A stretch of 64,000 nt of DNA from Paracyclopina nana (Eukaryota > Arthropoda > Copepoda > Cyclopoida > Cyclopettidae), in assembly GCA_019096065.1 (NCBI GenBank), contig JAGUCH010000003.1, positions 4,960,001-5,024,000 of the forward strand, in the 5' to 3' direction. The translations under genes were made by a program, and so were the position numbers. The notes under the pieces are model-generated. The model had not been told where the DNA came from. It ran no database searches and was given only the letters and a program-made list of their open reading frames with translations. Positions 1 to 64,000 of the stretch are shown here, piece after piece. Each line of letters opens with the position of its first letter. Within the stretch, counting starts at the first letter, position 1.

Positions 1-71
1 TTCTTAGATGTCTTCTTTTCACCTTTCAACTTAAGCTTTCCAGACGATCGAACACTATACAGATCGTCCAT
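1..71 (-). CDS. FRG1: FRG1-like protein, 5' end only (partial)
   Basis: An ATG at 71 opens a frame running off the left edge. It reads M-D-D-L-Y then a basic stretch with the motif KLKLKGEKKTSKK. This resembles the N-terminus of FRG1, an actin-bundling, nucleolar and spliceosome-associated protein that starts with a short acidic/aromatic segment followed by KLVLKG and a lysine run. Only 23 codons are visible, so the name rests on a short match. The ATG sits two bases after a pyrimidine tract ending in CAG, a good 3' splice site, and only 28 nt after the GPKOW stop on the same strand. The mRNA may therefore have a spliced 5' leader or be part of a polycistronic unit. Confidence 0.5.
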   Translation of the reverse strand, partial: MDDLYSVRSSGKLKLKGEKKTSK

Positions 72-99
72 ACCTGGAAAAGTAAAAACATAAAAGGGA

Positions 100-1503
100 T
101 TAGATGTAGTCAGAGATATCGCCAGTAACTTCGCATATGTCATCAAAATACAGCTTTAATACTTCTTCTTTATCAGGCAAAATTCGGATTGCAGCCAGTT
201 CCCTTTTATCATCTTTTTTGAGTATTTCAGCGACTTTTCCTCTGTGCTCAGATCCCCTTACTACCATGACGAGAGCCATGTCGTCTTTTGGGATAACAGT
301 TTCAACATCATAGGGGTTGATGTCATCCAAAATTCTTCCAGATTCAGTTAAGCATTCAATTTGCTCAGGGCTGATGACGTCGGTGATGATCACTTTTTGC
401 TTATAGTACTTGGACCTTTTGTCAACAATGCGTACCCTCAGTCTAGGTCGGACCCACGCTGATTTTCTTGACTTTTTACTCGATGACACATGCTTCTCAC
501 GACTGTCACTTGACTGTTGTTGCTCTTTTGGAAGATCGACATGTGTTCTTTTCTTGGAATCTGACCATTCTTTTTCCCGCTTCTTCTGCTTCTCATTGTA
601 CTCTTCGTACATGTCTTTGTTAATGACATTTTTGTACTTTTCAAACTCTGTCTTGGTTACGAGTGCAATGCAGTTCTCTGACACTGACACAGCCTTTCCA
701 TGGACTCTGATAAACACTCGGGCAGACTCATCGTCGAACCCATCCACCTCGCCATATTGGCCTTTTTGAGATCCCGACTGAATGTATACAAAAGCGCCCT
801 TTTTCAGCACCAATTCGTCTTCTTTCCTTTTTGAGTCTTTGCTACCATTTTTCTGGTCCGATGAAGTCTTAGGTTTGGGAATGGAAGCCCCAAGTCCAAG
901 TCCCTTAGGCCTCACAACAGGCTCAATACAATCAATTTTGGCCTTTCTAAAACCGCCAATACCTTCATTCGCATTGAACCCCATGCCTTTCAACATAGCC
1001 ATTCCGAAACCCTCAACAGGAATGGATTCATAGTCGTCTCGACTAGAAACTTCTGGTCTGGTCGCGAGATCAGCTTCAAAGAGAGCTTTGTCATCAAGTA
1101 GATCTTCTTCTTTAGCTTGCAATGGAATGATCAGATTCTCGTTAGGCTTCTCTTCGTTCTCCTTATGTTCCTGCCAAGTTCGAGATTCTTCAATGAGTGC
1201 TTGCGCCGCTCGTTCTTCTTCAGTGTACTCTTTGTTCTCAACACTCGGTTTAGCGTCATTTTCACCAGCTTTCTTGGGTGCTAATTTGTAAGTATTTCCC
1301 TTGCACGGAATTATGAGCTCTTTCTTGATTTCCTTTTTCTTTGTTCCTTTTATTTCGGACCGGTTGACCTCGAGGATGAAATCAGTCTCGTCTCTTGCCT
1401 CTTTAGTAGAATCATCACGAATCAGCGACTCTACTAGCTTTGGAGCACTTTTCTTAGCGAACCCGAACGAAAATGAAGGCTTCTTTTCGCTCTCTTCTGC
1501 CAT
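100..1503 (-). CDS. GPKOW: G-patch and KOW motif protein GPKOW
   Basis: Single-exon gene of 467 residues starting at the ATG at 1503; the frame is open two codons further up but only from a GTG. The family is a spliceosomal protein (Spp2/MOS2 relatives) that binds the helicase DHX16/Prp2 and RNA in the nucleus. Visible order: a conserved FSFGF/KKS N-terminal motif near residue 12, a central G-patch near residues 163-205 (GFGMAMLKGMGF, later GLGLGA), a first KOW near 233-262 (KKGAFVYIQSGSQKGQYG), a lysine-rich linker, and a C-terminal KOW near 410-435 (VVRGSEHRGKVAEI). Length is close to the usual 450-480. It is head to head with LIN9 across 484 bp, which probably holds a shared promoter. Confidence 0.93.
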   Translation of the reverse strand: MAEESEKKPSFSFGFAKKSAPKLVESLIRDDSTKEARDETDFILEVNRSEIKGTKKKEIKKELIIPCKGNTYKLAPKKAGENDAKPSVENKEYTEEERAAQALIEESRTWQEHKENEEKPNENLIIPLQAKEEDLLDDKALFEADLATRPEVSSRDDYESIPVEGFGMAMLKGMGFNANEGIGGFRKAKIDCIEPVVRPKGLGLGASIPKPKTSSDQKNGSKDSKRKEDELVLKKGAFVYIQSGSQKGQYGEVDGFDDESARVFIRVHGKAVSVSENCIALVTKTEFEKYKNVINKDMYEEYNEKQKKREKEWSDSKKRTHVDLPKEQQQSSDSREKHVSSSKKSRKSAWVRPRLRVRIVDKRSKYYKQKVIITDVISPEQIECLTESGRILDDINPYDVETVIPKDDMALVMVVRGSEHRGKVAEILKKDDKRELAAIRILPDKEEVLKLYFDDICEVTGDISDYI

Positions 1504-1987
1504 ACTCACGATACAGCTGCTAAACGTTTCAATTTTAAATCTTAGTCAAACTTGTAAATAAGAGAAATGTTATAGTTTAATTTGAAATTTACTCGCTAAA
1601 AACTTTCGAAAAAAGCCCAAATCCTGCCATATCTGAACGACATGGAATCAAAACAAACAGGGCTGAGAAGTGTAAGTAAGTCGCCCTACTTTTAAGGCAT
1701 CAAACAAAAAAATTATTTCCTCTCATGAAATATGCTGCCAAAATTTCGTATGATTTTTAGTTATATGATTTTTTTAAAAATTTTTTACATTCAATCTAAA
1801 ATATTTTTAGAGGTATGATTGATCAGATTCATGAAAGCCCCAAAATAACTTTAGGTTCGGGCTCTATTTTCGCTCCGTGAAGATCGATAATTTGGCAGCC
1901 CGGGCAGATTTGAAAGAAATCGTGAAGCCCGCCGTCATTTTACAAAGCTTGGGAGGCAACATGTCATCAGCTTGAAATATTATCAGA

Positions 1988-4076
1988 ATGTCATCCCGAA
2001 ATCCTTTATCATTTCTCGGTCTTCGAAGGCGTGGAGAGGAGCACGAAGAAGAGGAGAATGACGTGAAAGATACTAGCGCCAGCCCCAAGACCTCAAAAGG
2101 TGGACTTGAGCTCAACAGACGGGGAGTTCCAGCCCGGAAACGCAAATTAAATTCGCTTATTTATGGGGCTGATGATCTGGTCAGCATTCCTGTGAAATCG
2201 CCGAAAAAACGTGGCCCAAAGACTCCCACTAAAGTGAGCAATGTTGACGTTGAGAACTATGAGAACTCGGAAGACTCGTTGCCACCCTCACCGTCCAAGT
2301 CCGTGGGGTCAGCCAGTAAAAAGCGCATTGTGGCCAAAAAGTCATCTGCGAGGAGAAGCCTCATCAATTTGAAGGACTCTGACTCGAAAGTGAAATCCGA
2401 GCCTTTAGACCCGGAACTCACGAGCCCAGAGAAAAAATCTGCTCAGCGCCTTGGTGTGGCCTTGCGCAATTTGCTCAAGCTGCCTAAAGGCCACCGATGG
2501 GTGTGCTATGAGTTCTTCTACTCAAATTTGGACCAAGTGTTGTTCGAGGGGGAGAACGATTTCATGGTCTGCCTCAAGGAGTCGTTTCCTCAGTTGAAGA
2601 CCAGACGTTTAACTCGTGTCGAGTGGTGCAAGGTCCGCAGACTAATGGGAAAACCAAGGCGATGTAGCTCCGCATTTTTTGCCGAGGAGAGAGCTGAATT
2701 AGCCAGGAAAAGGCAAAAAATTAGGCTATTGCAACAACGAAAACAGCTTATGGACTTCTCTAGCTTCAAAGACTTGCCTGAACACATTCCTTTGCTATTA
2801 ACCATCGGAGCCAGAGTGACAGCAAGGTATACAAAACGCAGATATATTGACAGCTGGAGTCCTTAATTGCTATTTTATCTTTTCAGACTAAGAGCTCCTC
2901 AGGATGGCCTTTTCATGGGAACAGTTGATGCGTATGACACCTCTAACAGCACTTATCGCATCAGGCTTGATAGGGAGAATCTGGGCACTCAGTCTGTTCC
3001 CGACGAAGATGTCGTTTCAGCTGGAGAGCTTGAAACCCTCCCCCTCTCCACTTTCACTGTTCCCAAACCCCGACCATCCAGACCTTTGGATCCTGACACA
3101 CCCAAAATGGGCTCGGTACAAATGATGGCATCATCATTTTCCCCTCAAGTACAAGCTAATGACCCCCTTTTGAGTGGACATTCGCCAAGAGGAAAAGTAA
3201 TGGGGTTTTTTTTCTATGCTGCAATCAACAAGAGTTTCATTTGGTATTCCTAATATTTAAGGTTTTACATGTGGATGGGCATGTTGGGGGATACCCGATC
3301 AAATTTCTGGAGCAAATTGTGCGCCTGAGTAAATGCTTGAAAAAGAAACGCGAGCTGATTGGCAGTGTCCGTGATCTCAATGCACAAGGAGAGAAAAGGA
3401 GGAGCTTTGGGGATAACTTCCACGAGGACTTTCAAAGAAGATATGCTTCCAATGTTCTGGAGTTGTCCTCGGTCAACAGAGATCTCAACGAACACCTAAA
3501 AAACATTCAGGAGTTTACTCAAGAGGTAGAGCTCCATAGCTTAAAATTGGTGCGCTCGGGTATCAATTTGGTGTCTTTTGTTTTAGTTTGCTCCAGAGGT
3601 TGGCCCGACTATTTCTTTGCCCAACATTATCAGGGAAAGCTGCCAAGAGGACGCATATGACATGGTTAATAAGAATAACACTACCGAGGAGAAAGAATGC
3701 GTTGAAAACCCTCGTGTTCTCTCTCTGGTATCATCGTTGACCTCCCTCATGTGTATCTTGCATAGACTTGCAGACGGAGAAAGGTGAGCATTTCATGCTT
3801 AATGATTGCCAGCTAAATTAAGCGAGTCTTTCTTGAAGGAATGCATATGAGGTTCAAGCGTTGAAAGATTCTTTGGTTGAAATCAAGCAAAATTTGAGCC
3901 CAAGAAATTTGAACAAATTTGAAAACGAAGTGGAGGTTCACATGCAACATATTCAGACGGGCTTGTCACAAATGGGCAATTTAAGGGTCTTCATGATGGC
4001 CCCAAACGGAACGCAACAGCAAAACAAGATTAAGGTAGTCCCCACTGTGAGAGTGAAGCAGGAAAGTAAGAATTGA
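1988..4076 (+). CDS. LIN9: Protein lin-9 homolog (DREAM/MuvB subunit)
   Basis: Five exons: 1988-2826, 2887-3196, 3262-3549, 3587-3783 and 3839-4076, giving 623 residues with all phases consistent. LIN9 (fly Mip130/Twit) is a core MuvB subunit that represses or activates cell-cycle genes with E2F/DP or Myb. Visible: a basic, proline-rich N-terminus, a DIRP domain near residues 150-260 (GHRWVCYEFFYSNLD, RLTRVEWCKVRRLMGKPRR), then the Tudor-like LIN9 region (GARVTARLRAPQDGLFMG, with DPLLSG downstream), then the C-terminal helical part ending IQTGLSQMGNL. Intron 3 (3550-3586) is only 37 bp. The gene is divergent from GPKOW and convergent with the GT31 gene, whose stop is 219 bp away. Confidence 0.93.
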
Positions 4077-4295
4077 AATTGTTAGCAAGCAACTTTTATT
4101 AAAGTGCCCGTGTAAATATTTTTCGCAGTTACTTTAGAAATGATATATGAAATACATAGTCACCCTAACATCAATATAAGGCTACAAAACTAATTGCGTA
4201 TAATTTAAAGAGCGATTCATAGGCATTCTTGACATTAGCTAGTAATATTGGGGTAAATTGAGTAGTTTTGACAGGTGTAAATGCTGCCATCAAGC

Positions 4296-5816
4296 TTAGC
4301 TGGGTTCGTAGTGCTGCTTTAGTATTTCAATGCCATTCAGCACGAATTGATTCCATTCTTTCTGCAGTTTTTCCCGCGGCCAAGTGGTGCCTGCCCGATG
4401 GGTAATGGTCACGTTCTGTTTAGGCCAGTCGCAGTAAAACTCGTTGGGAAAGTCAACTAGTGTGACGTTTGACTCTCTTGCAAGAACACCTAAAAGTAGA
4501 TTCTATATAGAACTTAAATTTCAATGGAAAGCTTCATTTTTCATGAAGACACGATTTCCTTTCACCATATTCTAGTTTATGGTTCATATGCTGCGACATC
4601 GGATACTTTTGATTTGAAACAGCCATGCTTCATCATACATTCATGCTGAAGCTGGGTAAATTTTGCACGTTTGTGAATTCTTTGTGGCTATTATTACCTT
4701 GCAAATAATTTTTTCATGTAGTTGCGAATTTTTCCTCAGTCCTCTTATGTATCTTTTTTTGCATCAAATGAAACTATTTTAATCTGACGCGAATCATATA
4801 TGTTTTAAAACTACTACTAAGCACCTGTGATGTAGATATCTTCGAATTTGGAGAATGTGACCAGGCTCCTCTCATAGGCATCCACTATTGCCATAACTGA
4901 GCCTGGAGTAAGTACGTATGCAGGCCCATAGCAACATCTGGGATACAGAGGCTCTGACCAAGATTCCCTGCTGACAGTCCACTTCTCCCAGTTTTTCAGA
5001 GCATTGTGACCCGGTCGAATGGGAACCGCGTCGTCTCGAACGTAGCAGTAAATCTTGCGTGAGGCAGCCGCAGATGTGGCTGTTGCATTTTCCAGCGATT
5101 TCAGGTATTTTTCAAAGTTGTATATGTCTACTAGGTTGTCATCGTCGCACTTGAATATCCATTTCGGCGCGAACCTCCCATTAGTCACTCTATGGTGTAC
5201 CCAGTACATGATCGATAGTGTCTTGTAGCTCAAGTTGTCGTACGTTTCGTTGAATCCTACGAGGAAATTTTTGGCGTGGTGCTTGAGATTTTGCTTATCT
5301 AAAATGTGTACCTGCTTGAACGATATCTTTGTATTTTTGGTTTTCCCTTTGGACAGCCTCGTTAACGCTGCTGTTTGCGGATTTGCCAAGGAAAAAGTAG
5401 ATCGCTTTTCGCCTGAACAATGAGGGCCTTTCTTGCCCCCAAGTTTCTCTTATCCAAGATCTTTGCGCAAAATGCTCCGCTGCTGAGGGAACAGCGATGA
5501 AAAGTTCGATTTCATCAAGCTGCTTTCGTTCCACGCCGTTTTGTATCAGGTCATCGCAGCCGTAGCATCTACTGCCAAAGTAGACCTGATTTTTCTGGAT
5601 GAATTGCAGCGTTTTCGGCTGAATGAGGAAGATGGTTTGTATGTTGACCACATGGAGCAAAGTGATGACCACTCCATATCCAATGAGTAGCACAAGAATT
5701 CTTCTCTCAGTCCGAATGTTGCTTTTAAAACAGTCAAAGCTCATGATGTTGAAAAGGCTACTATCACTACTACATTGAATTTGCAGCCTGTTTGCTCTTG
5801 AGGTCTTGTGTAACAT
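4296..5816 (-). CDS. Beta-1,3-galactosyltransferase-like GT31 enzyme
   Basis: Three exons on the minus strand, 5816-5312, 5256-4825 and 4489-4296, giving 376 residues in frame. It is a Golgi type II membrane protein: short cytosolic tail, a membrane anchor near residues 39-66 (ILVLLIGYGVVITLL), then a GT31 catalytic domain. Family hallmarks are RSWIRETWG, KYKDIVQ joined across intron 1 to GFNETYDNLSYKT, a DDD metal/donor-sugar motif near residue 206, and FEDIYITG before the last exon. Members move galactose, GlcNAc or GalNAc in beta-1,3 linkage from UDP-sugars to glycoproteins or glycolipids; the exact donor and acceptor cannot be told from sequence. Introns are 55 and 335 bp. The short C-terminal exon was found from the splice acceptor at 4490-4491. 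Confidence 0.87.
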
Positions 5817-6227
5817 GCGCAGATGTGTTTTTCCGCAGATGACTCGCGCGGTATTGTCAATTGTAATACCATCATCGTAGATTTGATTGCTTCTGTTATG
5901 TCAAAATATGCGAGGATAAATTCGCATATTTTGGGTGGTACAAACTCATAGATTTTTTATTATTTCTTCTTCATTTGCATGCCAGTTATTATTTCAGCGT
6001 ATGCATTGCCCTTTGCAATACTATGGCGACTTTTCAAAGATAGCTTTTCATTTTTTTGGGTAAAAGCTGGCCAGTCTGCTGCCTTGAAATTGTAACACAG
6101 ACATGTCATGGCCATTTATAAAGCGTAAGGTGTGCGAGAACTATTGCATATATTGTAAAATATATTGCTGTCAATACACTCAGAAAATAACGTACATATA
6201 CTATTGGTAAAAACATCTGATTTAGGC

Positions 6228-7034
6228 TCAGATTCCATCACCAAAAAAGTCTAGCTGAAAGTCATTCAACTCAGTTTCATCTTCTATATTGCTATGCAAT
6301 TCTTGTGTGCTGCGGTCAGCTCTTGGAGTTCCCTCGCTTGCAATGTCAATAAGTTTTTCTTCCATATCTGGTGGATCCTCCAATTCTGACATCACTGCGC
6401 CCAAATTGAAGTGAGAATCTCTACGTTTCATATCATCCAGAATGAGAGCTGCCAAGATGTATTTCAACAGCTGTGAGTCCTTTATTACATTGGCAACGAA
6501 TTTGTCTTGATCAGCAACCCTACTGGTAATAAAATACTGATGAAAAATAAAGAAAACTCCTTATAAAATTCTCACAAGTTTTCCTCCTTTTTTTCTGTGG
6601 TGCTTGTAGATTCTGGCGTAGTCCCTATAATTAATAGAAAATATTTGAATTCAGCATGAGCTTTTATTTTTCCACTTTCTACAGTATATACCATCTGTTG
6701 AAATGGCCGATGATGTTGCGCTCATTGTGGTAAATTCCTTCATTTCCGATAGTAGTGAATTGGGAGTTGTCGATAAAAATTGCCACGCTTTCTTTATCTC
6801 GGCAAGTCTCGTTTGAAAAAATGTCAGCGTTTTGCTGTTAGCGTCCGACTCAAATGCAGGACTTGACCGAACAGGTCTGGTAGGGTGTCCAGCAAGGATT
6901 AAGTCAGCATTGAAATCGTTGGCGAACTTGTGGTAGACCAAGTTGTCAGCCACGATTTGATGCAGCACGCTAAAGAGCAACAAATACTTAATCACAGAAT
7001 GCATAGTGCGACTGATCACTGTGGCAATTCTCAT
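6228..7034 (-). CDS. Unrecognised secreted protein, about 227 residues
   Basis: Three exons, 7034-6692, 6624-6576 (49 bp) and 6519-6228, join in phase. I do not recognise the family. The first ATG gives a weak leader; Met11 (7004) starts a cleaner signal peptide (MHSVIKYLLLFSVLHQIVA). The mature part has no cysteine-rich or enzymatic motif. A middle segment rich in Ser/Thr (TTPESTSTTEKKEE) looks like an O-glycosylated linker, followed by a helical patch (LLKYILAALILDDMKRR) and an acidic C-terminus ending DFQLDFFGDGI. The start lies only 84 bp after the stop of the PDZ gene on the same strand, and the PDZ gene's AATAAA is just upstream of the ATG. Splice sites and open frames support a real gene; its function is unknown. 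Confidence 0.65.
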
Positions 7035-7045
7035 ATTTCAAAATC

Positions 7046-7051
7046 TTTATT
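7046..7051 (-). terminator. AATAAA polyadenylation signal of the PDZ gene
   Basis: AATAAA on the minus strand, 66 bp after the PDZ stop codon and about a dozen bases upstream of the first ATG of the next gene. No other AATAAA lies between the two genes. Cleavage directed by it would fall inside the 5' part of the downstream gene. Confidence 0.5.
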
Positions 7052-7117
7052 AGTCACTTAAAAATCTGCATAATCTACTGTACTTTTCCATAGTTGTAAG
7101 AGGGTTAACAAAGATAA

Positions 7118-8619
7118 TTATTGAATATTGTTGAATGAATAGCTTGCTTTTCTACACCTTCGCTCGGGGCTGAACAAGTCCAAATTCGCCGGCCTTCGAG
7201 CAAGGTTCTCCTCACTGCTGATGGTGCTGCTACTACAGTCGTTCTGCTTGAACACGCACTCAAAGTCATCAATCATGGACTCGATTTCAATGGCAAGGTT
7301 GCCCTCATCCAGCAGCTCCTCAATTTGCACCGAACTATCGGTAGCTTGCGTGTATTGGAAATCCATGATGGATTCCGCTTCAGGCGAAAGCGGAGTCTCC
7401 ACAAAGGGCTCACAAGTATCGACACTCATTTGTCGCAGCACAAAGGGGCTAGAAGAAGAGTTACGCAAGGGGTGGGCCTTTCTGGGCTGCAAAGAGGGGC
7501 TAAACGGTCTGTTGAGAGTTCTTCGGTGGCAAGCCGATCCTCCTGAGGAGCCTCTTCTGGCTCCATCGCCGCCAATCCCGTCCAAGGAGCTTCTGCTGGC
7601 CTGCAAAGATCGAACCATCTCTCTGGCCTCGTAGCGCAATTTCTTGGTCTTGCTGAAGCTCCCCGAGGAGGCCTGGCCATTCAGAAATGTAAGGTTGGGA
7701 TGAGACCTGGAGAAGTCATTGTTGGCCCCTGCTTGAGACATCTGATGCTCCGTCGTGGGGGTTGTGATGGGCGTCTGAGCCCTTGATGCATCTCGGTAAA
7801 ACTTGAGGACCACGCCAATTTCTGGCAGGGACCTAAGGAATGAGATCAGTTCTGAATGTGACATGCCTCCACACTCTTGGCCATTGGCGCTAATTAGCTT
7901 GTCACCGGGTCTGATTCTTCCGTCAGATATCGCGGGCTCTTTCACCAAAGCCTTGACCGAATGCCTGCAATCATAGCACTACATGGAAAAAATTGTGTTA
8001 TAGATTGGTTCAAAAAAACTTACCTGAGAGCTGTGGTGTCGAGAGGGTCACTGTGAAGGCTGAATCCGAGGCTCCCATTGATTTTATTGAGGTGCACCAA
8101 GAACTCTCCATAGTTGTTGTTGATCACTTCCATATCCTGGTCTTCTTCATCGCAGATCGACAACGGCTTACAGCTGGCTGGACTGAAGCTGTACGACCTT
8201 ATGCGCTTGTTGGTATTCACAACTGCGGGCTGGCTGCTCCCTACGTCGTTTAAAGGCCGACAAACGAACAAGGTTGTCAAGGGAGGACTGGACCGCAAGA
8301 TATCCAGAGCTTGACGCAGACTCAGACCAGTCAAAGGATGACCAGCCGCACTGATGAGAATGTCTCCTTCCTGAAATTGTCCAGACTCCCAAGCTGGTTG
8401 AGAGGGAAAAATCTTTTTGACTCGTATTAGATTTGTGAATGGCTCTGGGGCGTCAGGACCACCAGTAATTGAGAGACCCAGGCCCAGGCTGTTTCGCTTC
8501 AGAATCACTTCAAAGGTGTCCCCTTCGATAAAATTGTCATTTAGGGTCACTACACTTCTGGGCTGAGGCTGCAATGGTAACGACTGAGTCATTTCAAGAG
8601 AATTTCTGTTGGACACCAT
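7118..8619 (-). CDS. Two-PDZ-domain protein, second cistron after GSKIP
   Basis: Two exons, 8619-8024 and 7964-7118, give 480 residues. PDZ1 lies near residues 33-122 (TFEVILKRNSLGLGLSITGG, then EGDILISAAGHPLTGLS). PDZ2 lies near 170-260 and spans the intron (GEFLVHLNKINGSLGFSL, then RIRPGDKLISANGQE). The carboxylate-binding loops are LGLS and LGFS. The rest is Ser/Pro-rich and disordered. The arrangement recalls the PDZ arrays of PTPN13/FRMPD2-type scaffolds, but no FERM or phosphatase domain is present, so I give no symbol. The ATG has a strong context (GCCATGG) and lies 7 nt after the GSKIP stop in a different frame, with an in-frame stop 18 nt upstream. It is therefore a separate ORF, probably on the same mRNA. 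Confidence 0.85.
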
Positions 8620-8626
8620 GGCGTTT

Positions 8627-9083
8627 TCAGTTCTGGCTCAATTTGCGCAGTTGGTTGGCTAGACTTGTGCCAAATGCATGTCGGTAACCCGGGCTAATCT
8701 TATCAAGGAGACTGTACGGAGTTTCAAAGTAGTTGCTTTCATCTACTTCGGTGGCAGTTTCAGGCACTAAATTATGCCCATCCTTGCTCACCACCAAAAA
8801 TCCCTGGCAGCTCAACTCCACCGTCAGCTTTAAATCCTCCACTGTGGTAATATTCAGATACACGGAGTTGTCTGAGTTCTGAATAATGAAATGAAAGTCA
8901 CTAATCATTGCAACAAATGGTAAAATTCAGTTTAGTAACCTCGAGAGCATCAGCAATTTGAATGAGCTTCACGTGGTCTTTGACGTCGTTGATGACAGCT
9001 TCTGCTTCCTCACGCCATCCCTTAGAATTGGCCAAGAAAATTTCGCCGTTGTCTGGGGAAGTTGAAGACGTTGACGTAGCCAT
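8627..9083 (-). CDS. GSKIP: GSK3-beta interaction protein
   Basis: Two exons, 9083-8940 and 8878-8627, give 131 residues (human about 139). GSKIP binds and inhibits GSK3-beta and, in vertebrates, anchors PKA. The GSKIP domain is plain: REEAEAVINDVKDHV near residues 24-38, VYLNITTVEDLKLTVEL near 54-70, and the C-terminal PYSLLDKISPGYRHAFGTSL that corresponds to the GSK3-binding helix. The start was chosen because it is the only ATG before the conserved helix. Downstream, after 7 nt, comes the PDZ ORF within the same uninterrupted genomic exon; no poly(A) signal or promoter fits between them. Confidence 0.88.
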
Positions 9084-9286
9084 GTTTGCTTTCCTAGGAG
9101 AAATACAAGACTGGATTCAAAGACGATGTTATCAGCAGAAAAGCAGCTCGCTGCGTTCTCTGTTCACGTACTTTTGCCCCGAAGCACTCACTCTGTGGCA
9201 GCGAAAACAGGAGTATTTCTCCTATGTGCATGATTTGCAATAAAAGAATTACGCATCAGTTAAGTTAATCTGATTGTTGGCATAAG

Positions 9287-9653
9287 GGGCCTGGTCATTT
9301 AGTGTGTTCAAATTTTTTTTAGATTGATGTTTTTGGAGTGTCATGAAAAAGGTAACTTCGTGACGCAAAGAATAGTGTCAAGGAGTGACAAACAGATGAC
9401 CATGTAACTAGCAACCAAAACAAACTTAACCAGATGACTTGATGAATTTTTCTACATTTTTTACCAAAAAGAGCCCAACTTTGCTTTGTAAAACTTTCTG
9501 TTTACACTGGTAACTCATGAATCAAAACAAACTTTTTTCTTCGTGTTTGTCTGAGTTGTGCTGTGTTGCAAAGTGACAAATTTTGGTAACTTCACTGCAC
9601 AATGTGTCAAGTTTTGCTCACATAGGGACAAAAAGCCTCAGATGACCAGGCCC
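9287..9653. mobile_element. 367-bp MITE, copy A (3-bp target duplication AAG)
   Basis: Bounded by the terminal inverted repeat GGGCCTGGTCAT and flanked by AAG on both sides (9284-9286 and 9654-9656). A copy of identical length and near-identical sequence lies in opposite orientation at 9871-10237. It has no coding capacity. The 3-bp duplication with GGGCC ends is most like PIF/Harbinger-derived MITEs, which usually duplicate TWA; the superfamily is an inference. Confidence 0.8.
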
Positions 9654-9870
9654 AAGATTGCACATCCCATATAGAGTTCGTATTAAAAATTGTGTAGTCA
9701 GCGAAATGCTCATCCAAGTCAAAGCAGTAGATTACTCAGCATTCTGAAGGCAAAAGAAAGCACATTTGGGGGCTCATGAAAATATAGCTTTTCAAGCATT
9801 ATGCACCGACTTAAAATTTGGTTACGAGAAACAAGAAACCACTAATTAAAGAGAAAACTTGATGACTTAA

Positions 9871-10237
9871 GGGCCTGGTCATCTGAGGCTTTTTGTCCCT
9901 ATGTGAGGAAAACTTGACACATTGTGCAGTGAAGTTACCAAAATTTGTCACTTTGCAACACAGCACAACTCAGACAAACACAAAGAAAAAAGTTTGTTTT
10001 GATTCATGAGTTACCAGTGTAAACAGAAAGTTATACAAAGCAAAGTTGGGCTCTTTTTGGTAAAAAATGTAGAAAAATTCATCAAGTCATCTGGTTAAGT
10101 TTGTTTTGGTTGCTAGTTACATGGTCATCTGTTTGTCACTCCTTGACACTATTCTTTGAGTCACGAAGTTACCTTTTTCATGACACACCAAAAACATCAA
10201 TCTAAAAAAATTTTGAACACACTAAATGACCAGGCCC
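9871..10237. mobile_element. 367-bp MITE, copy B, inverted relative to copy A
   Basis: Same terminal repeats and same 367-bp length as copy A but reverse-complemented. It is flanked by TAA on both sides (9868-9870 and 10238-10240), so it inserted independently. Only scattered differences separate the copies, so both are young. With the 217-bp spacer the pair could fold into a long hairpin. Confidence 0.8.
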
Positions 10238-11505
10238 TAAATATTGCTCGCACCATTTGATCAGCTAAATCAATTGTGTGGGCGATGCATGTAAATAGGC
10301 GAAAAATGGCAATTTGCCAATAAGAGTTCACAACAACTTATACAACTACTGCACACAGCTTTCACTATCAAGGAATTCTGAATACAGCACATTGGAGATA
10401 ATAGTTCCAAAGCCCCACCAGAAAAGGAGACATAAAATGCTGCAAATTTTTGTCGAATTGCAACTTGTGCTGCATGAGTCATTCAGAATCCTTAATCTTT
10501 AAAAGTTCAGAACTCAGTGGAAGAGCAGGAAATTCCCATAGTTTTGTTTACGTTAGAAGATGCCAATTGTTAGCTACTTTCATTTTTATCGTCAGCAGGG
10601 TCAATGACAATTGCAAATGAGCGGGTGATTTCGTAGAAAAAGTTTCATAGCTGCCTATTTGTTCAGAAAAATACTGAGATTTTTGAGATATCCAAGCTTC
10701 TATCGTTGAGGAATTTACAGCATTCTTACCTTGACAGGCAACCAGGACATCATCGAATTTCCAAAAATGTAGCCTCAGTCAATGAAGAGTTAGCAACGAA
10801 TGGGTAGAGTCTGAATGTGATTGAGAAATGCAGTGAAGTGGCAACGAAATAGTTTTCACAGATTTTTAGCAAGTGTTCCTTTGTGTATTTTTTCATCTGA
10901 TTCCCTTCTCTAATAGTTTCGAAATTAAGTCAATCTCGACATTCTTGAGGCAATAGTCCAAAGGTCAAGAGTTGAGGTTCTTTCCAGTTGAACAACGGAA
11001 ACAAAATTGTTTGTATATGGGCGAGTTTCCAAACTTGCCTTTTATTATCTTATCAAAAAAAGAAAGAAAAAATCGTACAAGTGGACATCTATGAAAACTG
11101 AGGCCTAAAAGGTTAGAGCCCGCACCATACTTCATTTCGCGGAAAATTCACTCAACCTAGCTAAGCCGAAATATTTAAAAATGAAATGGAATAGTTCTTG
11201 GCTGCTTTTCAGAATGATGCATAAAATGAATCAAATGAACACGACAATAACTGAATTTTTAGCTTTGTTTCGACGTATTTAGTGATAAGATAATTATGCT
11301 ACAACCACTCTAATCAAAGCTTTATTGAACCGAAAAAATCTAGTTTCTTTTTTCAATCAACACGAATGCAAAGATAAGATGATTTGCCACCGATTCAATG
11401 TTTTCTAAGTGGAAAATTACATAAAAGAGATTATTTGAAGAAGCTTTCTTATCTTTATCATTGAATTGAAAAATCTTCCAGTAGACACAGTTACAACCTC
11501 TCGAC
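10238..11505. other. No gene seen
   Basis: About 1.27 kb of AT-rich sequence between MITE copy B and the SLC18B1-like gene. I found no conserved coding segment, tRNA or repeat in either strand. Confidence 0.5.
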
Positions 11506-13492
11506 ATGTTCTCAAGATCGGAATTTATCACTTTAGCCCTATTTTGCGCCGTTTATGTTTCTTGGGGATTAACAGACTCAATTCAAGTAAGCACAATGCA
11601 GACATTTAGTTATGGTACGTAATGAAACACTTTTTTCTCCCTAGGCACCCTTCTATCCCATAGAGGCTTCAAAGAAAGGAGCTACATCTGCAGAGTATGG
11701 ATTTGTGTTTGGGATTATCCACTTAGCCATATTCTTTAGGTAAGCTGATTTTGCTGCCTTTAATCATGATATTGCTTTGATACATGCCAAACATTTCAGT
11801 GGGCCCATTTTCGGAAAGTATATGCACAAGCTTGGAGTACGAAAAGTATACTTTTTTGGAATAATACTCACTGCAGTGTGTGCCTTGATTTTCGGAACAT
11901 TGGACTTCATCGAAAACAAAGACTTATTTTTGGTATGATCTTTTAATTTGTCCAAACTTTCAAGAAGGCAAAAAAGATTTCTTTTAGGCATTTTCGTACA
12001 CATTGAGGACATTAGAAGGCATTGCAGAGGCGGCTTCGTGGTCTGCAGTGTTTGCCATGCTTTTGCACAAGTTCCCAAATAATGTAGCTACAATTTACTC
12101 CATCACTGAGGCCAGTTTTTCATTCGCCGAGATGATCGGGCCGACTTTTGGAGCCTTCTTGTACCAATACGGAGGCTTTGTGCTCCCATTTCTTGTATGC
12201 GGTACACTTTGCCTGCTGACAGGTACAAAATCAATGAGCTTTTGAGTGATGTTGCTAAAAAAATATTGCAGGCCTTTTCACACTTTGCGTTTTGCCCAAT
12301 GAGCAAGAATTCAAGAAAGACAATGAAGTTGAAATGGCAATTTCAGCCTCTGAAGTTAATTCCGCTGATGAGATTGAAATCGTCGATCCTAGGTAAGTTC
12401 GCCAAAATTGAGTAAGAAAATGAACATACAATCACTTAAGAAAATGGCAAACATATTCATAACTCATTATTTCAGGTCTCAAAATAACAACTCTGAGCGT
12501 TCAAAGCTGCTTATGCCCAATTCAGATAGCATCTTATATGCTGGTACGAGCCTTACGAGCCGTAATATTGAGAGGGCAATGAGCGTCAAATCCGATGTCA
12601 CCGCGAGGAGCCACCGAAGTCACCGAACCGCCATACATTCAGTGAAAGCAAACAACAACCCATCGGCTCTCTGGCCAGTTTTGTCCAATAAGAAGGTGCT
12701 CATTGCACTCTCTGGCACCGTTTTTGGCGCCTCTTGCCAGGGACTTTTGGAAGCGTGCCTTGAGCCCTTTTTGGAAAGCTTTGGTCTCACCATCACCCAA
12801 ATTGGCTTCACTTTTTTGGCCTTGAGCCTACCTTACTTCATCGCCAGTCCCATCTGGGGACACACGTGCGATCATTGGGTCAACCCTCAAGTCATTCAAC
12901 CCATTGGCCACGTGATCACCTTTGTGGGCTTCATTTTGCTTGGCCCAGCAGGATACATACCGGAAAACGTACGCGCGTCTCCTTTTAAATAGCCTGCGGC
13001 TTGCACTGATGAGAGTTGATGATCATTTTAGGTGATGGCTCCCACTTATGCCACAACTCTAATTGGGCTCTCACTCCTCGGCATTGGCTCCGCAGCCCTG
13101 CTTGTGGCTTCGTTTGCAGGAGCTCAAAAATCAGCGTTGGAATCGCTTCCCGTGACCCCAGATGACATTTACGCAGTCATATCGGGAATTTGGACTTCGG
13201 CATTTGCTCTTGGCAACTTCATAGGGCCAACTGTAGGGGGATTGCTCATTGACGTTCTGGGCTTTGCAAAGACTACCACGGCATTTCAAGTAGGCTTTCA
13301 TTTGGCACATTAATGCAACACTAACTAATTTTTTTTCAGTTGGCTGGCGTTGTTTTGCTCTGCTTGGATATAGCCAATTTGTGGTGTTGCCAAAATACGA
13401 CTCGAGTAGCTAAGCTCAAACGAAGTTCAAGCGGAAAGCAAGAACCAGCCACCATTGAAGTGAAATACGATCTGTACCAGCGCTTGCCTTGA
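11506..13492 (+). CDS. SLC18B1: MFS transporter, SLC18B1-like
   Basis: Eight exons: 11506-11586, 11645-11739, 11800-11932, 11988-12222, 12272-12392, 12476-12968, 13032-13289 and 13340-13492, giving 522 residues in phase. It is a polytopic major facilitator. The first membrane helix starts at FITLALFCAVYVSWGL, the loop after TM2 carries GKYMHKLGVRKVYFFG, and TM4-5 hold RTLEGIAEAASWSAVFA, which matches the vesicular amine transporter fold. A long cytosolic loop (exons 5-6, Ser/Arg-rich) divides the two six-helix halves. SLC18B1 is a vesicular polyamine exporter driven by protons in vertebrates; the substrate here is inferred from family only. The short first exon was placed by its ATG and the GTAAGC donor at 11587. 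Confidence 0.85.
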
Positions 13493-13627
13493 ACAGTGTC
13501 TCAGTTCTCCCCATCAAATCTCTTTAAACTTTATGTGACAGTTTGTAGCATCATGAATCGAAAATTATATACCTACATATCTTGAAACGCTGAATAGTCG
13601 GCAGTCTATTATATATCTACAACATAT

Positions 13628-14003
13628 GCAGTCAAAATTGGACGGTGTGGGAATCAAAAGTTTGTGTTATGAATTCATGAATTTTGAGGCGTAATGGGTA
13701 TTGTTGGAAAGGTTGAACCTTTGGACATCTTTTTTGTTTTCTGACAAAATGAAAAATATCATTATGAATTCAGAGTGACAGCAAAAAATAAATGATGCAT
13801 CAGTTTTTTTCGTGACAATTTTCTGAGTTGCCTTGGGAAAATTGAATTTTACCGTTTTTTTCCCCTTTTAAAATGATTTTTTGCATTTTTGCAAAAGAGA
13901 TGGCAAAAGACTTAATCTTTCCAACGATGTCATTTAAAAGTTCTGTATTTCTTAAGTATGTGACACAAAGTTAATCTCGTACCGTCCAATTTTGAACGTA
14001 TAT
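13628..14003. mobile_element. Tc1/mariner-type MITE, copy 1
   Basis: About 375 bp ending in inverted copies of AAAATTGGACGGT and flanked by TA-rich sequence. The body matches the element inside the CTCF intron (37965-38351) in opposite orientation, including the CATCTTTTTTGTTTTCTGAC block and the GATGCATCAGTTTTT block. One end is shortened compared with copy 2. It has no ORF. Confidence 0.7.
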
Positions 14004-14116
14004 ACATCGAGTATAAACATTGAATAATTTTTCCGTTGATGTTAAAACCGGATTATTTCTCTCGTTAAATAACAACGCGACACCCTCATCCCGGGAGGAC
14101 AATAATCAGTAAAATC

Positions 14117-14598
14117 ATGTCAGATTTGAAAGTATTCCCTTTGAGGCTAAGGAGAGGAGATGAATTGAAGCAAAGCTTGCTGGATTACGCTTCAGGCCTA
14201 AGCTTGTCCGCACCCTTTATCTTAACCTGTTGCGGATCTGTCAGCTGCGCGACCCTCAGATTTGCGAAGCCCCCGGACGGAGAGGAGAAAGTAAGCGATA
14301 GTCAACTTAAACGTAATACTAATCTTTCCCTCTTCAGATCCAACATTTTGAGGAATTTTTCGAAATTTGTTCGCTCGTTGGTACCCTGGCCGGATCGGGG
14401 CATTTGCACGTGGTTCTAGGTCGCCATGATGGAACCACGGTTTCCGGACATGTGGTCGGAAACCTTATAATCCATACCACCGCAGAAGTGGTCATTGGAA
14501 ATTGCGAATCCTACAACTTTGCTAGGTCGTGGGATGAAACTACAGGGTTCAACGAATTACAAGTCCAACCCATCTTTTCGGAAGAATTTAATAGTTAG
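14117..14598 (+). CDS. PPC/DUF296 domain protein
   Basis: Two exons, 14117-14290 and 14338-14598, give 144 residues that are almost entirely one PPC (DUF296) domain. Marks are KVFPLRLRRGDELKQSLLDY at the start, APFILTCCGSVSCATLRF, then FEEFFEICSLVGTLAGSGHL across the intron, and HVVGNLIIHTTAEVVIG. PPC domains form trimers; in plants they follow AT-hooks in AHL proteins, while bacteria and many animals carry the domain alone, with unknown function. No AT-hook or signal peptide is present, so it is probably a soluble cytosolic or nuclear trimer. It stands 286 bp before the alkaline phosphatase gene on the same strand. Confidence 0.88.
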
Positions 14599-14883
14599 CT
14601 AAAAAAAAGGCCAAATGAACATATTATCTCTTTTCAAGTTCATTCTCCCTTATTTGATGAAAAAAGTTGGACATTTGAGTGACATGCTAGACAGCCATTC
14701 TTAGTCCACTCGCATATCACGCTATCAAAAATGCCATCCACGATGCAGGTAAATTAATAATAAGCTCAAACTCAAGGTGTCCAAGATAAGTCCGTTTGAA
14801 CACGTCTGCGCATTCAGTATAAATGTGAACTTGGATAACTATATAGCAGCAGTCAATCGATTCTTCTTCACCCAAGGAGAAGC

Positions 14884-16800
14884 ATGAGGATAATTCTCGT
14901 AACTCAGCTTTGCTTGATAACGTATTGCCTGGCTGATGAGCTGCATCCAAGCCATCAAAAAAGTAGGTCCTATCCAACAAGTGAGGATATAGACTACTGG
15001 CGTAATTTGGGCTTAAAGGAGCTTCATTCTGCTCAAAGCTTAGCTAAAATTGAGAATCGAGCCAAAAATATCATCGTTTTTGTCGGAGATGGAATGAGCC
15101 TGCCAACGCTCACTGCATCAAGAATCTATAAGGCTCAAAGAAAATCAAGCAAAGCATCCGGAGAGGAGAGCCTTCTGACTTTTGAGCAATTTCCTCATGT
15201 CGGCTTAAGCAAGGTAAACGCATTACAAAGCGACGTGGACTAAATTAAGCAAAATGCTCCTTCACAGACATATTGCATTGATCAACAAACCTCGGATTCT
15301 GCTTCAACTGCTACAGCATTATTCACTGGGGTCAAAACGAAAGCCGACACTCTGGGATTCGATCACAACATTGACTTTGGCAACGCAGAGTCCATAATGG
15401 AAGCAGCTGCATTGGACTCTATCCTGGCACATGCTCAACGGGCTGGGAAGGACACTGGATTTGTGACCACTGCGAGGGTCACTCACGCTACACCAGCATC
15501 GCTGTACGCTCATGTACCAGACCGAGATTGGGAGTGCTTTGACAACCTCCTAGAACAGTTTGAGGACGAGGGCAAGATTCCTGAAAACGTCCATGACATT
15601 GCTTGGCAACTGATGAACCAAGATCCCGGACGGAACATAAAGGTGATCTTGGGAGGAGGCAAAGCCAACTTTTTGCCACCCACTTTCCAGATCAAAACCA
15701 AGGGTGACTATGAAGACTATGACTACAACTGCGCCTGCGAAAAACATAGGTAACTTCATATATCATGCAACTAGGCTCTCACAAAAATTACATTTTGAAT
15801 CCACAGGAACTTCATTTCCGAGTTTTTGGAGCAGAATCCGAGCAACGTGTTCGTAAGCAACAAAACAGAGCTTTTCAGAGCAGATTTGGACAAAACCAAT
15901 AGGCTGATTGGACTGTTTTCTCATACCCATATGCTTTATGAGCATGAGAGAAGGGGCAATTTAGTTGAGGACTACACCGACCAGCCAAGCCTAGCAGAAA
16001 TGACCAAAGTTGCCATTGACAAGCTAAGCAAAAATGTAGAAAATGGATTTTTTCTCATGGTGGAGGGTGCAAAAATTGATCATGCACACCACTCTGCATG
16101 GGTAACAATTCGCCTATTATCCATTAATGAACAGAGCCCAAAGTAGGGATGATAATTCTATAAAAAAGGCCAATGCAGCACTTGATGAGACGGTCGCATT
16201 TGATGAGGCCGTAGAAGTTGCACTAGATTCGGTGAACCTTGAAGACACCTTGGTAATTGTGACAGCCGATCATGGGCACACAATGTCCATGGCAGGCTAC
16301 CAATCCAGAGGATCAGATGTTAGAGGTTAACTACATTTTCAATCAATCCTCTTTTAGCTTATAGACTCATTTAAAATGTTACAGGCCTGGTCGATTTGAA
16401 GGAAGCTGACGACAAAATGCCCTACTTAACACTTAGCTATGCCAATGGGAAGGGATTCAAGGAGCATTTGGGAGTTGACAAAGACGAAGTTGAGCGAGCT
16501 GACTTGGATCAGGTTGACTACATGGATTGGAAGTTCAGATCACCAGGCAATGTGCCAATGTCTAAAGAAACCCACTCCAGCGCAGATGTTGGAATTTTCG
16601 CTCAAGGTATTCTCGCATTCCATTTTCAACTGCGCTTTCAAGACCTTGTAAATTTTTCCGTAGGACCTTTTGCCCATTTCATTCATGGAGTGCATGAACA
16701 AACATATGTGTATTACCTCATGGCTTACAGCGCCTGCCTAGACATGTTTGAGAACGAGCCTCATTGCTCTAATTTTGTCTCGCAGAAACCGAAGCACTGA
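14884..16800 (+). CDS. Secreted alkaline phosphatase
   Basis: Six exons: 14884-15213, 15268-15749, 15807-16101, 16169-16325, 16385-16606 and 16664-16800, giving 540 residues. A signal peptide (MRIILVTQLCLITYCLADE) is followed by the full catalytic set: FVGDGMS (metal-binding Asp), DSAST with the nucleophilic Ser, KIDHAHH, TADHGH and the late GVHEQ histidine, so zinc and magnesium sites are intact. Exon 4 was placed at 16169 because only that acceptor keeps the frame and gives AHHSAWANAALDETVAF. The protein stops soon after CLDMFENEPHCSNF with a polar tail, and no hydrophobic GPI-attachment segment follows. It is therefore predicted to be freely secreted, unlike most membrane-anchored animal enzymes. 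A TATAAA lies at 14818-14823. Confidence 0.92.
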
Positions 16801-17864
16801 TTTGCCTTATCTTAACGAAGCTTTCTAGTCATTTGCTTTCAAATAAAAAAACTATGGAAAATCATCTTACCTTGTTCGACATGTTGAAAAATCAGCGAGG
16901 TAAACAGCTCATGGCTGGCCTCTGGCAAGCTCCGTTTGGCAATCCACGAAAAAAAATGTATTTTCTATCATACTTGAAAATTCGAAATTGCAAACAAGGA
17001 CGCTTCAGCGTACCACGCACTCAAATCCCAATTAATTAGCAAAACTGAGTATTGAGCCAATGACAATCAGCTTACTCAGTCACTTGTCCCAGATTTTTCT
17101 CTGGAAAAAGTCGGACTCATGCAATAAAAGGTCGACGTGCAAAGAGTCGCTTGAGCAAAAAACGAGTCAAACGACACACATTCAAATATTTGTTCTCCAC
17201 GAATGCTGAGTTGATAAACTGAAAGTCTCAGGCTGGTTTACAAAATACAAACAGTGCTGCCAGATAGAATAGGCCTCGAGGTGCTGGCGACGCGACAGGG
17301 CTTTTAGGCAGTTTTTGCAATCATTAAAATGTCTGACGAAATCGACAGGTTTTTTTGATGGGTATGAGCTTAAGCTGGATGCTCCCTCTCAATTGTTTAT
17401 ATGTGATTTTATTAAAAGGCCAAAATGGCGATTTTTTGGGCAATTCGGAAAAATCATCTGGCAGCTCTAGTCACAAATTAATACCGAAAGAAAAATTCGC
17501 CGAAATCGAAAATCGAGTTGGAACTTGAAAAACAGAATCGAGGTCGTATTTATTCGTAAGAAGTGGCATTCAATTTTTCGAAAGTGTTTGTGATTTTTAA
17601 AAGTTCCAATCTACCGAAGAAGATAGCTTCGTTTATTCAAAAGGACTGATAAAGAAAGGTAGGTAGTAACTATTTTTACCGATTTCCTTTTTGGCTAATT
17701 TTCAACGACATACTGTAAAGTGAGGCAGGACATTAATGTAGCCATTTTCTCCTGGTGCAGATCGGTCTGCATGTGTTCTATTTGTCTGACATTCTACAAC
17801 TATGACTAATCTGTCGGGCAAAAAATGGCTTAAAAAGGCAACTAGTTCGTTTTCTTGCTTCCAG
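16801..17864. other. No functional gene seen; possible decayed 5' exons near the right end
   Basis: About 1.06 kb with no conserved frame. The last 100-150 bases, before the splice acceptor at 17863-17864, may hold eroded upstream exons of the neighbouring CUB pseudogene, but I could not define them. Confidence 0.4.
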
Positions 17865-19395
17865 ATTTCTGCCATTTGAGGCTTGATTTTGAAATGTTCG
17901 TTCGGCTTGGTCCAACAACGACCAGTGATGCTGCTGATACAACTGACAATTGTCCAGACTAATTGTCTGTATCAGTAAGCTAGAAATTATTTCATCAAAG
18001 ATCTTCATTTTTATTTGCTTTAACTTGTTATAGTCCTCCTCATCTTTCCCCGTCCCTGAAATCTGCAGACTAAATTCCGGACAACACAGTAAATGTAATT
18101 TAGGCCACCTTGCACCTTAAACAAAGATACTTAAATAGTTTACATAGACATGAGAAATGGACCAACTGACACAGCAACATTAGCTTTTACCTTTTCTGCA
18201 ATTGCAAATGCTAAAAGATTGTGGGAAATTCAGGCTATGCAGCGTCAGTGTTTGTACCCAAGCAGGTTAATGAGAAATATGCTTCTCTTGTATATTCCAA
18301 AATTACTACATATAATCTCATTTATAGACCACCAAGTGGTTGCCTGCAGTATTTCACTACGTGGGCTGGTAGAATCGCTTCCTTTTATTAATTTTTTCAG
18401 ACCCTCACCAAATATGCATTTGATTAACCAAAAGTGAGCTTAAAGAATTGTCTGTAGCTAGGCTTGTTATTACAATTGCGAATTATAGGTATGACGTTTG
18501 TATTCGGCAAAGTGAAGGTGCATGCTGTATTCAGTATCAAATGTGCCCTGGCCAAGCTGATAGTTTTACTTTGGACCATTCTCGTTCGGTCGCAGATGCT
18601 AGTGACGCTGGTACCCAATCTACCACTGACTATATTGAAGTACCAGGTAGGCTTGAATTTAAAATTCCTTGATGGAAGTCTTACTGTGTTTGATCTAGGC
18701 AGCTCTTCCATATGCATAGAATTGGCAGGCCAATCAAACATTAATTCAAGATATTGTGGAAGAGTATTGGCCAACGTTGTTGGCGTCACTAAAAGATTTT
18801 GCATCACTTAAAGAGCGGACGTTCAATTTTGTGGGTCGAAAAAGCCAGCCCGTGCTCAGCGATTTTCTGCGCTAATAGCTGTTAAAGTGTAGTTGAGTGA
18901 TAATAACTTATTTATTCCGACGGGATGATGCTGCTCCAGGAAAGGTTTGACCAACTGAGCCAAGCAATTTTTTTTGCAGAACTTTTAACAAAAATGCGAT
19001 TGAAATGGTGAAAATGAAAGCTTGCGTTAGGAGTTGCCCTACTATGACTATTTTTAATTATTTGCTCCCATTCCATTAAAGAAATTAAGTGATTGTTTTA
19101 TCGAAAACAAGCTATTTTTTTGGCCCAAATAAGTAGGCTCGTTTCATCAAAATCTTAATTCCGACCCACGCTAATAAAATTTCAGTCTACGCGCTGAGAT
19201 CGGAAAATAGCTTGTCCACTCTTTAAGTGATGCAAAATCTTTTGCGTCACTAAAGGAAACTTAGCTATTTGCGGTAATCTTGCGAGTTTTAATTTTACTT
19301 ACTTCATTTTTCCTAAATTGTACTGCTCCTTACACTGTAAGAATTACCACAGACCATGGTGCTGATGTGGGAATTGCAGCCACAGCACCAACAAG
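17865..19395 (+). pseudogene. Arthropod CUB-domain protein pseudogene
   Basis: Remains of a multi-exon secreted CUB-family gene of the type common in arthropods. Recognisable exons are 17865-17974 (LRLDFEMFV), 18034-18088 (FPVPEICRLNSGQH), 18139-18265 (GPTDTATLAFTFS), 18328 to about 18433 (PPSGCLQYFT and HLINQ), 18489-18646 (YDVCIRQSEGACCIQY), 18699-18790 (RYCGRVLANVVGVT) and about 19320-19395 (NCTAPYTVRITTD). Damage: an in-frame TAA at 17960-17962 where the family has an uninterrupted segment, a frame change near 18380-18390 (a tiny intron there is the alternative), a 453-bp hAT-like insertion at 18791, and no AG acceptor before the NCTAPY exon. Upstream exons with a signal peptide were not found. 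In a live gene this would be an extracellular protein. Confidence 0.72.
18791..19243. mobile_element. Non-autonomous hAT-like element inside the CUB pseudogene
   Basis: 453 bp with near-perfect terminal inverted repeats beginning AAAAGATTTTGCATCACTTA, flanked by an exact 8-bp direct repeat GCGTCACT (18783-18790 and 19244-19251). An 8-bp target duplication is the hAT signature. There is no transposase frame. The duplicated target is coding sequence of the CUB exon, and the insertion brings a stop codon within seven codons. Confidence 0.85.
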
Positions 19396-19594
19396 TAAAG
19401 GTAGATTTTTATGGAATTGGGATTTTAAGTCTTTTTCAAACAATATGTTTAGTTTCAGAACTTACTCAAGTCCAGTGTATTTAATTGTGTACAACAGAAC
19501 CATGATTTTTTATAAAGCAGGGTCCTTTAGATGAAATTAATTTATTACATTTTGCAAAGAATAGTGGTAACTCCAGCTTTGAAATATTGATGCA

Positions 19595-20850
19595 TCACAC
19601 TGAGTTTGTTGCTACTGCCAAGTTGTAGGCTTTGAAAAATTCAACTTTTGCTTTGGCAACTTCTGGTGAGTCTTGAGGCTGAGCAAGGCTTGTCACTTGG
19701 TAGCCATTTTGGTCATCTGCAGTGTATTCAACTCTCCTCAGCATTCCATTCGGGTCAACGTAGGCATAAAATCCTCTTGTGATACCGTTTTCATCCAGTG
19801 TCTCTTGCTTCTCAGAGTTCAAATCTTGGTACTCATATTGGTACAAAAAATGGCCATTTGATGATTGACTCACTTCTTCATTTAGAGCCGATTTTTCTTG
19901 CTGTGGTATGATAAATCCAGGTCCCTCCTCAGGAATGTCCAGATCTTGAATAGGTTTTAGGGGGGCAACTTGTTGCACTGGAATCTCCTCCCCATATGAT
20001 GTTGCTAAATGGGCTTTGGAAGAGTACTCTAAAGATGGCCTTGCCCTTGTTTCTGGCACCAGAAAACCAGGACCTTGCTCAGGGATGTTAAGGTCCTCAA
20101 TTGGCCTTAAAGGCGCAACAACGGCCGGTGATGTGGTGACTGGCTCTGGAATTTCTTGCCCGTATGATGTTGCCAACCTTTGATATTTTCTTATCGGGAA
20201 ACTTGCACCAAAACCTAGATATTTCACAGGCCTTAGGTGGGTTCCGTAATTATAGCTGAAAGCTTTGGCAACCACGAAAACTGCTGCAAGCACAACCTTA
20301 AAAAAGAAAAAGAACAACTTGTATACTAGCTAGTTGTCCAAGGCGGGGGAGGAATGCTCTGCCAATTGAGCACTCAAATTATAGGCTCAAAATCCTTTAA
20401 AAGTTAATTTGAGAACTGTGAGATCCTAGGGGCAAAAAAGCTTGAGTTTACCTTATAATCGGAAAAGGTCAATGTGGGTGACCCAGGAAAAATTCAGTAT
20501 AAAAATTGAGATTATGCACTGCGGGGCATTTGGAACATATCAAGTTCGCTAAGTTAAGATATGCTCCCCAATTTTTTCTATATGCATAAATGGTAACACC
20601 TTTAGTTATGTGAATTCGCAACAAGCTCTATGAGAAATTAAACAAGATTTAAAAAAGATTCTACGCTCTAGTAACTGCTCAAAGCTATTCGACCGCTTTC
20701 CGTGAGTCTGTGTTTAAATGCTGCACTTTGCTTTGCATCTGCTCGCTGCCCTCTGCCAAATTATGCGTGGGGATTTCAGGGCACTAAAATGGGGCGGCCC
20801 TTTCTCGGGTCTTTTTATAATGAATAAGATTGACTTACTATGACTCTCAT
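19595..20850 (-). CDS. CPR-family cuticle protein (RR chitin-binding domain)
   Basis: Two exons: a 12-bp exon 20850-20839 encoding M-R-V-I, and 20296-19595, giving 237 residues. The short first exon is typical of cuticle genes and completes a signal peptide (MRVIVVLAAVFVVAKA). The chitin-binding Rebers-Riddiford region near residues 160-215 reads HFLYQYEYQDLNSEKQE, then GFYAYVDPNGMLRRVEYTAD and NGYQV. Before it are two diverged copies of a module with LATSYGQEIP, then VAPLRPIEDLNIPEQGPGF, near residues 40-85 and 95-135. It is predicted to be a structural protein of the exoskeleton. The intron (542 bp) is long for this window. A TATA box and initiator lie just upstream. Confidence 0.88.
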
Positions 20851-20874
20851 CTTGTGCTCGTGAGTGAGATTTTG

Positions 20875-20911
20875 GACTGAACTTGTCTAATGACGAGCTC
20901 CAGACTTTATA
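20875..20911 (-). promoter_or_regulatory. TATA box and initiator of the cuticle gene
   Basis: Minus-strand TATAAA at 20911-20906 is followed about 30 bp downstream by TCAGTC (20880-20875), the arthropod initiator. The ATG is 25 bp further on. Spacing fits a focused RNA polymerase II promoter. Confidence 0.65.
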
Positions 20912-21653
20912 TTTTGGTAGTTATCCTCGCTGAGTGAAGCACTGTGGGACATTTTCTGCTGAGAGCTTAAAAAGAACTCAAAATGATAATCAATTCTGTT
21001 GATTTTTTAAGATTTGCTGACAATGGAATGGCTTTGTAGGCTGGTTTGCCACACAGTGCAGGATTTTGGCTTTGCCTCAATTCTTGACCTTGCCTATCTT
21101 CCAACACCCGCCAATGAAACTGCGACATAGCTAACCATCCATACGTAAAAGAATAGCCAAAAAGGTTTGCTAATTGTTAGCTATTTGCCTGAGTTCTTTT
21201 ACTCGCAATTGTGTATTTGAGCTTCCTTCATTTTCAGGTCTCATGATCAAAGTTGATTAAGATCTTGGTGAGGCCAGTAAAATTCCACGATACCAATGAT
21301 AATAGAAGTGATACGAGATCATCAATTCTTGAAGGATGCAATATAGTTTTTGCAATGTCTTCCTATAGCAGGACTGACCTGTGGCATGTTTATGGCTACT
21401 AATTAATCAATCAGTTTAAAAGAATGCAAAAAAAACTGATAGCAGCTAGTCAGCTTTATAGCTCAGAAAAAATAGTCTTATTCACATTTTTGCATGTCAG
21501 TTTTTTGGGAGGTGACCTGTGATATGTATATTAATCATATATTATAAGGGCCTTGGTAGTAGCATTTTTCTTTGATGAAGTCATCAATTTGCATTAAGGG
21601 CGCATTTTTCTTGCACACATGATAAATGATGTGACCAAAAATGGAGCCTCAAA
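20912..21653. other. No gene seen
   Basis: About 740 bp between the cuticle promoter and the 3' end of the first CUB-serine protease. I saw no conserved frame, RNA gene or repeat. Confidence 0.5.
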
Positions 21654-24860
<3,207 letters not shown>

Positions 24861-25159
24861 GATTATAAACTCTTGCACAAGAGAGACTGAACAACCCTTT
24901 GATGACTTTATCTGTAAGCAGTTCTACGCAAATATTTGCTTTGCACCGCTGATAACAAAAGTCGTGAATTTAGAGTGTATTTGCCAATTTCATAAACTTA
25001 AACAAATGCTGTTTTCAATTTGGTTCCGAATTAGTAACAATGAATGTTGAAGTGGGGGTTAGTATAATTTTTGTCGTGGAATTGATGCCAATGTTAAACT
25101 AAAAATACTATTGACGCAAATGAAAGAACCGCGAGTGATGTAAAGCTAGGTGAGCAGCT

Positions 25160-26952
25160 TTAGTTGAAATGGATTCCAGTGATGCTGGTTATCCAATCAA
25201 GGTAGTAGACAATTCTTGTGTATCCATTTGGATGATCATCAGCACATCCTGTGGCAGCTCCAAAGCTCACCACTCCAACCTGCATCCATCTTTGGCCTCC
25301 ATTGATGGGCAATTGCAAGGAGCTTCCAGAATCACCCTGATCATCGAGTACGGTTACAAGTTATTCAGTCTTAAAGCTAATTTACGTACAGAGCAAGTTC
25401 CGGTATTTTTCTCAATACCAATGGAGCACAGAGTCGTTTTCTGCACTATGTCTCCAAACGCTCGGTGGCAGTCATCATTGCTCACAATCCTCACTCGAAG
25501 CTTGTTTAAAATCGGACTTATTGTGGAATCTGAGGAATAATCAAATCACATACTAGTATCAGCAGCTTCATATCGAGAGATTACTGTCACGTGTCTTTCC
25601 CCAACCAGCAGCTACCATTTCCACCCCGTTCAAATCTCTGCTGGATGCATCTCTGATTGGCAGGCAAGCAGGGCGAATGTAATCTAAAGTATAGGCTTGA
25701 AAAGTACGTATCTTGGCGGCGAATTGTCAAAAGCATCACCATTAAATTGCACTGGCTCCGGAAGCTCAATCAAAGCCACGTCATTTGCTATTTGTTTAGG
25801 ATTGTAGTTGGGGTGGTTGTAAAACTTCACTGCCTTTTGAATTTGGAGGTTGCCCTGACTCAAGTCGTGAGCTCCCAAAACAATTTGAGCAAAGGGTGCA
25901 CTGAAAGTAAAAAATTTTCAATATTTTTACTCCTGCTCCTTTATTTAGTTTTACTCCTTTGTGCAATGTGCAGCAGTCAGAACCCATTTGGAGCTGATCA
26001 AAGAGCCACCACAAAACCAGGTTTTGTTCAGATGAATCCCCACCAACCATGGAAATTCATGCTGGCCTGCTTCCTCTCCACCCACTATTCGGTTGCTTTC
26101 GGAAATGCCACATTGCTCTATAAGCAAATTGGAGGAGAACGATTGTGGGATAATTAGTGTATACTTATTACCTCCGCCGTTGAAGTCCACAATGGCATTG
26201 GTGGGTGCTTCGGTGGTGGAAGCGATTTCCTCAGATAATACTTCATACGAGCAATGAAAGCCTGCGTAGTCATTATTTTGCTGCGAGCTCCGGAAGAATA
26301 TGGAAAACTGAGACTTGTTCGAGGTCATTTTGAGAGGCATCTTCCCCTTGTTATTCTCTCCACAAGCTCTATAGAATAAACGCGAGCAATAAAGCGAAAG
26401 CTATCAATGGCACCTCTGATTTTACATATAGTATTTGTCCCAGTTCCATTCCGGAGCCAAAAGCACGTAGTCGAAGAAGTCCGGATTGCAAGGCTGGGTC
26501 TCGATTGTGTCACAAGTAACTTTGATCCTTGTCTTCGGAGGGCTCTGATAAAGGAGAATATTGAGCATCTTATTCTGTCCTAATAAATGAGATGCCGTAC
26601 TTGAAGCCACCAAATGCAAGTTTGCGATGCAGGATAAAAGTTGGGAAAGTTTGGGCTCTGTATGACTCCTTTGTCTCCCAGCTTCAAGTTGGTCAACTTG
26701 TCCCCACAATTGGGACTGGCTGCCCGAATATCAACCAAGTTGAACTCGTCATTGGCCACAAACTCCAGTAGACTTTTCGGCACAACCTTTATGGTCGTCT
26801 CGTCCTTGCAATCTTTCTTGCAGAGTTCTCCATCTGATTTCACTGAGGCCTAAAAAAGGGTTGTTTTGTGGCAATTTGCCTGCCTACGCACAAAAAAGAG
26901 TATTTACTACAAGTGTGATGAAAAGCATAGCGAGAGATTTGTAATAAGCCAT
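25160..26952 (-). CDS. CUB-domain serine protease B
   Basis: Nine exons: 26952-26908, 26849-26601, 26544-26426, 26368-26172, 26117-25955, 25900-25740, 25683-25591, 25529-25390 and 25336-25160, giving 447 residues. Order: signal peptide ([15 protein letters not shown]), a short N-terminal segment, a CUB domain ([20 protein letters not shown]), a linker, and an S1 domain activated at [15 protein letters not shown]. The triad is present in [13 protein letters not shown] and GDSGSS, and chymotrypsin position 189 is again Gly. Introns after the CUB-start exon fall at the same phases as in protease A, and the second CUB exon is 119 bp in both, so the genes are tandem duplicates. Here the linker intron is only 54 bp. 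TATA-like TTTAAAA and a TCAGTC initiator lie at about 27004-27012 and 26978-26983. Confidence 0.88.
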
Positions 26953-27791
26953 GTTAGCCAATTATGGAAGGCCAACAGACTGAGATGGGTCTTTGTGGAG
27001 GGCTTTTTAAAGTAGCTGCTGGACTGACGAAATCGTGAATCAAGGTTATTCGAACGACTTTTTCTTTTAATTTCCTGAATGTTTAATTAACATAGACTCT
27101 AAAAATTAGACTATGATAATTTAGTTTTCCCCCCAAAAAGAGAGATTTTTTGTGTGTATTTTCAGTCTTGTTTTTTGAAAAGCCTCTTTCTTTCTGCCAC
27201 GCTAATTAGCAACAAAAAGATCAAAGTATTTTCAGCATTTCATTGACGTTACGTCGTTACATGAAACATCGGTAATTGACTCTGGGACTAATTACTTTGG
27301 AAATAATAGTGCAACTCCCCTGTAAATGTCAACTGCAAACTTGATCGAGGTAACCGTTTCTATGAATGGATTTTAATACAAAGCATATGTGGTTCAGCTA
27401 GTTTTTCAGCAGCACTGCTATGTTGATGTAGTAAGAACAGTTAACATAGTACCAATTTCCCAAGATAAAAAGGCTTGTAAAAAATATGCTTTATGTGAAT
27501 TGTTCAGGATAAACTGTTTAGTAAACCTTTTGTCATATTTTCATATGAGCACTACATGGATTTATGCTGCGCGAGGCTTTGATAAGGATTTTTTTCTTTA
27601 TGAAAAGGAGATGTGCATGGTTATGCAAGAGCGCACCGGTGGTGCAAGAATATGTAGCAGTGATGAGGCGTGGTTTGGGCTGGGTTTGTAGCGAGTGCTA
27701 GCTGGTGATGGAATCTTTGTCTATTTAAGCCAAAAGGCAACAATAGAAAAGGTACATTGCTTGCTCTACCTTGTCCTTTACAACATCTAAC
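26953..27791. other. Intergenic; promoters at both ends
   Basis: About 840 bp between two divergent genes. It holds the promoter of protease B at the left (TATA-like and initiator near 26978-27012) and a TATTTAAG about 70 bp before the ATG of the gene at 27792. No other gene was seen. Confidence 0.5.
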
Positions 27792-28476
27792 ATGAACGTG
27801 AGTAGTACAATAGTAATAATAGTATAATGACAAAGGAATTGCTTGAAACCTCCCTACTTTTTGCAGTCCTTCGTCGTTTTCGCCTGCCTTTTGGCCATGG
27901 CCTCTGGCATGCCCCAAGAGCTCGTGAGCTCCGTCCCCTTGGCCTCCACCCTTGTCAGGGCCCCCGCCCACGACTCCGCCTCCATTGAGAGCCACAGGCT
28001 GGGAGGAAACTTTGCCTACGCCGTGGCAGAGGCTCACGCCTTCGCCAAGGTCACTCCCCAATTGAACACTGTGGTTCACCCCGTCGCTGAGACCACCGTG
28101 GTGCACGAGCCCGCTGAAATTGCCCACGTGCAGCCCGGCCAAGTTGTCACCACCAAGCACATCCCTCAGCCCATCATTGAGCACCAGCCCATCTTCCAAA
28201 ACGAGCCCATTGTCCAGGTACGACGGAAATGGTGTCTTTTCATATTTTGCTCTGATTAACGATCCATTTCAGGCCAGGACCACTTACACTCAGCCCATCT
28301 TCAAGGCCCACACCGTCACCCAACACGTGGCTGCTGTCCCCGCCATCCAAGAGCCACTCATCGCCCACCATGCCCACGGCCCCGCTTTTGCAGCCGGCCC
28401 CTACATCCATGCCCACCCCTTCGGACCCTATGCCCACGCTCAGCCCCATTTGCACTTGGCCCCCCAAGAGGCCTAA
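27792..28476 (+). CDS. Secreted His/Pro/Ala-rich protein, cuticle-like
   Basis: Three exons: 27792-27797 (just M-N), 27867-28217 and 28273-28476, giving 186 residues. The two-codon first exon followed by a signal-peptide exon (SFVVFACLLAMASG) is typical of arthropod cuticle or cement genes. The mature protein is rich in His, Pro, Ala and Val with loose repeats such as EHQPIFQNEPIVQ, then HAHGPAFAAGPYIHAHPFGPYAHAQPHLH near the end. No RR domain and no cysteines in the mature part. I do not recognise a named family. The third position of codons is strongly GC-biased (mostly C) compared with neighbours, which suggests high expression. AATAAA follows near 28605. Confidence 0.75.
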
Positions 28477-28610
28477 GCAGAAATCGACCTAGAAGGTTCA
28501 TCGACCAGCAAGCAATGTCACCCTCAACTTGCTCCAGTGCGACATTTTCGTAAATCCGCCTACACGGTGTTCGATCTCGTAGGGAGCTATTTATACACAT
28601 TTGAGCAATA

Positions 28611-29537
28611 AAAATCCAAAGAATCTGTGCTAAACATTGTTATTGACTAGCATTTGTTTTCGAGCAGAAGGAGAGTGTATATAGTATACTTGACGGGAAA
28701 AATCTTGGCACACTTTTGGGCGCGCGCGTAGTTGATAGGTTTTTCTTTTTAAAAAAGCCAAGAGCTTTCTACACAATTTTCCTATGTCGCCATATGTAAT
28801 AAATCACCGTTGACACGTGATTTTTCAGCAAACTTGAGCTAATTTGAGCGCAAGCTAGGGGATCGCACATTTGCAGTTTGCTCGGAAAATTAAAATGGAA
28901 ATGTTCAATGGAGCTCGCGCGCGCATAACAACGCAAATCAGCTGAAAGCATTTTTGTACTGCTTCTGTGGCCGTGAAGCTGCAACGTGGTCAACATTTTT
29001 GAAATTTCGCCCATATCGAATTAGGAGCATTATTGTAGCATGAAAAGCATCGGACAACAACTCAATCATTTAAACATTGTACAATTTTGAGTAAAGCAAA
29101 TCCGCCCGGTTAAAATTGCAACTGCTGCATTATATTTGATGGAGGCTTAAAATAGTTGCATTTTCATTTTTTTCTCTTATGAATCAAAAACTGATCTCCT
29201 CATATTTGTCCACATGCGAAAGCGCCACCTGCTCGCCCATTCAAGTGTTGCAAATATTTCACCTGCAAAGGTGAAAAGTCAAAAATGAGGCTTTCACCAG
29301 AAGCAGACTTGAAGTTCGCTCGAATATGCTGTTGGCCCAGTGTGCATTTCATTGTCACTGCTTCGTACAACATTGTCTTTCTTGAGCCTGCGTGAGGAAA
29401 AGAGAATGACAGCAGCTGAGGGATATTCTTAGTGGGAAATTCAGAAACACAGCGCGACCAACAACTTATATGTATATTTTAGTGATTGAAAACAATCATG
29501 TGACTCGACAACATTCAAGTGAGTTGCTATCATCAAA
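28611..29537. other. No gene seen
   Basis: About 930 bp between the secreted protein gene and the innexin ATG. Short GC-alternating patches occur (28720-28728 and 28917-28925). Nothing codes convincingly; the right part should contain the innexin promoter and 5' leader. Confidence 0.5.
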
Positions 29538-32500
29538 ATGGCGGCTGCAATTGGCATCGCCAAGACTGCAACTGAGATTTTCCTTGGAGTGGGCGAAGTC
29601 AGCATTGACAATTTGACATTCCAGCTCCACTACAGATGGACAGTGACCTTGTTCATCGTATGCTCAGTCTTGGTGCAGACGAGCCAATTCTTTGGCGAGC
29701 CAGTCCAATGCGAAACGGTGAGCATATTAATCACATAGTGGTTCCACAAAAAATGGCTTTGTCCGTCAATTTAGGCTGAAGACAGCGTGGACGATGACGT
29801 GCTGAACAGTTTTTGCTGGATGTACAGCAGTTTTGACATGCCCTCCACCTTTACTGGGCCCTGCACGCGAAAGCGCTACGTGGGCACGTATTTGTACAAC
29901 ACTTACTACCAATGGGTGTCCATTTTTTTGGCAGTGCAAGCTGCCATTTTCTACATTCCGAGATGCTTTTGGCTCATGATTGAAGGGGGCCTCATGGCCT
30001 ACTTTGTCAAGGGTGAGTCCGCGAAATTGCTAATTGCCTCCCTAATGAGAGCTATTTACAGGCACGACCGGACGAGTGATTGATGACTCCGAGGAGAAAA
30101 TTAGAAAGATGCTCAAACACTACCAAGAGCACATCCACAACAAGTTCAATAGCTACGCGTTTGGATTCTTCTTCTGCGAGCTCCTCAATCCTTGCCTGTC
30201 TATTTTGTCCGTGTACCTCACGCACAAGTTCTTGCTCAATCAGTACCTCTCCTACGGTCTGGACGTGTACCGGTAAGATGTCATTTATTACATTATCAAA
30301 GGCCTCGTATGCAAGCTTGAGCCTTGAGCACAACTATTTCAAGCAGCCCAATGATTGAGAAAAATGACACGCCCAGTGTGAGGCCTAGCGTCCCTCCAAC
30401 TTCGCCAATGAGGTTTTGAAGGTCATAGCTTATGCTGTCAATACTGTATTCGACAATGGGGTCAGCCAAGAGCAGCCGCACTTCAATTGTATTCGATACA
30501 TTCTCCAGCTGTATCTCTCCCTGGGCCAGCTGCATGATGTATTTGGGCTGATTGCACGCTTGCTTGCTTGGGCAATTCACAAACATATCCTTTATGTTGG
30601 CTAGCACATAAGACAGCAAGGACTTGTACTGCTGATCGTTGCACATTTGTATCCCCGCGGGTACATCTTGCCCAATATAGTGAGAGGGCACAATGATTGT
30701 CTCGCAGTTGTAGTTTTTCATGATTCGATTGTAGAAGTTGATGTATCCACAGGTCTGTTTGGGAAACTTGTAGCAGGGCTGGGCTTTTGTAGATATGGAC
30801 TCAATAACTCTTTTCACCAAGTAAGCTGTGTAAGATGTGTTTGGCAACACTTCAAAATGGGGGTACAGGTCTTGCGCATCAGCTGCATCATAACCTGAAT
30901 GCAGCAATACCCTGACAGTAGCCTTGGGGTCCATATTCTTCAAGAGGACTCTGATTCCAGGGTTGCCATATGCATCGCTGATGGGAATCGTTTTGTACTC
31001 TGGCGTGGAGTAGATATTGAAGTTGTAGCAGAATCCAAACACCCTGTGAAATTCAGGCTTCCAAATCCTGGCTTGCTCAGCCTTTGCTTTTGCCCCTGTT
31101 AGCGCAGTGGGTTCAATTTCTGCATAAACATTTTCCAGAGGGAATTTCAGCAAAGAAAGAAAAGCGTCAAAAGAGGAATTGTGACTCAAACATTCGCCAA
31201 GAAAGGAAAAGTACTGCTTTGCAGTTTTGCCACATTTGGTAAACGCCTTCAATTGCTCAAGTTTGTCCACGCAAATACTGAGGTTGGGCAAGGATACATT
31301 TCCATGTCCATCATCTCCGTACCTTGTTTAAAAAAAATAATTTAAATAGCTGCGAGGCTGAAAAGAATATTTTTGTGCCTAAAATTGATTTGAGTACTGA
31401 TGGGCTCATTTATGTATTTGAGATATGCATTTGTGCTCCAGTATCCGAATACAGACAACAGGATGACAAGAGCAACGAGCTTCAAAAAATTGAAAGCGTA
31501 ACCAATACAATTTTCCTGCTTCTTAGATGACATCTTGAAAGACTGATTGCAATGCAAACTACGTATTCACTTTTGAAGCATTTATATATATCCACTCCCG
31601 CGGCCTCCTGCTGAAATAATGATAACAATTCAAAATTGTACTGTCCATTTTATTGATGACAAGCAATTTTCGTTATATTAATCATACTACAACGCAGTAA
31701 AAAAGGCCATTTGACAAACTGACAACCACTTATCTAAAAAGTACCCTTTAAGAATATTTGAATTGTTTTTTAGGTTTTACAGTATCGACCCAGAAGAAAG
31801 AGTGAGATTGGACATGGTTGACCCATTGTGCGAGCTGTTCCCCAAAATGGCTGCCTGCAGGTACCACAGATACGGAATGGGTGGTCGGGAGGACAATAGG
31901 CACGCCATTTGTATCCTGGGGTTAAACATGATCAATGATAAGGTGTTCATTTTGACTTGGATGTGGCACTGTTTCATTGTCGTCATGGGAACCGTACGAA
32001 TTCTCACCAGGTCGCCCCAGTTGGTGTCAGCCGAAGTCAGATACTTCCTGATGAAATTCAAAATGCAAAGATACTTCAAGAACAACGCTCATGTCAAACA
32101 CATCAGACACTACTTGCTCAACTGCTCAATCGGGGATTGGTATGTGCTCTACCAAATGTCCAAGAACATCAATCAGAGGTTCTTTGCGGAGCTACTCACC
32201 GTACTCGCCCTGACAATGGATCCTGACCCCACAATCGAGAATGAAGAGCCAGAAATTTACATCACCGATGAAGACCTTGAAAAGCACAAGAACGGGACCT
32301 ACTTGAGGCGTGATGGGAGACGAGGCTCAAGTGGTTCAGACTCCTCCAAGGGATCAAGTGCACCTGCCAAGAGGGGACTCATGAATTGCGAGGATGAAAT
32401 TGACACCTCTATTGACCCTGAAGGTGGGGCAGGAGGTGACGGAATTGATGCTAAGCAAAAGATGCTTATCAAGAAGGGCAAAGTTGCGGTGAAATGCAAG

Positions 32501-32551
32501 GCCAAAATCAACAAGGCCAGCATAGCCATCAAGCGAATGAGACGAAGATAA
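29538..32551 (+). CDS. Innexin gap-junction protein
   Basis: Four exons: 29538-29717, 29775-30012, 30062-30272 and 31774-32551, giving 468 residues. Innexins form hexameric or octameric gap-junction channels in protostomes. Visible: TM1 (LHYRWTVTLFIVCSVLVQTS), the first loop with its paired cysteines (CETAEDSV, FCWMYSSFDM, GPCTRKRY), the family signature YYQWV at the start of TM2, a conserved second loop with two cysteines (FPKMAACRYHRYGMGG, HAICILGLNMINDK) and TM4 (VFILTWMWHCFIVVMG). The C-terminal tail is long, Ser/Lys-rich and cytoplasmic. Intron 3 (30273-31773) is 1.5 kb and contains a complete gene on the other strand. Which innexin orthologue this is cannot be told without a tree. Confidence 0.93.
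30296..31533 (-). CDS. DEG/ENaC (pickpocket-like) sodium channel, nested in innexin intron
   Basis: Two exons, 31533-31398 and 31314-30296, give about 384 residues. TM1 is FNFLKLVALVILLSVFGYW after a cytosolic MSSKKQENCIGY. TM2 near the end is GGTLGLTLGVSFFSIIGLLE, with the G-x-S selectivity motif (GVS) and the family's GGxLGLxLG entry. The extracellular part is short for the family (usually 450-600 residues in total) and keeps several cysteines, but not the full thumb pattern. Only the pairing of donor 31397 with the acceptor ending at 31315 keeps the frame; a better-looking acceptor 8 bp upstream does not, so the junction needs cDNA support. The frame extends upstream only from a TTG. TATA-like TATATATAAA and TCAGTC precede the ATG. 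Confidence 0.8.
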
Positions 32552-32835
32552 ATCAATCTTCCCTGCAAAAAAATATGCACTCGTGCACAAACTTATGGGC
32601 TGTGAATAAAGGCTGAATCTAGTTCGAAATTCAGGATATGCTGGTAGATGATATAATCGTATTTATCGTAAGTAGGGCGATGCATAAAGGTTACAAGAAG
32701 ATTCCAAGGTCAATTACATATAATGTTTTAAAAGCGACACACGCAAAATGAAGCTACCAACTCCTGTCACATTGTGTAATCATAGTGATGATGAAATCGA
32801 CGAATAATTGTTTTGAAATCTTGTTTCATCCTCTC

Positions 32836-35800
32836 TTAGGCGACTTTGGGAGCAGATTGACCTCTCATTAGCATGGCTAATGCAATGCCACCAAGAAGAA
32901 ATTGGGAAAGAACCTCTTTGTTGTTGACCTCAGCGAAATACTTGGCCAACGGTGCATTCCTGAAAGATTATTAGCAATCAAAATGCTCAATTTTTTACAC
33001 TATACTAATTATAAAAGTACCAAAAAGGATTAAGGAAAGTTATGGATGGTAACTAAGTACCACGGACGCTGAGAACAGTGAATTATTTTTCGCTTTTTTA
33101 GATAAGTAGGGCATCTTAGATATAATTAGTTGTTAGCACTCACCAGTAAAGAGCAGACATAGGATTTCCTTCCACATATTTTTCATTGAGGTACAAATCA
33201 GCCCTGGAACCAAAAGACCTTCTGTCTACAGAGTTTGAATCATCTCTGGAGGCGAGACTAAAATCACGACCACTAGTAGCTTCATTCCCTACTTCATCTC
33301 TGATATCATGTTTCAAGTTTCTAGACTCATCCCTGACCTCTCGCCTTGAATCATCCCTGGCCTGATTCCTGGACACATTGCTGGCATCCTGTCTAGATAC
33401 TCTAGACTCATCTCTGACTTGATGCTGGAAACCATCCCTGACTTCATTCCTTGACTCATCTCTGACTTGATCTCTAGCTTCATTCCTAGAACTATCTCTG
33501 ACGTCATTCCTGGAACCTCCTCTGACTTCATTCCTGGGACCATCTCTGACTTGGTGTCTAGAAAAATCTCTGACTTCATCTCTCAACCCAACTCTGACAA
33601 GATTCCTGGAATCATCCCTTGTTTCTCTGGACTCATCTCGGACTTGGCGTTTAGATAAATCTCCAGCTTCATTCCTGGACTCATCTCTGACATCAGGTCT
33701 CAAGTTTCTCGACTCTTCTCTGACCTCTCGATTGGAATAAGCTCTGCCTTGATTCCTGGACTCATCTCTGACTTCATGCCTGATAGGATCACTAGCTTGA
33801 TTCCTTGAATCATCTCTGACTTGGTCTCTGGCTTCTTTCCTGGAAGCATCTCTGACTTGATCTCTGGCGTCTCTCTTGGAATAATCTCTGACTTCATCAT
33901 TTGAGACTCTAGAAACATCTCTGGCTTGATGTCTAGATATGTATCTGACTTCATTTCTGAATTCATGCCTGGAACCAACTTTGGCTACATTCCTGGAAAT
34001 TTCATCACTGGACTCATCTCTGACTTCGGGCCTGGACTCATCTCTGACTTCATCCTTGGAACCAATTCTTGCCCGAATCTCACCTCTGATATCCTGCTTT
34101 GAGACCCTAGAAACTTCTTGATCCCTAGATGAATCTCTAGCTTCCTTCCTAGCTAGAATCCGTGACTCATCTCTGATTTGACGTCTTGATGAATCTCTTG
34201 CTTCATTTCTTGAATCATGTCGGACTTTCAATTCAGAGTCCCTAGACTCATCTCTGACTTGATGCCTTGATGAATCTCTAGCTTCCTTCCTAGCTTGATT
34301 CCTTGACTCATCTCTGATTTGACGTCTTGATGAATCTCTTGCTTCATTCCTGGCTTCATTTCTTGAATCAAGTCTGACTTCCATTTCAGAGTCCCTAGAC
34401 TCATCTCTGACTTGATGCCTAGATGAATCTCTAGCTTCCTTCCTAGCTTGATTCCTTGTCTCATCTCTGATTTGACGTCTTGATGAATCTCTTGCTTCAT
34501 TCCTGGCTTCATTTCTTGAATCATGTCTAACTTTCAGCTCAGAGTCCCTAGACTCATCTCTGACTTGATGCCTTGATGAATCTCTAGCTTCCTTCCTGGC
34601 TTGATTCCTTGACTCATCTCTGATTTGACGTCTTGATGAATCTCTTGCTTCATTCCTGGCTTCATTTCTTGAATCATGTCTAACTTTCAGCTCAGAGTCC
34701 CTAGACTCATCTCTGAATTGATGCCTTGATGAATCTCTAGCTTCCTTCCTAGCTTGATTCCTTGACTCATCTCTGATTTGACGTCTTGATGAATCTCTTG
34801 CTTCATTCCTGGCTTCATTTCTTGAATCATGTCTAACTTTCAGCTCAGAGTCCCTAGACTCATCTCTGACTTGATGCCTTGATGAATCTCTAGCTTCCTT
34901 CCTAGCTTGATTCCTTGACTCATCTCTGATTTGACGTCTTGATGAATCTCTTGCTTCATTCCTGGCTTCATTTCTTGAATCATGTCTAACTTTCAGCTCA
35001 GAGTCCCTAGACTCATCTCTGACTTGATGCCTTGATGAATCTCTAGCTTCCTTCCTAGCTTGATTCCTTGACTCATCTCTGATTTGACGTTGTGATAAAT
35101 CTCTTGCGTCATTCCTAGCTTCATTTGTTGATTCATCTCTGACCTGAGTTCTAGAATCTCTTGCTTCATTCCTTATTTCATCTCTGGCTTGAAGTTTGGA
35201 TGAATCTCTTGCTTTTTTCCTCATCTCATCTCTGCTGCCATGTCTGGAAACTCTAGAGACTCCTTCTCTGACCTCACGTCGGGATAAATGTTTTGCTTGA
35301 TTCCTGAACTCATATCTGATGTCTTGCTTGGAGCCATCTTTGGCTTCATTTCGAGACTCATCTCTTACTTCTCGTCTTGATAAATATCTGACTTGAGGTT
35401 TAGATGACTCCCCAAATCTTTGCTCCTCTAGCTTGTATTCCTCATCATCAATTCGTCTTGCAAGCTCTAGATCATCATTTTTAGATCTTATTTTGGCATC
35501 AAATCTTGTTGTCATTCGTCTGAAATTAAATGTGGGAGTATCAGCAGACGTCTTACTTTTCCCCTTAAAGCCTTCAAGTTACACAGAAAACGTATCCATT
35601 GTAATTTGATGTAAATCAATGGAAAAACACTCGTACAATCACAGCCCTCGCAGGCTCGGGCTAGTAAAGCTGTACTCGAGTTTTCCCATTTTAAAGTCCT
35701 CGCTCAGCTATTTAATGACCCTACTTTACGTGCCCCAGCTCGAAATAAATAACTATAATATCCCCCAAAATGCTGTGATATAAAAGAGCTGAGTCGGATG

Positions 35801-36127
35801 ACTCGGATCGGAAAACTGAATTATAACACGAGGAAATCGTATTACAGTAAATAAAACATTTAAAAATATATCAGTCTCCTGAGAAGCTATTTTAAGTTTG
35901 GCTTGCTCACAAAAAGATGGTAATTGACTCTTTTTAAATTAAAATTGGTAGCCTTATTTTCATGTTCACCTTTCATTGTCAACTACAAGCCTTCGAGTTT
36001 TATGTCCTTGGTCATCTCTCCGATCTAGCCTGCGCTCTGGTTCAGAATATCTTGTAGAATCTGACTGAACGTTCCCTATTTGCAGTAAGAGTGGAGCCAC
36101 GAAAAGTGCAACAAGAGCAAGCTTCAT
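32836..36127 (-). CDS. Secreted Arg/Asp/Glu/Ser-rich repeat protein, about 885 residues
   Basis: Three exons: 36127-35970, one 2376-bp exon 35519-33144, and 32959-32836. A signal peptide (MKLALVALFVAPLLLQIG) is followed by about 790 residues made almost wholly of variants of RDESRNEARD and SSRHQVRD. The middle carries a 51-residue unit about six and a half times. The mature protein has no cysteine and is very hydrophilic. The last exon ends with NAPLAKYFAEVNNKE and a hydrophobic stretch (VLSQFLLGGIALAMLM) before a short basic tail, which could anchor it in a membrane. I know no family that it belongs to. It could be a structural, cement or silk-like protein, but that is a guess from composition. 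A TATA box and initiator sit just upstream of the first exon. Confidence 0.8.
34110..35100. repeat. 153-bp tandem repeats coding 51-residue units
   Basis: Units recur every 153 bp, for example marked by CTTGATGAATCTCTAGCTTC near 34267, 34420, 34573, 34726, 34879 and 35032. Copies are nearly identical in the centre and decay toward both ends, and one unit lacks four codons. The repeat preserves the reading frame of the secreted protein on the minus strand. Confidence 0.9.
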
Positions 36128-36150
36128 ATTGAAGCTCCTGAAAGAACTGT

Positions 36151-36183
36151 TCTGATTGGGGCCTAAGGTCAGAGCTTTTATAT
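36151..36183 (-). promoter_or_regulatory. TATA box and initiator of the repeat-protein gene
   Basis: Minus-strand ATATAAAAG at 36183-36175 lies about 30 bp upstream of TCAGA (36155-36151), 24 bp before the ATG. Same layout as the cuticle and protease promoters in this window. Confidence 0.6.
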
Positions 36184-36536
36184 GGCCCTAAAGGGCTATG
36201 AGTGAATTATCGCAGCTTTTCAGGCTGGAGGGAAAACATTGAGCTATTTTGAGGGGTAGAATAAAACGCAGTACCGGAAAATTGGGCCACTTATCTTGTG
36301 CACCCAGGCTTAGTAACCATGGCATTGCGCTTTTAGTGGCTGAAAATAAATAGCCCTTTGAGTGACCTTATGCCTTTTTTGGTTATTTATAGAGCAAATG
36401 CTTCGCCGTTCCTAATCAGATATCCTATGCAACACTCCTCATTGACAGAGCTTTATTCACATTTAGCCTAAGATGTACAATTTTAAAAGGCAATACTTGT
36501 AGTATAAGCAGACAAGGAGTGATATTTTTTACTCGT

Positions 36537-39177
36537 TTAATCATCGTCAAAGCCGAAAGCATTGGCAATATCTGCTTGCTTTTTTTCGTTGTTCACGATG
36601 GGGGGTGGAGGTTGTGGTGGTTTTGAAGCTTTAGCTGGTGACTTGACAATCTTGGGCTTCACATCGACCTCGTTTGAGGTACCCTCGTTTTCTGGCATTT
36701 GAATCACCTCGAGAACTACATATTGCTGTCCATCTTGGCCTTCAACTGCCATCATTCGTTGCGCAACTGGGTCCATGTTTTCATCGCTATCAGGATCGGC
36801 AATGTCATCATCTTCTTCATCCTCATCCTCCATTTCGTCCTCATCCTCGTCATCTCCAGTCATGACTTCAACTTGTTGCCCATCAATGACTTGAATTTTC
36901 CGTTGCCGCCCAATTTTGAGAGCGAGGGCTTTTTCCTGATTATTAACATTAACGTATTAGCCTTGAACTCAAACATTTGATATTTGAAAAAACCGTTTTT
37001 ACCTGCTCTGTAGACTCGGGATCGTGCAGTGCCATGTGTCTTATGAGATTTCCTTTATGCCTAAATGAACGAGAGCATTCCGGGCATTCATGGGTTTTTT
37101 CCTGGAAAAAAATATTACATTGTAAAATTTCATTGAAAAAGGTGAAATGGAGTTTCTACTCACTTTGGGAGTTGGAGGAACGTAGTTAGGATTATGATAA
37201 AGATTTTGATGCCGTTTCAGCAACTGCTTTTGCCTGAAGCTTTGGTCACACGCATCACATTGGAAAGGTTTTTGGTCTGTATGGATCAGCATGTGCGACT
37301 CCAGATGTCTTTGGCTGATACTCGAATATGGGCAAAGGTCGCACTTGAAGCATTTCTCGCCTTCGTGCGTCTTCTTGTGAACTTTAAGGGTATAGCGATC
37401 TGGGAAGGATTTTCCACACATTTTACAATGGAGTGCTCGCTCTGAAGTATGTAGCTTTTGAACGTGGAGCCTCAAGTCGGTTTTACGACCACAAGTCGTT
37501 GGGCAAAGCTCACATTGGAAGACAGGTTTGTCCCCAGTATGGATGAGCCTGCAAGGCAAAGATAGTTAGTAATGCGCCCAGACGACTCCATAAAGCGCTT
37601 ACCTATGAGCCTTTAAGCTGTTGGATTGAGTGAATCTGGCATGGCATATGTCGCACTCATAAGGCTTTTCTCCGGTGTGTATCCTTAAATGCCTTTTCAG
37701 CTTGAACGTATCAGGACTTGCATATGTGCAATGAGAGCACTGGTAGGGCCTCTCACCAGTATGGCAACGCATGTGCCTCTTCAATTTGCTCAATTCCACG
37801 CTTTGGTAGTCGCATTCCGAACATTTATGGGGCTTTTCATGAGTGTGCCTGTATCTCACATGCCTCACCAACTCCCCAGATGTGGTGAACGTGGAATCAC
37901 AAAATTTGCAACGATGGGGTTTTGTACCTGAAATTAGCAAATAATGTATGGCTGGCAATATATACAGTCTGACCGTTCAAAATTGGACGGTACGGGAATC
38001 TAAACTTTTTGTCACATATTCAATAAATACAGGACTTTTAAATGATATCGTTGGAAAGATTGAGCCTTTTTCCATCTTTTTTGTAAAAGTAGAAAATATC
38101 AATTTAAAGAGGAATAAACCCGGAAAATTCAATTTTCCCAAGGCAAACCAGAAAATTGTCACGAAAAACTGATGCATCATTTATTTTTGCTGTCATGCGG
38201 AATTCTCAATAATATTTTTCATTTTGTCAGAAAACAAAAAAGATGTCCAAAGGTTCAAGCTTTCCAACGATACCCATTAAGCCTCAAAATTCATGAATTC
38301 AAAACACAAACTTTTGATTCCCGCACCGTCCAATTTTGAACGGTCAGACGGTATATTTAAAGGGTTGCAGATCTACCTGTGTGAGTGTTGACATGGTTTT
38401 GCAAGGAAGCCAATGTCTTGAATCCTCTCTCACAAACTGAGCACTTGTGAGGCCGCTCCTCAGAATGCGATTTCATGTGACGCGAAAGCAAGTACCGCTT
38501 AGATGTGGTGTAATTGCAATAATTACACATATGTGCTTGGGCCACCTGAAAAAACACATCAACGAATGAGCTACTTTCACAAAAAGTCATGAGTTAATGC
38601 ACTTTGTTTATTACCTGTTGAGATGTTTTGATTTTCCTGATTTTGGATTTGTCGTCAATGGCATCATCGTCATCGCCATCATCGAAATCGTTCTCATTTT
38701 CAAAATCATACACGCCAATCGCTTCTTCATTGGCTTTGTCTTTATCTTCAGGCTGTTGGACAATGAGCACATAGCTAACCTAAAGAGAATAATTATGAGC
38801 AAACTCAAGCTTCGCACAAAGTAATTGACAACCTCTCCAGTGTTTCCATCCGAAGGGACGATGGTAACCGTTTGGTACTGATCCCCACCAGTGTTCAAGA
38901 CAACTTGGTTGTCGTTTGGAGTGATAGAGGATGAAGGTGCTCCAGTTGACTCTTCGTTCTGCTGAACGATAGCCATAGGCTCTCCGTCTCCGGACTGATA
39001 GTAATATTGGCCAGTGGATTGATCAATGAAATATTGGCCTTTGTCAGGCTCCTGCTTTGGGTTGGCCACCATGGCCGCTGCCGACCTTGGAACAGCTATT
39101 TTGGAAGAACTGGACTCGGAGCCAGTCCCAGTCGAATCCAAGCCGGCAATGAACGAGTCCAGCTCATTTCCAGCCAT
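36537..39177 (-). CDS. CTCF: CTCF insulator protein
   Basis: Seven exons: 39177-38833, 38779-38615, 38545-38377, 37927-37603, 37548-37164, 37101-37003 and 36935-36537, giving 628 residues. CTCF binds DNA with a zinc-finger array and stops cohesin to form chromatin loops. Eleven C2H2 fingers run from about residue 174 to 500 (the first is [20 protein letters not shown]; the third ends VRYRH as in other CTCFs; the last is [17 protein letters not shown]). Exon 2 carries GVYDFENE at about residues 138-145, matching the vertebrate YDF motif that contacts the cohesin SA-SCC1 pocket. The C-terminus is acidic with a proline-rich patch. Intron 3 contains a Tc1-type MITE. The gene is divergent from SCYL1. 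Confidence 0.95.
37965..38351. mobile_element. Tc1/mariner-type MITE, copy 2 (in CTCF intron 3)
   Basis: 387 bp flanked by TA dinucleotides, with long terminal inverted repeats that share GTCTGACCGTTCAAAATTGG and continue through GACGGT and CGGGAATC. The internal sequence matches copy 1 at 13628-14003. It has no ORF. The TA target and CAGT-like end suit Tc1/mariner. Confidence 0.82.
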
Positions 39178-40264
39178 CTTAGATCATTTAAAGCGAATGC
39201 AGCTGTAAATGTGTCAAAAAATGAAATGACGCCATTTTGGATTGGAATGAAGGAAATTTTAAAATCGTAAACTAGAATCGGAACCCGGAATTGCCGAAAG
39301 TAGCATGCATCCAAGACCAATGATAGTGGCCAAGAATCAATGAAAATCTTAGGCCATCAAGAAGTGAACACAGTTGGCGCTAGTATCATCTCGGGTCGAT
39401 GCGCCCCCTAGTCCGAAAATTTGCTATTTCAGTGATTTTACGCCAGGTCGCAGCACCTAAAATTTACTTTTCTTAGGTTTTCAAACTTTTCTGCGCGAAT
39501 TTCTAGCAATGTGTCAAGAAGGAGAACTGGAGAAGAGACTCAGACTTACCTTGATTCAGAAGAATGACGAATTTAACTTTTATTTAGAAGATAGACGCCC
39601 TTGCACAGAGGAAAGATGGCCGACAGTGCGGGCGATTTTTTCAAATCTTGCCCGGGAAAGCAGGACGTTGCGAAAATAATGACATAAGATTTTATGAGTA
39701 AGATTTTAAATTAGTAGAATTACAATATGGCAATGAAATAGAAGCATGAAATATTTTCAGTTTTTGTATTGTACGCTAAACTAGTTTTCTTGTTCACACC
39801 TGGCATATAATTTGAAAAATGCGCGGGAAAAACAAATAATCAATCAATCAATTGAAGTAAGCGCAATTGTCTATCAAATAACAATACTAGTAAGATTTAA
39901 AGCTTTTTGAACACTTTTCAAGCTCTCAAGGGATTATTGGTTTCCATTCAAAATATGTGGAAACAATTTGAAACTTTTCTAAAGTGAGCAGTGGCAAAAT
40001 ACTTGACTTGCTTTTTTAAGGCATTGCATTGAGTTTTTCACGCAAATTTCTTCCATTTATGTAGGAATTGTAGGACTTTTTCTTACCGAAGAGTGAAAAT
40101 ACTTATTTGAGAACACATTCAGTTCCTATAATTATTTGTTGCCTTTGATTTATGAAATAGTATGCATATGCAAGCAAAGCATCGGGTTGTGTTCGATTCA
40201 GACTTCAGTGTAAACAAGACTTTGACGAATGATTGCATGAAAATCAAACTAAATTACAGCAAAA
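39178..40264. other. Intergenic region between CTCF and SCYL1
   Basis: About 1.09 kb separating two divergent housekeeping genes. It should hold both promoters and 5' leaders. I saw no coding exon, RNA gene or clear repeat. Confidence 0.5.
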
Positions 40265-42987
40265 ATGTTCAGTTCCTGGTGGTCAAAAGGGTCTTCCAGC
40301 TTTTCTTGCGATTCCGGTCCTGAAGTCAAGTTAAATGGACTTGTTTTGGGCGCTGGGAGCTTCACGCAGCTCTTTTCTGGGACGCAGAAAAACCCAGAGA
40401 AAAGTCCCGTGTCCATTTTTGTGACATCGGACATCAATCTCGGATCTGCCGCCGTAAAAAAGCTCAAGACTCTCAGGCATCCTTGCGTCATCAACTTCGT
40501 TGACTCTCAAGAAACTGAAAAGGCTGTTTTATGCGCGACTGAACCGGTTGAGCCATTATTGATGCATTTAAATGAAGACTTGGATCATCGAGATCAATAC
40601 TTGGCTTGGGGAATCTTTCAGGTTAGTTCATCCTCATTTTGTTTGGTTTATTTTTAATAGATAGTGGATTTTTTCGTGATTTATGTTGAAAGGTCTACAT
40701 CCAATTTTGCTCTATGATACTTCTTGCAACACCTGTTCCGAATGACAGAATATAGTACCTTTTATCTAAATAGACGAACATGCTCGTTTATTTGAATCTG
40801 CCTTATTCCAGATATTTCGAGGAGTCTCGTTTTTGCATGAAGCAAATCTGATCCATGGAAGCTTGCATTGTGGCTCGATTTTTGTCAATCAGTCAGGAGA
40901 TTGGAAATTGTTTGGCTTTGAGCAGATGAGGTCCACTCAGAACAGCGCGAGCGAAGTTAAAGGAAGTTTCCCTGCTTTATCAAAGTTTTTGCCCCCAGAA
41001 GCAAAAAATAACCCGTATTCTGAGCCATCGAAAGCTCAGGTGAGAACCTTTTTGAATTTGATAATTTCATTTTTGCAACTCGAAATAAATTGTTTTTAGG
41101 ATTTATGGGGTCTGGGATGCATCATTTGGGAAGTGTACAATGGAAATTTATCCAGCTCAAATGACCTTGCTAGAATTGGAAGCATCCCGAAGCTTTTAAG
41201 CCCCATTTACATGGAAATGGTTGCTGCTAACCCGTCGAATAGGCCAAATCCTAAAGACAAGCTCAAGAGCCCATTTTTCAAGAACGACATTATTGAAACA
41301 TTGACATTTTTGGAAGAATTGCAAATCAAGGATGACCAAGATAAGTCTCGATTTTTTACCAACTTACCAGGAAAGTTGGACAGAATCCCCATAAGAATTT
41401 GTCAGCAAAAAATCTTGGCTGAGCTCATCAAAGCTTTTGATTTTTCAAATGCTGGCTCTCTTATATTGGCGCCAGTTTTCAAGATCGGCAAAAATCTGAG
41501 CACTGAGGAGTATCAGGCCAAGATTATTCCATGTATCGTGAAACTGTTTTCAAGTCCCGACCGAAACGCAAGATTCAAGCTCCTCAGCCAAATTGAAAGC
41601 TTCGTGGAACATCTTAGCCCAAAAGTGGTCAACAACGATGTCTTTCCCCAGCTCCAAAATGGGTTTCTGGACAAGGAGCCCATAATTCGTGAAAAAACTG
41701 TCATTGCCATGATACATTTAGCGGAAAAGTTGAACTCTGCCAACCTTGACGAGGTTGTGGTCATGAAGCACTTTTCGAGATTACTGAGGGATGAGCAGCC
41801 TGGGATACGAACTAACACGGCTGTATGCCTTGGCAAAATAGCAAGATATCTGCACTACAGCACGAGGCAAAAAGTCCTCATTCCAGCTTTTGGTGGCAAA
41901 TTGAAGGATCCATTTCCGCCTGCGAGGATTGCTGCCATTAATGCCTTAGCCGCCACTCAGCAATATTACACTGTCCTAGAGACGAGTTCTAAGGTCGTAC
42001 CCATGCTTTGTCCAGCCATGGCTGACCCAGAGAAGCCCGTTAGGGAGCAAGCATTCAAGGTACTCAAGAGAAGGCACGCTTAAAAAGGAAAATCTGCCAT
42101 TCTTCTTTTTCAGGTTATCAAGGGTTTCATGGAGAAACTTGAGCAAGTGTCAAACAACCCTGAGCTTAAGGAGGAAATGGAGAGGGAGGTTATGAGTACC
42201 AATTCTCAGGTTCTCACACAAGCCGCGAGTTGGGCCAATTGGGCAGTGGGTGCGATAGGGGCCAAGTTCTACAAGTCTGCCAATAAGCCCCCTGAAGCAA
42301 TGTCTAGCTCGTCCTCGCGAGAAGCCGCATCAGCCGTGACAAATAAAACTAACGTGTCGGCAAATAAAGCTGTGACTCCTCCTGACGTGAAAAGTAAGAA
42401 ATCTTATAGTTACGTTCATTATTTCATCATAATGCTTTGGTTGAGCAGAGCAACAAAAGGAGCCCATAAACTTGATGAATTTTGAGCCTAACGAGCAAAG
42501 CTCTGAAGAGGATGGGTGGAAAGATGACGATGCCGATTGGGGCAGTTTAGATGATGGTAATTGAGACCACTAAGGTTTTTTAGTGCTTAAGAATAATTTT
42601 AAAAACTCCCCTAGCATTGGATGACAAGAAAGACGAGACTTCTAATGCTAACTCCATGAATGATTTTGAGTCATGGTCTCGCGACTCGGCACCATCGAAA
42701 GTGCACGACAAAACAGCCATAGTCAAGCAAGGCATACAAACGTTGCAATTGGTGAGCTCCTTTTGAATTATATTGACTTGTTGCTTACTTCAAATACGTG
42801 ATTCGTGTAGGATGAGTGGGACTCTTGGAACGACGCATCTAATAATAGTGACAAAACGGACGACAAGAAGAAGGAGCGCGAAGAGAAAAGGCTTCAAAGG
42901 CAACGTGAAATTGAAGCTAAGAGAGCAGCTCGAAAAGGCCCTCTTAAGCTGGGTGCTAAAAAGAGTGCTACTGATGACCTCTTATAA
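40265..42987 (+). CDS. SCYL1: N-terminal kinase-like protein SCYL1
   Basis: Seven exons: 40265-40621, 40812-41039, 41100-42059, 42114-42393, 42449-42556, 42615-42751 and 42811-42987, giving 748 residues. SCYL1 is a pseudokinase that works in COPI retrograde traffic between Golgi and ER. The kinase-like domain covers about residues 1-290; the usual HRD is replaced by IHGSLHCGSIFVN and DFG by LFGFE, and the glycine loop is degenerate, so no catalysis is expected. HEAT repeats follow (about 300-560: FSSPDRNARFKLL, DEQPGIRTNTAVCLGKIA). The C-terminal part is acidic with Trp motifs (GWKDDDADWG, DEWDSW), then a basic coiled coil ending KLGAKKSATDDLL. Its 3' end is about 140 bp from that of EED, in convergent orientation. 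Confidence 0.93.
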
Positions 42988-43127
42988 TTTAAGCGTGTAT
43001 TCTGTTTTGAGACATCTGTGATATAAAATGAATTATAACCACTCCACGATGAAAACATTTTATTATCGCAAAGTGCAAAAGAGGATTATTGTAAGGACAA
43101 ATAATTGATGGCCGCGTGAAATGGTGT

Positions 43128-44569
43128 TTAGCTTGAGGTCTGACGATCCCAACGCCAAATTGTGCCATCGTCGCATGCACAAATAAGAACATTGCCATCG
43201 CGGCTCAAACTAGTCTGCCTAATGGCTGAGGTACACTTGGGGTGAGACAGGATAGTGTATCTACACAGGGCTGGATCATCGGCCTCCAGATCCCAAACGT
43301 AGGTTTTGCCGACTTGGTTGCCAAGGGCTAATACCTTCTGTTTGGCATCCATGCTGAACCGCACAAACCAAATCTCGCAATCCTTAAAGTCAAACTTGTG
43401 AATAATGGAGACTTTGGTCTCGCCCGATTTGACCTCCGTGGCTTGCAGGGCGCCTGGCTTCCAACAAACGATGGTATTTTCACAGGACTTGGAGAGGATG
43501 AAGTTTCCAAACCATTTACAACAGTCTACATAGTTCCTGTGGATGTCCCTGGTGGAGAAGTCAGGAAAGTGGACCAACTCGGTGGGGAAAGGTTTCTTTG
43601 TCTTGACTGTGTCATGAGTGTAAGACAATGCTATGGCTTCTTTGATGTTGTTTGTGTCAAACTTCCACAACTTGAGCGAATGGTCCATGCCACATGACAT
43701 GATGTTGTCCCCATTCATGTCAAAGTCAGCGGAGAGGACTTCATCCCTGTGGCCTTCGACACCTCCGAAAATGGCAATACAGTGGTCTGTCTTGATATTC
43801 CACATGCGAAGATTGTGATCTTTCGAAACAGAGAGCAGCAAGTTGGGATCTCTGGGATGAAATTTGAGCTCATTGATACACTGCAAGATCATGAGGGGCT
43901 ATGTGTAAAAAAACCTATATTTAGTTATCGCACACCAACTTGTACCTGGCCATGGCCCACATAATGTTTCACGCAATTCATAGTGGCTGGACTGAAAATG
44001 CGAACAATTCCCCTCGATCCAGCAGCTGCTAAAATAGGCTTGCCATTGTCAGCATCGTAGGACCAAGCCACAGTATAGAAATTCTCATCGGCATCTGGAT
44101 CAGCGTAGCATTGGAGCAGCTTGTTGTCGCCGTTTGGCAAAGCCTCATAGATGGTCACGCGATTATTGCCTACAGTGGCAAAAATCACTGGCTGATCCTC
44201 GCCCAAATGGTGATTGACAGAGACGCCAAATATGGGCTGTCCATGGTCTTCTTTGAGAAACCCTGCGCATTTGTACTGTAACTTGGGACTACTACGAGAG
44301 CCAAGAGGATGCGGGCCTTTACGCCGGCCTTTCCGACCTCGACGAGCACCTTGGCTAGCTGATCCTCCAACGGGAGTCTCACTTCTCGAGGTGGCTTCTG
44401 AGATCGAAGTCGAACCTATAGAAGAAGTCTCCTCAAATTCATCGGAAAATTCTTCCTCATCTTCAGATTCTCTCAGCTGAAAATGAACACTAAAACACTG
44501 CACACAAACTTATATTTCACCTCTGCTGCATACCTCTTTGGCAGATCTCTTCCTCATTTCTGACACCAT
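43128..44569 (-). CDS. EED: Polycomb protein EED (extra sex combs)
   Basis: Three exons, 44569-44534 (12 codons), 44476-43946 and 43880-43128, give 439 residues (human EED 441). EED is the WD40 subunit of PRC2 that reads H3K27me3 and stimulates EZH2. The N-terminus is acidic then Arg/Gly-rich. The propeller spans about residue 75 to the end. Strong matches are HYVGHGQ joined across intron 2 to [29 protein letters not shown], and the insert [22 protein letters not shown]. The aromatic-cage region looks kept, including the YVDC and final DGTIWRWD segments. Divergent from NUP50 across about 570 bp. Confidence 0.94.
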
Positions 44570-45145
44570 TTTTGAGGATTTTTGGGTTCCTTTGTTCGAT
44601 GTTGTATTGTTTTGAAAACAACCCGGTTACATCCAAATCATTGATCGAAGGCATCCAACAAAAGAGTAGTTGCAAGAATTTTTGAAACTTTTAAAAACTT
44701 TTTAACTGTCATAAAAAAGTTAACATAAAAATCTTAATTTTTAAAGTCTTTATTGCTGTTTGGACGAGGCTTTCAATTTATATAAACATTGGCAATAAGT
44801 TTCGCGAATAAAGTTTGAATTTGCACGACACCAGAATAGTATATCGGTTCACTTTCAAAAAGATTCAAAGAGGAAACTTATCTAGAAAGATTGAGGCAAA
44901 ATTTTGTGTATTCTAATTTTTAAAATTCCAAAGAAAGTATAGTTATGAGATCTATGTTTTCAAATAAGACTAATTTAATTAAAGTGAGATTGAATCTGTC
45001 GAATTATGGTATAAAAAATCCATCAAGTTTCCACTTTGATCCAAGTCGACTTACATTTCGGAGCAGCAAAATAATATTGAGAAGTTGAGCAGCTGACTTT
45101 TGAAGATTGTTTATAAAGTTGACCGCACTGAATTCACCGCTCAAA
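44570..45145. other. Intergenic region between EED and NUP50
   Basis: About 575 bp separating two divergent genes and so presumably holding both promoters. I saw no obvious TATA box, consistent with housekeeping promoters, and no other feature. Confidence 0.5.
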
Positions 45146-48100
45146 ATGGCAAAACGCACCGCGAACACCGATTTGAACCACGACAATTGGAATGAAGAAG
45201 ATGAGCCGGAGGATGCAGGCACCTTTGCTCAAGCTGATAATGATACTCTGAAGGGTCGAGTGATCAAAAAAGCCAAGAGGAGAGGAATCGGAAAAGAGGT
45301 GAGAAAATAGAGAAGGAAACAAACCATGTGTTTTCAAAATTCATAATTCTGTGCTTGAAGAAGCGAAAACTTTGACCTTTTAATGTCATAACTTTTTATG
45401 ATTATTTGTCCTTGGGTTGGAGTCATTTCATTTCTCCCTAAAAAATTATTATCACCTCTACGTCTTACGTAACAAATAAATCTGCTCAGAATTTTCCCTT
45501 TCTTTTTTAAAAGAAGAGCAATTTTGGGCTCTTCTCGGAATCATCATAATCGAATTGATGCAATGAAAATCTTTTGTGTAGTCTTTATTGTAAAATCTGA
45601 AAATGAAAATCTTTTCTAAAAATTTCCCGCGCTTTTCCCTCGACTTCCAATATTTCAGAAACTTGATCTGTGAGCCGACGAGTTTTCCCACTTTTCAGGA
45701 TGGAGCTCCGAGCATCTTTGCTGGCTTTGGTGGTTTCAAGTCAGCAGCTTCTACTGAATCCAAGGCGGGATTCGACTTTCTGGCTAAAAAGTCATCCAAT
45801 GGCTCATCAGACTCACCGGCTGCTGCCACTTTCAATTTTTCATCCCCAGCTGCGTCTGGATTTGCCTTCGGTCAATCCCCTGCCTCTAAACCTTCAGATT
45901 CTTCATCATTTTCTTTCGGAAAAAATGGCTCCTCTTCATCAGGTACTAATTAAACTTCTAATCTGATTGCTAGACCTTACACAATATTGTTTTTCTAGAA
46001 ACTACCAAAAGCAATGCGGGGTTGTTCAGTTTTGGTTCAGGCAATGTTTCCAAGGCTGAATCTGGCGATTCCTCTGAATCGGCTAAGAAGGATACGATCA
46101 CGTTTGGTAATGGATCCATTAAGCCTTCTTCTCAGCCCTTGAATGAGTTGTTCAAACCAAAAGAAGGATCGTGGAAGTGCAAAACTTGTGATGTCACAAA
46201 TGATTCCGATAAAGCGGCTTGTGTTGCATGCACATCACCCAAACCTGCTGAAAAGCAGCCTGCCAATGCACCCAAATGGACTTGCAAGTGAGTTGATTTA
46301 ATTGGCCTGTTTTTTCCACTGTCATATTTTATGTTTTAGGGATTGCTGGGTGTCCAATGACGACGACAAGGACAAGTGTGTCTGCTGTCAAGCATCAAAA
46401 CCGTCTTCATCAAAGGCTCCAGCAGCAGCAGCAACTCTGGCTCCTGTTGCTAATCCCATCTCCTTACCAAAAAGTGACAAGTGGAATTGTCCGTGAGTAA
46501 CTGCTTATTTGATGAAAAAGCACATGTTTCATCGATTAGCAAGTGCAGTTTTAGAATTTAACAAAAATACCTTTTTCATCCTTCAACAAAAATAGCGAAA
46601 GGTGGAGCTGTCCGTAAGTGATTTTTGCTCCTTGCTCGCGTAATATGAAAGTGTCAAATCTTATCACGAAGGAAAAGTTTTGAAGCGAGAAAGGATTCCA
46701 AGTTGTAGGAAAAGAAGTAAAATAGCCACTCCTTGCATTTGTTCCTTGCTAATTTTTTGTAGCTGTTGTCTTCAATGAATTTGAAATATTCAACATTGGT
46801 AAAATGTGAGTAATATTTCTTTTCAGGACATGTATGGTTCCAAATGACCCTGATAAAGAGCAATGTATTTGCTGCTCTGAGCCCAAGCCTGGATGTAAAC
46901 CCAGGGCTGTTGACTCCAGTAGCAAGCCTTCTGCTCCTGGTTCTGTGACCTCGTCTGGGTTTAAATTTGGTTCCTCATCAACTCCTTCAAATCCGGCATC
47001 TTCAGGATTTAACATTGGCTCTAATCAGCCCAAGCATGAGACAGAAAAGAAAGACTATTCGAAAGAATATCTTGCTCACCTAAAGGTACATTTATGCTCC
47101 ATTTACATTAGCTCAAGTTACAGTTTTCTTATTTCAGGCATTAAATGTCCAAATTTGCACGTGGATCAAGACCCACATAGACAAAAATCCATACGTATTT
47201 CTTTCCCCCGTTTTCAAAGATTACGAAAAGCATCTGAAGGAAATTGAAACCAAGCATCAGTCTAAGGAAGCCAAGTCGTCTGAGCAGCCACCTGCACCTT
47301 TGTTAGGTGCAGTTTTTGGCAAAGCGTCTTCTGCTTCGGTTGAACCAGTCAAATTTGGATCTGGCTCCTCAGGATTTGCCTTTTCTGCTCCTAAGGGCGA
47401 TGAACCCTTATCAAAAGCTAGCGGAGAGGCCAAGTCTGGATTTTCCTTTGCAACTTCTGGAGAGAAACCAAGCGATGATGGAGAGAAACCTAAATCTGGC
47501 TTTACTTTTGGGGCTGCGAAGGCGAGTGATGATGACAAACCCAAATCCGGATTCACGTTTGGTGCTGCGAAATCAGAAGAGTCCAAAGCATCTGGTTTTT
47601 CCTTTGGAACCAAGCCAGTAGAGAATGCCTCGTCGGGATTTTCCTTTGGAGCTAAATCAGATACGGGCTCAGCTGGGTTTTCATTTGGAACCAAATCTGA
47701 TAATACCGCAGGATTTTCGTTCGGGACAAAAGTAGAGGAGACCAAGTCTGCTGGATTTACGTTCGGCTCCTCCAAACAAGACGACAAGTTCACCTCGGCA
47801 GGGTTCTCGTTCGGTGCCAAATCTACTGACTCCCAACCAAGTGGATTTTCATTTGGAAGTACTGCTTCAAGTGGATTTTCTTTTGGCTCAGCAGCTGCAA
47901 GTTCGACTGCAGCTAAGCCTAGTGAAGAGAGCAAGGGAGGCGGTGGTGAACAGGAAGAAGATGAGCCTCCAAAAGTGGAAGTGAATCAGGTTGTTGAGGA
48001 GGATGCATTCCACTCTGTCAGGTAAGTTGATTTCCTCTTAACCATTGGCAAAATACGCTTCCATGTGAGTTTAGGTGCAAGCTGTTTTACAAGAAGGAAA

Positions 48101-48390
48101 AAGAGTTCATTGAAAAGGGCCTAGGTATGCTTCACTTGAAAAAGGTGGACGGCGGCAAAACTCAATTGGTTGTGAGAGCTGAAACCAATCTAGGCAACAT
48201 TCTCTTGAACATTCTTGTGAGTGACAAAATGAACATAATGAAGAGGAAAAACAATCTCCAGTTTGGCTGCATCCCTAACCCGCCTATACCAGGGTTGCCC
48301 GAGGGGCCAGTTATCATGCTGGTTAAAGTAAAGGATGCTTTGATGGCTGACCAGCTGGAGGAGAAACTACAGGAAGCCATGAAGGCTTGA
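45146..48390 (+). CDS. NUP50: Nucleoporin NUP50 with three RanBP2-type zinc fingers
   Basis: Seven exons: 45146-45298, 45699-45942, 45999-46287, 46340-46492, 46827-47085, 47138-48021 and 48075-48390, giving 765 residues. NUP50 sits at the nuclear basket, binds importin-alpha and Ran, and helps release cargo. The N-terminus (MAKRTANTDLNHDNWNEED, then KKAKRRGIGKE) is the importin-alpha-binding region. Then come three zinc fingers near residues 190, 226 and 277 (each W-x-C-x2-C ... C-x2-C with SPKP-like ends), the conserved helix LNVQICTWIKTHI, about a dozen SGFSFG-type FG repeats, and a C-terminal Ran-binding domain (CKLFYKKEKEF, LVVRAETNLGNILLNI). Human NUP50 is 468 residues and lacks zinc fingers; these resemble those of NUP153. 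Confidence 0.92.
46596..46613 (+). other. Candidate 18-nt microexon in NUP50 intron 4
   Basis: Between an AATAG acceptor and a strong CC|GTAAGTG donor lie 18 nt encoding an extra E-R-W-S-C-P when joined in phase 2 on both sides, almost repeating the WNCP that ends exon 4. It could be an alternative microexon or the relic of a duplicated finger exon. Confidence 0.4.
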
Positions 48391-48615
48391 TCAATGATGA
48401 AAGTGTACAATGAATTCGTTTAAGAATAAACTCAATTACTCCCATAAAAAAATCCTCGGGTAATTTTAGGTAGGTACCGAGAGTTAGATTATTAGTCTGA
48501 TAGTCTCCGAGCATGTCGCTGGGTAGGTATTTAGAACAGTTAAGTCAACCCTAGAGTCAGCTGACCGTCGACGCCACTGCAAAACACAACACCAACAGTG
48601 ACAGCCAAATCTACG

Positions 48616-49955
48616 ATGGCAAGTTGTAGAAGGTCACTCAGGAGCCTTCTGACCTTAGCCAGGTCACCAAGACCAGTGTCAGGCTGTTTTCTACCACTCA
48701 CTGCTTCACTCAGACCAAGGTGGATTCACACTGACACTCCTCACTTGTACTCAGCCAAGTTGGCTGAGGTAGGCAAACTAGAGCCTCTAAAGGTTGAGGG
48801 CAACTATGACACCGGTCAGATGTTCTTGCACCGACTCTTCGGGTACAGGGGCGTGGTGTTGTTCCCCTGGACAGCAAAGGTCTACGATAGGGATCTGCCT
48901 TTGCCGTCAGGAGAAAGGTTCAAGGAGAGTTTTCCAAAATCACTTCATCCAGACACCAAGCACACCAAGGCGGAATCGATCAAAAATAAGGAGGTGAAAG
49001 GGCGCACTCACACGTACTACCAGGTAAATGGATGAACATGAGGTTGTTGGCCCTTTCTAAATTATTGTTTCAGGTCCTCATTGATGCTCGTGACTGCCCA
49101 TACATTACTCATCGAGCGCATACAGAGTCTGTGACTTTCCTGGGTAACCAGTCTGAAAATACTAGGAATCTTTATGCCATTCCTGGCCTTGATTATGTGG
49201 CTCACGAGGACATTCTGCCTTATTCAACAAAGGACAAGTCTCCAATTCAGCACGAGTTGTTTGACAAGTTCTTGGCAGCTTCGGAATCTGGCAGTGAGAC
49301 AACCTTTGAGCCTCAGTCCACCTTGGTAGCATGGCAACAACGAAATCACCCTTGGCTTGAGCTGTCAGATGTTCACAAAGAGACTACTGACAACGTCAGA
49401 GTCACTGTGATCCCCTTTTACATGGGTTTCAGGGAGAACCAGAACACTAACGTCTATTGGGTAATAAAGCTTAATTCGCTCTTGAATCTATAAGTCTAAG
49501 AAGATTTTCATTTTAGTGGAGATACTGCATCCGCCTTGAGAACATGGGAGACCTATCTGTGCAGCTGAGAGAGCGAAATTGGAGGATTTTTTCATTGTCT
49601 GGCACTCTAGAGACTGTTCGGGGTCGGGGAGTTGTTGGTCAGGAGCCCATTTTGTCTAAGGAGCAACCAGCCTTCCAATATTCATCACATGTCAGTCTCC
49701 AGGCTCCTTCGGGTCATATGTGGTAATTGAATGCTTGCTAGATGGCGCTATGTGACTCGTCAGTTTTTGATTGGATGTTGCACAGTTCTCAGCAAGATGA
49801 TACGTTTGAAATTTCATTGGCTGACTCCTCACATATTGTTTCTTCGCTTTAGGGGCACTTTCCGCATGGAACGTGAGGATGGTCACTTTTTTGACTGCAG
49901 AATTCCCCCATTTTCACTGGAAAGCAAGCACGATGAGCCCAATGAGGGGAATTGA
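48616..49955 (+). CDS. POLDIP2: Polymerase delta-interacting protein 2
   Basis: Four exons: 48616-49023, 49074-49460, 49517-49722 and 49853-49955, giving 367 residues (human 368). POLDIP2 (PDIP38) is found in mitochondria and nucleus; it binds DNA polymerases, PrimPol and the ClpX protease. The N-terminus is Arg/Ser-rich without acids for about 35 residues, a mitochondrial targeting peptide. The YccV/HspQ-like domain follows (YDTGQMFLHRLFGYRGVVLFPW, HTYYQVLIDARDCPYI), then the ApaG domain (VTVIPFYMGFRENQ, YCIRLENMGDLSVQLRERNW, SGHMWGTFRMERED). The ATG was chosen as the first one before the targeting peptide. It starts about 225 bp after the NUP50 stop on the same strand. Confidence 0.92.
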
Positions 49956-50589
49956 CAGAATATGTGTAATAGTTATGGTCAACCCTAAGTACGAGGGTTT
50001 CCAGAAGATTAAAAACATCATGTTTTATGAATTTGGCATTTTCATTGAATTTTTGCGTCAAAATGAAGGAAGTCATCGCGAACGTACTGTTGATAAAGCT
50101 GAGTAGTGAGTTAGGTGCTAGCTGAGTAAGCTGACTAATCGACACAGCAAGCTGAAGTTGCTAACAACCGCTTGCAAATTGCAAGTTAGTAGTTACATCG
50201 GCGATTGATAAACGCCTAAGGAGAGTGAAGTTTGCTAATGCTGAATGGTAAGCATGGTGTTATCCCTTTTTTAACGAAAGCATTGTTTCCAGACAGGGAA
50301 AAGCCACGAGGAGCCTACAGCGATCCATAATTTTAATTATTTTTACCGTGCGCCGCTCAATTGAGCCGCCCATTATAGCGGGTCACTTTTCGCAGTCATC
50401 TAAGAAATCTCGCTTTTATTTCAGCTTGAGGAACTCTGTCTGGATTTTTAAAATCAATCTAGGATAATAATCTTAGGTAAGAATTTTTTTTTCAGACGGA
50501 GACAGCTCTTCACTGACGATGGTGGTATCATAAATCTGATCGAACCGATTTTAAGAAAGAATTCTTTTTCCATAGAGTTTGGGTCTGTT
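49956..50589. other. Intergenic and probable 5' leader of the next gene
   Basis: About 630 bp between POLDIP2 and the large nuclear-type gene. No coding segment is convincing. The last part probably forms the 5' leader or promoter of the gene at 50590. Confidence 0.45.
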
Positions 50590-53500
50590 ATGGCTGACTC
50601 AGAAGAAGTCCCGAAGTCTCTTACGACCGCTGACAATGTGATTGTTGAAGGCGAGACAAGTGAAAAGACCTCAGATGTCGTGAAAGTAATTGTAGAAGAG
50701 GAAAGTGAAATCAATGCTGAAGCTGAAATGAACAAACTTTTGGGTGCTCCTGATGAAACTCAAGTGGAGGAATCCAATGTCATCAATGAAGCTGATGTTA
50801 AGGAGCTATTGGAAATTGAAGATGAGGTGAAGGATACTGCTTCTGTCAGTACTGAAAAGGAGAACGTTTTCACGGAAGACAAAATCACAACTGAAGCGGA
50901 GCTTAAAGAAGCTAGTTTGAAAATGGATTCAAGCGAGGGCTCCAAAGTTGATGAATCAATGAATAACGTCTCAGAAAAGGAGGCTGAAAAAGAGGTGGTT
51001 GGCCAAGGGGAGGAGGCTAAACAGGTTCCTTCGACGGAAAATGACGTTGGACCTCTAAAAGAACATCAAGAAATGGTTGAACCAAATGGTCAAGGAGATG
51101 GTGATGCTGGAGATGTTTCCAGTGAAGAGAAACCAGCGAAAGCGCAAGAGAATGGAAATCCAAATTCTGTTGATGAGAAGCAAAAGGACGCTGAAAGCCA
51201 TCTTGAGGAAGCTTCGGAAGACTCTGTAATGAAAGATGTTACTTTAGAGACTGAAAACAATCAAACCGATGGAACTGAAGATGCAGAAATGAAGGATGCG
51301 AGCCATGAGGATGAGAACAAAGACAAAAGTGAAGCTCAGCCTAAGGAAAGTAATGCTGAGAATAGTGATAGCGACGATGATATTCAAATCGTGTGCGAGA
51401 CCGTCAGTCACAAGAAAAAACCTCCTCCGGTCAAATCCAAGGAAAGAGAAGTGAATGGGACCATTTTCCAATTCAATGCTGAAGTCATTCTTTTTGAGTT
51501 CTCTGATGCCAATGATGAAGAGGATGCGATTGGGGAAATCAAAGTGTCCACTTTGGTTCTTGACTCAAAGGGGAAGAAAATCCCTAAGGATGTGAAGGAA
51601 GATGATGTCGCTCATTATATCCAGGCAGGTGACGAGGTCAAATGCGTGGTTGTTGAATCGGACAAGTTGGATGTATTCTCCTATGACGAAGAAGAGGAGG
51701 AGATAGGAGAGGATGGTGAGGTACATACAAGTACCCGCACCATTGAGATTCATCCCCAATGGGCAGCGATAAAAGCCGAAATAGTGGCCTCATCTGCACC
51801 CAATCAAGAGTGCAAAAAAGTTCTAGCAGAGGAGGATGTTCAAATGCTGGAGGATCAATTAGATGATATGTTTGATTATGAGCCCGAAGAGGAAGATGAT
51901 ATTCTGTTGATTGAAGATGTCAACATCGATGATGAGCCTGCCGAGAAGAAAGCAGCTACTAAAAATGCAGAACCTAAAGCTAATGTCAAATCTGGAGATA
52001 CTCCTAAGTCTCAAAGCGCCTCCAAGATTCCTTCGCAACTCAAGAAGTTTGAAGAGAAAGAGAAGCCTGAACCTGTCACTTTTGAGAGCAAGGCAAAATT
52101 GGTCCAGTTGCGTCGGCCAAATAAAGCCTCTCAAGATCGCATGAGCAAAGTTACCTCGTGTATTGTGGAGTTGTTGGAAGGCAGATACGCTGGCAAGCAT
52201 GTGAATGCTACCTCCGTCTCAATGTACATGTGGGGCTACAATCTAGCTAAGGCTAACTTGAACTCGACCCTCAAATTTGGTGACGAATGTCACGTTGAGG
52301 TCGAAATCAAGCCTATGAAAAAAGAAGAGTTTACACAAGACCTGTTGGTTGTTAAGAAGCTCTGGATTGGTCCCAAGGTCGAGAAACCCATCCGCCCTGG
52401 TCATGACACAGCATTTTCGGTCTACTTGTCCAACCGAGGAGCGGATGAAACGGCCTTCCTCAAGTGGGTCTACGGGCAGTCCCCACCAAAGCAGTTCTTC
52501 CCTTTTGCCTCCGATATTTATGAGGGCAAGATTACCTCCTTTTTGCGTGACTGTCAGACCAATGTTGTCATTGGAGCTCTCATCAGTGACATCAATCAGA
52601 AACTCAAGGTTACACATGAAGGCACTCTGGTTCCAGTCTCATCTGACATGGATGTATACCAAGAGGCCAATAGCGTCGAGGACGAGCCTGCCCCTCCAGG
52701 CATTGAATCCAATCAAGACTTGATTGAGGCTGACCTCAATTTTGCTAAGAAGGAGCGGATCCCTCCCGTGGACAAGTCAGAATGGTCTGCTTTGCATCAT
52801 TTGCAACATTGTGTCATGAATAAGTTGGAATTTGGTGTTGAAGAGGATGAGGTGAAATTCAAGGACACGAGTTTCCCATTTGATCTCACAACCAACTTTC
52901 AGTCCTCTGGTGGGAACGTTGAGAAGCAGGGCATTTGGGCCTCATCCGCACCCTTTTATTCGATTGGCACTTTGGCCTTTTTTGTCAAGTCTCGTGGTCT
53001 GATGTATTCGGCCTACATTGCACGAACAGTAGCTCTTCAGCATAAGCAGTATGTGAAGGAATTTGACGTAGATGCTGTCATTCGGTATTTGAGTGGCAAA
53101 ACTGAGGCGGCACCTTTTAATTTGAGGAGGTTGTCGGAGAAGATTGAGGATGGAGATTTTTTCAAAGAACGAACAATTGAAATGAAGAGAGACTTCCGCA
53201 TAAGCAGCGTGGATGAAACTATGAAGCTCGTGGCTGCTTTTGAAGGAGACTTTTATGTATGCGGTGTCAATGTAGGAAAGTGTGACCTTCGCTTGTTGCT
53301 CAAAGTTGGTGACCTTGTTTCCTTTCAAGCCCATAAAATGGCCAATGCTGAAAAGTGGAGGCTGAAAAAGCAAATTGGTCAAACTGAGAGTCCCATTGAG
53401 CACATTGCATCGCTGGCTTATCTGGCCTCAGAAAAGCGACCTAAGCATGGTCTCACGGCCGCCATGTCTCCCAATTTGGCTACTTTCTTATCGTCAAGAG

Positions 53501-55644
53501 GCTGGTCTGTGGAGGAGTTTGAGGCTTTAAGGCTATTTGGACTCCAACCACCTCATAACATGGAAGCTGGGAGTATTGCAGAGATGGCTGAGCAGAGTAG
53601 CAACCCTGAGGCCGTGGTAGCCTCCAAAATCGCAAGAGCTGCCATAAGAATAGCCGTACCTGACAGCCCGCGAGTAGACGAGCTGTTAACTACAGAAGAT
53701 GAAGTGAAAGTTGCTGTTTACCTATCCAAGATCCTTACCAAAGCGCTAGTGAACAAATTGCAGTCTCAGTTAAAGGCCAAAATCCAAGGTCAATTTGTAC
53801 CAGCACAATTTCCAATCGACCTGCAAAGCCAACTCACCAAAATTACAGCGGCTGAGACATCACTCTTGCCCAAAGAGAAAGACTTGGCCGGTGTCCTCAA
53901 GAAGGTTGAAGAAGCTTCAGCTAAGGAGGCTGCTAGCAAAACTGCCGCAATAAAAGAGGCGGCCAAGCCTAAGGCTCCCACAAGGGATGCCAAAAAAATA
54001 CTTCAGTCTTACAAAGAGGCCAAAAAGCTGGATCTGACCGAAGGCCTGCCTGCTCATAAGGATGACTGGACGCCATTAGAGTATCTGAAGCATTTTGCCG
54101 GAAACAAGAAAAAGATCAGCTCAGACCAGAAATACATTTACTTTGGACCTGTCAACTTCCTTCGAACCACAAAGACCAACTTTCAGGCTGAACATGGAGA
54201 GACCGATGAGTATGGCGAGTATCCCTTTTACACCTTGGAGCAGCTGTACACTTCGTATGTATGCAAAGGCATGAAGCACAACAAGTATTTGGAGAAGATC
54301 AAGAAAGAGGGCCGCAATCTTTTCATGAATCACAGAGACCGCGAAGCATTGACCAAGTACCTTGATGGTGGGTCGACTCCATCAAATGTTCAACGTAGGA
54401 CGAGGCGTCAATTGAACCCTGAGCAATTTGGAGATCCCATCCCTAAAAGGCCGCGCTTGAGTCCTAAGCCAATGCCAAGTAAAACTCATGAGCCCGCCAA
54501 GTCGGTTTTTGCCAATTCAGCAACCAAAAAATCTTCAAGGTTTGACATGCCAGTTCACCCGTCGCATCCAGCGGCTCGACCTCCTGCTGTGGCTTTCCCT
54601 CAGCCTTGGCACTATGAGCCTCAGCCTCTTGTGCTAGCTCCTCCGCCTCCCATTATAAATCCTCCAGAACCATTGTTTGTGAGGCAAAGATCGCCTGATC
54701 GTTACGACCGTGTTCGTTCTCGAAGTCCTCCTCCTCGATATGGTACTGAGCTTGAAAGAGCTTACCAAAGGGCCAGACAAGAAGAGCCACCATATCATGG
54801 AGGACGTAGATCTAGTGAAAACGAATCAAGTATTAGGTACAGGCCCGTGGAGGCTGCTCCATTGCCAATCCCTATTCCAAGGCAAAGAAAGGAGTACGAC
54901 CCTTTCAATCCCACCGAGTCTTCTCCTCCGCATCAAAGGAGGCCAGCATGGCCTGAGCAGCCTAGACAGATGGAACAACCAAGGCACATGGAGCCATCAA
55001 GGCACATGGAGCCACCAAGGCACATGGAGCCGCCGAGGCATATGGAACAACTTAGACACATGGAACAACCTAGGCACATGGAACAGCCTAGATACATTGA
55101 ACAACCAAGGCTTGTGGAACAGTCTAGACTGATGGAACAACCAAGGCCAATGGTGCAGCCTAGGACCTTACCTCAGCCCCGGCCCAAGACACCTGAGCAT
55201 GATCGTGGGTTTTCTGAGTTTGATTTGACTAAGAGATGGCGAGAGCAAATGGCCTCTATTGTGACAAAGCCTACCCAGCCCAGCAATGCGTCGTCAGCAG
55301 TTCGTGTTGAGGAAGATCAGTGGGAGAGGCTTGCAGCTGAGCAGGCTAGGGAAGAAGAAAAGAGGCTGAAGGAAGCTGCCAGACGAATGGAGGATGCAGA
55401 AGTTATTGATCTTGCTGATTCTGATGACGAGGACAAAAGAGCACCTTCTCCACAAATGCGAGGGTATGGAGGAGCCCAAAGCATGGTTAGTGATGACCCC
55501 TGGCGCCGAACTAATGATCCAATGGATTGGCAACAGCCTTCGCAACATTCTGATCGTTTTGGCTTGCCTCGGCGTCATTCACCTCCCCAGATTCAGCAGA
55601 GCTGGCACTCATCCCATACCAACTACCGATCACAAAACTACTAA
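50590..55644 (+). CDS. Large acidic nuclear-type protein, 1684 residues, uncharacterised
   Basis: One intronless frame, unusual among its intron-rich neighbours. I do not recognise the family. Residues 1-260 are acidic and low-complexity. Three SUMO-interaction-like motifs occur: DDDIQIV near 262, DDILLIEDV near 435 and EVIDLADSDDED near 1604. A module of about 110 residues appears twice, from about 731 (EWSALHHLQH, later PFYSIGTLAFF and DAVIRYLSG) and from about 1158 (DWTPLEYLKH, later PFYTLEQLYTS and REALTKYLDGG). Other segments end in LKFGDECHVEVE or LKVGDLVSFQAHK, like OB/cold-shock strands. The C-terminal third is Pro/Arg/Ser-rich with RSRSPPPRY and a six-residue repeat. A nuclear RNA- or chromatin-linked SUMO reader is an inference only. 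Confidence 0.85.
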   Translation: MADSEEVPKSLTTADNVIVEGETSEKTSDVVKVIVEEESEINAEAEMNKLLGAPDETQVEESNVINEADVKELLEIEDEVKDTASVSTEKENVFTEDKITTEAELKEASLKMDSSEGSKVDESMNNVSEKEAEKEVVGQGEEAKQVPSTENDVGPLKEHQEMVEPNGQGDGDAGDVSSEEKPAKAQENGNPNSVDEKQKDAESHLEEASEDSVMKDVTLETENNQTDGTEDAEMKDASHEDENKDKSEAQPKESNAENSDSDDDIQIVCETVSHKKKPPPVKSKEREVNGTIFQFNAEVILFEFSDANDEEDAIGEIKVSTLVLDSKGKKIPKDVKEDDVAHYIQAGDEVKCVVVESDKLDVFSYDEEEEEIGEDGEVHTSTRTIEIHPQWAAIKAEIVASSAPNQECKKVLAEEDVQMLEDQLDDMFDYEPEEEDDILLIEDVNIDDEPAEKKAATKNAEPKANVKSGDTPKSQSASKIPSQLKKFEEKEKPEPVTFESKAKLVQLRRPNKASQDRMSKVTSCIVELLEGRYAGKHVNATSVSMYMWGYNLAKANLNSTLKFGDECHVEVEIKPMKKEEFTQDLLVVKKLWIGPKVEKPIRPGHDTAFSVYLSNRGADETAFLKWVYGQSPPKQFFPFASDIYEGKITSFLRDCQTNVVIGALISDINQKLKVTHEGTLVPVSSDMDVYQEANSVEDEPAPPGIESNQDLIEADLNFAKKERIPPVDKSEWSALHHLQHCVMNKLEFGVEEDEVKFKDTSFPFDLTTNFQSSGGNVEKQGIWASSAPFYSIGTLAFFVKSRGLMYSAYIARTVALQHKQYVKEFDVDAVIRYLSGKTEAAPFNLRRLSEKIEDGDFFKERTIEMKRDFRISSVDETMKLVAAFEGDFYVCGVNVGKCDLRLLLKVGDLVSFQAHKMANAEKWRLKKQIGQTESPIEHIASLAYLASEKRPKHGLTAAMSPNLATFLSSRGWSVEEFEALRLFGLQPPHNMEAGSIAEMAEQSSNPEAVVASKIARAAIRIAVPDSPRVDELLTTEDEVKVAVYLSKILTKALVNKLQSQLKAKIQGQFVPAQFPIDLQSQLTKITAAETSLLPKEKDLAGVLKKVEEASAKEAASKTAAIKEAAKPKAPTRDAKKILQSYKEAKKLDLTEGLPAHKDDWTPLEYLKHFAGNKKKISSDQKYIYFGPVNFLRTTKTNFQAEHGETDEYGEYPFYTLEQLYTSYVCKGMKHNKYLEKIKKEGRNLFMNHRDREALTKYLDGGSTPSNVQRRTRRQLNPEQFGDPIPKRPRLSPKPMPSKTHEPAKSVFANSATKKSSRFDMPVHPSHPAARPPAVAFPQPWHYEPQPLVLAPPPPIINPPEPLFVRQRSPDRYDRVRSRSPPPRYGTELERAYQRARQEEPPYHGGRRSSENESSIRYRPVEAAPLPIPIPRQRKEYDPFNPTESSPPHQRRPAWPEQPRQMEQPRHMEPSRHMEPPRHMEPPRHMEQLRHMEQPRHMEQPRYIEQPRLVEQSRLMEQPRPMVQPRTLPQPRPKTPEHDRGFSEFDLTKRWREQMASIVTKPTQPSNASSAVRVEEDQWERLAAEQAREEEKRLKEAARRMEDAEVIDLADSDDEDKRAPSPQMRGYGGAQSMVSDDPWRRTNDPMDWQQPSQHSDRFGLPRRHSPPQIQQSWHSSHTNYRSQNY
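54955..55187 (+). repeat. Hexapeptide repeat (RHMEQP-type) in the large protein
   Basis: An 18-bp unit repeats about a dozen times, coding variants of RHMEPP, RHMEQP and RLMEQP (residues about 1456-1532). Copies in the middle are almost identical, so the tract is likely length-variable. Confidence 0.85.
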
Positions 55645-56803
55645 CTAGGCTTTTTGGTACAATTTAAGTGTATGGCAAAAGGCGGCATTACTTGATCGAA
55701 GATTAGCCACAAAATGGTCTCTTTTTCGCGAGTGTCCAGTCGTTTTTCCTATGAGTCTATTCTTAAGCAGTTGATTCACTCAACGCTCTAATGCTGTCTT
55801 TTGTCATATTTTGTACCCTTTTGGCAACAATTAATAATTCGCGTTGCTCATTCACTTTATTTATGCTGCTACTTTGGATTCAAAATGTCAGTGATCGAAA
55901 TGTAAATAACGAGTGAAAATGTGAAAAGCTTTTCCTAATTATTTTGATGTTGAAATGACTCTCAAACAATCGCTTATGTTGTCCAATCCTTTGTTTTTCT
56001 TATAAAAAGATGAATAATCCATGCTGCGCGAATTTGCTGCTTTTTTTGCAAATTGAAACTCAAAAAATTTGAGTGAAAGTTCAATGAATCTACCTGCATT
56101 TGGCATGCCAACATTTTTTAATGATCGATTAGGATTCATTTGCACACACCATTTTTTTCAAAGAGTACAATGGGAGTTTCATATTGTTCTAGCAAATGAC
56201 CACGCCCTATAAAGCTATGGAGAGATTCACTACCCGTAAAAAAGAACTTTGTTTGTCATGGCTGCGTGGTTACTTGCAAGGTCATACCAGATTTTGCAAG
56301 ATTTGTCATTCAAAATTTCATGACAAGGCCATGATGAGATGAATTTCTTTTGGGACACTTTTTATCATTCAAACCTGTTTAAGATGACATTTCTCGGTTT
56401 CCAGGCTAGGCGGTGAAAACTTTCGCTTCAATGCGAAGGTGCAAGTCATGAAAAGTAAAGATTAAAAATTCTCGGTTCATGAGCGATGAATGTAAAATAA
56501 GAATGGCTTAAGCGTATGACTTTTGCTGCTAGGTGAAAATCGCAGCATCCAACTTTCACTAGGAACGCTTCAATTTTTTTTTTTTTTGATGAAGTTGTTA
56601 AATCAGCCATGTCAGCATTTCTGCTAGAGGTGCTTTGATCAGAGATTCCATTACTAGGAAGTCTCACTTTTTCACTCGCAATAAATCGCAAATGAAGATG
56701 TTCCAGGAGACGGGGTAATCAGAGCGTAGCAAAGATTTGCAAAATACTTTTAGTTTTATTGTTGAACGCACAGCCTGTGAGAGACTTTTTATGTATGGTT
56801 GTA
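55645..56803. other. No gene seen
   Basis: About 1.16 kb between two convergent genes, AT-rich, holding their 3' ends. A short T run occurs at 56576-56587. No conserved frame or RNA gene was found. Confidence 0.5.
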
Positions 56804-59800
56804 TCATGAGGTGACAATGGAGAGGATCCAATCTGTGAACTTGGAGATTCGTGTGCACACCCCGGGTAAATTTGGCTCTGCACAACCAATGCCCCAACTG
56901 ATGATTCCACCCAGAAACCAGCGGCCATCTTTACCCTTGACCACCAATGGGCCTCCCGAATCTCCCTAAAATCAGAGCAGTTGAAAACCTATCTGGTAGC
57001 GCTGTTTTATTGAAGGCGTTGTTGCAAAAGAGAGCAGATGGTGCAGCCTTCTTTTTAGAATGCCAAGGAGACTGCCTTACCTGACAAGAGTCTCTGCCAC
57101 CGAGATCATAGCCAGCACACATGAAAATCTCCGGTATAACTTCGTGCCTTCCAGCCCGAAGAAACATTGATTTGCATTTATCATTGCTCACAATTGGCAC
57201 TGAAACCTGGAATGTAAAACAACCATCAACAGTGAGACGTCAAGCTCCACTAACTTATGACAGTTGTGAAATCTCTTGCAGTAGCTTCAAGTGACCTTCG
57301 TAGCATTAAAGGTGCACATTAATAGTCGTAATGCTTTCATGCATGAGGTGAATGATGAAACAAGCCTACTTGACTTTTCAAAAAACATCCTTTCAGTTAA
57401 ACCACAAAGTGCTATAAAAGTTCTTCAAAGAACTGCTTTCAAGATGCTTCGTAATGTTTGAAAAAATTAATTCCTTTGGGCAACTTACGTATTGCAGGAT
57501 GTCTGGAAGGCGACCACCCTCGTTAAGTCGACCCCAACCAGCAACAATGCCCATTTCACCTGTAAGATAATTGCCCGAAATAAGAAATCAAGTTCCATTT
57601 TTTAATTGCATTTTGCACAACTTGCCTACTAAAAGGTCGTCGTTGCCTGGCAAGCAAATTGGTATGATATTGTTTTGAAAGTCCACCCGCTTGTCCAGCT
57701 TCAACAAGGCTAGGTCATATTCATAGGTGAAAAAGTTGTACTTCGGGTGCACGATTTTCTCCTTGATTTTCCTTTCTATGTGACCCTGAGGTTCGGTGGT
57801 CGATGAAAAGTCCCACTCGCCAATTCGGACGCGAATTTTGGGTACAAGTAAGCTGAAAATGCATAAATGCTTCAGTATGAATAATTTAAAAGAACGAGTA
57901 ACAACTTACTCGTCTACACAGTGGCCCGCAGTTGCCACCCACAGCTCGTTAATTAGCGCTCCTCCGCAACGATGCGTGGAGGAAAAGCCGAAAAAGGAAG
58001 TTCGTCGCACTGACACCTATTTTCCAATAAAAAGAGGCCATCAGAAGGTGAAAACGAGATAGTGTCACATGCATATATCTACCTGCCAAGGAAATTGGCC
58101 GTAGCAAGATTGGGTTCCATTCACGATACGGCCTTTAGCACATGACCCATTATTTTCAGGGAGGCCACAGCTTCCACTACGAGGCTGTGAAGGTCGGTTC
58201 ACAAAAGACAGTCGGTTTTCAGAGGTTGTTGCCACTGTGGTTGTTGCAGTTGTGGTGATGCGTGCAGTAGTGGTGCTTGTAGACGTTGTAGTAGTATAAG
58301 TTGTAGTTGTTGTTGTTGTAGAAGTTGTGGTCGGGGGTTCAGTCTTTAAGGTCAAAGTTGAGGGTGGGAAATAGGTGACAAGGTCAAACGAGGAAGGCTT
58401 GGGTGGTCTTGTTGGCCTTGTGGGTCTGCTTTCATGGCCATCGATGACTTCATCGCTGCTGCTGCTACTAGGAAAATAAGACGTGGCTTCTGTTGTTGAT
58501 GTGGATTTCCTCTTCTCCCATGACCACGAATTTGTTGGCTTGCGATCCGCAAACGGTGATCTGAAAATATGAAAGTTTTGAAACTGGTTAGGTGTCTAAG
58601 GCGGAGAGTGGTGCTTCGCCGACTCAGTTAATTTGAGCGGAGCATATATTCTACTCTACACCCTGCTCTACACTAACTGAAGAAATCATTTAAAGGGGAA
58701 AATGAATGGGTAGCTTTTAAAATAATTGCCTCGTTCGGCTTCGAAAAAAAAATTTTTTTTAAAAAGTAATTACCTCGTTGTGGTCGTCAGAGTAGGCCGC
58801 GGATCTTTGGGTGGCTCGACATCAACGAAATGTTGCACTTTGACAGACTCCACATCAATTTTCTCATCGACGTCCTCCATATGAAAGCTAGGCCACTTTA
58901 CTAAGTGGTGATGGTTGTGTGGAGTCTTCGTGGGCCTCGAAGGCCTGGTTGGCCACTGGGATGAAATGACTTGAGTGGACGTTTCTTGGAACTTGACAAC
59001 GGGGCTCTGGGTGGTTGTGGCTGTTGCAATCCCGATGGTGTTACTCAGGGTGTCTTCAGTCGTAATTACTTTGTTCGAGTCCTCGTCGTGGACGCAGCAG
59101 GAGCCGAACATGAACCCGTCCATACACATGCCCAAATGTTTACCCTCGGTTTTTAAGCATTCCCAGACAAACATGCAAGTCCCAGTCTCACCAGCCACCC
59201 TGCAACTTCTCCTCGCTATCGAGAAGCTATCATCTGAAAGTGATAAAATCAGACTAGTTTTTCGCGAGGTGACATTTCATAGTGTCCAAATAAGTCGTGA
59301 CTTGTAATTGCGAATCTACTATGGAAACACAATAGAGATTTGCAACTGAGGTCATGCAAGTTAGGGAGGATTTTAAAGCGATGAAAGTAGGCTAGAAAAT
59401 GTGAGAAGGTCACTCAATCGAGAAAATTAAAGCTTCTTTGTTAACCCTAATATAGCTGCTTCTCCATTTGCGGCTGTATGAAAATCCCAAATTCCTTGGA
59501 ATACAAAGGAAAAAGGGTTGAGCCGTCCTTGACATGATTTTGAAAAGTCATTTTCTGGAAGAGCTTGTTTGTAAAGGATAAATAGGATATCAGTGCTTTA
59601 AAACATACAACGTATACAAAAACCAATAAAAATGCAATAAACCAGTTTTTCATGGGGTTGCACAATATAATTAAAAATGCTACTTCATTTAAAAAAGTTG
59701 AAATTGAATCCATGTATATGCTACTTTACGCCTAATTCTCAGAATCACTCTCATGACCTTAAGGATGTGTTGCAAATAGCTTCAAGCAAACTCCTCCATA

Positions 59801-60177
59801 CTAGTTCCTCAATGACTTTCAACCAGTTAAAGGAAATCCAAGGCTGACGGTTGTGAAGGTGAATTGACCAGCTGACAACAGCTGCAATGAGTCAGCTGTT
59901 CGCGGCAGCTGCTGACTGTTTAAAGGTCAGCTGCTGTCAGTGACCTGACAACAGCTGACAGCAGCTGATAATAGCTAACAATTTTTGAGATAAAGTAAGA
60001 AATGAAACTGCTGATGCGCGAAGTGATGATATCATAGATTTCTTTGCTGTTTCTGACATGGCTTATACCTTCTCTACCCTGCCTTGGTCTTGTTGCCAAA
60101 TCCAGTAATTTTGCCTCTCTTTGATTGATGGCTAAAACTTGCACTATGAGCATGGCAATTAGCCATATGAGAGTCAT
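56804..60177 (-). CDS. Stubble/filzig-like trypsin-type serine protease
   Basis: Eight exons: 60177-60069, 59233-58774, 58560-58083, 58016-57910, 57852-57626, 57559-57489, 57206-57081 and 56965-56804, giving 579 residues. A signal peptide ([16 protein letters not shown]) leads to a cysteine knot of the Stubble type ([20 protein letters not shown], then FGSCCV), a long Ser/Thr/Pro stalk with Thr runs, and an S1 domain activated at [16 protein letters not shown]. The triad reads TAGHC (Ala to Gly beside His), YDLALLKL and GDSGGP. The S1 pocket residue is Asp (RDSCQGDSGG), so it cleaves after Arg/Lys. Relatives act in epidermal morphogenesis and apical matrix. With the MTLIW start it looks secreted rather than type II. 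Intron 5 uses a GC donor. Confidence 0.9.
57560..57625 (-). other. GC-AG intron in the Stubble-like gene
   Basis: The donor reads GTAG|GCAAGT and the acceptor TTACAG|GTGAAA. Only this GC donor keeps the phase and joins LLVG to [10 protein letters not shown]. The nearby GT would shift the frame. Confidence 0.75.
59869..59967. promoter_or_regulatory. Cluster of seven CAGCTG palindromes
   Basis: Seven CAGCTG sites fall within 99 bp in the first intron of the Stubble-like gene. CAGCTG is an E-box bound by several bHLH factors; an enhancer role is possible, as is a decayed simple repeat. Confidence 0.45.
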
Positions 60178-61565
60178 CTTTTTCAGAATGAATGCCAAGG
60201 AAAGGCGAAGAAATGTCAATGGTTTCAGTAGCACTTTTTCTTGAATTTCATAGCTAGAAGCTCACAGTTGGTCAAGGCCAGTGTGTGTGTGTGTGTGCAC
60301 CAGTGTCCTGCACAATGGAAACTGATTTTGAAATCACAAGTAAGAGCGAGCGCAAGAGTTTCACAGCAGCAGCGGCAGCAGCAGGTGAGAAGAATGGCGT
60401 TCATCTACCGAAAAATCAGACCTGTAGATGATCTCACATTCCACGCTCTGTCCTGTCACACACTTTGAGACAACATTTTTTCAAGATATAACCAATTGAT
60501 ATACTACATTTCCTAACTCTTTAAAAGTTTTGCCAGTAAAGCCTAGCTAAAAAATCACGTAAGTTTTATCAGCTCATTAGATTGGTGCCAAAATGAGACG
60601 AGGTTTCCTTTAAAAAAGATGTCCTCGCTTGTTTCCAAGAACTGAGCTCGAAGGTTGAATTCTCCTCAGACATCGAATTTTCCCGTCAAGAGTGCAAGTA
60701 GTTCCATACTAGACCTTAATTGTTGAAAGTTAAAAATTAGAAAATAACCAATCATTGTGCACATAATTTTGCAATAAATGCACTTTGAATAAGCGTGTAC
60801 ACATAATTAATTATGTGCATGTAATTTGATTATCCTTTCATCTCGTACTAAAATATGAATATTGTGCAATGTTTTTGTGTTGAAACTGGCAAAGAAGTAT
60901 TGAATTAACGAAGAGAGGATTTTGCGAAATAAAGCTGACTTTTGATCTGAAAACCAACCAAGCTTGGATTGAAAATCACGGTCACACAAATTCACGCAAG
61001 TCCCGTTGTCATGTGTCATCCAGGATTCTAGAGTAAAAGTGGACGACCTTAGATCAACTTTTGAATGGGCACAATTTTTTTTCGAATGTTTCTCCAATAA
61101 ATCATGTAGAAACTGCTATGTAAATGCACATCATTATCCTACGGCATTGGCAGGGTGAAAATTCGGCCCTGAGTCTCGTTTTTTTGCGCTGAAAAACCAC
61201 ACAGTTAGCAGTGGCTTCATTTTTCGTGCAAAAACACAGCAGAAGACATTTTTGATGATGCCTGCAATTGGAAATCCAGCGTTAAAAGACTCATTAAATA
61301 TACACTGCAAAAAATCTACTATTGTTGTTCAACTACAATTCATGCTCTATTTACTGTGTGCTAATTACTTGCTCTTTTCCCAATAGGCCTTTTAATTGCT
61401 TTTCATAATCATGTCAGCCCATAAAATCCTGGCAAGTTGATCCATTTCTAGTTGGGCCTCTGTCCACTGTTATGAATAATAAATTAAGCATTGCTCATAA
61501 CAACGAAGAATACGAACACCATGGAAGCAAAACAAATCCAACCAAGTTGGACTTGAACACTCAAC
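60178..61565. other. Intergenic with short simple repeats
   Basis: About 1.39 kb between divergent genes. It contains a (GT)n microsatellite at 60281-60297 and a CAG/CGG-rich tract at about 60363-60385. The right end includes the untranslated first exon of the coiled-coil gene. No other gene was found. Confidence 0.5.
60281..60297. repeat. (GT)n microsatellite
   Basis: Uninterrupted GT dinucleotides, about eight units. Confidence 0.9.
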
Positions 61566-63766
61566 ATGTAAGCTTTGATATTTATTTGTTTATTTTTTTT
61601 GCGAAATTGTAGCTCGTTACATTGTTGCTATTTTTAGGGCTTTGCCGGGAAGAAGACGAGGCGCCGGAAGCGGCTTTGGTGTAGCGGAAACGTTCCAGAC
61701 GAGTAGCGCAGCTTACGGGGGAAATTCGATTCTAGGCAAACCTAGATCAGCTGCCGGGATCGTCGGCAGTGATCCCCAATTGGGTATACATGTCTCTACG
61801 AAAATACCAACGCAAAATGGTTGCTAATGATTTTATAAATTATTCCATCATGAACAGCTAGGAGAGTGGAAAGCTTGGAGCAAAAGGTAAATGGGCAAGA
61901 TCAAGCCCATCGCACCATGATGGACCAGCTCATGAAACTTAGTCAAGAGATGAAGTTAGAGCTAAAGAAGAAGGACACAATGCTCATGGAGGAGAAAAAT
62001 GCAAGGATGAGATCCGAGCAAATTCTGCAAAGTGTAGGAGATCGGGTCATGGACGTTGAGGATAGATTGAAAAGAGTGGAAGACTCAGCTCGAGAGAATA
62101 AAAATGCACTCGCGCAGCTCATCTCGCATACCAAAAATGTGGAAAGGGCCGTGACAATGAACCAACAAGATTTGCTTCAAAGGAAAGAGCAGCAAGCTGC
62201 AAAGTAAGCTCATATAATGGAATATAACGGAATTGTAAGCAGATATTTTCGTTTAAACTAAGGATGCAAGAGATCAATCACAAGTTGGCTACTATGGTGT
62301 CGAATAGAGAAAACTTGGAGAGAATGTGCTACACGATGAGAGATGAGATTGCTGACCTTGGTAACAAGGTGGATAATCAAACTTTGGAAATCAAAGATGC
62401 TCAAGGGGCTCTCAGGATGCAAAATCAAATGTTTGAGTCTCAAGCAGCTAAAATGGTAAGTTGTATTGTGTTACTGCTACAGTTAGTTAAAAAAACATTC
62501 GTTTTGAACAGCAACAAGGCAATTCTGACAAGGAGAGTGGAACCAAGATGTCCGAAACTCAACGAGCAGCTTTGGAATCAAGGTGAGCTTTAAATAGAAA
62601 ACTTATGTCTAGGCCTGAATAATGAACGTATTTCTTCGAAGGATAATGCAACTCCAAACAAACATTATGGATTTGCAATCCAAGCTCAATCACGAGAGAA
62701 AGGAGAGGGAGGTTGATATGCAATCGCTTACTACAAGGTGACAATTGCAATTTTAGCCAGAAAATAATGTCTCAAAAACTATCATTTACGCCAACAGGAT
62801 TTCTGAGTGCAGTTCTGAAATCTCTGAAACCCGGAGAAAAAGAGATGCAGACCTGAAAGAATTAGCGAATACAACCAAAGAATTGGCAGAAATGAGCGAT
62901 GCAGAAAAGCAAAGAATTGTGGTGCAAATATCTGCAGTGCAAACTGAGCTAAAGCGAACAATGGACGAAAGGTGCGTAACGCAGAAAGAGAGCCAACACT
63001 TTTTCTCGTCCTCTTTTGGATAACACGTTCATAGAATAAGCGTAACCAGATGAACTTTTTTCTTCCCAAAAGGGATCTAAAATTGAAGCAACTGACAGTA
63101 AATCGACTAGAAGAGCTACAGAATGAGCTGAAATTGGAATCAAAGCAAAGGGTTGAAAATGAAAAGGAAGCTCGGATTGCAATTGAAACTGTCGGCAATA
63201 AGACTAAGCTTTACACTGATGAGTGCACTGAAGTCATACGTCAAATGTCTGCTGTAAATTTGTCAAAGTTCTACCTTTGTTTCACATAAAGCACACACCA
63301 AATCCTACTTTAGGCTGAAATGGAAACTCTAAGGACCCGAGTGCAAGAGGTGAACGAATTTTGTAATGATTTGGAAATCCAGCTGGCAGAAATGCGAAAC
63401 GAGAATGAGGAAATGATGGCGAAGATGAACACTTCATCTGAGGGCAGGGATAAGCTTTTTGAAGCGAAATTGGAAGATTTGAGTGACAGGCTGAGACTTG
63501 GGATGGGGAAATTGCAGCAAGCTATAGGAGAAACGAGCGCCAAAAATGGGAGGGTTCCCGACATTGATGTAAGCTTCCGAATTACGTATCCAGAACCTTA
63601 TAAATGCAAGGCTCATAATTTTCAGACAACTAAGCTGCAATTGGAAGATGCCGAAGGGATCCGCGAAAAGATTCGAGTGGATTTGAACAAAATTGAGGAG
63701 CAATTAACAGAGCTGAGGAGCAAGCAGCAAAGTCAGCAAAATATCATTGAGCAACAGCTGAGATCA
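61566..63766 (+). CDS. Long coiled-coil protein, 5' part (gene continues past the window)
   Basis: Ten exons: 61566-61567 (AT of the start codon), 61638-61783, 61858-62203, 62263-62455, 62512-62582, 62642-62737, 62798-62971, 63073-63253, 63314-63568 and 63626-63766, giving at least 535 residues. After a Gly/Arg/Ser head (ALPGRRRGAGSGFG) the protein is almost continuous heptad-type coiled coil rich in Lys, Glu and Gln (VESLEQKVNGQDQAHRTMM, RSEQILQSVGDRVMDVEDRL). No motor, enzyme or membrane segment is seen. It somewhat resembles FAM81 proteins (KEQQAAK) but I am not sure. It is probably a cytoskeletal or ciliary scaffold, by composition only. A last donor at 63767 shows that more exons lie beyond. 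Confidence 0.75.
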
Positions 63767-64000
63767 GTAAGTAAAGCCAATTATAAAAATCCTTACGTTT
63801 TAGAAGCTCCACAATGTTCTTCTCTACATTTGAAAAAATAACAACGAAAGTCACCTATTTAACACTCAATCAGCTGCCAGTGCCAGCTGTCTCACATTTT
63901 AAGAGGGGAGAACGAGCGTAAATATCTTGTGAGCACTCACGCAACCTTTGCTTGGGATTGTGCTCAGACTTTAGAGTATTAATCAAGATCAGCCCTTATA
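63767..64000 (+). other. Intron of the coiled-coil gene at the window edge
   Basis: After the GTAAGT donor at 63767 no further exon of the coiled-coil frame could be recognised before the window ends. Confidence 0.5.

Follow-up and report, generated by a model that had tools for sequence, protein, structure and literature searches.

The genes encoding a GSKIP protein and a two-PDZ-domain protein of the copepod Paracyclopina nana follow each other on the minus strand of the 64,000-nt stretch of contig JAGUCH010000003.1 analysed here (the window), and are best read, with a probability of about 0.55, as the two cistrons of a single dicistronic transcription unit from which the PDZ protein would be produced by reinitiation. 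That the two ORFs share one mRNA is, taken by itself, a probable reading of the sequence. The evidence is at the sequence level, and comprises the two ORFs, their frames and spacing, the introns and the protein families.

The first gene specifies a GSKIP of 131 amino acids in two coding exons. Exon 1 (8940..9083) starts at the ATG at 9083, in the context AAACATGG, and is separated by a 61-nt intron (8879..8939; GT..CAG) from exon 2 (8627..8878), which ends with a TGA stop codon at 8629-8627. Support for the intron comes from the alignment of the joined protein with human GSKIP (PDB 1sgo), which shows no gap where the two exons meet. Exon 2 forms the first part of an 855-nt exon (8878-8024) that contains the end of GSKIP and the start of the PDZ ORF, the two being separated by the 7-nt spacer AAACGCC (8620..8626). 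The second gene, which specifies a protein of 480 amino acids, also has two coding exons: exon 1 (8024..8619), starting at the ATG at 8619, and exon 2 (7118..7964), which includes the second PDZ domain (residues 175-246) and ends with a TAA stop codon at 7120-7118. The intron between them is 59 nt long (7965..8023) and is bounded by GTAAGT and GCAG. The original prediction placed the GSKIP stop and the PDZ ATG 7 nt apart, in different frames and within one unbroken exon, and its coordinates were right. The strong context that it attributed to the PDZ ATG (GCCATGG) and the in-frame stop upstream of it were likewise borne out, the latter being a TGA 21 nt before the ATG. Since this TGA precedes the PDZ start, which is shifted to frame +1 with respect to GSKIP, a fusion protein could be ruled out, as had been claimed. 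A chance ORF was ruled out as well, by the Pfam domains present in both proteins and by the short GT-AG introns.

Too short for UTRs, the spacer can hold neither a poly(A) signal nor a normal splice acceptor, which makes a shared mRNA the economical reading; as no 3′-end fits into it, the GSKIP mRNA must run on into the PDZ ORF. This part of what was first proposed stood, but an AATAAA located inside PDZ exon 1 (8083..8088) had been overlooked. This possible premature poly(A) signal may provide a way to a GSKIP-only mRNA, which could uncouple the two genes, or may be a chance product of the codons present there. The candidate poly(A) signal for the whole unit is an AATAAA at 7046..7051, downstream of both ORFs. 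At the opposite end, a candidate 5′ UTR intron of 98 nt (9094..9191), bounded by GTGAGT and TTTCTCCTAG, was picked by eye; it ends 10 nt before the GSKIP ATG. Under the dicistronic reading, one promoter upstream of position 9083 would give rise to a pre-mRNA carrying both ORFs, from which two or three short introns would be removed, the AATAAA at 7051 serving as its poly(A) signal. Translation of GSKIP would begin at the first AUG, and a fraction of the post-termination 40S subunits, retained near the GSKIP stop codon, would restart at the PDZ AUG 7 nt further on. Given the strong context of this AUG, and that no other is as near to the stop, output of the PDZ protein would be lower, and coupled to that of GSKIP.

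Other features were observed around the two genes. The next ORF on the minus strand (7034-6651), the N-terminus of which resembles a signal peptide and which gave no Pfam match at E 0.001, has its first ATG ∼12 nt past the AATAAA of the PDZ gene, so that the 3′-end of the latter would coincide in part with the promoter or 5′ UTR of this ORF. Just upstream of GSKIP, a 367-nt element occurs twice, in opposite orientations and with nearly the same sequence (9287-9653 and 9871-10237; alignment score 355), the whole possibly being a palindromic mobile element. Elsewhere in the window, three consecutive tRNA genes on the minus strand (22840-23637) have the same covariance score. Cuticle-like and degenerin-like ORFs, recognised by eye, point to an arthropod.

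The GSKIP domain (PF05303, GSKIP_dom; E = 1.4e-30) covers residues 24-128 of 131, nearly the whole protein, which corresponds to the simple type that invertebrates keep according to the accessible part of PMC8775565. Compared by sequence with solved structures, the protein had human C14orf129/GSKIP (PDB 1sgo; E = 4.1e-13) as its best and sole match. When SPGYRHAFGTSLANQL is aligned with human SPAYREAFGNALLQRL, Y118, F122, L126 and L130 are seen to be kept, and R129 is replaced by Q. The motif for GSK3 binding, as given in the text available from the same source (PMC8775565), is SPxY...F122...L126...L130, and the copepod protein retains SPGY, F, L and L at these positions in the alignment to the human one. 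The residues by which vertebrate GSKIP, as an AKAP, binds PKA RII, V41 and L45 according to the portion of PMC6832502 at hand, are not kept in the copepod protein, the aligned residues being I and K. Since the residues for GSK3 binding are present and L45 is absent, this GSKIP should, as judged from its sequence, bind GSK3 without anchoring PKA, which matches what has been stated for invertebrates. The PDZ protein gave Pfam matches to PDZ (2.7e-15) and PDZ_6 (2.5e-10), its best match by sequence to a solved structure being the PDZ3 domain of PTPN13 (6gbd; 8.3e-18). No close paralogue of it was found in the genome, where, besides its own two exons, the best of six matches scored 35.2 bits. The 92-Mb genome contains two matches to the GSKIP domain; the other one (31 bits; contig C7) is part of a longer frame, probably that of the CLU protein. 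Using GSKIP as a query, nothing was found in sets of prokaryote genomes and viral contigs, which contain no arthropods.

The occurrence of similarly tight pairs was analysed in two ways. A de novo coding-score scan considering ORFs of at least 60 codons covered both strands of 264 kb (the whole window and 200 kb from contig C1). GSKIP-PDZ was the only candidate with ORFs within 20 nt that was judged, by eye and with a weak score, to correspond to two real genes; inspected in the same way, the 200 kb of contig C1 contained no convincing tight pair. The other tight candidates of the scan looked by eye like overlapping, antisense or mobile-element frames, or like exons split by an intron. As a positive control, the known dicistronic pair MOCS2A-MOCS2B was sought, and was found in the genome with its ORFs 6 nt apart (Pfam ThiS and MoaE) and in the same two-ORF layout. 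The second analysis used a sample of 26 genes, mostly encoding small proteins, made up of every reported match of the families Tim10/DDP (6), LSM (17), Snapin_Pallidin (2) and CHCH (1), and the cut-off for ORFs was 40, 25, 50 or 15 codons in different searches; second genes with a very short first exon could be missed at these cut-offs. In five of the 26, a Pfam-supported second ORF was present on the same strand 1-21 nt past the stop codon (Tim 2/6, LSM 2/17, Snapin_Pallidin 1/2, CHCH 0/1).

Names below family level in these five pairs are identities that we assume. A spacer of 1 nt separates a pallidin-like gene from the WWOX-like one downstream (Pfam WW and adh_short; locus L012, contig C2 of genome G000 near 14256009, stop ending at 1830, ATG at 1832), and one of 2 nt separates a TIM10B-like gene from a class I PI3K p110 gene (PI3K_p85B, 3.2e-31; L038, C2 near 7253976, stop ending at 1722, ATG at 1725). 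The first exon of the latter, of ∼20 codons and followed by an intron, was noticed by eye, and the Pfam match was obtained on two joined exons. A 4-codon uORF precedes the TIM10B AUG at this locus. A TIM9-like and a TIM22-like gene are 16 nt apart (L035, C7 near 3390244; ORF ending at 1746, ORF starting at 1763), the second one matching the Tim17 family at 1.7e-26 with two exons joined, whereas its first exon by itself gave 1.2e-6, which is below the cut-off. The two remaining pairs are formed by NAA38-like and DNL zinc-finger protein genes, 19 nt apart (Pfam 4.4e-27; L052, C4 near 4327894), and by LSM2-like and DIM1 genes, 21 nt apart (Pfam 8.6e-67; L047, C8 near 4872791). We assume that the TIM9 and TIM22-like families belong to the same mitochondrial import pathway, and that LSM2 and DIM1 are both splicing factors; no partnership is obvious for pallidin-WWOX, TIM10B-PI3K p110 or NAA38-DNL. 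In this genome, close spacing joins partners in some cases and not obviously in others, and the earlier suggestion that a kinase regulator and a scaffold encoded together may work together found no support beyond the adjacency of their genes. GSKIP ends in LSQN, which is presumably no classical PDZ ligand.

Proteasome genes were used for comparison. Ten of 20 matches were taken, all with a matched C-terminal part, and no convincing second ORF was found after any of these ten genes, although the difference between 5/26 and 0/10 is not telling at such small sample sizes. Several ORFs close to a stop codon were not counted. Those in the family sample were a 53-codon ORF 0 nt after an LSM6-like gene (L040; score -0.17, though with a possible donor), ORFs of 32 and 31 codons after an SmE-like gene (L049; -4 and -1 nt; short), one of 42 codons located 20 nt after the gene at L055 (score -0.24), and one of 215 codons located 5 nt after LSM1 (L051), which is antisense to a gene that we take to encode a ribosomal S12/S23-type protein. 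Those in the proteasome set were ORFs of 45 and 50 codons after the gene at L066 (5 and 12 nt; negative scores) and a short one of 20 codons after that at L064; a 27-codon ORF after the gene at L059 was read as the gene's own final exon. At the LSM6-like locus (C3 near 10363506), the stop codon abuts the ATG of the 53-codon ORF (TAAATG), the possible donor being GTAAAA, and the ORF found 169 nt after the LSM6-like stop is presumably TP53RK-like. The ORF that follows the snapin-like gene, at 134 nt, is TTC7-like, so that a snapin-methyltransferase pair was not seen in this genome.

As to how the second ORF would be read, reinitiation is slightly favoured over a separate PDZ mRNA, the odds being about even. 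No internal in-frame Met is present among 130 residues of GSKIP. In two Drosophila dicistrons, translation of the second cistron was reportedly tied, to judge by the title of a 2005 study by Wall, to a first cistron free of in-frame AUGs. A Met-free GSKIP would be expected by chance in ∼6% of cases at an assumed Met content of 2.2%, which makes this weak evidence, and Met codons are present in other first ORFs of the tight pairs (TIM9, pallidin). The termination-reinitiation motif TGGGA was not found upstream of the PDZ AUG. This AUG is the closest to the GSKIP stop codon in either direction, the nearest upstream one beginning 50 nt before the stop, and post-termination 40S subunits can shift a short distance both ways and then reinitiate (accessible text of PMC11892635). 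In general, the shorter a uORF, the more efficient the reinitiation after it (PMC2276209, in the part available), and the 131 codons of GSKIP, long for such a mechanism, count against it.

Of the mechanisms named in the original prediction, reinitiation came out slightly preferred and an internal promoter proved to be a real rival, while leaky scanning fitted poorly. It is possible, if less than probable, that the PDZ protein is translated from an mRNA of its own, arising either from a promoter within GSKIP (in the intron or exon 2) or from the skipping of GSKIP exon 1, which, like the AATAAA at 8088, had not been considered before. In the skipping variant, the 5′ UTR donor at 9192/9191 would be joined to GSKIP exon 2, so that the 154-nt exon 1 and the GSKIP AUG are skipped. 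This would be mechanically simple, since good candidates for a donor (GTGAGT) and an acceptor (TTTCTCCTAG) flank the candidate 5′ UTR intron, and would leave before the PDZ AUG only the short uORFs of exon 2, of 4 and 27 codons, the longer of which encloses another of 6 codons, all closed by 8661. An internal promoter could make use of an Inr-like TCATTT at 8894, in the GSKIP intron, but Inr matches are merely generic and no TATA(A/T)A occurs on the minus strand from 9300 to 6900. Moreover, an mRNA specific for the PDZ protein would on its own leave unexplained why no more than 7 nt separate the stop from the start, and the GSKIP mRNA would run into the PDZ ORF anyway. Leaky scanning, by which some scanning complexes would miss the first AUG and initiate at that of the PDZ ORF, is improbable. 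It would profit from the lack of an internal in-frame AUG in GSKIP and from the fact that the ORFs opened by the five out-of-frame AUGs all close before the PDZ AUG at 8619; against it, the GSKIP AUG lies in a strong context (AACATGG, with A at -3 and G at +4) and these five further AUGs intervene. They are not depleted: 4.7 were expected from synonymous shuffles (P of five or fewer = 0.74), so that selection against such AUGs in GSKIP was not evident. The green-algal bicistronic loci at which this mechanism operates share with GSKIP-PDZ a short inter-ORF distance and the presence of unrelated ORFs on one mRNA but, in the accessible text of PMC11892635, differ in having weak contexts at ORF 1 and fewer AUGs upstream of ORF 2. 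A purine is found at -3 of the second AUG in all seven tight pairs (the five described above, MOCS2B and PDZ), and also in four of the five first AUGs that were read (GSKIP, TIM9, TIM10B and pallidin; C in MOCS2A), so that leaky scanning is no obvious general explanation for such pairs.

Less probable still is spliced-leader trans-splicing, which would split a polycistronic pre-mRNA into separate mRNAs, as occurs in the operons of nematodes and tunicates, where genes are likewise arranged in tight tandem, often in pairs. Tight tandem pairs do recur in this genome, and some copepods use spliced leaders (PMC4664967, available text). A passable acceptor precedes MOCS2B and the DNL protein, two of the seven second ORFs of tight pairs: an AG that follows 11/14 pyrimidines lies 16-19 nt ahead of their ATG. 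However, the two leader patterns covered by the search, those of calanoid and siphonostomatoid copepods, were absent from the 92-Mb genome when up to 3 mismatches were allowed. The AGs located 13 and 17 nt before the PDZ ATG have weak tracts (6/14 pyrimidines), there is no AG closer than 35 nt before the PI3K ATG, and a trans-splice acceptor at such a site would cut into the coding end of the first gene. In addition, operons were unreported in copepods or amphipods as of 2021, according to the accessible part of PMC7986045.

A shared mRNA would place GSKIP-PDZ among dicistronic genes of the kind already described in Drosophila. FlyBase lists 159 dicistronic pairs, 2.5% of protein genes having a polycistronic transcript; small proteins are over-represented in these pairs and, at loci making only polycistronic transcripts, the distance from stop to start ranges from -34 to 319 nt (PMC4528330, in the text available). 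The 7-nt spacing of GSKIP-PDZ, with two ORFs in one exon, is inside this range. Hayden and Bosco (PMC2276209, accessible part) described 44 conserved Drosophila uORFs, among which zf-Tim10 genes are over-represented, with Tim9b as a first and Tim10 as a second cistron, and a snapin-methyltransferase pair conserved from Drosophila to Daphnia. Like GSKIP-PDZ, the Drosophila dicistronic genes (FlyBase; snapin-CG9960, Tim9b-CG12788, stoned A-B) have unrelated ORFs in different frames, a short distance between stop and start and a small first protein; GSKIP-PDZ itself is known here from the genome sequence. The MOCS2A-MOCS2B pair, alike in layout and spacing, differs in that its products are subunits of one enzyme and its pairing is conserved across distant eukaryotes (PMC2276209, text at hand). 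The terms PDZ, GSK and DUF727 do not occur in the main text of PMC2276209, no GSKIP-PDZ entry was recognised among those CG numbers of its tables 1-2 that could be resolved, and no account of a GSKIP-PDZ pair was found in the accessible text of the literature on dicistronic and bicistronic genes, including that on Daphnia. The best reading of the sequence is that GSKIP-PDZ would be an ordinary arthropod dicistronic gene of a known kind, the pair itself being new.

Should the two ORFs indeed share an mRNA, the dosage of GSKIP would be coupled to that of a two-PDZ scaffold, and the locus would provide a clean natural test of how animal ribosomes gain access to an ORF that begins 7 nt after another of 131 codons, a length after which reinitiation should, by the textbook, be poor. 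The wider recurrence of tight pairs matters more than GSKIP-PDZ alone. It may be proposed, tentatively and as a rather unlikely extension, that tight dicistrons are a regular expression route for small proteins in this organism, GSKIP-PDZ among them, maybe coupling GSK3 regulation to a scaffold. Were this so, about one fifth of small-protein genes would have a second ORF 1-21 nt behind them, the pairs TIM9/TIM22-like, LSM2/DIM1 and MOCS2A/MOCS2B would be operon-like, and second cistrons as important as DIM1 and PI3K p110 would need efficient reinitiation near the stop codon. Gene predictors may fuse or drop ORFs spaced so tightly. Recurrent pairs 1-21 nt apart, three of them joining partners, would make this compact arthropod genome an operon-like study case without a known spliced leader.
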